From: Polytrichum commune
Lineage: Eukaryota > Streptophyta > Polytrichopsida > Polytrichales > Polytrichaceae
Reading direction: 5' to 3'
Assembly: GCA_950295325.1 (NCBI GenBank)
Contig: OX485804.1
Span: 36,704,001 to 36,768,000, forward strand
Length of the DNA: 64,000 nt
Shown here one piece after another: positions 1 to 64,000 of the stretch (position 1 is the stretch's first letter; the number at the start of each line of letters is the position of its first letter). The notes beneath the pieces are model-generated. The model was not told the origin of the DNA and did not search any database. It was given only the letters and a program-made list of their open reading frames with translations. The translations under genes were made by a program, and so were the position numbers.

Positions 1-1127
1 TGAAAGGTAACTTCCATGTGGCATTCACCGATAGCTTCTCCAATGCAAATACGACACATGCAAAATTTCTTCCAAGAATTATTCAGTTTGTGTGGAGCTA
101 GACAACACCGTAAGGTATTTTGCGTTGGTATATTTTTTATAAGAACCCGAGTCGGAGACATGAAATTCTTTAATCCAATTTGGTTGTATTTGAGGATTCA
201 TGGTTCCTTAGATCATGTGGAATGAAAGGAATGACTTAGTTTTTTTAAGCACGTTAAATGGTTTGTTCATAATGTTGTTAAGTAAATTGGACATATTCTT
301 TAAATCGGGAATTTTTGGTTACATCGCTTCTCTAGGTGGGTCCACTAACACACTTTTCAATATTTTAAAAAAGTTGAATGGGAAATATGCAAATATGTTG
401 TGATGAGTCAAGTGTTTTGTTATTGAAATAAGATGGAAAAAATTCAATACACCATGTTTTTGATGTTAAATCTATATAGTCAAGTGATAAATAGTGAAAG
501 GCTGATCAAAATAGTTATGAATAGTATTGTAATCATCTCAACATATTCTTTTAGAGAACCCTATGATAGGAGACAACATCTTGTACATGTAGATGGAACA
601 TTAGCCCATGTCACTTAAATATTAGATCCATCCTTTCATTTCTAGTTGTGGGGTAAGTACCAAATGAATTTTTTTGTGAATGCAATTCCAAAGAGTTCAA
701 ACTCATTCCCTAAGTCCAAGAATCAAGGGAGAACTTGAAGAGGAGTTGGTATTTGAATGGTCATTGCACCCAAATGTTTTGAAGACAAGGAAATGACTTT
801 AGTGTCTATGAAAGGAGCATGAGAAGCTATATGAGACGGATTGTCTATCTTTTAAAAATGAGTAAGAATTGGAGAGGATATCATCATAAGAAGCAACTAG
901 GAACTTTTTTCAAGGTAGGTTTTGGTTGTGAGCACCACCTTTACTAGGTGTTTGGTCATTTCAAAGAGAGAAAGCCGTTGGCCCAATAGATACAAATATG
1001 TTGCACAGTATTTTCAATCCAATAGAAATATTGTAACCTATAACATAGGTCTTTCATGTTGTGTTTTTTTGGAAATTGGTAAATATAGTGCAACCATATT
1101 ATTGTTGCCAATATTTTTGATGTAGAA
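1..1127. other. Gene-free AT-rich stretch
   Basis: I see no coding region, RNA gene or repeat boundary here. Short open frames exist on both strands, but none resembles a known family and none has supporting splice sites. Confidence 0.5.
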
Positions 1128-1204
1128 TCAAGCTAAATAGCATCGTTGAACAATATGTACCATATTTGGTGCACTTTGTTTACATAAGATGATGGACGTG
1201 TTAT

Positions 1205-1485
1205 CAATAGTTGTGAGCGTTCGGAGTGCCATGGTCTCTCGGTTTTGTGCTAGGCCTACCTCCAAGAGGTGATTTTTGAAAATAATCCAAGGGACCATGA
1301 AACATGATGCATTTGATGCCATGTAGGAATTCATGTAGACTTTACATCCATCTTGCATTCACTTACTCTGTTGGTCCCTCAAAGCATAGTGTGGAGCGAA
1401 CTTGGACCGGCTCCGTCTTTTCCACCAATGAGAGCGCTTGAAGTGAAATGGTCACGGGCCCTCGGTGTGGTTTGTGAAGTCGCCC
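1205..1485 (+). repeat. Truncated MITE family A (copy A1), right part only
   Basis: The stretch from the phrase TTGTGAGCGTTCGGAGTGCC to the right terminus matches the full-length family A copies near 17.0, 28.3 and 33.6 kb. The left half and left terminal repeat are missing, and the right end is degraded (GTGAAGTCGCCC instead of GTGAAGTGGCCC). It abuts a LINE-like remnant. Identity with the full copies is high by eye but was not computed. Confidence 0.8.
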
Positions 1486-1554
1486 ATAGACTTCTCATTG
1501 AAATCAGACGGTGGTCAACTTTCCCTATGTCTAGTGATAATAGTTTATATCACT

Positions 1555-1790
1555 TTTGCTCTTATGATGTAGTTGAAAATGAGACACGCTTTGTGTTGGA
1601 GTATCCCTTATGTAACCCCATTATAGATAAGTTTCAATCATTATTTGAGAATGTAGTATTAGGGAGCTCAAGTCTTTCTTCCAATTGAACCATCAAGTCG
1701 ACATTAGCTTCTATCTCACGGAGGCTACAACACTTTACCACTCAAGAAAATCAACCAGTTTGATACCATCTTGATGTACTTTTAGTCCCA
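1555..1790 (+). pseudogene. LINE 3'-end remnant (zf-RVT-like tail plus 3' UTR)
   Basis: The plus strand encodes a short stretch with E-x-E-x-x-F-V-L-E-Y-P-L-C-N-P-I-x-D-K-F, which resembles the zinc-binding tail after the reverse transcriptase of plant non-LTR retrotransposons (pattern H-F-L-x-x-C-P-x-Y). The usual second cysteine of 'CP' is tyrosine-proline here, so the site is decayed. The same coding tail and following non-coding sequence recur near 42.94-43.19 kb, which supports a dispersed element rather than a host gene. No RT domain remains in the window. Confidence 0.5.
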
Positions 1791-1799
1791 TTTAGTCTT

Positions 1800-1990
1800 C
1801 ATCCAAATCTCAATCATTCGTAGCCAAACATTATCACAAACTTGTTAAGATGCACAATATACCAAAAATGGTTGAATTATAAGTAAATTGGGATGATGGT
1901 ATTTGTAAACTTACTTGTAAGAAAATTTACCATAGCGACATAAAATATCATAGGACACTAAATACAATAGTTAGTGTAGCTACCATAATT
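1800..1990 (+). repeat. Partial copy of inverted-repeat element family I
   Basis: This segment matches the right part of the element at 13.64-14.03 kb, including the block GACATAAAATATCATA and the terminal block GACACTAAAT...TTAGTGTAG. No left terminus is recognisable. Confidence 0.6.
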
Positions 1991-3054
1991 TCTTCGTTTT
2001 AGTTTTCCAATTAGCTTTGACTGGAGATCCCTCGAGATTAAACCGACAACATAGAAAAGTCTCAGCTTGAGGATGTTTCTTGGCAGCTTGAGCAAAACTG
2101 TTTTTAAGAATAAATGCAACAACAGCAACTAGGTTGTTATGAATCTATCCTTGGAGAGGGATAGATTCATTACATCTTGTGATGTCTGCAACACATATGT
2201 CGAAGATAGATTCAGGAAGGTCAGGGTAGTTTTGAATATACACAATCCACTAACCAAAAAGTGGATGTGTTTACCCTTCGAAAATTCAAAAAATCCTTCT
2301 GTTTCCACTGTGCCCATTCCTTAAAACTATCAGGCACCAACATAGTAGAGATTGTCTACATTCGTGCGAGCTTCGAGTAAATGCATCGAGCTGCATTAGT
2401 TGACCATCTATATTTGGTCTCGTGTAGTTTGTAAGCTGCCTCAATTTAAGACAAGGCTTTAGAGTTGACGGAGATTTCAGGCACCAGATTATGGATCTCG
2501 CTGTCAATAGAATCTAAGATTGTAGCTCGTAGCAACCAAAGGTCTTGTCCTTTGCAAGAAGTGAATGTATGGCCCCATGAATCTATCGAATCATGCATGT
2601 AAACAAACATGTTCAATGCATATAAAGCGTGGATTGTTTGCAGCTTTGTCGAGCTCTGCACAATGTAGGTGAGATGAAATCCACTCAATTTCATGCTTCA
2701 CCGCAGGAACGCACAAGAGATGTGGAGCAGCACTGTATCTGCAACCTAATCTTTTAGCTGTAGAAGCGACTTCGAGCTTATTCAAGCATGAAGAGTGTGA
2801 AGAATCGCATGCATCACTGGAAGGAACTTGATTGCAAAATCAAAGTAGAGGCAGGTTTCTTGAAACCCTTCATGCAAATTGCCACTGGCCGTGCAATACA
2901 GGCCTAGATAGAGATTTAGCATCCCGTGAGGCTGTGTATGTGCTGAAATATATTCATATCAGTTGCTGCAAACATGCATCATGCTTTGTGGTTCACAAGC
3001 TAATGAATCAGCACTTGTGAGAGGAATCAGGATCAAGATTTTTCTTGAACCTAC
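1991..3054. other. No gene recognised
   Basis: Apart from the small hairpin at 2139-2170 nothing in this stretch resembles a conserved gene. The open frames are short and overlap on both strands. Confidence 0.45.
2139..2170. other. Perfect 12-bp-stem hairpin
   Basis: ATGAATCTATCC (2139-2150) is followed by an 8-base spacer and its exact reverse complement (2159-2170). It lies in non-coding DNA with no T-run or gene next to it, so a terminator role is not supported. It may be the core of a decayed foldback element. Confidence 0.6.
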
Positions 3055-3264
3055 ACTGATTATCCCAATTAGTGTGTGTCACTGCTCGGAGTTACGCAGT
3101 GCAATAGCGTCTTACTCAGGAGTTCAACTTTACTAACGAAAGTTCAGTACATTGTTTGGACATTATAAAACATAAGTGACTTTGCTTGGTAAAATATTAC
3201 TTTCTCATTCAATGTAACACTGCATAACTCCAAGTAGTAACACACATTAATTGGGATAATCAGT
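3055..3264. mobile_element. MITE family H, copy 1 (about 210 bp, ~55 bp inverted ends)
   Basis: The ends are inverted repeats: ACTGATTATCCCAATTA at the left and TAATTGGGATAATCAGT at the right, continuing inward through GGAGTTA-CAGTG blocks for about 55 bp with few mismatches. The interior has no coding capacity. A related, shorter element lies at 14.18 kb, and the two share internal blocks (GAGAA, TTTTACC and AGTCA-type motifs in the same order). I could not settle a target duplication. Confidence 0.8.
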
Positions 3265-4883
3265 ATGATGGTTTCATAACAAGTACAAACATTCCCTGCA
3301 GAAAGTAGCTCTTGGAATGTAAAACTCTGAAAGACCAGCTTTCGGTGTTAAAGTAGTGCGATGGCTGATCGTCTGAATTAGACCAGGAAAACGCCACTTG
3401 CTCCAAGAGCAATTCGACATCAAAGGAGGCGAGAACTTCCTGATATAGAACGTGCAGGTTTAATCATAGCTCAGTCGCTTCCATAAAAGTGCTTGATGTA
3501 CCCAAGTTTCTTCGGACTTTTCACAGCTATCAATTTCGTTTTTCCAAAGAGGTCTTTGGAGATACATGTGCATTCCAACGCTGCCGCAATGCATGAGGCC
3601 AAGGGTCTAAACTGACCATGGTACCCTACTTTTTGGATGAGAGCATAGAGAAGTCTATGGACTATATCCCAAAGTCTTTTGGAGGTCACAAGCCTTCATT
3701 AATGAACCCAGAGGGGATCGTGAAAAAGACCTCACAATATTTGTATTAGACATGAGAATGCATCGTGGATTAGTAATAGTATAAACATTGTTTACAAAAC
3801 TAATAGTATTGTACATAATAAGAGGTGATTTTTTCATTAGAGTAATTGGTCCACGAGCTTTGGCATAAAAGATACCTTATTCATATAAAATAAAGGCACA
3901 TTAGCATTTTAGTTGGTTCATACATTGTAATTAGAAAAGTCATAAGAAATGTAGCAAAACAAAATACCAACAAAAAGAAATAGTTCAAAAAAGGCCGGTT
4001 GCAAGTAGTTGCTTCAAAGTCAATGTGCGCTAGCACATGCCGGTTAAGTCTAGAGTATCCTAGACATAACACACGTGCGTGTAGATTTTTTTTTTTAATG
4101 TACAAGTGCTTGTATATGTTAATTCAACAAGTTTCGAGCATTCAAACTCAATTTATAGGGTATGAATTAGAAAATCGGATTTGTTTACTACACAATAGTT
4201 ACACACAAAGAAATCTTCTATAATAGTTACAAAAATCACGTTTTCAATTGGACATGAATAGTATTAGAATACATTTAGACATTTAGGGTTGTCCCCCATG
4301 GATCAATACCCTTATGACTGCATCCTTGAAGGAACTATGTCACATGTGTCCATACAACTAACAACCTTAGAAATGAGGATAGTTATGTATAAGTGTGCAC
4401 AACAATATTCTACTTGTCATTGAGGTCACAAATATGCAAACATAGAGTTATACCACAAGAATGAAGGGAGAACTAAATTGTATGGTAGGGTTTTGTAGGA
4501 ATATTCTACTCTAGGAGTAAAGTCATTGCATCTTGGAAGTCATGATATGTGTGTTCTTGATTGCAAGCTATGCACCACCAGATAGGCTCAGCATAAATTC
4601 AAACACCATTCACCTCAACATCCCACGAGGATGGACAACACTCACATGAACTAATCTTAAGTGAGGGTTAAGGGCTCAACATAACCCTAACCTTTTTTTT
4701 ATTAGATTTTGTGGTTATAGTAGACATCTCAAATTATATGTCTCATATTAGCCTGAAGATTGGATTTTTTGAGACATGGGCTCGTATTTCCTTGTGTCCC
4801 AATCAAATGATTAGGTAGGTATGGGCATGACCTCATCATCCTTCATCCAAATGTAGGTAATTGTTGCATGTATGTAGGGCCTA
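3265..4883. other. No gene recognised
   Basis: This is AT-rich non-coding DNA. No conserved motif, splice-site chain or repeat terminus was found. Confidence 0.45.
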
Positions 4884-6840
4884 GTGGCTAATCAACCCGA
4901 TACTTCTATAGTCTTCTTAGATTGTATCTTCATAACAATGGTATGCATCCATGCCTCTTATAAGTCATGTATATGCATTTGGAATAGTATAATTAGGGAT
5001 TCAAACAATTTTGTATTACATGGTTCTCACTCTAATACCTTTACATATAGAAAGACTCCAATGGCTTTGGGAGCAACACTTAGAAAACACACACAATCCA
5101 CTTCTCATCACTCTTCACCCACCACTACAAACTTTGAAACCTCAAAACTTTGGTACTACTCTTATATTGATATACCACAATCCTACCAAGGAAAAAACCT
5201 AAACAAATCTCCCCATATAAACACCATTGCTTACACCCCACAATAACTAATCCCCTTATCGAATCCTTCCACATCACATATTCATACTTCGCATCCCCTT
5301 CTTACATGCACACTTCCCCTTGGACAACTCGCTTCTCCAAAGAGACAACATATTTGGCTCACAAGGCCAAGTACTATTGTCTCAATGGAATGGCACAGGA
5401 TATGCCCCACCCTACATGCTACCAAGCCACACTAGAATCCATAGATTGGGCTAGGATGGAAGCCAAATAAAACTCCCAAAACATTACAATCATGACTCTA
5501 AACTATAATGAGTGGACACCCCATCATATATCAATCAGAAAACACCAAGATATTCACATCATTGCTATAATCCCTCCAAACAACCACCTATGCCCACCCG
5601 CCCCACAATGGCCATCATACTACAACCAACCCGAAACCATCCTCAGTGCAATCATATGCACACATAGCCTAGATACCCCCCCCCCACCCACCCACCCACA
5701 CACCACATAATTGCCCCACAATTACAACTTATCCTCTAAGAAATCCATAACATAAACATACTAACCCATTACCCATCCACCACCATTAAACCATACAAAG
5801 TTAACATCTTGAACAAATGGGAAAAACATTTGACATACCATAAAACATACCACCTCCAATAACAACCCCCCCCCCCCCAAATATTACAAACCTTCCACAC
5901 ATAACACCCCTCAAATACAACCCCATACAAAGCATCTACACATACGGCTCTTTCATATTGTCATATGTAAAGGGAATGGAAACCTAGCAAGTTCAAGGGT
6001 ACACAACCTAGTCAAAAAAACCTCCAAATGGCATAAAGACTCTCATGTTTCCAAAACATATAACGAGTGGAACTAAATGCCATATGGCTAGCCCTTGCCA
6101 ACACCCAAGACACCCCTCATGACATACACATCTTTACAAACAACCTCAATAATATATATATTCTATAAATAACCACATCCATTGCCCGAGGACCCAACAC
6201 AACCACCCAAACAAACTCCTCATTGCATCCATAATAAACTAAATTACATGGTTCCAACACAAAATCACCATACACAGAGTACATGCTAGTACATGAATCC
6301 AGGGCAACAACAAAATTGATACACTAGCAAATACGAGTGCTCTCAAAGGCCCTATCTATGTTGCCCATACTGGCTAGCCAAACCACCATCCTCAACAAAC
6401 CTCATTGGCATAATCAAAACATACAATTCTCTCAATTGTAGCCACCCATAAATTCCAATACGTGGAAAAATGGCTAAACAACGACCAAATAAACCAAAAA
6501 GTATAAAAATACTTCCAGAAATCCCAACACAATACAAACTCCCAAATAACACAAACTCTAAAATTCCAATATGCCCAATACATGGGAAACCACCAGAAAA
6601 ACCCCAATTGCACACTATGCCACAAAAATGACAAAGACACATGGCCACACAACCACGCCTATTCTCTATATGTGAGAACAATTTCCTAAAAGGATTCAGA
6701 ATAGCTAGACATACTGCCATGGTCCACCAACTAACCAACCTACTCAAAACATTCACACATACATGACACTTTACACTCACAAACGTGGGCACTAACAACA
6801 ACTCACCCCAAAACAACATTGCCCCCCCCCCCCCCATGGA
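4884..6840. other. Strand-asymmetric, C-rich and G-poor block
   Basis: For about 2 kb the plus strand is rich in A and C and poor in G, with C homopolymers of about 9 to 14 bases near 5670, 5866 and 6822. The long open frame on the minus strand (6352-6837) is explained by this composition and is not a recognised protein. Around 5490-5590 the plus frame reads N-Y-N-E-W-x-P, faintly like the start of a copia-type gag; this is too weak to call. Confidence 0.55.
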
Positions 6841-7800
6841 TCCTTAGCTGCATGTGTAACACCTTGAAGCATACATGCTTAGCCAAACAAAGACCAAACA
6901 TCATATATATAGCTGACTTTTCAAAACTTTTACAAAGTTTGAACTTCCTCTTTTCAGAGGCCAAATCCTTCAATTTCTTCCTCTGTGCAATACAAGGGTG
7001 GGTGGGTGGGAACATCCACAAGACTCTCTCTATATGTTTCTTGCATTTGCCTATTTGATAGTATAATACCACATTGCATAATAGAGTCATTTGCCTAATG
7101 TCTCATAGTATGTGTTGTACTACACATATACACCTTGCATACCTAGTTTGCCTTGCAAGAATACATACCTTATTTGGATTTTTTGCTATCATATGGTATT
7201 CATCTCCCCATGTATGATTTTAACTATCCCATGCTTTGGAAGCTAATTGCCAACCTTCTTGCCTCTTTATCAAGTACGTCTAACTATAACACCACATGTA
7301 TGTTGTACTTACTAAGGAGATGTACCTAGTAACCTCAACCAATATCTGTGCATAAAATGTCATAATCACAATACACCACTGCATTGACTGTGTGAAGGGC
7401 CTGCCTCACATGTGCCCATGCAACCAACCAACAAAAAATTGAGTATTAGTTACGTACACGAGGTAAATAACAGCAGGACCCAGTTGTTATCCATGTCGCA
7501 CACACTTAGTTCATTTCAAATGCACCAAAATATTTCAACCTTCAACACTCATTGTAAAACAACATATGGGTGTTCAAACATGTCCTTTGGCCATGATTGG
7601 GTTACTCCAAGTAGAAAACTCCTCTTGGTGATGAACCCTAGTTACTCTTACTTCAAGCACTTATCTATTACCCTAATGTGTATACATAGAGCTCGCCGCA
7701 CCTCTCACTTGCGTGAATGGTAAAAATGAGGTATTTTTTAGGGTTAAGGGCTTATATTGTAGTACTTACGTATGGTAAGTTCTCGTAACCCTATTTTTAC
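6840..7800 (+). repeat. Long dispersed repeat R, copy 1 (diverged)
   Basis: It shares ordered blocks with copies 2 and 3: GGGTGGGTGG followed by a CATCCAC-like block, then GCCTCACATGTGCCCATG, then ACGAGGTAAATAACA and TTGTTATC-ATGTC. It has no coding potential. Edges are approximate. Confidence 0.55.
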
Positions 7801-7979
7801 TTCATTCATCTATATCTTTGTTACATCCATTTCATGGTAAGTATGATTTCTTTCCATGTGTGTAGATATAGTATTATCAGAGTTTATATCATCTATTTTA
7901 CATAGGTGACCTTTGCTAGGTCTATTAATGTAAGAGTTTAAACTTGGATTTTTAATTTAACATGGCATTAATCAAGAAC

Positions 7980-8018
<39 letters not shown>

Positions 8019-9330
8019 CTTGCATAGTGCTATGCTTACTACCAAGCTTAGCTCTTGTGTAATACATCCTCTTAACAAAAGGCCAAATCATTCTTTTACA
8101 TATCCATGCACCTTTCAAAACCCGGGAGGGTGGGTGGGATCATTTCATATGTCCACTTCCTTGCCATACCATCATCTTACCAGTGTCATTGTTTCCTCTT
8201 GGTGTGTTTTAAGAAAGTCACTACCCATAAGTAAACATCATTACTAAGGTTTTACTATTTGTACCCTTAAGCAAAGTATTGCATATCATATCCAAAATTT
8301 GCGAAATCAAGTATAAAACAATATATAAAACTTATTCCAAAATACTTCAAAGTCCTATTCATCATCATTGCATAACATTCCTCATCATTAAGGAAAGTCT
8401 AAGCACTATGCACACATTATTTTGAAAAGATGATAATGCCGTCAAACTTGTGAACGGTCTGCCTCACATGCATGTGCCCATGGCACCAACCAAATCCAAG
8501 GAGAGGGTTAGTAATGTGCACGAGGTGAATAACATCAAAACCCAATTGTTATCTATGTCACATAATTATGTACAACATGAAAATACATTTTGCATCAAAG
8601 AATCTCGGGGGGGGTAGTCATTGGTTGGAGTAGCAATATACGTGCGAACAAATGATAGGGTATTTTAAAAACATGGGGACTAAAAATTATAAATGGAGTT
8701 AAGAGTAATATAGGGTATCAACCATGACACTGGACATCTTTAAAGTACTATAGGGTATGGAATAATAGGTAATTTGGAATTATAAGTAATGCAAGCCATT
8801 TTTCTATTAACCCAAAGTAGAAATTTACATAATGATAGCATGTGAAAAAAAAAATGAAAGTAATACCCCCCTATAAAATAGTGGTTGTTCGCACCTATAT
8901 CCTTAACTTTTTAACACACTGCCCCCCCCCCCCCCCCCCCCCGAGCAAAGAATACACATACTTCCATAGACTATTCTACGTGTTCCTTAGCCATTTGAAC
9001 CTTGTGTGGCTGAAGTTAGAGTTGGGTTGCATACACCTCCCACCACAACTAGCTTGCACAAACTTACACTAAACTTAAAAGTTACTTAGGGTAAACATCC
9101 ACCGAGGTTTAACCAGTGAAAGGAGGTCCTCATGTCCTTCTTCCTTCTAATATAAGACTAGGTAATCCATTGTGGCCATAGATGCAAATGCCTTGATCTA
9201 TGGTGGATATTTGTTAATTGAAACTAACCTAACCCTAAAGTAACTTTACTTTGGGTTTAACTTAAGTTATTGTTTTGGTTCTTTTATGGTTATGGCTAAA
9301 CATAGTAGAGAGAGAGAGAGAGAGAGAGAG
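7980..9330 (+). repeat. Long dispersed repeat R, copy 2, carrying MITE C1
   Basis: It begins at a (GA)n tract (about 7980-8014) and ends at another (about 9306-9330). It contains CTGCCTCACATG...GTGCCCATG, GAGGTGAATAACATC and CCATTTGAACC-TGTG blocks in the same order as copy 3. MITE C1 (8605-8945) splits it. The matching place in copy 3 (about 12.27 kb) is uninterrupted, so copy 3 provides the pre-insertion state. Confidence 0.65.
8605..8945. mobile_element. MITE family C, copy 1: poly-G ends, 8-bp target duplication
   Basis: The element starts CTCGGGGGGGG and ends in a run of about 21 C followed by GAG, so its termini are inverted G/C homopolymers. It is flanked by CAAAGAAT at 8597-8604 and 8946-8953, a perfect 8-bp duplication as made by hAT transposases. 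A second inverted pair, GTGCGAACAA and TTGTTCGCAC, lies inside each end. The interior is AT-rich and non-coding. A second copy at 50.13 kb is nearly identical. Assignment to hAT rests on the duplication length only. Confidence 0.88.
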
Positions 9331-10780
9331 CGGCACTCAAACAAACCGGCCCATCCATCCCATCCCAATACCTCTCCCTACAAATCATCGAATTTACGTA
9401 CACACATGATAGATTCATCAACCAAGCCATTGAAACCAAACAAGATCAATACAACCTATTAATACTTGACATTAAAGCAAACGGGTGGACGGTGGCCCTC
9501 CTAAAAGTCATAACCATCAGGGTAAGAGGCGCTATATACAACAACAACAACAACAACAATAATGAAGCACTTGAAAACCTACACATCCCCAAACCAACAA
9601 TTAAAAATATTATGAAAATATACACCAAATAGCCATAAAATATCTCACCTACCTAGTCTTACGTAAACAAAAATTGGGCAACACACAAAACCATGTGCTA
9701 CCCCCCTAGGGTAGACCCACCTACACTATCACCTTTTACTAAACAAGGCCCATCCACTTAAAGGTGGGCAATAAAACCAATCTTGTATGAAGGGAACTCT
9801 TGAACAAGGATGGGCCAACTGCCTCAAATTCACACTAGCAATTTCACTGATGATTGTTTATCTTTCTTCACACACACACACACACACACACACAACCAAT
9901 AGAGAGTTGGACATTTCTTGAGCAATCCTATGCTTAATTTCAACTTAAGACACTTCTTAGCACATCCCATTGTTCATATGCCATTCCATTCTCTTACATA
10001 TTAATGTTTCCTTCAAAACTTGGAAGGGTGGGTAAGACCATCCCTCAATGAAAAACTATGTCCAACAATCTCTCTTGACTAGGTGCTTTCTCATAAAAGT
10101 TTGTTTCCTCAAAGTAAATATTCACATCATCAAACAACAACATGTTAGGGTTTCCCCTCTCTACACTTAGGTAATCTACACTTAATTTTGCAAAATATCT
10201 AGAGTTTCATACTCAAGTTCAAAAAATGTGCAAGACAAAATCAATATAGCTTTAAGTGTTTGCCTCAAACCCACATGCTTTGTATTCTAACCAATGAACG
10301 GGGAGTACCGAACTTTAGTTACAAGCTAGCCGAAATTTTTTGGAGATTTCCGAATGAGTTCGCGATGATTCGGACGAGGTACCGACTTAAAATTGTTAAG
10401 GTTGGAAATTGACCGGTTCAAATGAGAAAAGATCGGCAATATAGCCGGTTGAGGCATCATATTTTAGGATATTTACCGAGCCAATTTTTAAATTTTAGGC
10501 AAGTAGCCGAAGGGACTAGGGATAGGGCGGAAATTTCTACTAGGGTAATACTAGAGTCATGACTCCTAAGGTCAAGAACCATGGAGGCTAATTAATTTAG
10601 GGTTGGTTCCGTTCACTGGGTTGATTAGGGTTTTAAGGCTCTAAGCACCCAAGGACCCTCTCTCACGAGTATAAGGAGTTTGAGTCCCTTGTGCAAAGTA
10701 TCTCACTCCTCTACTGGGATTTCTCTCTGTGCTATTTCAATACTGCTCTTCCGCTTTTGTTTGTTTATGCATCCACCTGT

Positions 10781-11045
10781 GGCGATCCATTTGCGATCTA
10801 GTTGGAGACATATGTTTCGGAGGTCCAATTCGGTGCGGCGATCCACCTGCGATCTAGTTGGTGACATCTATTTCGGAGGTCCAGGGTGAAGGTCCACTTC
10901 AGAGGTCCATTTCGGTGCGGCGATCCACTGCGATCCAGTTGGAGACATCTGTTTCGGAGGTCCAGGGTGAAGGTCCACTTCGGAGGTCTAGTTCTGTGCG
11001 GCGATCCACTGCGATCCAATCGGAGACATATGTTTCGGAGGTCGT
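10781..11045 (+). repeat. Tandem array of ~81-bp units inside the hAT element
   Basis: Units start with GGCGATCCA at 10781, 10837, 10919 and 11000, giving spacings of 56, 82 and 81 bp; the last unit is partial. Each contains GCGATCYA-TYGG-GACAT and TTTCGGAGGTC. The array lies between the left subterminal region and the transposase remnant, where a transposon promoter or 5' leader could sit; that role is inference. Confidence 0.85.
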
Positions 11046-11379
11046 AAATATCTTGAAATCATGTAGATAAGTCTTGAAGAGTAGGAAACAAACTTGTGCA
11101 AAACCAATGCTCGTCTCATGGATCTCTTAAATCTCTCACATCGATTCTTGAATCTCCTGGATTTCTCACAGCGATCCTAAGACTTCACAGTGACATCACA
11201 CTGCAGTTTTGTGCATGGCGCCGTGAAGTACAGAGCATGGGATGAAGTTTCTCTCAGCCGCCACTATTTGGTGCCTTCCTTCGTGTACACCCGGAGCACC
11301 TTGTTTTGACAAGGTAGAAACTATTTTTGAAATTTCAATGTGACACTTGTGACACTCTGAAAATTTAATAAAAACATGA

Positions 11380-11610
11380 GTGAGAAACAAACTTGGAAGT
11401 AAAAATTTGGAAGCTATGCTTAGAATTGCTTTAGAGGGACCAGATGAAAACTTTGATAATATTATTGAAGAGGCAATTTCTTTGTGGAAAACTGGAATCA
11501 AATACCGGTTTTTATATGTTAATCCTTCACGTTATGTGTCTTCTGCAAGTGATGCATCTTGTTCAGTAAGTTCAACTATGTTTTCTAATTATGAGGATAC
11601 GGATGTTTAA
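11380..11610 (+). pseudogene. hAT transposase C-terminal fragment
   Basis: About 75 residues are readable. They open with R-N-K-L-G-S-K-N-L-E-A-M-L-R-I and continue through E-E-A-I-S-L-W-K and K-Y-R-F-L-Y before a variable tail and a stop. This resembles the end of the hATC dimerisation region of hAT transposases (the R-N-x-L-x-x-x-x-L block). The DDE catalytic residues, BED zinc finger and insertion domain are all missing. The frame starts just inside a stop codon, so this is an exon or deletion remnant and not a complete gene. Its position inside a bounded hAT element supports the assignment. Confidence 0.72.
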
Positions 11611-12759
11611 AAGTTGCATGTATTATTGTACTAACTAGCCTCTAAATAATGTATGAACATTTTTTGGATTTATACATTTTTTAAAGGCTAAATCCTTGGC
11701 CCCAAGTTGGTGGGGGCTTGGCAAGGTTCAAATCCTTCCAAGGATACTTGGATTTTCTATCAACACAAATTCACCCCTTTAAAAGCATAACACTAATTTT
11801 TTTTACAATGTTTAAAAAAACAAATCCGACATACAATACAAATCTTCGGAAACATACCGAAATGAAATTCAGAAAGTCGGAAAATAACCGAATGGTAAAG
11901 TTAAATATCGGTTTTTAACCGAGAATAGAAATTGGATTTAGGTAGCTTCCGAGCAAAAAAATAAAAATCCGAATGTCTTTATAAAAGATCGGAAATGTAC
12001 CGATTTTTGTATAAAACTCCCCGGACTGTGATTCTAACATGCTTTGTAGAATATCTAAGCAAAAATACAAAAAACATTTTGAAGGAAGAACAACAAGATA
12101 CTAAACTTAAAAGTGGTGCCAAATTTGTGAAAGGTTTGCCTCATATGTGCCCATGCCACCAACCAAATCCATAAAGAGGGTCAGTGACGTACATGAGTTA
12201 AATAGCAACATAACATAATTGTTATCTATGTCACACAATCATGTCCAACATAAACAATCATTTTGTATCAATGAATACACATGCTACAAATGAGTATTCT
12301 ACATGTTCTTTAGCCATTTGAACCATGTGAGGTTGAGTGTTATGCTAGGTTACAAGCTCCTTCCACTTTTACTAGTCCTCACTGCTTAACCTAATCTTAG
12401 GGTTTTACTTAGGGCAATAGCGGCCATTGCTTAAACTATGAAAGAAAGCTCTCATAGTTTTTTCTTCACCAATTATAGCATTAGGCAAGTTCCCTCGACC
12501 GTAGATCCACAAATGCAAATCTACAATGGACGTTTATCGTCTGGTTTTTACCAAACCCTAAAGTTTTTTTGTTAGGGTTATTTTTTGTCACTAGGGTAGA
12601 ATCTTTTACACCAAAGTAATAACAAAGTAGAGAGAAGGAAAGGGGGAGAGGAAGAAAGCATGCCTCATCAAAGAAAACTTAGATTAGACTGATTCATGAT
12701 CTTTCAAGCTAACTCCAATGTTAGTTCAGGTTGCAACTTATATCAAGACTTTTATGTAG

Positions 12760-13194
12760 CATGGATGACAAGTACGCTTGTATGCGATAATTCCCTCTCT
12801 TTGTCTCACGAATGACTGGTCCTTCTTGTATGGTGTCAACTTACATGCTTTTGTCAAACAACGTGGGCAATAATTTATTTTAATCTTGCACTCCCATTAG
12901 TTTCTCAATTACAAGTTTTATTTCTATAAATGCAGCACACTTGGGCGTATTGACTTTGGAGAGAGGGAATTATCATATACAAGTGCACCTCTCATCCATC
13001 CAACATTAAAACTTGACCCCCCCCCCCCCACTATAGGTTTGTTGTCAAAGCTATAGTTGAGTAATTCAGGATCTTCAAAACTAATTCCGGTGTCAAATCA
13101 AGTAGGGAGAAGTAACATCCGTGATGCATGCTATTTTAGGGTTTCATTGTTGGATGAATGAGAGGTACGCTTGTATACGATAATTCCCTTTCTT
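12760..13194. repeat. Three copies of a 40-bp palindromic-element end (family G)
   Basis: GTACGCTTGTATGCGATAAT appears at about 12773 on the plus strand, again as an inverted copy ending near 13003, and again on the plus strand near 13158, each next to a GGATGA-type block and CCCTYTC. The first two form the ends of a possible 240-bp element; the last two flank a C13 tract. A fourth relative lies at about 42,717-42,830. Confidence 0.65.
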
Positions 13195-13634
13195 CTTTGA
13201 CTTTCCATATATAATTATGTGTACTAGTATTCCCCCAGACTTTATATTTGTGATGTGTGATACTATAATCAAACTGTAAAAAGTAGTGTGATGATCAGAA
13301 TAATAGTATACAATTTCAAAGAATAATGCAATAATAGCATGACAATCAGAACACAATGAATGCATTGTAGTTTGTCATGTATTATATATAGTAGCTATAG
13401 TGGACTCCCTTTATCTTAAGATGGGAAAACACCAACGAACTTATTTGAAAGCTACTTTTGTAAATATAAAATTAATATTAGGACTTAGTTTTGTGGACAC
13501 ACACATGTGGACATTCATGAATGGATGAGAGGTTTTGATAATAATGTGACTTGTGAGTCACATTAAGATTTAAAAGTAGTGGAATACAACGTGCATTTTT
13601 ATTTATTTATTTATGTTTGGACCAAAGGAGACTT

Positions 13635-14028
13635 GCTACACTAAATATGGTATTTAGTGTCGCCAATTCTAATTGTCTTGCCCAATACTAATTACTAATT
13701 GTAAACCGTGGTGGAGTGCCACCAACACGAAATGTTAACCCAACATTATTTGTCATTCCTCGTAAAAAAAAATTTTGGGGGGGGGTATAGATTTACAGTG
13801 TTGCAATTACTCTCACTTACCAAGTGATTTTTCATCCAAATTTCAATCAGCCATGACACTATTTCATCACAAGTTGTTCACAAGAGTAGGTTAGGGTTTT
13901 GGCCAATAAATGAATTCATTCATCATTCATGACAATGTTTGTTCACTTTCTCATAAGAAGTGTCATCTGAAAAGTTATCAAAGTGACATAAAATATCATA
14001 TGACACTAAATGTCATGTTTAGTGTAGT
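13635..14028. mobile_element. Inverted-repeat element family I (about 390 bp)
   Basis: The left end CTACACTAAATATGG...TTTAGTGTCGC is mirrored at the right by GACACTAAATGTC...TTTAGTGTAG. Each end is itself a short palindrome (CACTAAAT...ATTTAGTG). A G9 tract is at 13777-13785. No coding potential. A partial copy lies at 1800-1990. No target duplication was identified. Confidence 0.7.
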
Positions 14029-14180
14029 TAATATGTCAAGTAGAGAGAAGATTTCATGACCAGGAATCGAACCACCAACCCACTCCATTCGGGTTTGGGA
14101 ACCTCTCTCCACTATCATCCGGTAGCTTAGGTCATCACATACCTCAAAATACATCTTTTATACCTATTACTATGGTATGC

Positions 14181-14344
14181 TATTTGGAGTTACACATTGC
14201 TCTAACTTTCTCATGAGAATGTCATTTTTTACCGGTCAAGTAAGTCATGTTATGATCCTTGATGTTTGTACAATTTGTGTATGTTATCCAGCTTAATTAA
14301 TGATATCATCAATAAAAACTTATAGCAACATGTAACTCCAAATG
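14181..14344. mobile_element. MITE family H, copy 2 (about 164 bp)
   Basis: The ends are ATTTGGAGTTACACATTGCT and the inverse of ATTTGGAGTTACATGTTGCT. The interior shares ordered blocks with the element at 3055-3264. It is probably an internal or shorter variant of that family. Confidence 0.65.
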
Positions 14345-14555
14345 GTAAACCGTTTTTCTAGGTGTACAAGTTGTAGTTGCATAATATTTATCGGTGAAGG
14401 GATCATATTATGTAGGCCATAGTAGCAACCATGTAAGATTCTCATATCAAAGGTTGGGATTCTGAAGTCTTTACAATTTACATCTAAGATACAGGTTAAT
14501 CCTCCCTTGCCTTTATCCAATGTTGGGTTATTATTGGGCTTGCCATGTGGCTATG

Positions 14556-14675
14556 TACATAACATTATTCATATCCATAATAGTGTTATGTGGGATTGAC
14601 AATAATGTGTGGAATGTTCCATGGAATATTGTCCGTGCCACATAACATTGTTATGGATCTGAATAATTTTATGTA
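14556..14675. mobile_element. Foldback hairpin of 120 bp
   Basis: Nearly the whole segment folds on itself: TACATAACATTATTCATATC at the left pairs with the inverse of GATCTGAATAATTTTATGTA at the right, and GACAATAATG pairs with AATATTGTC near the centre. Such a long imperfect stem is typical of a small MITE and could yield a double-stranded transcript. TA flanks both sides of the stem, which fits but does not prove a TA duplication. Confidence 0.75.
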
Positions 14676-17026
14676 AGGGACGATTGAAATTGAATTGATA
14701 TTTTATGTGGTTACAAGCCTTTTCAAGTGTAATGTGATGACATATGTGGCCCGACTTTGAGCCGAATACTATACATTACCATCATATTCACGTGGGCCCT
14801 TCCACCCAACAAGATATCATAGTTAAGGGTTATGACATCATGAAGTGACATGATCTTCTTGTTTTGTATTAAATTTGATTCTTGGAGGTGAGTTTGATGC
14901 AAATTCATTATACAATGAAACCATTTTATACATGTAGGAAGCCATGTAGATTTCCCATATGTTCAAACTTCATTGGTCCCTTGGACTCTCAACCTCTAGT
15001 GTAAAGTTGAGTGGGACAATCTTGGCCTTTTCCACCAACAAGAGAATTTAGCTTTCAATGCTCGCGGGCTCTTGAGCTCAAGTGTAAAGTGCCCATTGTA
15101 CACTCATATACAAAAGCAACCCAATATTTGCATCGTCCCACTATTTGTATGCAAAAAAGGAGTGCATGCTCTTCAGTCAATGGGAGAAATAATTACTCTT
15201 GCCTCTAGTACATCCTTATATGGTCATATAATATTGCGGACTACAATGCTTTTGCAAAGAATGAATGTGTGCTACACCATCAAAATTTCATGAAAATACC
15301 TTTGAAATTTTTCTACCAACTTATCGTTGTCCCCATGCATTTGGTGCAAGCCACACAATCAATATATTACATTCTTCTTTTCTTTAGTGTGGGTTTGGTG
15401 GGGCCAACACCTAGCCACCCTATAAGCTTGTTTCCAATAATTAGTATTTGAATATTGACTGTAGCTCATATTGATTTCATAAATGAATAGGGCATGTGAT
15501 TGTTGCGAACAATAAAGCTATGAGTGCACAAGTTTGGCAACAATGACTGTTGTTGTGAATATCCCAATAATGAACATGAACAACGCGCATTAGGATCAGG
15601 TTGTGAACAAACATGGGGGACCGGTTAATGTTATGTGATACAATGTGGGCGAGATATGTGTCATGAAATCATAGGGTGAATCTACAATTTGATGTATTGT
15701 AACTTTTGCATCAAAACTCTAGATATGAAACATGAAATGGCTTTAGTGGCTTGCAACTGCTAACCGGATGAGATAAAACCGATCCAATGGTAATGATGAG
15801 TTATGGAACTGGAAGTGAGGAAAAGAAAGCCTTATACCTTGTGCATATGAATCTAGCATATTCACCTTCAAGATAAAGTATATTAAATATAACATGGTAC
15901 GTGCACGGTTGAAGCACCCGAAAGGAATGTCCCCACCAAAATTGTCAACTTTTGAAGGCTTCAAAGTTGCTCATAAATACATCTTCCTATAAACATATGA
16001 AAGTGATAGCCCTTTGTATGCCTTATTCAATGTTATAACAAAAAATAATGGTATCTTATGTTGTTGATTTTTTATTTAATATCCTTTCTATTGCATTAAG
16101 GACTTGTCACAAAAGGCGTATTATTTTCCTAGAGAAAAGCATAGAAATGCCTTGAGTGTGAGAATTGACATCATAAGATGCAACATGATTTAATCAATCT
16201 ATAAAAATCAACACGGAGCTCTTTAATATGTGGAGATATATGTTTTCTTTATAAACTTCATATCTTAAATAAGTGCACATGATCATGAACAATAGGGAAA
16301 CATGCAAAAGGACCTTCATTTTGAAGATACTTGGTGGTTTCAAAAGAATACCAATCAAACAAGGATGTAAGGAAGTGATGCAAACCTAAAATGATCTTAA
16401 ATACACATAAAACATGTACAAATCATTCATCTCAAAGCATCGTGTACCTCAAATTCGTAATTATGAAAAGTAATAATTGTAGTTGTTGACAATATTTTGA
16501 GGTTGAAAACTACTTATATAGCCATAGTAGCTTTGTGTGTCATTCTTTTATTTTTGGGAGGCATTTATGGAATCCTTATGTCACTTACAAAACAATGTTT
16601 CTAATCCCTAAAAAGTACACCAGATGTGCATGTACCCTACTACCCACCACCAAATAAGCATTTTGGCAGGCACCTTCAATTCCTTCAAGTTTATTTGGTT
16701 TCTTGTACTAGGATTTTTTTCCCCTTAATTTGCTTGGAAAGAATGAAATCAATGGGTTATATGCCAGGAGAAGTGGCCAGATATAAAAACTCCATGAGAT
16801 TTTATGGAAACTACCTAGGCTAGAACTATGGGAGCATGTTGTGTGATGAAACTCTCAAGACCTATAAATATATATATATATATAAAAAAAAGCACACGAG
16901 GTCATTTGACGCGGGTTCCGCAACCACTTTAGTAACACGCATGGGGTGCTAGACAAGTTTTATGGTGTCCTAATGATGTGCATTGTGCATGTAATTTAGT
17001 TTGGAAGTCAAATAGACCTGCACTTG
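14676..17026. other. No gene recognised
   Basis: This is AT-rich non-coding DNA with short overlapping frames. A (TA)n stretch lies near 16,867-16,883, just left of MITE A2. Confidence 0.45.
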
Positions 17027-17536
17027 GGGCCACTTCACACACACGAGCCAAGAGCCATGACCATGAAATTGTGAGAGCCCGAAAGAAAGTGTCCAAAGGC
17101 CATCCCAACACACCTCCAAAATCATGTAGTCTAGTCACGGATCCTCAAGTGTAGTGTGAAGCCATATGTGACCGGGCCCTCAACTAAATGCTATTTCAAT
17201 GAATTTCTATTCATGCGGGTCCTCACACATGATAAAATAGAATAAACCAATGCTTGTGAGCGTTCGGAGTGCCATGGTCTCCTGGTTTTGTGCTAGGCCT
17301 ACCTCCAAGAGGTGGATTTTGAAAATAGTCCAAATGACCATGAAATATGATCTATTCAATGCCATGTAGGAACCCATGTAGACTTTACACCCATCTTGCA
17401 CTCACCTACTCCGTTGGTCCCTCAAGCGTTGTGTGAAGCTTGGAACTTGGACCGGCTCCGCCTTTTCCACCAATGAGAGTGCTTGAAGTGTAATGGTCAC
17501 GGCCGGGCTCTCAGTCTCGTGTGTGAAGTGGCGCCC
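17027..17536 (+). mobile_element. MITE family A, copy A2 (PIF/Harbinger type)
   Basis: It is a full-length copy with left end GGGCCACTTCACACAC and right end GTGTGTGAAGTGGCGCCC. The interior is collinear with copies A3 and A5. The flanks (CTT left, TTA right) do not form a clean duplication, so either an edge or the target site has mutated. There is no coding capacity. Confidence 0.85.
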
Positions 17537-19805
17537 TTAGGATGTGGTTTAGAAATTGACCTCCACCCACTGAGTCCGTGGATTGAAGTCTATTATGTAC
17601 TTGGTTCTCCTTTGCAACAAAGTTTCCTCGTTTCATGTGTCGAGGAATGATTAAGCACATTGATGGAAAGCATAATACAACTTTCTAGTGCCACATGCCA
17701 CCTTTTGAGTGGGTGCGCTTCAACCCTTCCTTATTTTCCCACTTGCCTTCCCCCTTAAAAAAAAGTGAGGCTTGCATTTGCCGCTTTGGCATAAAGGAGT
17801 GCATATCACACACACATTGAAGAAATGCATCATTGTGTCTTCACCCTAAGGCTACGAGAGGCCTCAAAATGCCCATGTGAAATGGATGTCTAATCAACCA
17901 CCCCTGTATAATGGCATGGCTCATTATTTAGCCCGGTGGGCCCAACAACAAAGAACCAAAGAATGAATATGGCACGTGAGATGGTAGATTCCATGATCTT
18001 ACTACGACTCTCGAGAATGTGATTTTGTTTTTACCTACCGTAGCAATGACTAGGCTTTGTTCATCAATGTATGGAAACTTGCAAAATCTTTGAGCTATGA
18101 AGATGGGTTTAGCTTTGAAATTGAGCATTGGGTATAAAACGTCATGTTTGTCTATGTATGTTTTTATATAACATAGTGGTTAAGCATGTAGATGCGATCC
18201 TTTTGATATTCCATCACAAGTTCTCTTTTATAACAATTCTCGTGACACCCTTCGAAAAGCAATTTTATGACACATGTCAGAAAACGGTTTTATCTTTGTG
18301 TCCTTGTAACCATGTAAGGGTTAAAGCCTAGCCTAGTAGGAATCATGTGTTTATTCATGTATAGATATATACCCATATATGTGTATATATATAGTTGACG
18401 ATGTCCAGAGCAACCCCATTTACAATAGTGTAATACCAATTGCAATATTACAATCAAAACTAATACATGTATGAAGAGGAAACATAAAAAGTTTTCAGAT
18501 CATACAATGACCGAACTATCGTGCTTTGCCACTAACACATACACACATGTTCCCATTTCCTCTTGTAGAAGGATGTAGGCTATGTAAAATATAGTGTGGA
18601 TGTAACAATCCGAGTGAATCATGCTTGAATATTTCAAAAAGGCTTGTACAAATTGTCACAAAGACCATGCAATGGTGACTTGGAATCTTTGAGCATTATA
18701 AACTCTTCCCATAAGCAATGCAAGTCTTATATGCAATGAAAGCCTTCACGAGTCCCAATCAATATGAAAATGACACGTGGTGTAAAGATTGTTGAGTGGG
18801 TCCCAAAGGTGCACATGGTGAAGTGACAAAGGTGATAAACCGATATTGCGTGCCATTGTTATACACTCGAAGCCCACAAACGTATGATAATAGCACATAG
18901 CATTGGTTTTGGGTATACATCCTTAGAGTCGTTTATAAAGTCTTGGCATCAAACTCCTGTTGAGTTGGCTAAACATGAGTTTGAGAGCTTGTACATAAAG
19001 TCACCCGTGTTTTCCTACTGTTTAATTACCATACTCAGACAGTGGTGTCGGTTATGAAAACTAGCTTCTTAGCTTGTCCTACAACGATAGGTAAGCCAAG
19101 CTGACCTTGCACATGCCGATCTGGGATTTAGACCAGCACGTCCCATAAATATACTCTAAGTTAGATCTTATAAATTTGTGTCAAAGAAACTTCACCTAAC
19201 TTTCAAAACATGCTCCTACACATGACGAACTAACGAGCTCTTAATAAAAAGTGGTCTCAAAGAAGGATCGAACCCATGGTTTCGCGCTCTTCGAGGCTCT
19301 TCATCAACAACTCTATGAGAGACTTTATATCACTTTCGATCACTTTGCATCCTTGCATTTTGAGACTCGTGACGTGTTTAAATGGATAAGAACTTATTGG
19401 AACTACTATTTCGGAAGAATAAAGATACTTTTTTCATTTCACACACGGTAAACGAGATTTTAATTTTAATTTTTTTAATTTTAATTTTTTGGGGGGTGGG
19501 TAGGTATTCACCTGCTTCAAAGTATGTTCTGGAAAGCTTCAAGCGAGTCGTAAGTCACTAGACCTATATATGTTGACAGGTAGTTGATGTTTAAATGTTT
19601 CTAAAAAAACCATGTATAAATTCGGGACTCGCAAAGAATGGGTCAGAGCAAGCAGTGGCCTCGAAAGTACCAGGCCTACTTACAAAGCTAAGGATTATGT
19701 TGAGCCGAGCTTTTCCAAGATTTTTTGGGGCATTATTGAAGAGGAGCCCCCACATGTTCGAAAACGCCGCTTTCGAAATGGAGTTCGGTGGGCCACGGTA
19801 AAATA
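17537..19805. other. No gene recognised
   Basis: Non-coding sequence. A possible Pol III B-box, the inverse of GGTTCGATCC, occurs near 19,266 but no matching A box was found. Confidence 0.4.
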
Positions 19806-20015
19806 ATTTTGGTCTCAACATGTGGCTAATCTTGAGGAGCTTGATTTCAAAGGTCGTCTCTCTGTTATTGATTAGAAAAGTCCACTTTCAATTCTGATCA
19901 TAAAAATCATTACGGTGGATTGGAAAACATACAATTTCAACCAATAAAAGAGCGACCACCCTTAAACCAAGCTCCTCGAGGTTAGGCACATGTCGAGGCC
20001 AATATTCTTTTACCT
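19806..20015. mobile_element. Inverted-repeat element (about 210 bp) at the left arm of a larger palindrome
   Basis: GGTCTCAACATGTGGCTAA...GAGGAGCTTGATTT at the left is mirrored by AAACCAAGCTCCTCGAGGTT...CACATGTCGAGGCC at the right, with a short unique centre. The same end sequence appears a third time at about 21,630-21,700. Confidence 0.7.
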
Positions 20016-21700
20016 TGGCCCATGTGAGCCAAATTTAAAAGGCTAGTAGTTTCACTGTAGGCATCTTAATAAATAAAAGCTTTGTTGGAACTTGTACTTA
20101 GATAGATGAAAATAATGAACGATGGATAGAGATAAGCGGTTAGAACCATAATCACGGGCTTCGGAACCCTTAGTTGGTTACACTATTGTCTTCCTAGCCT
20201 CACATAAGGGGGTAGGGTGGATTATCAGCAATAGGTTTTTATCATATTGTTTGAGCACGTAGAAGGAAACCGTCGGCAATTTAGCTACTTGTGAGGTCTT
20301 TCTTTTTATCTCTCAAATATTGTAGTTCATCTTAGAGGGTGTGAAGCTGAGAGGACAATTGTCGAAGGGAGTGAGTCCCATACTTAAACTATTAACAGTA
20401 CATACATGTAAATGAGATTGTGACTGAAATGGAATGTGATCGGAATGTATTGTGTATCTCGGTGATCACTACTATCAGTTTGTTTAAGCGTGTGAATGTT
20501 GAGTCACTACACATTGAGGTGGGAAAGGAGAGTCATAAACATAGTTTGAAAACGGTTGTAAACTTCTAAGCATTGCCAATGTAGAGAGATTAAACAATTT
20601 CCATATTGGACTTACATTCTAAAGTTAAGAAAAAATAATCAAATTGAAATGTCAAACATATAAGTAGAAAGTTTACCATAAGAGTAAAACAATCAGCCAA
20701 ACAACGGGTGAATGAAATAGTATGTGAAAAGGAAAGTGAAGCGTGAGTAAGAATTAGTTGTCCTTTGTGGAATAGGGAGAAAAACATATAGGATCAACTT
20801 GTGAGATTAAATGAGGATGCATGTAACAATTATCATATCCACAAAAGTGAAGGAGATCATATGTAAAACCATTGGCCAATGAAGGTGTCATTGCGAAAAG
20901 TTGCATCAAACCATAGCACGCCAAAGCTCAAGAAAGAAGGATTTGAGTGACTAGGACAAAGTGAGTAGAGAGGTAATTGAATCAATGGGGAAAGCAAAGA
21001 CCATTGTAGATTGTGAGCAAAACAAAGACAAGACATATGAAGGGCAAGGTAAGAATGTGTTGTGGATATCGAAGGTCATGGTTTGGGTTATGAAAGGGGC
21101 CACTTGACAATTGTTGAAACATGTGGAAGGTGAAAGCTAGGATGAGACTTGTAGTTAACCTTACGACTTTAGTTGATCAGAGAACTATAGTCTTGTGTGT
21201 GTGTGTGTGTGTGTGTGTTTGTTGAGTAGGTGAATATTCTTATCCTCTTTATTGACTATGAATGATGAGAAATTGTTTTGACCGAGTGTAATTATGGGGA
21301 TGCTAAATAGTAGAGCTATGGTTTCTCGCCTAGTAACAATGAACCATGGTTCATCAAGAGTATCTAGGCATTAGTTGCCCTAGGGTTGGGTAGGAGTTTT
21401 AGATTGATACCTAGTTTGAAGATTATGATCTATGAGTGAAATGACTATCTAGGAAGGCAATAGTGTAACCAACTAAGGGTTCCTAAGCATGTGATTACGG
21501 TTCTAACCGCTTATCTCTATCCATAATTCACTATTTTCATCTATCTAAGTACAAGTTCCAATAATTGCTTTTAATTACGATGCTTGTAGTGAAACTATTA
21601 GCCTTGAAATTTGGCTCACATGGGCCAAGGTAAAAGAAAATTGGCCTCAACATGTGCCTAACTTTGAGGAGCTTGGTTTGAAGGTTGGTCTCTCTTTAAT
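19939..21700. repeat. Large inverted repeat: ~260-bp arms around ~1.25 kb
   Basis: The left arm (about 19,939-20,198) and right arm (about 21,449-21,700) are inverted copies. Both contain the block AAGCGGTTAGAACC or its inverse, AACTTGTACTTAGATAGATG or its inverse, and the AGCTTGG/CCTCRACATGTG block. The interior has a (GT)n tract (about 21,195-21,218) and no recognised ORF. Long arms of this kind occur in Mutator-like non-autonomous elements, but no 9-bp target duplication could be established. An inverted duplication of a smaller repeat cluster is the alternative. Confidence 0.7.
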
Positions 21701-24469
21701 TGAATAAAATTGTTTGTTTTCCAATATTGACCAATTGATAAGGAACTTATTGTGATTTGAAGATGCATTTGCCAATGGTCACAATGACAATCGTTACACT
21801 CTAAAGTTCATTGTTACCCAAGATTATGGTCACACTTTAAAATTATGAAATGAGATTTTACAAACCATGGCCAAAAGACAAGACAAAACGAGATATTGAA
21901 ATTGTGGTCTTGAGATGAAACCCTTGAGTGAAAGAGGAGCGACATACATGTCATTTGTCTTTCGAAAGTGAAATAACAACACTTTTGCATTGATTTAACT
22001 ATTCTAACGTAATGTGATACACAATATAGTAGAACACCACATTGTTATACAAAATAAAATAATTTATTGCAATTTTTTTAATGTAGAGTGCAAGACATTA
22101 CAATTCAAATTTTAATTTGGATTTGAACCCGTGAGCGCACACTTAACCATCACAAAAGTCTACAACTCATTATTCATTCACGTCAAGTTGTGACCACCTC
22201 AAAGGCATGACAAGCAATCTTAAGATTTTTTTTAATATACTATTCACTTTGACACCAATGGTGACCGTTTGCAAAGGAGTGATGACCTTGTGCACGGAGT
22301 GGTGGCCAAACAATGGTGGAGAAGCCCACACAATGACTCATGCGGACAATAATTTATTTTAATGAACCACTTTAATTCACAAGAAAACGTCAAGTTAGCC
22401 ACCCTTCCATGATGGAACATTATTAAGGATCCCACACTAGCTAGAAGAAAGAGTGTAAGTCGTGGAAATGGTTTGAAGACTTTTGGGGAGGAACAAAAGA
22501 CTATCATTAAACTAATGAGCCAAAGTTCATCACGAATCAAGGAGTTGGCCTTTTTGTATAAGTGACAAAGATGTGGTCTTCCTTGCACTCCCAAGGTCTT
22601 CGCACTCATTTGAACTATGCATATGTGACCCTATTATGGGCACTTTCAACTCCACGTGTAATTTCGAATGTTGGATCACATTGGGAATTGTCTCACATGG
22701 TTAGCAATTGCGAATTGTGAAAATTGTAATGTCAAGTCTCAAATTCGGAGTTGAGATGCAAAAGTCAAAGTACGTATAGTGAAAATTCTCTTTCTCTTTG
22801 AATTAACTCAAGCCTTCTCAATTGTCCTAACTACTGAGCCTATTATGGTGTCATTGTTTTGAACACAAAGGTTAATGTCATTGTATCATATGTCTTCTTG
22901 GTGTCCACCATAACTAAACACCTTTCTATATACCACTTCGTTTTGGTTAGCAATTGCAAAACGACTTCTCCATTTAGTACTAAGTGCAGAATAAATGGCT
23001 CAAGTTTTGTAATTACAAAACATAGAGGTTTGTTTGTATCTCCATTGATTTGGTTGTGTGCTTGTTGTATGTTATGTGCATTGGATGTGTGGCGCTATTG
23101 TGGGGACCTCCAACTCCATGTAAAAATTTCATTGTTGCATCAAATTACGAATCATCCAAGTCCTGCGTAATTTGGTTAGTAATAGTGATTCACACAAATG
23201 TCATTTCAAGTTTCATAGTTGGAGTTGACATGCGAAACGCATAAGAGGTCAAAGGTAAGATTTCTTTGCGTGATCACTTAGATCTTTGCAACTTTGTTGA
23301 CAATAAAATCTACAATGGGTGTTATACTTTGAGCCAATGATTTTTTATTCCCACTTGGGTAAAACTAAGTTTAGGCTACCAAGTAACAAAGTAGAAGCTC
23401 CAATTGACGTTTTAATATTAGAAATGGAAGGTGGGTGCTGGCTAAATATTATTTGTGTTTTTGATAATCTTGGCAATTTGTAATCCTCTTGAAGTGTAGG
23501 AGATGGATATTTGAGTTTTTTTCCTTCATTGTATTTAGGGTATGAAAAGAGATACTTCAGTGCAAATATGACCACAATGTCATATGTAATTATATTTCTC
23601 GTGCATAAATTGGCACAAAGCACATCTCATGCATATACATCATTAGCTTCATTATACATGTAAATGTGAATATTGCAACTATCATGCATTTAAACCAAAG
23701 TCAACTATTATTTAAGCGGGTGCAAGCATGGTAAAGAGGACAACTCATGATCCATGCATAGTGTTAAGTGAAAGCGATTTAATTTTATGTACTAACTTTG
23801 AATTTTGTGAAGAAAAAGATAATAGACATTTTAAAAACATACTAATCTACAAAGCCAAGCAATTTCTGATGGCAAAAAAAATCCAAGAAAAGTCTACATA
23901 TTCTAGAAGATGGTGCAAGTGGTGTGCAAGTAGGTGATATTGAACAAGTGACTCTCTAATATTAGTTTAAAATATGATAAAATTACATTAAATCGGTGGT
24001 TTTCTACAAAGTTTTGTGATGATGCCCTCAAGTAGATAATGGATTCAAGGAATATATAAAAAATCCCAACTTCAAAATAATCAAGGTCGTGAAATCTACG
24101 TCCAAAACCAAACTCAACCATTTTCTTTTGAGCATCACTTTTGATGTTAAGTATTGAAGATCTCAACTTCATATTCTACATTTGAGTATTTAACACAACA
24201 ATAGAGGTCGTCATAAAAAAATTATAATCTCAATAACGTTTTGCTACTACTTTGAGGACTTCAAGCAAAAAAAATTATGTTTTTAGTATACTGGAGCACT
24301 TTTTTGGTCCACTATACCATGCTTGCACCCAAGTTTTATACGCTCGTCAAAATGGTTGAGCAAGTCCACAAATATGCACACATCATATAACCAAAACAAC
24401 TTCACTATTAAACGTTGATATACTTAAGTCTTCACTTTTTAAGTGGTAGTGCCATATTGAAACCTCTTT
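21701..24469. other. No gene recognised; possible tRNA-like SINE fragment
   Basis: On the minus strand near 22,118-22,165, GGTTAAGTGTGCGCTCACG is followed by GGTTCAAATCC, a perfect Pol III B-box. Together they resemble a tRNA-derived SINE head. No SINE body or tail was identified. The rest holds short frames without recognisable family features. Confidence 0.35.
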
Positions 24470-25080
24470 GCAGATGAAACTCGTTGCTTGAAGCAATCAT
24501 CGTAGGGAAAGGTCTTGAGACTGTAAACTTGTTGTGCATGCATGCCGACAATAATGGATATGTGATTGTGCAATCTATTCCGTAATCTATCCTTTAAAAT
24601 GTAAGGGATGATGAGGGTTGCTCATCCTCAACCGAACCAGGTCCTAGCACATAAAGTCATTGCAATCTCAACTAATATAATATATTCACCAAAGGTTTTG
24701 GTTAGGGATAAGTTTGTATCAAATGTCATCCAATTCTTGCTAATGGGTTCACAAAGTTCTTCGGATAGTTTCCAATTGGGGGTGGTCCATGGCTGCTTGG
24801 GCATTGGATTCCATAGCAAGTTTAAATAATCGTAGCTTGGACTCCGTTTTGAATCGGTCAGAGACTGGTGGAATGGTTTCTTGTCATCACATGTCCCAAT
24901 CCATTTTAGCTCCCCATGCATAGAAGTCCTTTAGCACATCCGAGTGCTCTCTAAAACTTGCATCACAATCTCCATGAACCCAATATTGTGGATAAAACAC
25001 TCCAAGTGCGTCCATGACTCCATGGGAAAGGAAGCGAGATGTAAGCTCATCACATACAAATCGTATATTTAGAATGAAGC
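24470..25080 (-). pseudogene. Decayed hAT-like transposase, C-terminal half
   Basis: Reading the minus strand from 25,080, one frame gives D-E-L-T-S-R-F and then H-G-V-M-D-A-L-G-V-F-Y-P-Q-Y-W, the kind of block found in the C-terminal half of a hAT-related transposase group in plants. Tandem in-frame TGA codons interrupt it. It resumes as L-F-K-L-A-M-E-S, then after frame changes as E-Y-I-I-L-V-E-I-A-M, a V-E-D-E-like block and R-L-R-N-R-L-H-N-H, matching the order of the hATC dimerisation region. Several nonsense codons and frame shifts show it is dead. Upstream exons are not recognisable. Confidence 0.6.
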
Positions 25081-25689
25081 TTAATGATAATTGGATTCAA
25101 CATGCAAACATATTGTGAAGAATTTTGAATTGTAGAGATTAGCTTTGCAATCGGACTTTAGGCTTTGGACCCATGATTCAAACATACTCCCTTGTCAAAA
25201 TTGCACCATCATGTACTAAGTACAATGGCTCCCTACCAACCACAAACATGAGTTGCTCACAAGGCATAATAACATTAACATCCCGTTTTAACAATTTTGA
25301 TCCATGATTGCATAGGAATAACTAATTGAAGGCATGGAAATCATTTCATTTGAAAGTCGTATCCTCATTCATGTACGTTATGAAAAACTGTCATTGACAA
25401 AATTGCAAGGCCCCACAAAGTCACATATGTACATGTCACCTCTCTTCCTTCAAGATCCTTGTTGCACCCAAGTGTGACGGTGCTCCTACTACCCGAGCAA
25501 CCGCATCGCCATTTGTAGGCAAAGCACTATCACACTCCATGGGTAAGTGCAATAAATTGAAACCCAACAACCTAACCCATATGCAATCAAAATCCTCCAC
25601 AAATGATTCAACACAAAGCCTTGCCAATCTAAACTTCCAACAATAACTAGCCAATCTAATTACATCCTTTGGACCTAAGTTGCAACTTT
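25081..25689. other. No gene recognised
   Basis: This is probably the eroded upstream part of the decayed transposase, but no frame longer than a few dozen codons can be tied to it. Confidence 0.35.
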
Positions 25690-26010
25690 TGGTCTAAAAG
25701 CACAACCTCATGATAACTCAAATGCCGAACTCATAATTGCAAGCACATGAACTTAGATTCACAAGCATAGAGGGCAAAGTTTGAATTCGCAAGCACAAAG
25801 CCGAATTTAGATATGCAAGCGCCATAGGGCCGAACTAAAATCCACAAGCACAAGGGTCAAACTCGGATTCACAAGCGCAACTTAGATCCGCAAAACATAC
25901 AAGGCGGAACTTAGATTCTATCCTAAAACCTTTAATCTAGAAATCAACGTTGCAGGTTGCTAATCTATAAATAAACGACTTGCAAGCACAAAGGGTCAAT
26001 TTTGGAATTC
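25690..26010 (+). repeat. Degenerate minisatellite (unit ~28-40 bp)
   Basis: Variants of the blocks CACAAGCACAAAGGG and CCGAACTTAGATTC alternate at least eight times in about 300 bp, with unit length drifting between roughly 28 and 40 bp. No coding potential. Confidence 0.7.
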
Positions 26011-27079
26011 GGGAACACATATATGAGATCTCAGACTTCGTAAGAGGCTTGCATGTCGAGGCTTAATTGAAACTAAAGCAAACGCCCAATAAATCAAACA
26101 TTGATGTAAGTCAATTTTGACTGGCATGAAATCCCAAAAGCCTAAGAAAACCAATTACAATTTGAGACATATACCATTTTGAAACCAAATACAAACATTC
26201 ATAAAAATCAGAATATTTGGGATCAAATGCATATTTGGGAAAATGAAGACAATTGCTTTTGCGCAATACTCCAACCTTGCAAATCTCAAGTGCAAATCCG
26301 AATCATAAAACTTGGCTTCAATTGTAGAATTTGTAACCACATAACTAGCTATGCCTAAAATCAATGGGATGGCAAGTGGGTGTTGGGACTAGTGTCTCAA
26401 GCTTTGGGTTGGGATTTGAATTGCTACGCGGGAAGACCATCTGGCTGGTAATAAAGTAGGATTCAAATGGGAAGATTGTTTGATTTGTTTATAAACCATG
26501 ACGGAAGGTTTTTTAAGTTCGGACGTCCACATGATTGTGTCCCATCTCCAATACGCACCAATTTTTTTGTTTTTGTTTTTTTGTAAAGAGAATAACAAGA
26601 AGTCTACTTCACTGTGCAAATTGACTTGATACTGATAAATATTGCATATGATATTGTAGAACGCTCTATTTCATGTTCGCTATCGTCAGAATGTACTCTC
26701 CAGATGTGTGATAATTCGGGCATAACTGATGTGAGCTTGAGACATGGCAAAATTTGAAGAAGAATAGCTTTTGTGTTGGGATAGAGAGCTCTCTACAATA
26801 CTGTTATGTGAAGAACAACAATCCATACTAGTTGTGTAATCACTCATTCTCTTCAAATTTGTGAAATTTTCCACCATTCTACACCAATGCTTCGACAACT
26901 TTATATTACTTTTTTAGTAACCAAATGCTTGCAAGGGCATCAGGAGTGTTACTTCCTCTCGGTGGCACCCATGTATCGTGTCTCCAAGGGCCTTCCCCTG
27001 AACGATATTAGGTCAGGTGGGGATCTATGAACGGACACCGAAGAAAGCATGACGAATAGTTTCCGGGGGAGGGGAGGAG
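26011..27079. other. No gene recognised
   Basis: Non-coding AT-rich DNA that becomes more GC-rich after about 26,940. No family recognised. Confidence 0.4.
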
Positions 27080-27270
27080 GGACTTGTCTGACCACTTAAT
27101 GAGCGTGAGCATCTTCTTCCGTTTCTTAATGAATAAGATATTCATTATGAGCTCCCAGAAATCATGAGGAAAATGGCTGCGACCTCGAATTGGATTTGCG
27201 CACCAATCTTAGCAATCACGTGTTCCAGATCCTTCGAGAAGTGGGCTCGTCGAACGCACTAAAATAAACC
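27080..27270 (-). pseudogene. Exon-like fragment, also found at 46.01-46.18 kb
   Basis: The minus strand reads A-H-F-S-K-D-L-E-H-V-I-A-K-I-G and runs on to I-F-L-M-I-S-G-S-S before a stop. A second copy with several substitutions and stops lies at 46,010-46,180. The protein family is not recognised. The open frame immediately upstream (27271-27588) is in the same phase but separated by stop codons, so whether they belonged to one gene is unknown. Confidence 0.35.
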
Positions 27271-27588
27271 CTAAACAGCTAACCGTTTTAAGACCCACCT
27301 GCCGTACTCCCCCCCAGTCTCCTCTAGTGCTTGTATCGCTGGCCTCCTCGGGGGCTGAGTGAACGAACGGACACCCGCTCCTAGGCGGTGCAGAGAAAAA
27401 ATAAAGAGTAAAACTAATGATAAAATAACCCTAAAACCGTACTTAGGGTTATTTTCCCCCTTTTCCTCAACTGATCGCCCCCACACCACCACCGCCGGGG
27501 AGGGCGTGGACATCCCCAACGGATTTTTATGCTCAGATCTCTGAATCTGGAGAAGGAGGGGGTCAACGCACCCACTCTTGCCTGCCAC
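27271..27588 (-). CDS. Unrecognised 105-residue open frame in a GC-richer island
   Basis: The frame has an ATG start, a hydrophobic stretch (V-I-L-S-L-V-L-L-F-I-F-S-L) near residues 53-65, and polar, proline-rich flanks. No family is recognised. The local base composition is richer in G and C than the surroundings, which could reflect a transferred organellar segment or an old host exon, but I recognise neither. Functional coding is doubtful. The next element (27593) starts four bases beyond its start codon. Confidence 0.2.
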   Translation of the reverse strand: MAGKSGCVDPLLLQIQRSEHKNPLGMSTPSPAVVVWGRSVEEKGENNPKYGFRVILSLVLLFIFSLHRLGAGVRSFTQPPRRPAIQALEETGGEYGRWVLKRLAV

Positions 27589-27592
27589 TCTA

Positions 27593-28246
27593 CATTAATC
27601 TCCCGCTTAAGTATGCATCCCGGTTAAGTGCGCAATTTTTTCGACAAAAATTAGGGTTTGTATTCTATTGTTTGAGCATGTCGTGTAGAGTCATTTGTCG
27701 CGTATGTATGAATTTTTTAAGCTTCACATTCAATGCCAACTTGTAAATGTTTTGCTGAAATGTCTCAAGCAATCGTCGCAGTTCATCAGACATATGTTCA
27801 ACTTCCGTTTGAACATTGGAGCAGAGTAGTTGGTGTTTGATGTCGAGGACAATGATGTGTGGAGCTTCAAAGCCTTTGAAGTTGGTAGCCACTTTCAGAT
27901 TCACCAAGTGTCTTGATAGGTTGGGTTTCGTCGTCGATAGGTGGTTCTTCTTTAATTCACATTGTTTCCAGAATTCGTGAACATCCTTGTCATAACAACA
28001 CGATATTATTCATTGTTTGCATCATCGAACGCTACCTACTTGCTCGGCGCGTTCGGCTGCTCAACTTTGCAATGATTTCACATTGTTGGGCTTTGATCAA
28101 CCGGTTATCTCAAGTTTCATCCGTTTCCTGTCACGATTCATTGAATCAAAGGGTTTAGAAAATGATAACAGTAAAGTACGCACCTACCAACTAAATGCGC
28201 ACCAACGGCTCCGGTTCAAAGTGCGTACTTAAGTGGGATGTTATTG
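27593..28246. mobile_element. TA-flanked inverted-repeat element, pogo/Tigger-like (654 bp)
   Basis: The ends are CATTAATCTCCCGCTTAAGT and the inverse of CAATAACATCCCACTTAAGT, continuing with TAYGCA. TA flanks each side (27591-27592, 28247-28248). A second inverted block with GTGCGCA lies further in. TA duplications and ends starting with CA fit the Tc1/mariner superfamily, pogo branch, but no transposase is recognisable. A minus-strand frame of 80 codons (27665-27907) fits no known family. Confidence 0.7.
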
Positions 28247-28270
28247 TAGTCTATATGCATCATCGACTTA

Positions 28271-28767
28271 GGGCCACTTCGCACACGAGCCAAGAGCCGT
28301 GACCATGAAATTGTGAGAGCCCAAACGAAAGTGTCCAAAGGCCGTCCCAACACACCTCCAACTCATGTAGTGTGGTCACGGATCCTCAAGTGTTGTGTGA
28401 AGCCATATGTGACCGGGCCCTCAACAAGATGCTATTTCAATGAATTTCTATTCATGCAGGTCCTCACACATGATAAAATAAAATAAATCAACGATTGTGA
28501 GCATTTGGAGTGCCATGGTCTCCCGGTTTTGTGGTAGGCCTACTTCCAAGAGGTGGTTTTGGAACATAGTCCAAGTGACCATGAAACATGATTCATACGA
28601 TGCCAAGTAGGAATCTATGTAGACTTTACATCCATCTTGCATTCACATACTACATTGATCCCTCAAGCGCAATGTGAAGCAAACTTGGACCGGCTCTGCC
28701 ATTTCCACCAATGAGAGTGCTTGAAGTGTAATGATCATGGGCTCTCAGTCTAGTGTGTGAAGTGGCC
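28271..28767 (+). mobile_element. MITE family A, copy A3 (497 bp)
   Basis: It starts GGGCCACTTCGCACACGAG and ends CTAGTGTGTGAAGTGGCC. The flanks are TTA at 28268-28270 and 28768-28770. A 3-bp TTA/TAA duplication with ends beginning GGG fits PIF/Harbinger (Tourist-like) MITEs. Open frames inside are shadows of the repeat and recur in all copies with mutations. Confidence 0.92.
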
Positions 28768-28801
28768 TTATCCCCCACTATCTAGTGTACATTCTAACTA
28801 A

Positions 28802-29270
28802 GGGCCATTTCACACACGAGACTGAGAGCATGTGACCATTACACTTCTAGCATTCTCATTGGTGGAAACGCCGGAGCCGCTCCAAGTCTGCTTCACACTA
28901 CGCTTGAGGGACCAACGGAGTATGTGAATGCAAGATGGATGTAGAGTCTACATGGATTCCTACATGGCATCAAGTGGATCATGTTTCATGGTCACTGGGA
29001 TTGTTTTTAAAAACCATCTCTTGGAGGTAGGCCTAACACAAAACTGGGAGATCATGGCACCCGAACACTCACAACCGTTGGTTTATTCTATTTTATTATA
29101 TGTGAGGACCCTGCATGAATAGGTATTCATTCAAATAGCATTTGGTTGACGGCTTGGTCACATACCGCACTACATGATTTTGGAGGTGTGTTGGGATGGC
29201 CTTTGGACACTTTCTTGTGGGCTCTCACAATTTCATGGTCACGGCTCTTGGCTCGTGTGTGAAGTGGCCC
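28802..29270 (-). mobile_element. MITE family A, copy A4 (469 bp), inverted relative to A3
   Basis: It starts GGGCCATTTCACACACGAG and ends CTCGTGTGTGAAGTGGCCC, in the opposite internal orientation to A3 and only 34 bp from it. The flanks are TAA at 28799-28801 and 29271-29273. Its right TAA is also the left TAA of element F, so A4 appears to have inserted on F's target duplication. The A3/A4 pair forms a near-palindrome of about 1 kb. Confidence 0.92.
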
Positions 29271-29273
29271 TAA

Positions 29274-30123
29274 GGCTCCAATTGCACCACTAACTTACGA
29301 GTTAGTGAGGATAAGTTAACTAAAATCATGGCCGCACCACCTACCTAGGAGAATTAGCCAACAACGTGGGGTTAGTGGAGTTAATTACCGTAGAGGGCTC
29401 TCTATTCCAAAATTGAATGTTTATGTTCCCCTCAAAATTTGACACGTATCATGCTCACATTCGGCACAATCCGCTTTTATCCCACGTGGAAACTATAATA
29501 TGCTCTATGTAAAGATGAAACGAGGAGCCCTCTAAAGTGACTCATATGTGAGCTAGCGAATCGCATGGCTACACATCTTGGTTACCACTAACCGAAGGTT
29601 GACCAACCAAAGTTTTGAACATGACACTAATTATGGTACATTATAATTATGTGGCCCACACCATTGGTGTTTCATTATGACTAAAATATAATAATATTAT
29701 AACTATATTTTTGTATTGTAGTTGTCTAAATTTGGATAGTGGAAATCGTATTTAAGTGATATTTTTTCATTTGAATAATATTTTTGGGTTTAAATGAATA
29801 TGCCAATAAAGGATAATGTAAGAAATATTGTGGTTCACTTCATAGCGGAACAACGAATAGATGGGGGAAATGAAAGGTGAGTATTCGTGGCAAATACATG
29901 GGCTACTCATTTTGTAAAAGTTAGTCAACATTAGGGGTATGGATGAGTTAAGTTTTTTTCGTCAGAAAAGCAAGGTTCCAAAAGTTAGCTAACCTCTATT
30001 TTGATTACTTTTAGTCAAACCTTACTTTTAACTAGGTGGTGCAACCCCAAGATAGATTAGCTCTCACATAAGTTAGCTACCACGTATGTTAGCGAACTCT
30101 CTTAAGTAGGCAACATGGAGTGC
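29274..30123. mobile_element. Harbinger-type element family F (850 bp)
   Basis: The left end GGCTCCAATTGCACCAC and the inverse of the right end, GCACTCCATGTTGCC, are related. TAA flanks both sides (29271-29273 and 30124-30126). CACCACCTACCTAGG inside the left end is mirrored by CTAGGTGGTGC inside the right end. No transposase is recognisable. The terminal repeats are imperfect, suggesting an older insertion than A4. Confidence 0.65.
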
Positions 30124-30126
30124 TAA

Positions 30127-31819
30127 CATGTGAGCAATGAGGTTGGCAAAATAGTTGGAGACACACCCACTAGTATCTTATAAATATAGTGTTTTGGAAT
30201 AAATAATAACAACTTTCTTTATAATAGTATGAGTGGGAAGTTCACATAAAAGTGCAATCAACTTAATGAATGCAAGACTTTACTCTCAAAATCAACAATT
30301 GCAAGCTTGGCATGAGAGTTTCAAGATGGTTTTTAACATTGTCGTTAGACTCAACGTTCAATTTCTTAAAAATCAATGCAGCCACATTCCAAGTATCGAG
30401 CATGGTCTAGAATATATTTATAGAATTCAAGTATGCTTTATATGATTTGATGGAGGCGTTGCGGAAAGTTTAGAAACTGAAGTTTTTGCACATACATGGA
30501 AGTACAAGAGGAAATAACTCACAAATATCAATGTCCATGAAGTAATGAGCACATTCAATGTGGGAAATGTGGAACCATGCACAAAAGCTCTGTAACTACC
30601 CCTATCGTCTTCCATTCCCTCATTCTCTTTGTCACTAACATGTTCAGAGCTTTCCTTCGCCTCAAAATCCATGAATGGCAGGATACAATGATCATAACCC
30701 AACAACCTACTACATTGTGATGGTGTTGAGGTTGGATCCACAACCTTTTTGACCCCCTTTGCATATAATAGGAAAATTATGCAAGTGGGAGGGAACATCA
30801 CATTTTTCATGTAAAATAAATAATAATAAATAAATAAATAAACCCAAATGGTCAACATTCGTAATTGGATAATAACATGTTGAAAGATTTCAAAATCTAA
30901 CAAACATGGAACAAACTGGCAAACTTACGTACTCCATCAAAATCGCATGAAAACTTTCCGAATAGGTTTGTCATCATCATCAAAGGAGATCATCTTTGGC
31001 ATTATGCCACCATTATGAGGTGAGTATTGTATGATGGTTCGAAGATGACATTGAATATGACAAAGTCTCTCTCGAATGCAATGAAATAGTGCTACTACAC
31101 CAACAAACATGAATAAGTGCATGCGCAATCCACGTAGACAAAGAGATTATATTTGGTGTATGACATCCACAGTTGCATTTTAATTTTTCACATGTAGATG
31201 TATAAGCATCAATAAATGATCCTAGTTAGCCAATGCCACTATTAAGGATTGCGAGGACATTGTTTTCTTTTCTTGTCGACCTCTTCATGACACATTTACT
31301 TTCAAAATTTGTATTTATGCAGTAGCGCAATTGACAAAAGCTGGTAGCAAAAGTTAATTACTACTCCACACCCATCAATAATGAACACAATTGGGAGGAC
31401 CTATGTACCCAACTCAAAAATCAACAAACATGCACTTCCAATTACCATAAAGTAAATAAGGGAGGTATGATTTTCAATCCGGTTCTTTGCAGATGTTTCA
31501 TTGCATATTGACTAATGCAACACGAGTTTTGTTGTGTAAATATAATCGGTAGAAGTTGGAGAACATGTTAAACAAACTAACTAACACCCACATACATTCT
31601 ACAACAACCAACAATTTTCATTCCCTTTTTATCATTTCCCCAAAACCCTAGATCTACTGTTTCCCGGCTGGTAATGTTACTGTTTGTTTCGAAGAACCAT
31701 GTTTTTGGCCATGCCAGCTTTACCGTGGCCTTAACAAGAGGTAAAAGCAATGTCTAAAGACATGCTGTGACCTACATGAGAAGAAGAAGAAAACTATAGA
31801 ATACTTTCCCCGAGGTCTT
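30127..31819. other. No gene recognised; two unexplained minus-strand open frames
   Basis: Minus-strand frames at 30427-30903 (158 codons) and 30937-31128 (63 codons, with an acidic F-D-D-D-D-K block) have a protein-like composition in parts. They show no recognisable domain and no clean splice connection. They could be eroded transposon exons. Confidence 0.35.
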
Positions 31820-32390
31820 GAACATGAACCAGTTATTTCTCAAACTCAGGGGCGGTTTACACTATGGACCATGAAGTCGTCCCACGTAAGAGGCCTATTT
31901 TGCGTGGGACGACTTCATGGGACGACTTCCATGGTCCGAGTTACTAAAATATTAGTTTTCATGGTTCGTGGGCCCTTCACTAGGTGTAAACCGAATGTGG
32001 ACCATGAAGAATGAGCATGCACCAAAAAGTGGAGTCATTAACTAAGTTGGAAAAAAAATCATTAAAAAAATCCAAAAAATTCATTAAAACGGCATTTTTC
32101 TGACATGGGCCCTTGCTATTTTTCCTAGACCACCTCTTTTGCTTGTCCCAACGGAAAACCCGTTGGACCATGGCAGTGGATAGAGTAGGCTTAAAAAAAC
32201 AAATTTGTGGACCTCAACCTCCGTGGTCACTCTGCCATTTTTTCCTTGGTGTAAACCCAAGTCGTCCCGGAACGACTTCAACGTCCAATCACATCGCTTA
32301 GACGGCCGTGGGACGACTTCATGGTCCATAGTGTAAACCGCCCCTCAACCGGTCCATCTGTAAGTTATTAGCGGTCGGTTCTCGCTCCCT
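31820..32390 (+). repeat. Repeat E, copy 1, split by MITE B1
   Basis: ACCAGTTATTTCTCAAACTC lies left of MITE B1 and ACCGGTCCATCTGTAAG...AGCGGTC lies right of it. Uninterrupted or diverged copies are at about 33,368-33,418, 36,500-36,575 and 45,190-45,240. They show the joined sequence with a single TCA at the insertion point. Confidence 0.7.
31849..32344 (+). mobile_element. MITE family B, copy B1 (496 bp)
   Basis: It starts GGGGCGGTTTACACTATGGA and ends TCCATAGTGTAAACCGCCCC, a perfect inverted end of about 20 bp. TCA flanks both sides (31846-31848, 32345-32347). Subterminal GAAGTCGTCCCACG modules repeat in both orientations. Other copies of host repeat E show the site without insertion. Confidence 0.92.
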
Positions 32391-32661
32391 TATTCATTTG
32401 GTGTAGGGTTTTTGTTTGGCATTTAGAAGTTGGCTATTTGGGGCTTTTGAGGGTTATATTTAAAAAGGAAATTCCACAACATTAAATACTACTGTGGACT
32501 AGCTAGTAGGCATTGTTTGACTCAACATTGTTTATAACTATTTCTGGCTGTGAGGCAGGCAGGAGGTCTGTGGCCATTACACATTGGATTATTCCTTGCC
32601 ACAATTCTATTTCCCACATGAAAAAATATCTCTCGTCCTCATGGTACACTCCGAGTCCTAA

Positions 32662-33171
32662 GGGGCGGTTTACACTATGGACCAAGAGCCATGACCATGA
32701 AATTCTAAAATCTATGATTGGAGAGTAAAGTGCTCTTGGTCCCATTTGGCTTTACACTACCTTGAAAAAAGGAGAATGACCACTAACTTTGAGGTCCCCA
32801 AAAACTACTAAAATCTGCCATTTGGATAATGTGCCATGGTCCAACGGGTTTTCCGTTGAGGCGAGGCAAAATGCTCGACTCAACGGAAATCAAGGGAGCC
32901 GTAAGGCTGAAAATCAGCCATTGGCCGATTTTTTTTTAATATTTTTTTTCCCAAATTTTTTTGACGGTATTGTAGATCGTTGGGATAGAAATTTAAAAAA
33001 TCAGCCCAAAGTTGTCCCGGTCCAAATCCACTTTACACTACAAGAGTGACCAAGCCACTCAAAAATCCATTTTTGATTTTTCATGGTCACGGCTCTTGGC
33101 CAAGAGCTGTGACCATGAAAATGATTTAATTTTCTTGGTCATGGCTCTTGGTCCATAGTGTAAACCGCCCC
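32662..33171 (+). mobile_element. MITE family B, copy B2 (510 bp)
   Basis: It has the same perfect ends as B1. TAA flanks both sides (32659-32661, 33172-33174). The subterminal module differs from B1: it carries CCAAGAGCCATGACCATGAA and its inverse, which is the subterminal module of family A. Confidence 0.93.
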
Positions 33172-33211
33172 TAAGTCCTTCCTCTTTACAAATTAGCCAA
33201 GATTGCACTTA

Positions 33212-33642
33212 GGGCATCATCACCTATGATGGCGCCCTGAACTGATGCTCTGATGCTATTCATTAGTTTTTTGTTCAACTCACGTCGCAAATTGTTTAGG
33301 TGCCCCACCCATCGCTACATTTTCAAGGTAATTTTCTTTGGGGTAATTTTTCCGACACTTGAGGAGCTTCAGCTGGTTACTTCTCAAACTCAACCATTTC
33401 ATCTGTAAACTACAGTAAATATGATATTTAGGGCAAAACCAGTGTCCCCATTTTTTTCTCCGGGTAAATTGATTTGCTTGTCTTATTCTCCCATCGCTGC
33501 AGTTTAGGGCAGGACATTCACTGAAAATTGGACGTAAAGTAGTTCAGTTCATCCGTTTTGCAGATGGGTGGGGCAATTCCATACTACACTAAATTACTCT
33601 ACATCCGATTTTCAGTGAAGTCTGGGATGGGTGGTGATGCTC
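33212..33642 (+). mobile_element. Harbinger-type MITE family D (431 bp)
   Basis: The left end GGGCATCATCACC matches the inverse of the right end, GAGCATCACCACC. TTA flanks both sides (33209-33211, 33643-33645). The body contains a copy of repeat E. Its right TTA doubles as the left TTA of MITE A5. Confidence 0.8.
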
Positions 33643-33645
33643 TTA

Positions 33646-34142
33646 AGGGCCACTTCACACACGAGCCAAGAGTCATGACCATGATAGTGTGAGAGCCCAA
33701 AAGAAAGTGTCCAAAGGCTGTCCCAACACACCTCCAAAATCATGTAGTGCAGTCACGGATCCTCAAGTGTAGTGTGGAGTCATGTGTGACTAGGCCCTCA
33801 ACCAAATGCCATTTCAATGAATTTTTATTCATGCAAGTCGTCACACATGATAGAATAGAATAAATCAACAATCGTGAGCATTTGGAATGCCATGGTCTCC
33901 CGGTTTTGTGTTAGGCCTACCTCCAAGAGGTGGTTTTTGAAAGTAGTCCAAGTGACCATGATACATGATCCAATTGATACCACGTAGAAATCCATGTAGA
34001 TTTTACGTCCATCTTGCATTCACCTACTCCGATGATCCCTCGAGCATAGTGTGAAGCGAACTTGGACCAGCTCCGCCTTTTCCACCAATGAGAGTGCTTG
34101 AAGAGTGGCCATGGGCTCTCAGTCTCGTGTGTGAAGTGGCCC
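33646..34142 (+). mobile_element. MITE family A, copy A5 (497 bp)
   Basis: It starts AGGGCCACTTCACACACGAG and ends CTCGTGTGTGAAGTGGCC followed by CC. TTA flanks both sides (33643-33645, 34143-34145). It lies directly against element D and uses D's target duplication as its own insertion site. Confidence 0.92.
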
Positions 34143-34145
34143 TTA

Positions 34146-37100
34146 CAAGGACCACAAAACACCATAACTTAGAACCTCATTTTTTGGAATTGTGTTGGCA
34201 TGAAACCAAAATAAGGAAAATTCAAAGTCTTTGTGTTGTGTAGTAAATATGGGTGGCCTCCCGGTTGGTAGTTGGAGCAAATGCATGTAATGTATGCGAG
34301 CAAATGTGTACACATGACATGTTGACAATTGTAAAGTTTGGAGGTTTGGCATTGATGAGGCACTCATAGAGTCACGAGCCCAAAATGCGGTTCCTTCCTC
34401 TTGTACCTTTCTAATGATGGTTAATGGTGAACGGAATATAAGAAAGTCACGAAGGCAACTTTATGGCATGAGTGGTAGTATTGTTCATGCATATTGAAAC
34501 CAAAGGAAATGACTTTGAACTTGGTCATGAGAAAACAATATAGAAGGTAATATGCCTGAGAACATGGGACACATTGCACATACTGTGATGTCACCGTGAG
34601 ATTTGAAGGTGATGACATTTCAACTATGCAAACGATATTCATAGCCAACCATAAAGCATGTTGGTAATACATGCATTTACCCCCTCCCCCCCCCCCCCGG
34701 GATGTTTAAGAGAATTGTAGATTGTGGTGGTCCTCAAATCTAAATCTATCGGTTAACCTTGTCTTCTTGTCTTATGCTTGTGTTGAGCAAGCATGCTAAT
34801 CGGTTGACTAAAGTATAATCATCTACATGTAAATAAATAAAATAAAACGAATGGGTACTTTGTAAGTACTCAAGGGGATTAATTGTGTACCGGTATCACT
34901 AGTGTTTTTGCCTATAATATATGTTGTCCTTCAAAGCTTAAATACCAAGATGAACACAAGAAACACATCCTTCTCAATAGAATAGCTTGTGGGAAAGTAC
35001 GTGCAATGCATGTTGGGACTATATATGGGAGAGGTATCTGACTATAATGCCAGTAGATTAAACTCAATAGAATTGTTGGATATATGCATATATCGATAAA
35101 ACCTAAACCTAGTTGGATTCAACTACGATTTCAATGTTAGAAGTCATGTCCAAACATGTACGATACATCAAGTACATGCTAAAGGGACAATAACCACAAA
35201 TTTGAGCCTAATGGATTGCAAAATTCCTAAGAAGGCTACGAAGATTTTGAAGGCATTAGGAAGTCCTTCAACAATTGTAATGACATATCATAGAAATAAC
35301 GCATTGCATGCATTATCCATGCCAACAAATGTACAATTGAATACAGTGCTAGCAATAAACCCACTCAATAAGTTCCCCCATGCCTCTAAAAAAACCATAT
35401 GGTATGAACAAATTTGATAGACAAACATATAAATAGCAAACAAGAATGAAATGCCTCTATGGCCACATGGTATTCCCACCTCTCAGTGGTGGGTTCTATA
35501 TAAGTTATGAACCTAAAAGACAAACACAATGTGACCAATAGTGGAGGTTTTAAATCCTTTTGGGAGGGGATGTCTTTAAGAAAGGTAAGGTTCCAAACCC
35601 CAACCCAGTTGGCCCCATCAACAAATGTGTTGTTGAATTGCTCAACCCTACTTCTGACCACGACATGGTTTAGGGGACTCATTGCCTAATATTGACAACA
35701 TCCATATAGTGCACCCCAAGTTTGAAACATGCTTAGGAATGCCAATGCTTTGACATATTTGGTGTGCTAATTGTACGTTAGTTCATTCCAACACCAAACT
35801 AAATGCATAACTTGATGATACAAATTTACATTCTTTGCAAGAAGTTATCATAATTCCACGTGGTAATCCACACTAGTTGGGGAAAAAACAAAAACAAAAA
35901 CAAAAGTCTTCAAATGGAAAATCGACGGCACATTTATTGCGATTGCTGGCTGGCTATCTTGGTGGTGGGAAGTCGATGGGTCCACTTTACAAGAACTGAT
36001 GATGAAAATTTTGGAATTAGAATAGGAATGGAAAATATTCCTACATTAATAAGAATGACCTCAATTTCAAAAGTCCACCAAAGGATCCATTTATGTCACG
36101 TAGAGACTGGACAGACTAACAGACAGGATAGCAACGCATGTCGTGTTTTTAAAGATCAAAAGGCCATTGGCCACCCCTGCCGCATCAAAGTAAACCTTTC
36201 AATGCATTTGGCGACGTTTCATATTGCATGATCACAACAGCGAGCAGGTAAATAACTTAAGAGGCAAATGTGAATAGGAGAGAAATCAAGGAATCACACT
36301 AAAAATATGATCGACAGACAGACAGACAAGAGTCACAGTGTTCAGGGAGATTAAAATTTTGGTCACAATTGGCTGAAATTTAAGTGTTTTCGAGTGCTTC
36401 CAACTGGTTACATGTTGAAATCTTTCGGTTTTCCTTTATTGATTCAAGGTATAATCGATGGATTCTCTCTAAAATGGTGTGTGATTTGCCTAAAGTCTCC
36501 AACTTGCAGAACCAGTCATTTCTCAGACTCAACCGGCCCCGGCACATCTGTACCTAACATCAGCGGTCGAATCTCCCCGTTCATAGAGAGACAGACAACA
36601 TGAGGAACTTTGATTTGATGCATGGAGTCTTGTCCAAGCTTACTTGAAAGAAAGGCTCTCCAGTTTGTCAGGAGCGGGGGACACCTGGAACCAGCTACTT
36701 CAGACCGTCCACCACCATCGGGCATTCCCTGCCGTGCACCAAGGCAAGAAGCATCACATTGACTCAAGGATGGAGTAAGTTTTGGAATCTTGATGGATCT
36801 CATAGACTGCAGTCATTGCACTGGTGCAGTCACAATGAACTTATGTGTTTGATCGTCTCATGAGTAAAAAGTCGGGTGAAATGTGAATGATTAAATCATT
36901 TGGGTGATCGCATGTCGTGAGGCCATGGCGAGGCGAGGGGTGACTAATTTAGAGAATCCCACCAGACATGGAAAAGCAGGAATGCAGTGTGTAAAACAGG
37001 AGCACACATGACTCCTGCTGTGCAGCCTTTTTTGCTAAAAAAAGACACCAATCACAGATGTGACCCAATCACAGAGGGGAGGACCAGAAACAATAACAAA

Positions 37101-37230
37101 CCCTGATTCAAATTAGTTAGGTCTACCTAACCTTTCTCTCTGCTCATCGTTTTTTACCCGTAAAGGTCCTTGTTACTTCACTTAATTCACTGGCCGATCA
37201 GCTCGAAAACAAATGCATACCTTACTACTT
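34146..37230. other. No gene recognised
   Basis: AT-rich DNA becoming more mixed toward the COBRA-like gene. A mixed C-rich run lies at 34,680-34,698. A copy of repeat E is at about 36,500-36,575. The ORF at 35860-36231 has no recognisable features. Confidence 0.45.
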
Positions 37231-37234
37231 TGGC

Positions 37235-37720
37235 AGAATTTCCTGTTGATTGGAGTGCTGGCGGGCTGTTGTGAGGGGGAGTAGAAACGGGGAGGAGAAT
37301 GAACAACCCATGGTTAACTTACTTAGGTTAACCGTGCTCATCAACATTTTCCTTCTCGCAACTTCACGGGCAAAATCAACCGAGAACAATGGAGTTGTGG
37401 GATACTGAAGTGATTGTACTTACGACCCTACCTCCGGCAGAAATTCCTTGTTGATTGCGGTACCGGCGGGTTTGTTGTGATGGGGGTGATGAGCAGATCC
37501 GGGGAGGACGGTGAACTTACTTACAAGCTCCGATTGACAAACTTATGTTACTGAGTCTGCTTGATTATTTATTTTTGTTTTGCTGTTTCACTTTGAAAGT
37601 GGCAGCTGATGAGAACAATAGAATCCTGTAGGCCACAGGCAGGAGATTCCTAATTGATTGCAGGGCTGGCGGCCTGTTGTGATGGGGACCAGTCGAAGCC
37701 GTGGGGAGGGAAGGTGCTTG
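37235..37720 (+). repeat. Threefold ~205-bp tandem repeat upstream of the COBRA-like gene
   Basis: Variants of TTCCTTGTTGATTG, GGCGGGYTGTTGTGA and GGGGAGGA recur at about 37,235, 37,440 and 37,645, so the period is near 205 bp. The repeat ends about 160 bp before a TATATAA-like motif (about 37,884), so it could hold regulatory sites. That role is inference. Confidence 0.7.
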
Positions 37721-38111
37721 ACTTTGGAAAAAGCATGCCCACCCGAATCCGGATCAGACAGAACGGACACACAACACACACACGACCTCTTCAACTCCTC
37801 CCTCCGAAATAGTAGTTTTAACTTATTTACCATGCCCACATGCCCGCAACACCATCATTATTCACATCACGATGTTGTATTAGTATATAATTTATCGCTC
37901 CGGACTAATTTTACCCAACCGGTGCCTTTGCTTTTTTTCGAATTCCGGTCCAGCAACAGCAACAGCAGCAGCTTCTTCTTCTTCGTCTACTTCCTGATCC
38001 TCACATGGTTGGCTAGCTCACTGAGTTTACTCCTCTTCCGCACTGCCTTATCAACGGAAGGAATTCTAGGACTCTCGATCTCAGTGTACTTCACCTGCAT
38101 TCTTGTTGCAG

Positions 38112-38390
38112 GTAAGTTGGGGAGTCTCAAGTCTTCTTTCCTTTGAACTCTCCTCCTCTCCCACCGGTGTTGCAGCCCTAACCGGAGCAGAAGTACTCAA
38201 CCGCAGCCGCATCATCAACATTGCAAGTTATTGACACAACTTGGTGTCGTGGTCGGTGCGAGTGGCGATGCTACAAAGAAATTTGTCTGAGGATGTGAAC
38301 CACTCGCATTGATGTGTGCAAGTACTTGCCAATGTGGTAGAAAACTAGCAAGGTCGGGGTTCAAGCTGGTGCTTCTGTAATGTCTTACAG
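38112..38390 (+). other. Possible 5'-UTR intron of the COBRA-like gene
   Basis: A strong donor (CAG|GTAAGT at 38,112) is followed by a good acceptor (TCTTACAG ending at 38,390), 130 bp before the chosen start codon. No coding frame spans it, so it would be a leader intron. This is based on splice-site appearance only. Confidence 0.35.
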
Positions 38391-38520
38391 GTAAAGGTAG
38401 GTGCAGGAATCGTGTGGTGTTCACACGCAGATTTGTATGCAAGAGAACTTGTAGTGGATCGATCTGGAAGACATAAATCCTTGGTGGATCTGGAGTTAGG
38501 AGGTGTGTAGCTTGCTCTCA

Positions 38521-41500
38521 ATGCAAGCAATGGGAGGGGTGACGAGAGAGATGGCGGTGCTTCTGCTGCTTGCTCTTTCTGCAGCTCTTTTGTTCGGTAG
38601 TGTTCAAGGTGCAGCACCTGCGCCTAAGAAGCCTCCGGTGACTCGTGCACCATCGCCTAAGGTGCAGCCACCTGCTTCACCTCCTGTGTTCTCTCCTGCT
38701 CCTGAGCCTGCTCCGCTATGGCCGTTCTGCGAGGGTGTGGATATCGTGTATGTGACGACGTTCACGGAGAAGATTTACCCCTACCTCAATGACACACCGT
38801 GGATCCAGCCTTACAAATTTGAATCTCAGGTCACACTAACTAACATGGGGTATTCGACTGTGGAGGCTTGGGCTATGGGGATCAAGTTCCAGTATCACGA
38901 GGTGAGCATTCTGGTCATGCTAAGAAACAGTTCACCAATTTGGATGTGCTTTGCAGTTGAACACAAACCATTCCGGATCTGCATAGCTTTGGATCGGCAG
39001 ATCAGTCTAACTTTGTTGGGCAGATAAAGTCCCTAGTTTGTAGCGGGGTTCAGTTTATTTTAGTTTTGTCGGGGAAATGAAGGCGATCTGTTTGAAAAGA
39101 AATGTTCAGGTTTCCCGAAGGAAATTCATTACTTCAGACCAAGATGACTTGTTGTGATGGTAGTGTGATGTAAATACTCCCCAACCTTACAGACTGTCTT
39201 GTGCACTTGGACAGATTCTTGTGGATGCTGATTCTGGAGGTGTGGTTCTGGAGGACGGAGCTCCATACCCCGTTGACGTGTCGAATGGGACGATTCTCAC
39301 AGAATCTCCTCCCGGAACTTTGAAGAATGCCATTGAGACAGCCGGGGATCTAACGCAAATTCAAAAAGTTTTCACCATCACAGGTACTGAGTTCGGGAAG
39401 AAGCACGATCCAATGCCGCTGGACATCAACATCACCGCCAAGGGCTACAATTGCAGCGCAGGGAAGTTGTATGGAAGTAAGTAGCCAGCATTTGGCATCA
39501 CTACGATTCTTCCAAATTCTGGTGATATCAGTTGCTCCACAATCGTCTTGATGCTCACTGTCCTTCACTCCTCAAAATCTCTCCTTCACTCCTGATGGTC
39601 TTGATGAAGGCTGACTGTGATCCTTTTTCCACTACAGATTTCACTATGCACGCGTGCTGCCTTGAACCAAACAAGAACATCACCCTAACCGGCGACAACA
39701 TTTTCCTGCCGTCCGAAACGGGAAACATCACCATCACCTACGATGTCACCCAGGCTTACGGTAGCAGCTACCAAGCACAGGTGAGACTTGCATCCTCATG
39801 CATTGTTTCCTTACGGGAGACAATCTTCCATTGGAAGAATATTCAATATCCTTAATCCTCTTTGTTTGTGTGTGAATGTAGGTCACGATTTCCAACGACA
39901 GCCCGATTGAAAGGATTGACGGCTGGAACCTCTCTTGGACATGGCAAGAGGGGGAGTTCATCACTCAAATGAGGGGAGCGCAGACAAAAGAAGCAGACCT
40001 TTACGTCTGTCTTGATGGCATTGCAGGGACGACATATGGCGGAGCCTTAGATCTCAACAAGGCAGTAAGCTGTGCCACCAGCCCCCAGATTCTTGACCTT
40101 CCTGTCGACATGACCAATAACACACAACTTGGTTACGTCAAATACTGCTGCAAGAACGGTACAATCATGCCTGCTATTATTGATCCCTCGAAATCAAAGG
40201 CTGCATTCACTATGATGGTCTACAAGCTTCCTCCTGGCAATAACAAGCTGAGCCACATCGTCCCTCCTGGAAATTTTAGATTTGGAGATGGCTACTACCA
40301 GTGCGGTCCACCCCGGTTGATTGAACCTTCAGTCATCCCTCCCGATCCAGCCACGTTGCAACATGAGGTTACAGCTTACAAAACTTGGCAGGTAATATCT
40401 CTGCATATCTACAGAAAAGGTTATGAATGTTTCGGTGTAGGAGTTTATGCAGTCTTGACTTGCTTCTGTCTACTTTATCATGTGACCTTTACACAACAAA
40501 GGTGGTTGTGGTTAACCACAGTTCTCATCCACAACTACGATTTACTTCATTCAACCCTTGTCTTGTGTGGATCCTTGCGGTTGTTAATGGTGGGATTTGT
40601 CTTCTATATCGCAATCTATTATTGCTTTTAGGTCTTAAACTCGAGAAGAAATTAAAGTTATCATCATCCTTTGTCGCCTTGGATTGTGGTGTTAGAGCGG
40701 TTGCTCCACTTTCTCCCCTGGACCTTGGTCTCAAAGCTCTCTAGAGTAATGCCACACTACCAAGGTGGTTGTGGTTTTCTTCACTCAACACTTAGTCTTG
40801 TGCGAATTATTGCGGGTGTGATCTTTTAAATCGAAATTTATCATTGGTTTAGGTCCAGTTCTGGGCTCGAAAAGAAATTAAGGTGGTCAATATCCTTGTC
40901 GACCTTGGATTGTGGTGGTTAAGTGTTGCCTCCTCAACTTTCTCCCCGAAACTTGGGTCTCGAAAGCTCTCTAGTGACCTTCCACAGTAAGAAGGTGCTT
41001 GTGGTTGTGGTTAACCACAGTAACCAGTCTGGTGGTCGTAATTGTGGATCTGTAGTATGTCTTCTATATCGCAATCTATCAGTGGTTCAGATCTTGGACC
41101 GAAGAAGAAATTATAATCATTATTTGACCTTGGGCTTGTAGTGTTAAAAGTGGTTGTCTCCTCAACTTTCTGGAATTATGATGCCACATGTGCTTAAACA
41201 ACTTCTTCAATTTCTGTGCAGGTCACTTGCAACATCACCGGTGAAGTGAAGAGGACTCCGAAGTGCTGTTTATCATTCTCCGGTTACTACAACGACTCCG
41301 TTGTTCCATGCCGGTCGTGTGCTTGCGGATGTCCGCAACAGACTCAGCCAGCATGTTCAAACGGCACAGCCATGCTGCTTCCGTATGGTGCACTAACCCT
41401 AGCCCCGGTGAATCGAACTGCTCAAATTCTAGCCTGGGCGAGTCTGAACCATAAACCTATCCCCAATCCTCTTCCTTGTTCGGACAATTGCGGTGTCAAC

Positions 41501-41968
41501 ATCAATTGGCATATAGTCTCCGATTTCACCAAGGGATGGAGTGCTCGAATGACTCTGTTGGACTGGTCCAACGTCACTTACCCGGACTGGTACGCAGTTG
41601 TGGAGATGGACAAGGCTTATGCAGGATTACAGCAAGCCTACTCATTCAACGCTACAAAGCTATCTGCAGTCAACAACAGTCTTCTCAACAACACTTTCGT
41701 GGTACAAGGCCTGCCTGGACTCAATTACTTGATGGCGGCACAAAATCTTTCATCAGGGAAGCTGCAATCGGTGTTCTCCTTCACCAAGGACACCACTCCA
41801 AACATCCAAGTCCCTCTGGGAGACGGATTCCCGAACAGGATCTGGTTCAATGGTGAAGAATGTGTGTTGCCCGATTCCATCCCGAGTAGCTCAATCCGAT
41901 TGGCTCCACCAATCGCAACAGCAATTGCGTCACTGATCTCAGCACTCGTAGTCGGGCTCCTCCTGTGA
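38521..41968 (+). CDS. COBRA-like GPI-anchored cell-wall protein (COBL7/10 type), five coding exons
   Basis: Exons 38521-38901, 39215-39476, 39638-39780, 39882-40391 and 41222-41968 join in phase through GT-AG sites to about 680 residues, the usual length of the long COBRA-like subgroup. Residues 1-30 form a signal peptide (L-L-L-L-A-L core). Residues 31-66 are rich in Pro and Ala. Next come an N-terminal domain and the COBRA domain with W-N-L-S-W-T-W, the G-D-G-Y-Y-Q-C block and the Cys-rich P-C-R-S-C-A-C-G-C motif (about 461-469). A C-terminal hydrophobic tail (about 660-680) after a Ser-rich stretch fits GPI anchoring. Many N-x-S/T sites are present. COBRA family members act at the outer plasma membrane in cellulose deposition and oriented cell expansion. 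ATGs at codons 4 and 11 are alternative starts. The gene appears intact and is the only clear host gene here. Confidence 0.93.
40499..41205 (+). repeat. Threefold ~245-bp tandem repeat filling intron 4 of the COBRA-like gene
   Basis: AAGGTGGTTGTGGTT-type starts occur at about 40,499, 40,760 and 40,991. Each is followed by shared blocks: CTTGTGTG, TATATCGCAATCTAT or a variant, AAGAAATTA, GACCTTGGATTGTGGTG and CTCAACTTTCTCC. The intron (40392-41221, 830 bp) is much longer than the other three (313, 161 and 101 bp), and the array accounts for the excess. Confidence 0.8.
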
Positions 41969-42939
41969 GATCTTATGCAGGAATATGTATATTTTTCAAT
42001 TAGGTTAAGCTCACCAAATGGTCGATTTAGTTTGTAGGAATATTGAGCGGATTCTTCTTCATTCCTTGGGCACTTACTTTGATAAGGAAAAATTCCCGCC
42101 CTTGAGTTGTATAGTACATAAAAAATCGGATGACAGAAATTTTGTCCACCTGGTTTTGGCTTCTCATGCTCAAAACTCCTGCCTCTGTAGACATTTCGAA
42201 TGGGCATGATACCATCGAAATCTCTGCAGAGAGCATGAGAGACAGGACATGATTGTCTCTCGGACTGCCGGGTGTGCAAGCTATGCATCCGGAGCCCTCT
42301 AAATTATGACAAATTCCTCCACTTGTCACAACAATAATATATTTCCGCTGCCAACATTTCCCTGGGTATTTCGCAAAGACTTTTGATTCACAACCTCCGA
42401 CGTCCTTGTCGTGACATCAGAAGTCCTTTCCTGCGTTGAGGCTGATTGGAAAGTTGATTGTATATGTGATGATGCATGCATTATTGGATGATCGAGAGGC
42501 CGTGAAAGATCTAACGCTTTTTGGACGCTTGCGCCCCGAATCATTTAACTTCTACCCAATTTCCTCAGGGAGCTTTCTCTCCTGTCCTCCTCGGTCATGG
42601 CAATTCTGGTGGGTTGTCATGCACTCGCTGCATTTGTTTGTTTGTGGGGAATCCGATTCTGACTCTGGTGGGTACCAGAATCTTTGCTTTCACAACTTTT
42701 GCATCGTTTGCAACCTCGGGAGAGGGGATTATCGCATACAAGTGTACCTGAACCTTCACTTTCCAACTTTTGCAAGCTTTACAACCTTGGAGAGAAAACT
42801 CTGAAACACGAGTGTACCTCCTCATCCAAGCTAGGGAATGGGGCTAGAGACTCGTGGTGTCCAGTGAATTGGCATTGACTTGCCATTGAAATTGGACGAT
42901 GGACGACTATCCCTATCTTTTGGATGAGACGATAGACTT
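41969..42939. other. 3' flank of the COBRA-like gene; no further gene
   Basis: The 3' UTR probably lies in the first few hundred bases, but no unambiguous polyadenylation signal was chosen. At 42,717-42,830 there are relatives of the family G element end. The long ORF at 41725-42288 on the minus strand is a shadow of the last COBRA exon. Confidence 0.45.
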
Positions 42940-43190
42940 TGCCCCTGCTGCTCTTACAATGTACTTGAAAGTGAGGCACACATTCTGTTGGGATGCCCCC
43001 TATATAAACTCCATTACTGTTTGAGAATGTAGTTCTAGGGAGCCTCAAGTCTTTCTTTCAATTGGACCACCAAGTTGATGTTAGCTTCTATCTCACGGAG
43101 GCTACCACACTCTGCCACTCTAGAGAACTAGAGTTGGTTTGAAACCATCTTGATGTTCCATCAGTCCCATTAGCCTTTTTGGCTTTCCAT
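42940..43190 (+). pseudogene. LINE 3'-end remnant, second copy
   Basis: It encodes E-S-E-A-H-I-L-L-G-C-P-L-Y, which keeps the H and C-P-x-Y of a zinc-binding tail. It then matches the first copy (1555-1790) through TTTGAGAATGTAGT, ATCTCACGGAGGCTAC and CCATCTTGATGT. The frame is broken soon after. The 5' part of the element is missing. Confidence 0.5.
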
Positions 43191-44824
43191 ACTTAAAATC
43201 AATTTTGTTCAATTCGTATCATCGGGTTATAGCATGTAAATGCTAATTTTCAGAGAACTTGACTTCGTAAATAGCACCAGAGACCCTGAATTGGCCGAGA
43301 TGAGTTCAATTGGAATGATTTGGCCCTTGACTTTGTAGGAGACTTGCTTTCACTAGAGCCCCTTCATCTAGGATCAACGAGTTTGCATGGACACCATGAA
43401 CCCCAAGTCTTGGTTTTGGGTAGTCTATGTATCTAGGAAATTACCCAATAAATTTCACCACACGATGTTTTGACTGGTGGATCAGTCGGAGATTATCATG
43501 TATAGCTAGCACTTGGATGCAAGTGTCTATAATTGGATCTGAGGTGCACAAGTTACAGATGGTCAAAGTGGCCACTCTTTTTTCTCCTTAACCCCTAATG
43601 TCCTATGCGACCATAAATTGGTTGTGAGTAGTTCGTAATGACCCCTTTGACACTAGTTTGGATGGATACTGGATTGTTTAAACTACTCTTTTTGTTCACG
43701 TTCAAGTTTGCTATTAAGTGCCATGCAGATAATTTTGAATCAACATAGTTAGTTATTTTTTGATTAATTCATATATGGGAGTGTGCTCTCCACTAGTTTA
43801 CAAAGGAATCAGTCCACAAACCAAAACTTGACATTTGTCATCTCTATGGTTTAGGGCCAACATATCCTAAACATATTTTCTTTATGATCCCTATCTGTAA
43901 ATGATTCCTAATTGATTTGAAATTTTTGCATGACGTTCAAACGCAACATATCCTAAACATCTATTGTTGGACATGTGTTGGTGAGTGTAAATCCACGTGG
44001 AATGTGCGTAGTCGTGGCATCGCTGCCTCAAATTGCAAAGCTTCCAAAAAAAAATCACAAAATAATGGTTTCAAGATTTGTGAGCTCATTTGGGTAGGTA
44101 TATTGCCCCTCTTTTGAATGAGGGTAACATTTTGTCATATGGAGATGATTTGAGTGGAGGTGCTATCAAAAACCAACCCTAATTTAATTTCTAAACCAAT
44201 GCCCCTCAAGACCATTATTGATAATCTTATTATAATCTCCTACATAGTAAAACTTCAACATCTAAAATTTGGACTATGAGTAGTCACCTGTAACTTGCAA
44301 ACATCTATACGGTTAAAATTATCCAAAAAGCTTTAGATCTTCAGCTATGGTCACTAAAGTTGAGATCACATTCTCTGGGCAAACTGAAGAAAAATGGGCT
44401 TGGAAAAAATAAGGGTTAAGTGATTACATCTCAACTGTTAACACCAATGGAGCTTATTAGAGATTTTGGTTACTAACTTATTACCGTAAGCACATCATGT
44501 CTTTACGGTGTCCATTCTTCACTACAAGTCCTGCCATACTATATTTTAGACCACACATATAATTAGAATATTTCCAAAATAAGGGCCATGTACTTTTAGG
44601 TGTAGTTGTGAATCCAGCCAGATTAGCCATCACTTGAAACCCTAAACAAAGCTTGTGTTTGAATCTGCAGGATTTGAATCATTCATGTAGATATTATTAT
44701 TAGCACGTCTCCGGCCGGAAGTGAACCGAAAAACAGGAACTGGTGTCAAGCTGACCCATCCTCAACCGTTACATTTGAAACCGAATTTAATAACCGATAC
44801 TATTATGCTATGATATTTAACATA
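43191..44824. other. No gene recognised
   Basis: Non-coding AT-rich DNA. No repeat boundary or coding region was identified. Confidence 0.45.
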
Positions 44825-45150
44825 TTATCATGAACAACGTTATAATGTTTTGTATACAATATGAGTTTAGAGAATTTAGAGAATATTCCTCAATTTAGTA
44901 CACAAAACTTTCGGTTTACAGCTTTCGGTTTTCTTTACTTTAAAATGAAGAATATTCTCTAAATTCCTCTGTGTGTATGTGTATCGGTAGTTACATGTAA
45001 CCCGGTTGGTTTTGAAAACACTCGGATCTCGACCGAATATGCCCCGAAATTTCCCCGGTCACTGTTTGTGACTAAAATGCCACTCAGAACTCATAACCCC
45101 CCTCATATTGTATACAAAACATTACACCGTCGTTCATGATAATCTATTAC
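44825..45150. mobile_element. Foldback element (about 325 bp)
   Basis: ATCATGAAC-ACG followed by TAATGTTTTGTATACAATAT at 44,828-44,868 is mirrored at 45,104-45,146. A second inverted pair, AGAGAATTTAGAGAATATTC and GAATATTCTCTAAATTCCTC, lies inside. CCGA/TCGG motifs are frequent in the centre, as in the hAT element at 10.3 kb. No target duplication was identified. Confidence 0.7.
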
Positions 45151-45566
45151 GAAGCCTTGAATCGTAGAACATTGTTCATTCCTGAAGCCTTGAATTTGAA
45201 CCGGTGATTTCTCCAACTCAACGGTAACTAGCGGTCCTTGGTCACAAATAGAACAGTTCTGGCAACATGTTTTCTTCTACTAAGCTCCAAGCCTGTTGCA
45301 GGGATTAGTATAAGGCGGGAGGGGAGAATCGATTCTTCAGTAACTTCCTCCCTGAATCTGAATATAGCATTCCTCACATTCAAGAGCATCCACATGACTT
45401 ACTGTAAAATACTGGCAGTGGTGAGATGAATAAATGGAGCCAGCAAGTAAACTCCGAGCCGTTCTGACACCAAATTTGGCAGGCTTTGGAGTGATGAGAA
45501 TAGACGATGAGAAAGTGGTGCGATTCTTCGGATTCAATGGAGCAAGGAGGATCGACTGCTTGCTAA

Positions 45567-45775
45567 GGGCCGCTTTACACTATGGACCATGAAGTCGGAC
45601 CATGAAGTCGGACCATGGAAGATGGCGTTTGTCAATGGTCCGACTTCCATGGTCCGACTTCATAAAAAATTAGTTTTGAGAGCCATAAGCCCCTCACTAG
45701 GTGTAAACCGAATGGGGACCAAGAGGAAAGACCTTGCCATGGGCCCCGGCCACTACTTCCAATATGAACAAATTA
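45567..45775 (+). mobile_element. MITE family B, copy B3, right part lost
   Basis: The left end GGGCCGCTTTACACTATGGA follows TAA (45564-45566), and the body matches B1 up to the ACTAGGTGTAAACCGAATG-type block. Its first letters (GGGCCGC) lie between the family B (GGGGCGG) and family A (GGGCCAC) starts. The GAAGTCGGACCAT module is tandemly repeated. The right terminus is missing. Confidence 0.75.
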
Positions 45776-48700
45776 GCAATGTGATGCAAAAACAAATCTA
45801 TTATGTTGATGTTGTCCAACTTCTATTAAGGTGGATGGAACTTAATTTGGACACTTATATTTGAGCGGTGTGTGGTTAGGTGTGGCTCCGAGAACAAATA
45901 CTTACATATATGTGTTAATAAGTTATTGGAGTTCAAGCTCAAAATATGATAACGATTCTAGGTTCGTTAATCAACATAAAGCATGGCTTGGGGGGCAGTA
46001 TGATCGTTCAATGAGCATGAGAATATTCACTTTGGTAATAAATTACATATTTATGTGAGCTTCAAAATCATGAGGAGAAATGATTGTGGCCTCAATCAGC
46101 ATTTGCTAACCAGCTTGTACTAATTGTGTGTTTCATATCCTTTGAGAAGTGGGTTAGTCCCAAAAACTTAGCCCGTTTAAGTTCAATCGACCTTAAGGTA
46201 GACGTGTGTTATATGGATACGTTTCTCTCTACATCCACTTCACATAGGATATGAAACATGCAATTACTGTGAGATGATTGGCAAATCCAAAGCGTGCTCA
46301 TAGCATGTTGCCTTATACTTTTTTATAGCCCGTACGAATGTCTTATTTGTTATCAAAGTGAAGATCTTTGTGTTTGTTAAGTGGTCATATAGCTTGAAAT
46401 CCCCAATCATGTTGACTATTTAGCTCTATAACTTTGGCATATTTTGAGTATGTAATATAGTATTTTTTAAACGCATGTCCTTGTGGTGTCCGTTCTTGCA
46501 TCTACACCTGACCACATAACACTCAAATATAGGTGTCAGATTTATTGTTGTGTTCGATTTAGGCACGTCTACTTTGAGGTACAATTTTCAGAGCACTACG
46601 GTCCCTTCCTTAACCTGGACAAATTGTCTACTAATTCAATTGGATTAGCAATTACGTTATGAGGAGAATAACATCACGCTCACGTGACCTAAAACATATT
46701 TGATTTCTATAGAAATGTTTGAAGTCAAAAACTGCAGTTGACCTTTCTTTATCACAAAGGCATGTGCAAGGTAGAATCAGATCTTGTAGTTGGGACCTTC
46801 GTAACAATCATGTGCACCCAAGTTGTGCACAAAGCAATACCCCTCACCACACCCACTTATACATCGTGTCATCAACACATGTCTACCCAATCTTGTAGAT
46901 GTAATAATGGTGAGTCACATATGCATGCATTTGCTCAAGATGCACAATGCAACGAAGTTGCACGGAATTCAATATGCTTATATATATATATATAGCTAAT
47001 TGGATGAGAAGGATTTTATGTGATTCTAGTAGAAATCAATTTATTTAAATGATCGATTCAAGCACTTGCTTTGCACTAGTCCATATGGCATAAAAGACTT
47101 CAAGCCCATCATAAATTTGGTCCACAACCACTCAAGCCGAACAATTTAGAGCCGCATCATGACATGAACTAAAGTCTATACCAACTTGCCTATGTTGGAT
47201 CGTAGAAAACACGGTGGCTAGTAATGAAGTCCCTTTTAACCCATCACAAATTATAACAAGACCAAAATAAATGTATGGGGCAACAAATTGATTAATGGAT
47301 GGTAGCCGCCTGTACATGGGCCCAAAATAAGTGTTGGGAGTGAGTCATGTAATGAAAATAGGCACTTCTACCTTATGAGAGAATTGTGCAATTTCAAGCA
47401 AGTGGCCAACATGAGTTGGTCTCACAATTTCCAACACTAAATTAACATGTAAAAACGATCATATAATCAAGGCTTATTCAACCCACTTCTCATTCTATTT
47501 CACCCTGTAACTATGAAATGTAGGAAAACTATTACAATTTGCAACCCTAAGTTTGACATGCATCGACGTAGTACTATACTTTGGTAAATTGATGGAAAAC
47601 CATTCAATTTGTGCACTAACATAACCATATAACATACATGTCAAAAAGCTTGATACGAAACAATATTCACACACTCTACGAATTTAACAATTGGCCACTA
47701 AGGGATTTGAGACCGTGACCTTCAATGTGTTCGGTCCCTCCGTCCACCCACCACTCCCAACACAAAATCAAGGCAATGTTTATATCCCCGTAATCCTTCT
47801 TCTTGCTCGTTTTTAAAGAGATATTGCAATCACGGAAATCCCAATTTGCAAGTGCAATGAGTCATTTTTGAAAGAAGAACCACGTGGAATGATAATGCAC
47901 ACAAACACCACCACAAACATTCAAATATAAACTCAATATTATTTATGATACGGCTTTGAATAATGAGAGAGTATAATGTTGGTAGTTTAAATCAATGTAG
48001 ATTAAACCCGAAATTACTCAATGCCATAATTTTATTAGAGAATGACATTTTTCCTTTAAAGTTTCTCAAAGCCACTCATACTTTGTATATGTGGTACATA
48101 CTAGAATAATTGTTAAAGAATATATTCTCAAAAATATAATCTATCTATATACATGTGTGTGTGTGTATAAGTAACTCCATATAGATTATAATAATACACA
48201 CTAGTAGATTTCAATTTTGTGTTGAGCTTGGGGTGGGGGGGGGGGGGGTGTTAGATGAGGTCAATTTGGTGGATAAATGCACATGTACCATCGGGAGGGT
48301 TTGGTAAACTCAATAAATGACTACACAATTTACGGTATTGCATGGTTAGGTACTTGGATTTAAGAACATACACCATAAAGACATGTGTGTAAAAGAGATT
48401 GAGCCGCATTTTTAGATTCTATCAACTACTTTTCACTCCACAATCAATTCGATTTGGAGGTCCTGTGCATTCATTCAAGGACTAAATCAAGGAAGATTAA
48501 ATTTTCACTCCGGATTTTGTTAATGTCTCATCGTAGATTTGCTAATGCAACACAACTTTGGGACAAAATCATATCAATAGAAGATGAAGAAGAAAAACTA
48601 ACTGAATACATCTGCACACCTTACACATTAAAAAAAAACCACTAAAAAAACCACTAAAAATAAAAATAAAAATAAAAACTCACTCAAGTTTGCCATCCTA

Positions 48701-49288
48701 TGATTGACGGATTCCCTTTCCCTCTTCATGATAAACATTATTAAATATCATACGATGAGGTATAACTTGCCAACATGGCATAATTTTGATCGTCTCTTTG
48801 TGCGAAGTGAGGATGATATCAAGCTTTTGTGTGTGTGGGTGGGGGGGGGGGGGTTGTTGTCAACATATAAGAGAGTATTATATTATTGTCAAACGCAACT
48901 AAAGTTGAAATGCGGCCATCATTATATTTGTTCATTTTGAATATTTCACAAATGTTTTTATTTAATTTCATATCGCAACATTACATAAAACTCAAAATAG
49001 TTCAAGAGACTATGAAAGATTTAGGTAATGTTTCAACAATAAATTAAAAAAATCAAAATCAAAAATCAAAAATCAAGAACTTTGTTTGCATTGACATGTA
49101 TGTGAACCCATTCATCCAATATCATCCAAGGGGCTCCCTTGTTACAAAATGAGACTTAATTCCTATACGTTGGTTCTTGGGAGCGTAGGGTTGAGGGAAA
49201 GGAGGGGGGAGGGGGGGGGGGGGGCTTATATAATGAGAATGTATCATCGTGGAAATAATCAACACACAAAATACGACTAAAAGTGTGG
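45776..49288. other. No gene recognised; contains a repeated exon-like fragment and G tracts
   Basis: 46,010-46,180 matches the exon-like fragment at 27,080-27,270. G tracts of about 13-14 bases lie at 48,235-48,248, 48,841-48,853 and 49,211-49,224. The rest is AT-rich non-coding DNA. Confidence 0.45.
48235..49224 (+). repeat. Three long G tracts within 1 kb
   Basis: G runs of about 13-14 bases at 48,235, 48,841 and 49,211, all on the plus strand. Their flanks do not match the poly-G MITE family C body, so they cannot be assigned to it. Confidence 0.7.
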
Positions 49289-49360
49289 CACTACTAGAAA
49301 ACAACACGTCCCAAGTCAGTGAAAAATATTAAAAAACTTCTACAATGGTAGATTGAGGAA
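49289..49360 (+). mobile_element. CACTA-type terminus 1
   Basis: CACTACTAGAAAACAACACG is a typical CACTA/EnSpm terminal sequence. AACTTCTACAA follows about 45 bp inward and is also present at the terminus at 51,612. The other end of this element was not found in the window. Confidence 0.55.
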
Positions 49361-50109
49361 TTTTGTGGTGACTGAGGAAATGTTCCCTAGGTCACGTAAT
49401 TTGGTAGCTCATATGGGTTTGCTTACTCGAAGGCCAACTTTCCTAAACCACTAAAATGACTCTCATCAAAATCCCCTCATGGGTTCAAGAAATGTGTTGA
49501 AAACAATGCAAGTAATGTATCTAATATCATCAAGGGATATTGTTTTCCATGTGTGCTTTGATTTTGTGTGTAGGAATAATGAGGTCAAGTAGATAGTTTG
49601 GTGGATGTTTTGTGGATGGAGCCCCCAATATATGTTGTGACAATGAAGGGAGAGAGAGAGAGGGCAATCCAACTTCATGGGTCTAAGATGTGGGATGAGG
49701 GAATTACATTTGCGTGATTATGGTTAGTTGTAGCTTTGAAGAATCTATCATTAAAGTATATAAATTCAGTAGATTGATTTTTTTAAGTTAAGAGACGGTG
49801 TGAAGAGTGCATAACATTACTTAGCACCATGGGCCCTCGTAATAAAATAGTGGGATGTTGACAGTTCAGTTTCAATCTAAGTCTCCATGCAAACGTTTTT
49901 GGGCATTCCCTTGTTATTTTCAAGGGCCCACAAAACGAGAGTTGGACGTTGTGTAATGTTATATGGGGTGTCGGAGAAGGATGTGGCTTTAATGCACATG
50001 ATATCGGGTCGCATATGTGCCATGCACTTACAAATGGATAAATAGCATAAGCATAGAAGCAATCATAAGAACATGGTGTTTTCTAGGTGTTTGTTGCGAT
50101 GTTGCTCAC

Positions 50110-50612
50110 ATAGACAAGCATGTAGTCTCGGGGGGGGGGGGGTAGTCATTGGTTGGAGTAGCAGTATACGTGCGAACAAATGATAGGGTATTTTTAAAAC
50201 ATGGGGGCAAAAAATTATAAATGGACTTAAGAGTAATATAGGGTATCAAAAATGGCATTGGACATCTTTAAAGTACTATAGGGTATGGAATAATAGGTAA
50301 TTTGGAATTATAAGTAATGCAAGCCATTTTTCTATTAACCCAAAGTAGAAAATTACATAATGATAGCATGTGAATTTTTTTTGAAAGTAATACCCCCCCT
50401 ATAAAATAGTGGTTGTTCGCACCTATATCCTTAACTTTTTAACACACTGCCCCCCCCCCCCCCCCCCGAGCATGTAGTGCCCAGTAGTGGGGTGAGAGAG
50501 GAGTGTGTTGATTAGAGCATGTATTGCTTTATTGTATGCATAGACAAGCATGTAGTGCCGAGTATTGGGGTGGGAGAGGAGTATGATGACTAAAGCATGT
50601 ATTGCTTTTCTT
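50110..50612 (+). repeat. Tandem duplication interrupted by MITE C2
   Basis: The unit beginning AGACAAGCATGTAGT occurs at about 50,112 and about 50,541. Both continue with GTGCC-AGTA-TGGGGTG and GAGAGGAGT, then GCATGTATTGCTTT. The first unit is split by MITE C2 and the second is not, so the second is the empty site. Confidence 0.85.
50127..50470. mobile_element. MITE family C, copy 2: poly-G ends, 8-bp target duplication
   Basis: It starts CTCGGGGGGG and ends in a C run followed by GAG. The flanks are CATGTAGT at 50119-50126 and 50471-50478. By eye it differs from copy 1 at only a small number of positions, mainly in homopolymer length. It has no coding capacity. Confidence 0.92.
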
Positions 50613-51611
50613 GTAGCGGTAGGTGCAGAGATCATTAAAGTGTTTGTTTGTACATCATGCATAGTGGATGTAAACATGTGTCAATTTCATTACGGCAACA
50701 AAGGTTACAAAAAGGGGAGAGCTTGGAGTTTCAATTTTCAATTTTTGAGAATTATGCATGTATCTCCCATTAGGAATTATAATCGTTTGGGTGATTTGGA
50801 CATATAAAGTTTATGCGGAAGTCCCAAAAGATGTTGGCTACCTATTTAGAAACGTAGGGATATGTCCACATTGCAAACACACCATATAATAACATTATTC
50901 TCTATGGATATTACATCCAATGTTTTGGATGAAGCCATCATGTTGTGTGGATGTTGGTGGTCATTCTAACTAATATGGGATATAGTGGCCAATAAAATGG
51001 AATGGGATATGGATACAATGGTCACCAAATGAGTCATGCTCAACTAGTTTGTCAACTTCATGTGCTCATCCATATCAAACATCAAGAAATTGTTGTTTGC
51101 GGTTGAAACTCATGGCTTATAAATATTCAAAGATTTTACATTGAGTATTCTCTCTAGGCTCAGATTGTTTGTCAATTATTTTGGGCTTCAAGTCTATATC
51201 TAGAATTGTACTTACTACATCTAAGTTTTGGTGCCATAATAGCTAGTTTGCATTTGCACAAACAAATTAAACTCAAATACAACAAAGGTGCATTTGTCAT
51301 TCTTTTAATATACTTAATTTATGAATGTGTATGTGTTTTTAGTGTCATTTGGTGTGAAGTTGAATGTTTTTATGCGTGTCATTTTTATTTTGTAATTTGC
51401 AATTAACATGCCAAGAGACACCATGATAGTCATATTTTTTTTTTGAACTTGGTAACAAAAAATAATAATTATGGTGATATGATAGCTAGGATATTACAAC
51501 AACAACAACAACAACATAATATGAGAACCTCACCATCATCCACCATGTAACTAATTCAAAAAACATTGTCATATCCTCTCCATCACTCTTTACAATTGCC
51601 CATGCACATTT
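50613..51611. other. No gene recognised
   Basis: AT-rich non-coding DNA with an (AAC)n tract near 51,500-51,515. Confidence 0.45.
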
Positions 51612-51800
51612 CACTAGAACAAAACACGTCTTATACAACTGGATTTTTCAACTTCTACAAGTGAGAAAACCACGACTTTACTGCCATGGAAAATGACCAG
51701 TCGCTTCAGACAAGCAGTAAAGTATGGTCGTAGTCATGTTAGACATGACGTTCCCAATGGACACGTTCCCAATGGCAGTGAAGTTTGCTGCCATAGACCA
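51612..51800 (+). mobile_element. CACTA-type terminus 2, possible 3' end of the Plavaka-like element
   Basis: CACTAGAACAAAACACGTC resembles terminus 1. Inward come AACTTCTACAAGTGAG, repeated TTTACTGCCAT/CAGTAAAGT blocks and two ACGTTCCCAATGG copies, a subterminal repeat pattern like that of CACTA elements. It lies about 1 kb beyond the 3' end of the minus-strand Plavaka-like gene and faces it, so it could be that element's terminus. The opposite end is not in the window. Confidence 0.5.
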
Positions 51801-52641
51801 CCCATAATTAGCCTATTTCTTTTAATGATGTCAACAATTACCTCAGAAAACTCTCACTCTACAATCCCATGAACCTTCTCTCCGATCTTGTAACTCACCT
51901 TAAATATTCATTATTCGCATGTCACTTTTTTGTTTCTCCTCCATATCCACCATGTGTTCAATCCTTCCAATATATACATGGACGGACAAACATCAACCGG
52001 ATCATCCTCACCAAAAATTTGCCAAATGTAACTTCTTGCTTTAAGCATTGCACCCTCACTACACTCTCCCACTTTGGCTACTTTCTTAGCATTAGTCACA
52101 AATAACTATGTCTAGCATAAAAATGTTACCACCCTTGCAATTGTAACTATGATATTTATTTCAACCTTATATGTCATTTTTGCATAACCACAACTATCAC
52201 ATTCATCTCTTACGCAAAATAATACAATCACTTATATACAAGAGACATTAGTACATCTCAAATTTGCCTTCTATGAGTTGTTATATTGCGACAATCTATT
52301 CACAATCAGCCATTGTAAAGGCATTGTAAATTTTTTTTTTAAATGACTAAATATGTAATGTTTCAATAGAGAATATCTCAATGTTGTTACAATTGAAGTA
52401 TGCCACAATGTTGATCCAAATTGAACATGTTCAATGCGAATTTCGTACATGATTGTAATACTATGGTTGGAAATTGGTCTTGAAACAATGTCTTGACAAT
52501 GGTTTGTCAATGGCTGTTGATTCTTTGCCTTTACAATGCTCGATTGTTTCAATGTTGGAAAGTTCTACTGTTATTCAATATAGATACAATATTGTGTGAA
52601 TACAAAAAGAAAATACTCAGTCAAAAAGTATGAATTTTGTA
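51801..52641. other. Region between the CACTA-like end and the transposase gene
   Basis: No gene is seen. It is probably the 3' flank of the transposase gene within the same element. Confidence 0.35.
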
Positions 52642-55045
52642 TCAAAATTTGTATTTATTGAGAAAGAAATGCCCTACCTTAGAAAAGTTGGGTACTACAT
52701 GTATTGCACATAATATATTAGCAACTTCAAAAACAACATAGGCTGTAGGCAAAGATTGCCACACAAGCTCAGGACAACCAACTAGTCCAGAAAGGTGATT
52801 TGCAGGCACTTCCCTGTACATTCTAAGAAATACCAATTCTTTGCAAAGTTTTTCCCCATCTTCACTTATCACAATTACCTTTAAGAGAAGCCTTATCTGT
52901 CCATATGATGTCACTTCATCTTGGCCACTTGCTTCCATTTGAACGGCTACACTACTAAACCAAGGTCTGTGATGAAAGGAATGTACTGCTCTTGCGTACA
53001 TAGGCCAATCAGCAAAGCGATTAGAAGACCCTGATGGTATGGCTAAGGATGTAAAAATTCGGATGACCTGCATTAGAATCCATGCATTGGTTAATAATGT
53101 TTCTTGTAATATAATTACAAGAGTGAATCGACACACTACTTTCATTGATTATTCTATGAATATTACAGACATACAAACTATTAAAGGTTAAGTAAACAAG
53201 CCTATCATGATTTTACATTTACCTCATCTGAAACCAGCTTGTTATCCATTTTATATAGGTCAAATGCTCCAATAAATTGTTGACGTAACTCAGGCTGCTC
53301 CATCAAGATCCTTTGTGCACTTTTGGGTACAAAATTTAATTGTGTTGAGGCATAAGAAAATTGAAAATCTTCTTTCATCCAAGATAATTGCACGTTGACC
53401 CGATCTCCAGATAGTATATTGGCTCCTGTTGCAACAGCCTTAGACATAATATGTTAATAAGGTTAGTAGATTGTTTTTCCTCACCACCTTATAAAATCAT
53501 AAACCCATTTTAAAAATTCTAAAATAACCTCTAGATGGAAAGGAAGTTGAAGTATTCAGTTCATCAAGTGTAGGGAAGTTGAAGCATTCACCTCATCAAG
53601 TGCAGTGTATTTTTCAGCCTTGGTCTTTTCCTCATATCCATCCTTGTTCATTGATAGTTTTCGCAAAGTATTTAATCTGTAGTTGTGTTTTAAAATTTGA
53701 GATGTTGCATTCCTTTTGTTACTTGCTCTGTAACCCCTCTTCATTAGTGTAATATGAAGTTGTTCATATTGGTTAGTGCTATACTCCCACGGAAGTCCTG
53801 ATCTGCGTATACAATCTGAAAAATGTGACATAGCATGAATTTTGATTGTTTTGAAGCCTGATTTTTTCCACCTTCCCATAGCTTGTTTGAAAGTCATAAC
53901 AACCCTGGAATCAAAACAAACAATATTCATTAGTAAAAACTTATATACCAACACATATTTTATTGAAATATTACGAGACTTTTACACATATACATTGTTG
54001 TTGCACTAAACAAGTGAATTAATATTACCTATTCATGGTGTCATCCATGAGCTCCAATGAGTTGCTGGTGTGCTCAGGGCTTCGACTTGCCAACTTGTAC
54101 CATTTCAAAAACATTACAAAAGCCTTGATGACATTATCCTCAAAGAGATTGATAAGACAAAACACAATCACTTGTTCAAAACGCATACAATAATATCTTT
54201 GTAAGTGTTATAGAAATAATGCATACTAAAAAAATAACCAAGTAAGAAACAAAACTAATACATGTAGACCTTACCTGCATTACAGCCCGATGCTCAAAAG
54301 CAGCAAAGTTAGCGTTGGAGTTGAAGTAGCCTCCTTTATCAGTGCCTAGAACTCTGTAATGAGAGTACCTTGATTCTTTTTGTATTGTTGCCAAACGCTT
54401 GTCCAATTCAAAAATGGCCTTAGAAGTGCAGACTGCCCCTTCACTAGACATATCTCTCAAAATTGAAACCAAGGTTTTAAAAATTCCAATATCTGCTTGG
54501 TGGAGTACATCAACATTGATAGCTGCATATGGATTGCCAAGTTTAGTAGTTCCCCCATTGAAACCCCAGAGAGCACTCTGTAAGAATACACATACCAAGT
54601 AAACCATCAGTATGCATTAACCCCTTATTTGATGCTAACCCCTCAAGACATGACATTCCTTAATTCTTTATTTGATGTTATCAGGACATGATTTTGTTTT
54701 ATCATAATTTCATTTGTAGGCTATTAGTTTTCAACAATTAAGTTTTCAACAATACTGAACAATTAAGTATCTGAGATATTGAAGATGCTTAAAGTAAAAA
54801 CAAACTTACCGCAACAGGATGGAGTGACCACGCCTTAGACAAGTTATCAGAATCGTTTTTGGTGTTTGAATTTTTCCTTGCCTCCATCATTGTAAGATAT
54901 ATCTTCTCCATTTCTTCCTCTATACGCATTGAAAACCTCTTGTCAACATCGCTAAGATGGTCTTTTCCACACATACAAACGCTACAAGGTGATTGACACT
55001 TGTTGGTGTCGTAGGTACATGTAATACCAATTTTCTGGCCATAGC
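52642..55045 (-). CDS. Plavaka-like transposase gene, 5' exons missing, six exons visible
   Basis: Minus-strand exons are 55045-54810, 54577-54275, about 54180-54029, 53904-53592, 53438-53223 and 53067-52642, with GT-AG edges. All junctions keep phase by inspection except the second-to-third, which I could not resolve. Exon 1 has a Cys-rich C-S-V-C-M-C-G segment. Exon 2 has N-V-D-V-L-H-Q-A-D-I-G-I-F-K, matching the D-x-L-H-Q-x-x-x-G-x-F-K signature of Plavaka transposases. Exon 4 has R-R-S-G-L-P and E-Q-L-H-I-T-L-M-K, another family hallmark. Exon 6 has S-F-H-H-R-P-W-F-S and an A-R-L-L-like position (I-R-L-L-L-K). Plavaka is a cut-and-paste DNA transposase family best known in fungi. The N-terminal catalytic exons would lie upstream but the gypsy element begins there. 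No in-frame stop was seen in the listed exons. Confidence 0.7.
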
Positions 55046-55099
55046 CTGGTAGAAAGGAAGAAAAAACTTTTCTTTTGTGATAAAGTAACTAAAAAGATG

Positions 55100-55940
55100 G
55101 ATGAAAGTTAGTCTAGGATGAAAGCGGCAGGCTATAGGCCGAGGGAAGAAGTTTCAGGAGTTGCAACCGTCAGGAGCTCCGATCTTGATAAGCGGGCTAT
55201 CGCCAGAGAGAAGACACTTCTCGTTATATCTACTGAAGCCATAGCTGTAGAGAATCAGGCTATAGGCGATAGAGTTAGACTCAAGCATAGTTGTTTTTTT
55301 GAAGTAGGATCAGAGCTGGAACATCGCCGTCTGTGATAGAGGGATGTAGCTAAGTAAGATGTAATTAGTTTGAGGAAGTAAAGACAGTTGCATGGAAATG
55401 TTGAGTATGGCCATAATATGTATGTGATCATTATTGTTGAATCAGTGCACAAGTAGTTTGCACGAGTGAATGAAATTAGCACGACTTGAGTGGAAGGAGT
55501 TGAGTCAAGCATGAGGATCTGTGAGTGAAGAAGAGCGGCGACCAAAGAGTCTGTTGACAAATTAACGAAGTTGATATCGAAGTTGGAGACATATTGGAAA
55601 AAGGAGAGAGTGAAAGGTCGCAACCTGCATTGTGAAAGAAACCTGTTGGATTGAGATTGAGGAGTTATCTTAAGGTGGAAATCAGAGAGTGATTGGCAGT
55701 GAGAGAGAGGAACGAAGCATAAAGAGGGATGGACTATCGCCGAAGTAAAGATAAATGGAAATGGCCATAGTCTGTAGTTGGGATACAGCGAAGTGAGAGC
55801 ATCTGTAAGAACTTGAGCAAGAGTTGTCAGAACAGTAGGCATAGCCAAGGAGATCAGATTAAGGCTGAGATTACCGAGAAAGGAGAGCCGCAGTAGAAAC
55901 AAGAGAGTTACAGAGCCAACCAAGTTACTGAGAGATACAC

Positions 55941-55975
<35 letters not shown>

Positions 55976-56945
55976 TGCTGAGAGTGGCACAAGAGGAAGA
56001 ACCGAGAGCTGGTAGGCATGGGCACTGGGAGGTCTTATAACTGCCTATAGCCTGTGCGAGAGCGAGAGAGAGAATGAGGGAAAGAGAGTTGTCCGAGGTT
56101 ATCACTAAGAGGGAAGCAATGAGGGCACCAGAAGGTCCACTTAAGTAACCGAGGTTGTCATGATGATAAAGTAGTTCTGAGTTGAGAGACATTACCTCGA
56201 GAGACAAGAAGTTTAGAGGGATTATCGAAACATGATGAGAATCGGAGTGTCATGATGATGTCGAGTCGATAAATAATCCAATCCACAAAGAACGTGCTTT
56301 GACATGATTAGGAATGAGAAAGATATGGTTTGATGTGAGAGGAATTAGGCTAGCCGTTGTAATAGGTTGTGTTGGAACCTAATGGCTATAGCCTATGTGT
56401 TATGTGATTATGGAAGAAGGATGCAGGAATTCAAGCATGTCTTGTGTGTTGTGTGGGACAATGAAGAGCATGAGATAAGTGAATTTTTCATTATGAGTAA
56501 TAAATGATAAATGAGATAAAGTGAAGGAACAAATTCTTTGAGCAATACAATTTGAATTATGATTGATAGCATTAAATAATCAATTAACGAAGGAAGAAGA
56601 TACTAACCCCAATAGGATGAAAATCCATTGGAAGACTATCGCCAAGATCCGAAAAGACTATTGCCAAAGCCATTGAGCTTCACAACTGCAATAGGTCAAA
56701 AACGTAGAGTGATAGAAAATTACCCCAAAGATAGGACGGAATCACTCACGACTGAGGAAGCACAAAAGAACCATAAGAGGGGAGGAATGAAGAATTAAAG
56801 AAGGAATGGAATAAGAAAGAACCTAAGTTGTTATTATGAACCTTAATCCAAAGTGACATTAACCCTTATAGACACTATCTCAGTCTTCCTGGAGACATTG
56901 TTCCCTGGGTTTTGTTGTTTAGAGAGAAACCAAAAACTTACTACA
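55100..56945 (+). mobile_element. Probable 5' LTR of the Ty3/gypsy element (left edge uncertain)
   Basis: The non-coding stretch ends with ACTACA at 56,945, four bases before the primer binding site, as an LTR ending in CA would. The left edge could not be fixed: it lies after the polypyrimidine tract before exon 1 of the transposase gene (about 55,050-55,130). A (GA)n tract is at about 55,943-55,973. CTATCGCC/CTATAGGCC-like motifs recur through the region. The 3' LTR is outside the window, so the edges cannot be checked by self-comparison here. Confidence 0.6.
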
Positions 56946-56949
56946 TTTT

Positions 56950-56967
56950 TGGCGCCGCTGCCGGGGA
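56950..56967 (+). promoter_or_regulatory. Primer binding site, tRNA-Asp-like
   Basis: TGGCGCCGCTGCCGGGGA differs at one position from the sequence complementary to the 3' end of plant tRNA-Asp, used by Athila-type elements for minus-strand priming. It lies four bases after the presumed LTR end. Confidence 0.85.
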
Positions 56968-57034
56968 AGGCTGTGGTCGTCTTTTAAGGTTAAATTGGAA
57001 AGGGATAATTAACAAATGACCGGTGTCAATTACA

Positions 57035-57505
57035 ATGAATACACAAAACAAATGGAGACTTAGAGGGCATAGGATTAGGGATAAGGTGCAAGAGATTAGG
57101 AGTCACAACCCACGTCATTCACCTGTCGCTAGTCCTACAAATTACCCTAAGTCTCATCATGTTTGTCCAGTGTCCCAACCCATTATAAAAATTGATAACC
57201 GAATTTATGAACTTTTGAGTATCTTCACTGATAGACTCACTAGACTAGAACACTACGTGTATAACACGTCAGAGAGATTGAGGAGAAACCCGTATAGAGA
57301 GGATAATCTTCCCGGTGCTGAAACATTGTGGAGACATATTCAACAAGGGAAAGTACAAGAGTTTAGAGAAGGGGGTAGTGTGTCTACAAGCCAAACTAGG
57401 ATCCTAACGAAGACTCGTAGAGGATATTATAGAGAAGATCAAATAGAGTTACCGAGACTGCCTAGGACAATCGACATAACCCAGTGTCGATATTGCTCTA
57501 GTTAG
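57035..57505 (+). CDS. 5' ORF of the gypsy element (basic, unassigned)
   Basis: About 156 residues from the first ATG. It is rich in Arg, with repeated R-R and T-R-R-G-Y-Y motifs and a central region with heptad-like leucines (I-Y-E-L-L-S-I-F-T-D-R-L). No known domain is recognised. It lies just after the primer binding site, where gag normally begins, in a different frame from the next two ORFs. It may be the N-terminal part of gag separated by frameshifts, or a small accessory ORF. Confidence 0.4.
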   Translation: MNTQNKWRLRGHRIRDKVQEIRSHNPRHSPVASPTNYPKSHHVCPVSQPIIKIDNRIYELLSIFTDRLTRLEHYVYNTSERLRRNPYREDNLPGAETLWRHIQQGKVQEFREGGSVSTSQTRILTKTRRGYYREDQIELPRLPRTIDITQCRYCSS

Positions 57506-57518
57506 TCTTGAAGAATTA

Positions 57519-58019
57519 ATGGAGTGGTGTTGGCAAATATCTGAGTCTAATGCATTTGAAGTATATTCGGGACCATATTTATTTTCGGCTTTATATAGAT
57601 TTTTTCGCCTTGCTTACCACGGGGACGGAATCCGTATTAAGCATGAGAGAGTACCCTCACCCAAAGAATTCATAGAGCGATTTGTAGCTTTACCCTTAGA
57701 TTTGCAGTGGAATATTACCAACAGAGTTTGGGACCAAGGAGAGGAATATAGAAGAGTGATTGTGAAGAATGATATCCCTGTATTACCCTTTTCCCTTTGG
57801 TTCTTATTCTATATCTACGGAAGATTGAAGAGTGTAACGTCGAGAGTAGTACCTCCAGTGGACGGTACATGGCAAGGAATCAAGTTATCTAGGAAGAAGT
57901 ACAAGTTTATATTCAGAAGCCCGAATTATCGAGCCACACCCTTTATACCCGACTTTATGCAGCGAGAACCTGTACAACTCTACCTTCACCCAATTAAGTT
58001 TAGTTTAATATGTAGGTAG
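57519..58019 (+). CDS. Second 5' ORF of the gypsy element (gag-like leader)
   Basis: 166 residues starting with ATG, 13 bases after the previous stop. The predicted protein has aromatic-rich helical segments (F-S-A-L-Y-R-F-F-R-L, L-W-F-L-F-Y-I-Y) and ends at TAG just before the long polyprotein frame. I recognise no domain. Its frame does not overlap the next one, since stops separate them, so a simple programmed frameshift is not supported. Decay by indels, or a separate protein, are the options. Confidence 0.4.
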   Translation: MEWCWQISESNAFEVYSGPYLFSALYRFFRLAYHGDGIRIKHERVPSPKEFIERFVALPLDLQWNITNRVWDQGEEYRRVIVKNDIPVLPFSLWFLFYIYGRLKSVTSRVVPPVDGTWQGIKLSRKKYKFIFRSPNYRATPFIPDFMQREPVQLYLHPIKFSLICR

Positions 58020-58035
58020 AAGATGGTGTAGTTAG

Positions 58036-61000
58036 GGACAGATAGTCAAACTGGAATCCGCACATGAAAAATCTCATTCTCAATCTGCATCCGTAAGGAA
58101 GGCAGCTAGTGATAAAGCTAGAGAAGATAGAGCGGCAGCCAGAGAGTATAGGAAACAAACACAGGATAGAAGACGAAGTTGGGTTAAGCCATTTTTAGAG
58201 GAAGCAAGAGAGGGTTCTGGTAGTATCCCAGGAGATATTTTTAAGACACCAGTAAATAAACCTACAACAAGTGTTGAGAGGGATTTCTTATCACCGAAAG
58301 TTTTATTTACTGATAATTCACCTCTCACCAGTTCACCTACTCCACCATTGTGGGCTACTGCCTATGAACGCACACCATCTCCTGAACTTGACCCAAAGGC
58401 TTACGCCAATGTACAAGGCAACCCATTGTTTACGCCTTATACACCGTCAGTACCCATAGCACAATTAGTACCTCCTCCCTTACAACCAGTAGTACAATTA
58501 CAACCCGTAGTACAGCTACCACCGATAGTACCGCTACCCAATATGGCGGCTAATCCTCCTAGGATCAATAGTGTAGTAAACTTACCCTATTTTCAGGGTA
58601 GACCGGGAACAGATCCTGATGTCCATGTGAGGAAATTCGAGATTGCATGTGCTGCAAATAGCGTACCTCCGGACAAACAAATGGAAGTATTTGCAGCAAC
58701 ATTGCAAGAGAACGCATTCTTATGGTTTTCCCGTCAGCAACCATTTGCTAACTGGAACGACCTTAAGAATGCATTCCTGCAATATTTTAGGCCCTTGGGG
58801 TTTGAAAACAGTTTAATGGAGAAATTGAGAACCATTCGTATGAGTATAAATGAAACCATTGACAATTACTGGGGAAGAATGAGTGACATCCTACTGAGAA
58901 TGCCCAACCATCAAATCCCGAATAATTTCTTACGGAATATATTCATAGGAGGTCTATATCCTTTTGAGTTAAAATTATATGTGAGAGAGAGAGCTCCAGC
59001 TACTGCTGAGGCAGCTTTTGCTTTGGCAAAAGCTTGGGAAGAGTCCCGTATAGAGGATCGATACACTTTTGATACTTATAACTACGACCTCTATGACCTA
59101 CATGGGAATGATCAGTCTTATCACCCAGTGTTGCCTGGTCAATCACTAACATATCCAGGTGCTAAGCCCATGATAGATGCCACACAGTTCAAACATCCTA
59201 GTGCAGATTTCTTTACACCCCCAAGGCTAATGATGAAGCCTACACCCGTGGTTCAAAACAATTCACAAGAACTAGCCCTTATGGATATCACAAAGAAGTT
59301 AGCAGATCTAGAGGTAAAGATCACAAAAGGGGCTAATAAAAGACCCCCACCAACTGAAGAGAGAACCAATGTATGGTGTAATAACTGTAAGGGTCATGGT
59401 CATCTGTCTAATGAATGTCCCACTCCCAAAGGTTTGAGAGTTAAGTGCACTTTCTGTGGAGGGAATCATTCAGTCAATGAGTGTTGGAATTTACCTAGAA
59501 ATCGTGCGGTCAACCAGATAGATGCTAACCAATCCCGACCTTGGCAACAAGAGCGAATGGGTGATATGCCCAACATGGGATATAACCCCAAAAGAAATTT
59601 CAACCGTCGGCAAGTGCCTCTTAGTTTTGGGAATCAACCAACTTGGGGTGATACCAATCAACCACCAAATTGGAGGGGTCCTCCATATAACCCCCGAACC
59701 CAAAATTATAAGACACCGATGCCCAACCAGTATGTAGTGTGTTTCAGATGTGGAGAGATAGGTCATTATGCAGGAGACTGTCCTAATCCTAGAAAGGTTC
59801 AACAATATATACCTTTGTGTGGAAATTGTAAAGAGGCAGGACATCCTACAACCGAGTGTGATCAACCCCGTAAGGAGGGTCCACCATCTGATAGAGATTG
59901 GAAGAAAGGTAAACATGTGACTATACAAGAGGATGAGAGACAGGATCGTAATGTCCATAGAGTTCAACACTCTAAGAGATTAGACGAGGAAGTGAGTGTA
60001 GTGACCACTAGATCCCAAAAACAACCTTTAAAGCAACAAAATGGGTCTAGTACTGAGAGGTTTAATGAACAACACAGTGACTTGGAAACGAGTCTCTCTG
60101 AATATGCTCAAGCACCCTTGATCAGAGCTCCAAAGGATAAAATAATTGTGGAAGCTAACGTTGTACCAACAACGATTCTTGAGCAAGCTCAGATTCCATC
60201 GCCATCTGTTGTTACCAACCCTCCAGTTGTTGTCTCCAACCCTCATACACCTATTGTACCCACTAATGTTCTTCACCCCCGTCTAAAGACCTTAGCAAGG
60301 AGAGAAAGGCCTAAGGGTAAAATGACATCATCACGATCGTCTAGAACGATGATGTTATCTAAGGACCTTAAACCCTATGATATCATGGAAGATCTAGATA
60401 AAATACAACCAACTATCACAATGAAACAATTGTTGGCTGTTGCACCACAATGTCGCAGTTCCTTAAGTTCATCCATGATACGTAGACGGCCTAAACCGGC
60501 AACAGTCCATGACATTACTTTAAGTCGAGATCCGGGAGCCCCAACCGTTGATGTCATTATAGGAGGTGCTCTTATACCGGGATTCCAAATTGACACGGGA
60601 TCAAGTGTCAATTTGATGAATGTGGAAACCATGAACGAATTAGGGATATCTAATGTAGTCTCTACCACCATTATTTTAAAAATGGCAGACAGCAGTCGAG
60701 TAAAACCCTTAGGAGTATTGGAACAAATTCCAACTCTCGTAGCCAATATTGAGTATAAGATTGATTATGTCGTCTTTAAGACAATGGACGGTGTACAGTC
60801 TTATCCAGGTCTTCTTGGACGCACATGGTTGCTAGATGCACAAGCCAAAGAAGATTGGGGGAAAGGTACACTGACCATTGGAAGTGGGTTAAAGAAAATA
60901 ATTTTACCTTTATTTCCTACCCAATATCATGGTGAAACGCAAGATGAGGAAACTGAGTTCACCAGTGATGATGGCTATGAAACAGAAAGGGAGACTACGG

Positions 61001-63099
61001 TGAGTGAATCCATACACCGGATAAACGATAAACCATTCCAATATGGCCCCGTAGGAATGGGAGAGTACTTTTGTGCACTTGGTGATGGAGATTCTGATGA
61101 TGCTATTCTAGCCTGGCAGAATACCTTACCGGTAAACATGGTCAACAATACGAAAATACATAGTTTTGACCAACTAAGACTAGTCCATATCGTACAAGAA
61201 GAAGAAGAACGACCCCAAACACTGGTTAAGGATGAATTAGCTAAGAAATGGGAGTCTACCATGTTTGAGTCTGACCAACCTGTCAAAAATTACGTGGTTA
61301 AGAATGTGTGTAAAGATATGAATTTGAGTGATGATAACACACCCCGCATTATCAAAGTCTATGAGAAAATAACGGATGATGAGTGGAAGTTTTGGAGAGA
61401 TTTCTTTAAGAGGAATATTAAAGTCTTTGCATGGACGTACAAAAATTTGCGAGGAGTTCCCCCAGAGATCTGTGAGCATAAGATTATTTTAGAGGAAGGA
61501 ACAACCCCCGTTCGACAAAGACAATATAGGATGAATCCAAAATATTCCCTATTAGTTAAGGAAGAAGTGGATAAATTGTTGGAAGTCGGCATTATCTATC
61601 CTATTCCATATAGTGATTGGGTGTCACCCATAGTCGTAGTACCAAAGAAAAACGGCAAACTACGAATATGCGTGGATTATTGGAAGTTAAACAGTGTCAC
61701 TAAGAAGGATTATTTTCCTCTACCATTCACAGACAGTATGTTGGACGGAGTAGCAGGATATGATTGTTATTCCTTTATGGATGGATTTTCTGGGTATAAC
61801 CAAATTTCAATATATCCACCCCACCGTCCCTTAACTGCTTTCACGACACCATGGGGTGTCTTCGCACATGCCCGTATGCCGTTTGGTATGTGTAACTCCC
61901 CTGGAACCTTTTCTAGATTAGGGGTTAACACATTTCAGAAATATCTCCATCGTACAATGGAAGTCTTCCTGGATGATTTTGCAGTCTATAGCACCAAAGA
62001 GAAACATGCACAACATCTTCAAGAATGTTTTGATGAGTGTATGAAAGTTGGAATTTCTATTAATACAGCCAAGTCAGTGTTTCTGGTACCATTTGGTAAG
62101 TTGGTAGGTCACATAATATCAAAACAAGGGGTTGCGACTGACCCTGAGAAAATCGCAATCATCTCTTCATTACCTATACCAACCACCGTTTCAGAGGTCA
62201 AAGGATTTTTAGGACACACGGGCTACTATCGTCGTTTCATCTTTCGTTATTCGGTCATCGCTATGCCATTGACTGAATTGTTAAAGAGGACCGATACCCC
62301 ACCCGTTTGGACTCAGGCATGTACGGAAGCCTTTAATAAACTTAAAAAGAAATTAGCCTCTGCACCAATATTAGTAGCTCCTAATTGGGAAAAAGACTTT
62401 GAAGTGTATGTAGATGCGTCAAATGTAGCAGTTGGGGCTGTGTTAAGCCAAAAAGATGAGAAAGGTCATGACCATCCTATATACTTTGCTAGTCGTCAAT
62501 TAGTTCAGGCAGAGCGTAATTATACAGTCACGGAGAGGGAAGCCCTAGGAATGATCTTCTCAGTGCAAAAGTTTAGACATTACCTATTAGGGTATAAGTT
62601 TGTATTCCATGTCGATCACGATGCCCTAAAGTACATGATAAACAAACCCCAATTAAGTGGAAGAATAGCTAGATGGGTTTTATTATTACAAGAGTTCAAT
62701 TTCACTATCCAAGTTCGACCTGGTAAGAGTCATGCTAACGCAGACCACTTATCACGGTTAAGTGATGCGTTAGGCACTGAACCCATCGATGACTCCTTCC
62801 CCGATGCTGATTTATTTTTCATAGAAAAGGTGTCTCCTGAATACGCTGAGATAATTAACTACTTACAAACCAATACATTCCCTAGGGATTTTTCTAAAAA
62901 ACAACAACAGCGATTGGCTTTTAGAGCAGCTCCATACTCGATCATTGCCGACACGTTGTACAAAAAGGGCAAAGATGGTGTATTGAGACGTTGTATTCTG
63001 AGTTCAGAAATACCCTTGATTTTGCAAGGATGTCATAGTGACCCCGCAGGAGGTCATTTTGCGGGGAATGTCACTGCTAGAAAAGTCTTACAAGCATGA
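58036..63099 (+). CDS. Ty3/gypsy gag-pol polyprotein (OTA-like), ends at an in-frame TGA in integrase
   Basis: The frame is open from 58,036 (no ATG before about 58,348; numbering below starts at 58,348). Domains in order: retrotransposon gag (about 82-230); four CCHC zinc knuckles starting at residues 344, 367, 465 and 491 (the second has one residue fewer between C and H); protease with D-T-G-S-S at about 749; reverse transcriptase with first Asp in F-M-D-G-F-S-G-Y (1145) and M-E-V-F-L-D-D-F (1209-1210); RNase H with Y-V-D-A-S (Asp 1356), T-E-R-E and A-D-H-L-S-R; start of the integrase zinc finger. The L-D-D-F form and the tRNA-Asp-like primer site indicate the non-chromoviral Ogre/Tat/Athila-like branch. 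Trp replaces the usual Arg of D-Y-R-K-L-N at 61,681. Reading stops at TGA 63097-63099, so this copy is defective. Confidence 0.92.
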   Translation, partial: GQIVKLESAHEKSHSQSASVRKAASDKAREDRAAAREYRKQTQDRRRSWVKPFLEEAREGSGSIPGDIFKTPVNKPTTSVERDFLSPKVLFTDNSPLTSSPTPPLWATAYERTPSPELDPKAYANVQGNPLFTPYTPSVPIAQLVPPPLQPVVQLQPVVQLPPIVPLPNMAANPPRINSVVNLPYFQGRPGTDPDVHVRKFEIACAANSVPPDKQMEVFAATLQENAFLWFSRQQPFANWNDLKNAFLQYFRPLGFENSLMEKLRTIRMSINETIDNYWGRMSDILLRMPNHQIPNNFLRNIFIGGLYPFELKLYVRERAPATAEAAFALAKAWEESRIEDRYTFDTYNYDLYDLHGNDQSYHPVLPGQSLTYPGAKPMIDATQFKHPSADFFTPPRLMMKPTPVVQNNSQELALMDITKKLADLEVKITKGANKRPPPTEERTNVWCNNCKGHGHLSNECPTPKGLRVKCTFCGGNHSVNECWNLPRNRAVNQIDANQSRPWQQERMGDMPNMGYNPKRNFNRRQVPLSFGNQPTWGDTNQPPNWRGPPYNPRTQNYKTPMPNQYVVCFRCGEIGHYAGDCPNPRKVQQYIPLCGNCKEAGHPTTECDQPRKEGPPSDRDWKKGKHVTIQEDERQDRNVHRVQHSKRLDEEVSVVTTRSQKQPLKQQNGSSTERFNEQHSDLETSLSEYAQAPLIRAPKDKIIVEANVVPTTILEQAQIPSPSVVTNPPVVVSNPHTPIVPTNVLHPRLKTLARRERPKGKMTSSRSSRTMMLSKDLKPYDIMEDLDKIQPTITMKQLLAVAPQCRSSLSSSMIRRRPKPATVHDITLSRDPGAPTVDVIIGGALIPGFQIDTGSSVNLMNVETMNELGISNVVSTTIILKMADSSRVKPLGVLEQIPTLVANIEYKIDYVVFKTMDGVQSYPGLLGRTWLLDAQAKEDWGKGTLTIGSGLKKIILPLFPTQYHGETQDEETEFTSDDGYETERETTVSESIHRINDKPFQYGPVGMGEYFCALGDGDSDDAILAWQNTLPVNMVNNTKIHSFDQLRLVHIVQEEEERPQTLVKDELAKKWESTMFESDQPVKNYVVKNVCKDMNLSDDNTPRIIKVYEKITDDEWKFWRDFFKRNIKVFAWTYKNLRGVPPEICEHKIILEEGTTPVRQRQYRMNPKYSLLVKEEVDKLLEVGIIYPIPYSDWVSPIVVVPKKNGKLRICVDYWKLNSVTKKDYFPLPFTDSMLDGVAGYDCYSFMDGFSGYNQISIYPPHRPLTAFTTPWGVFAHARMPFGMCNSPGTFSRLGVNTFQKYLHRTMEVFLDDFAVYSTKEKHAQHLQECFDECMKVGISINTAKSVFLVPFGKLVGHIISKQGVATDPEKIAIISSLPIPTTVSEVKGFLGHTGYYRRFIFRYSVIAMPLTELLKRTDTPPVWTQACTEAFNKLKKKLASAPILVAPNWEKDFEVYVDASNVAVGAVLSQKDEKGHDHPIYFASRQLVQAERNYTVTEREALGMIFSVQKFRHYLLGYKFVFHVDHDALKYMINKPQLSGRIARWVLLLQEFNFTIQVRPGKSHANADHLSRLSDALGTEPIDDSFPDADLFFIEKVSPEYAEIINYLQTNTFPRDFSKKQQQRLAFRAAPYSIIADTLYKKGKDGVLRRCILSSEIPLILQGCHSDPAGGHFAGNVTARKVLQA

Positions 63100-64000
63100 T
63101 ATTGGTGGCCCACCCTATTTAATGATTGTGTCACTTACGCTAGACAGTGTGACGTTTGTCAAAGGGTGGGTAAACCTACAGACACATCAGCAATGCCATT
63201 ACACCCTATCCTAACATTGGCACCCTTTGAGAAATGGGGAATTGATTTTGTTGGTCCAATTAACCCTCCTAGTAAGAGTGGACGTCATCGTTATATTTTA
63301 GTTGCTACAGATTATGCCACTAAATGGGCTGAGGCTGAAGCCACTAAACGGGATGATAAAGAAACAGTTGCTAAATTCCTTAAAACTAATATCCTCTCAC
63401 GCTTTGGTTGTCCACGAGAGTTGATTAGCGATAGAGGTACCCATTTTGTTAATGATGTCATTGAGTTATTAACTGATAAATACAAGATTAAACATCGCCT
63501 TACTACCCCATATCACCCGAGAGCCAATGGTCAAACAGAGAAGACTAATGGAATTCTGTGTAAAATCATTACCAAAACGGTCCAAGGTTCTATGGTTGAC
63601 TGGGACATTAAGTTATTGGATGCCTTATGGGCATATCGTACAGCCTATAAAGTCACAACCAAATTTACCCCTTTTCAATTGGTTTATGGCCAAGAGGCTA
63701 TTCTACCCATCGAATTGGAATTACCATCTTTACGTATAGCGTTGGAAGAGCGATTAGATGACTCAGAATCATTAGAGGAACGGATTGCAATGTTGGAAAA
63801 ATTGGATGAAATCCGAGCACAAGCTTATCTCAATACAGCCGCAATTCAAAAATGGCGGAAAACCTACTATGATAGTAAGATGAAGAATAAAGTCATCTCT
63901 GATAATGACTTAGTCTTACTTTATGATAGTCGTTTTCAAAAATTTCCTGGAAAATTTAAAATTCGTTGGCAAGGTCCTTATAAAGTGGTTAAAAGTTATG
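63100..64000 (+). pseudogene. Integrase part of the polyprotein, past the stop and running off the window
   Basis: The same frame continues without another stop to the window edge. It has the C-x-x-C of the HHCC zinc finger (T-Y-A-R-Q-C-D-V-C), then Asp of G-I-D-F-V-G-P (63,244), Asp of I-S-D-R-G-T-H-F (63,430) and Glu of G-Q-T-E (63,538), the complete DDE triad. The GPY/F-like region W-Q-G-P-Y is just before the edge. The single stop therefore splits the zinc finger between its histidines and cysteines. No chromodomain is seen within the window. Confidence 0.9.

Follow-up and report, generated by a model that had tools for sequence, protein, structure and literature searches.

According to our literature search, Plavaka transposons have been reported in fungi, one animal-related protist and one green alga. 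The residues D, D, C(2)C, H(3-4)H and E have been described for the transposases of Plavaka and its relatives, target duplications measure 2 bp (Plavaka A and B) or 3 bp (Plavaka B), and PlavakaB of Agaricomycetes has the ends CATCA...TGATG (PMC12730594). The EnSpm-Plavaka elements of Auxenochlorella represent Plavaka-type cut-and-paste transposons in the green lineage, with a green alga as host rather than a land plant (PMC12636532). The CACTA/En-Spm elements of flowering plants, which fall in a related DDE clade, have two proteins, introns and interiors that vary between copies (PMC4158355). No report of Plavaka in a land plant was found in the searchable literature, with Repbase and most subscription papers lying outside it, which is weak evidence of absence.

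Here we analysed a window of 64,000 nucleotides, that is, the whole stretch of DNA under study (G000:C2:36704001-36768000), together with the 408-Mb genome to which it belongs, which has seven large contigs. Its feature of interest is most probably, at about 0.92, the 3' half of a transposase gene belonging to a cut-and-paste transposon of Plavaka type in a plant, a member of a small, recently moved two-gene family. Six coding blocks on the minus strand, with splice signals that join them, give a 533-aa open frame within the window and correspond to exons 6-11 of an 11-exon gene. Conserved exons matching these blocks are present at about 14 other loci, which is far beyond chance. The sequence-only reading had picked out these six stop-free exons, proposed a multi-exon Plavaka gene in a plant genome and pointed beyond the 3' LTR of a gypsy element for the missing 5' exons; all of this was borne out, with exons 1-5 found where expected. 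Exon 1 has a zinc-finger-like start, MDSIKLACTRCGAINFSNRGALGSHQASTRC.

The Plavaka identity was placed on a firmer footing by profile search. The joined protein, including the exons beyond the 3' LTR and with an X placed at the stop in exon 2, matched the Pfam Plavaka family (PF18759) at 131.7 bits (E 4.7e-38) over profile positions 35-322 of 325, against 17.8 bits for the protein of the 3' half alone, which is below the 26.3-bit cut-off. The protein of a second subfamily, C, gave an E of 2.5e-41. With the window-copy and C-subfamily proteins, no other Pfam family, including the CACTA family PF02992, matched at E up to 1. Catalytic-type residues were assigned by motif, following PMC12730594, and D82, D183, C203/C206, H433/H437 and E457 are invariant across subfamilies A, B and C. 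The first D occurs in exon 3 (YSDQT) and the second in exon 5 (CDHPEG). A comparison of the transposase protein with PDB structures returned nothing credible, and no relatives were found in viral contigs.

The ends of the DNA transposon were located as CATCTCAAA...TTTGAGATG, and the window element, flanked by TA at either end, occupies C2:36756254-36779038. Right ends of the A, B and C copies all finish in ...GAGATG, and the left ends, taken from upstream sequence, read CATCTCAAAGACGGC in A and CATCTCGATTTCTGACTCC in C. The terminal inverted repeats are short (CATCTCAAA), with 9 bp in A and 11 bp in C, the former being the first 9 bases of the right terminal sequence CATCTCAAATTTGCCTTCTATG. 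Two-ended copies were defined as genome-wide matches to the A and C ends, paired by position and orientation only. Identical 2-bp flanks occur in six of six such A copies (TA, GA, TA, TT, TT, AC) and in four of six C copies (CA, TA, AT, CA), the other two C copies being without matching flanks. Ten matches in twelve, at a chance of about 1 in 16 each, are far beyond random expectation. LINE-like or Helitron spread had been considered because the right ends are constant and the left breakpoints variable; it was ruled out by the common left ends and the 2-bp duplications. The A right end has no long inverted counterpart on the 5' side, and every exact match to the 22-bp end is a right end. At C4:54503196-54503558, a fragment of an A right end directly adjoins a C right end, as if one element had inserted at the other's end.

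These features bring the element close to PlavakaB, with which it shares the D, D, C(2)C, H(3-4)H, E arrangement of the transposase, CATC...GATG ends and 2-bp duplications, PlavakaB also making 3-bp ones (PMC12730594). The fifth terminal base differs, the ends here being CATCTC...GAGATG rather than CATCA...TGATG, while the four terminal bases agree. The host also differs, a plant in place of Agaricomycetes, as does the presence of a second conserved gene without a TET/JBP domain recognised by Pfam. We would class the element as a two-gene land-plant variant of Plavaka type, whose ends and target duplication bring it near PlavakaB and make it a possible member of that subgroup.

The second gene is common to subfamilies A, B and C. 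It lies near the left end on the strand opposite to the transposase gene and comprises several exons that join to about 280 aa. The two genes are divergent, being transcribed apart from the middle of the element, with the transposase running toward the right end and the second gene toward the left. We found the second gene in the window copy, in the copies at C2:34.44 and C4:0.92 Mb, in the three A derivatives described below, in three B copies and in most C copies. Genome-wide, its matches fall at Plavaka copies or at loci with Plavaka ends, the exceptions being two short matches on C7 and C3. A divergent second gene that is conserved across subfamilies and almost confined to these elements is new. 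Protein identity between subfamilies is about 33-45%, with pN below pS. The second-gene protein had no Pfam match over the cut-off, nor a credible match in the PDB. In CACTA elements, the ORF2 protein supports excision and transposition (PMC4158355), and by analogy the second-gene protein may be an accessory transposition factor. We consider it an even bet that these elements define a two-gene, land-plant lineage of Plavaka, in which the transposase is accompanied by a divergent accessory protein of a new family, co-inherited across subfamilies under purifying selection, possibly acting in end binding or against silencing and paralleling the second protein of CACTA.

The window copy carries three lesions: the gypsy insertion in exon 6, a TAA in exon 2 and a mutated acceptor at exon 8. 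The gypsy insertion, 14.8 kb in length, interrupts the coding sequence no more than 11 bases into exon 6. Bases from 55020 upward belong to its LTR, and Plavaka sequence resumes at 55019, slightly inside exon 6. The sequence-only reading had started its first block at 55045 on the minus strand; the block is a real exon, but its leading residues, YGQKIG..., are encoded by the LTR. The divergence of the two LTRs suggests that the insertion occurred about half a million years ago, assuming angiosperm-like mutation rates. At exon 8, three paralogues read AACAG/GTGATTGTG, and the window copy reads AACAAGTGATTGTG, a change of AACAG to AACAA. Because the paralogues keep AACAG where the window copy is mutated, the acceptor at 54138 is not the ancestral junction, and exon 8 starts at 54171. 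The second-to-third junction, which the sequence-only reading had drawn at 54138 and itself doubted, is indeed broken. The impression of little decay is right within the six blocks and fails for the gene as a whole. Judged by its three lesions, the window copy is dead, neither active nor domesticated. Table 1 lists the features of the locus.

Table 1. Features of the Plavaka-type element and the nested gypsy element. Coordinates are those of the window unless a contig is given; values above 64000 extend the window numbering beyond the window end on C2.
Feature	Coordinates	Strand	Remarks
2-bp target duplication TA, right end of Plavaka element	52252..52253	.	Partner TA at C2:36779039-36779040, beyond the window
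Right terminal sequence CATCTCAAATTTGCCTTCTATG (as read on +)	52254..52275	.	Homology of A copies stops here; exact copies in the genome
Transposase exon 11 (last; stop codon included)	52642..53067	-	Open frame, conserved in A, B and C copies
Transposase exon 10	53223..53438	-	Open frame, conserved in paralogues
Transposase exon 9	53592..53904	-	HAMSH (H(3)H) and YEQLH (last acidic residue)
Transposase exon 8	54029..54171	-	Borders from paralogues; acceptor mutated in the window copy
Transposase exon 7	54275..54577	-	
Transposase exon 6	54810..55019	-	Gypsy insertion near the 5' end; C(2)C motif CSVC
Transposase exons 1-5, beyond the gypsy 3' LTR	~C2:36775228 down to 36773983		Model based solely on homology and splice signals
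5-bp target duplication GTACA of gypsy	55015..55019	.	Second copy right after the 3' LTR, extended 69811-69815
Gypsy 5' LTR	55020..56945	+	3' LTR at extended 67871-69810, 99.28% identical
Gypsy long open frame (gag-pol)	58036..63099	+	Belongs to gypsy, not to the Plavaka element; identity by reading, not profile
Second gene, window copy	G000:C2:36776755-36777913	+	Beyond the window

To place the window copy within its family, we searched the genome with the transposase protein, obtaining 87 exon matches on C1-C6. The copies form three main subfamilies, A (the window copy and three more), B (four copies) and C (six copies), and a degraded subfamily, D. Subfamily A further includes three derivatives of about 5.7 kb each. 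DNA identity within each of A, B and C is about 97-98%, which supports recent activity of the family; of the sequence-only suggestion of an active or recently active element, recent activity is supported for the family, and activity of the window copy is not. Damage in the A and B copies takes the form of truncation, stops, frameshifts or a 0.5-kb insert, and all six C copies (L047-L052) share a TAA at one place in an N-terminal exon, which could mean that another element helped C to spread or that an exon border was misread. None of the copies that we examined is intact, every frame-checked one being damaged. By simple counts, the dN/dS within A is 0.67-0.85, near neutral, for the three pairs comparable over all exons; the A2 values, which include a non-homologous segment, were left out. 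Between subfamilies, the transposase shows a saturated pS of 0.76-0.82 and a pN of 0.29-0.33, again by simple counts. As read from these counts, the substitution pattern is what is usually left by a transposase that worked while the family spread and whose copies decayed after insertion.

Some copies differ in their interiors. The A copies at C4:0.92 Mb (L042) and C2:34.44 Mb (L040) lack their middle part, with the first transposase exons, and have in its place 1.4-1.8 kb of unrelated DNA, which differs between the two. Near the left end of the window copy (L057, C2:36778001-36779200) there are about 300 additional bases and a short repeat of element sequence, which the C4 copy lacks.

With the locus read as a Plavaka-type transposon, the transposase would cut at the element ends, the excised element would join a new site and repair of the 2-bp stagger would leave the target duplication, with the accessory protein probably aiding the binding of ends, excision or evasion of silencing. 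Afterwards, the window copy lost function through the gypsy insertion into exon 6, the exon-2 stop and the exon-8 acceptor mutation. The alternative raised from the sequence alone, a host gene domesticated from a Plavaka transposase, drew on six open exons with few changes and on the rarity of Plavaka-type proteins in plants; we give it almost no weight, since the sequence is present in many copies with mobile ends, terminal repeats and target duplications, the frame is split by gypsy and further broken by the stop and the lost acceptor, and the dN/dS of comparable A pairs is that given above. Contamination of the assembly by fungal DNA, or a misjoin of such DNA, would account for a transposon best known from fungi, yet the copies lie in six chromosome-scale contigs, gypsy is nested in one of the copies, and the window and the assembly contain a COBRA-like gene (by reading) and RbcS clusters, respectively, so that this explanation is barely conceivable.

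The describers of Lanisha reportedly worked on mosses, and the host here may be a bryophyte, two points that we counted toward a Lanisha-type element matching the Plavaka profile by chance. Lanisha, cited in PMC12730594, is a neighbour of Plavaka within the same wider DDE clade; the near full-length match to the Plavaka profile and the PlavakaB-like CATC...GATG ends with 2-bp duplications make this alternative unlikely. A divergent plant CACTA (EnSpm) element is, in our judgement, very unlikely. CACTA shares one wider DDE clade with Plavaka (PMC12730594), and plant CACTA elements likewise have introns, a second gene and variable interiors (PMC4158355). However, CACTA elements have CACTA ends, 3-bp target duplications and PF02992 (PMC4158355), and the present element differs in all three, its PF02992 result standing against the strong Plavaka match. 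Moreover, hundreds of true CACTA transposase candidates occur in this genome, and the Plavaka group is a separate minority. Should the placement of the element as Plavaka-type hold, Plavaka transposons with defined ends and target duplications would reach beyond fungi and algae to include a land plant, together with an accessory gene that lends itself to testing. It would bear on the origin of Plavaka, by old presence in the green lineage or by lateral transfer, and on the frequency with which a second protein is recruited in this DDE clade of transposons.

As to the host, the RbcS clusters and the COBRA-like gene, the latter recognised by reading, identify it from sequence as a photosynthetic plant, in keeping with the plant genome assumed at the outset. 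The COBRA-like gene has several exons and lies at 38500-41968 of the window on the plus strand; no profile was used in recognising it. RbcS genes are clustered, with plant Rubisco chains as their best matches. In all, the Rubisco small subunit gave 19 matches in four clusters, at C7:30.9-31.7 Mb, C1:13.8-13.9 Mb, C2:46.25 Mb and C6:4.24 Mb, and the closest solved relative is PDB 9pvb, well ahead of other Rubisco chains.
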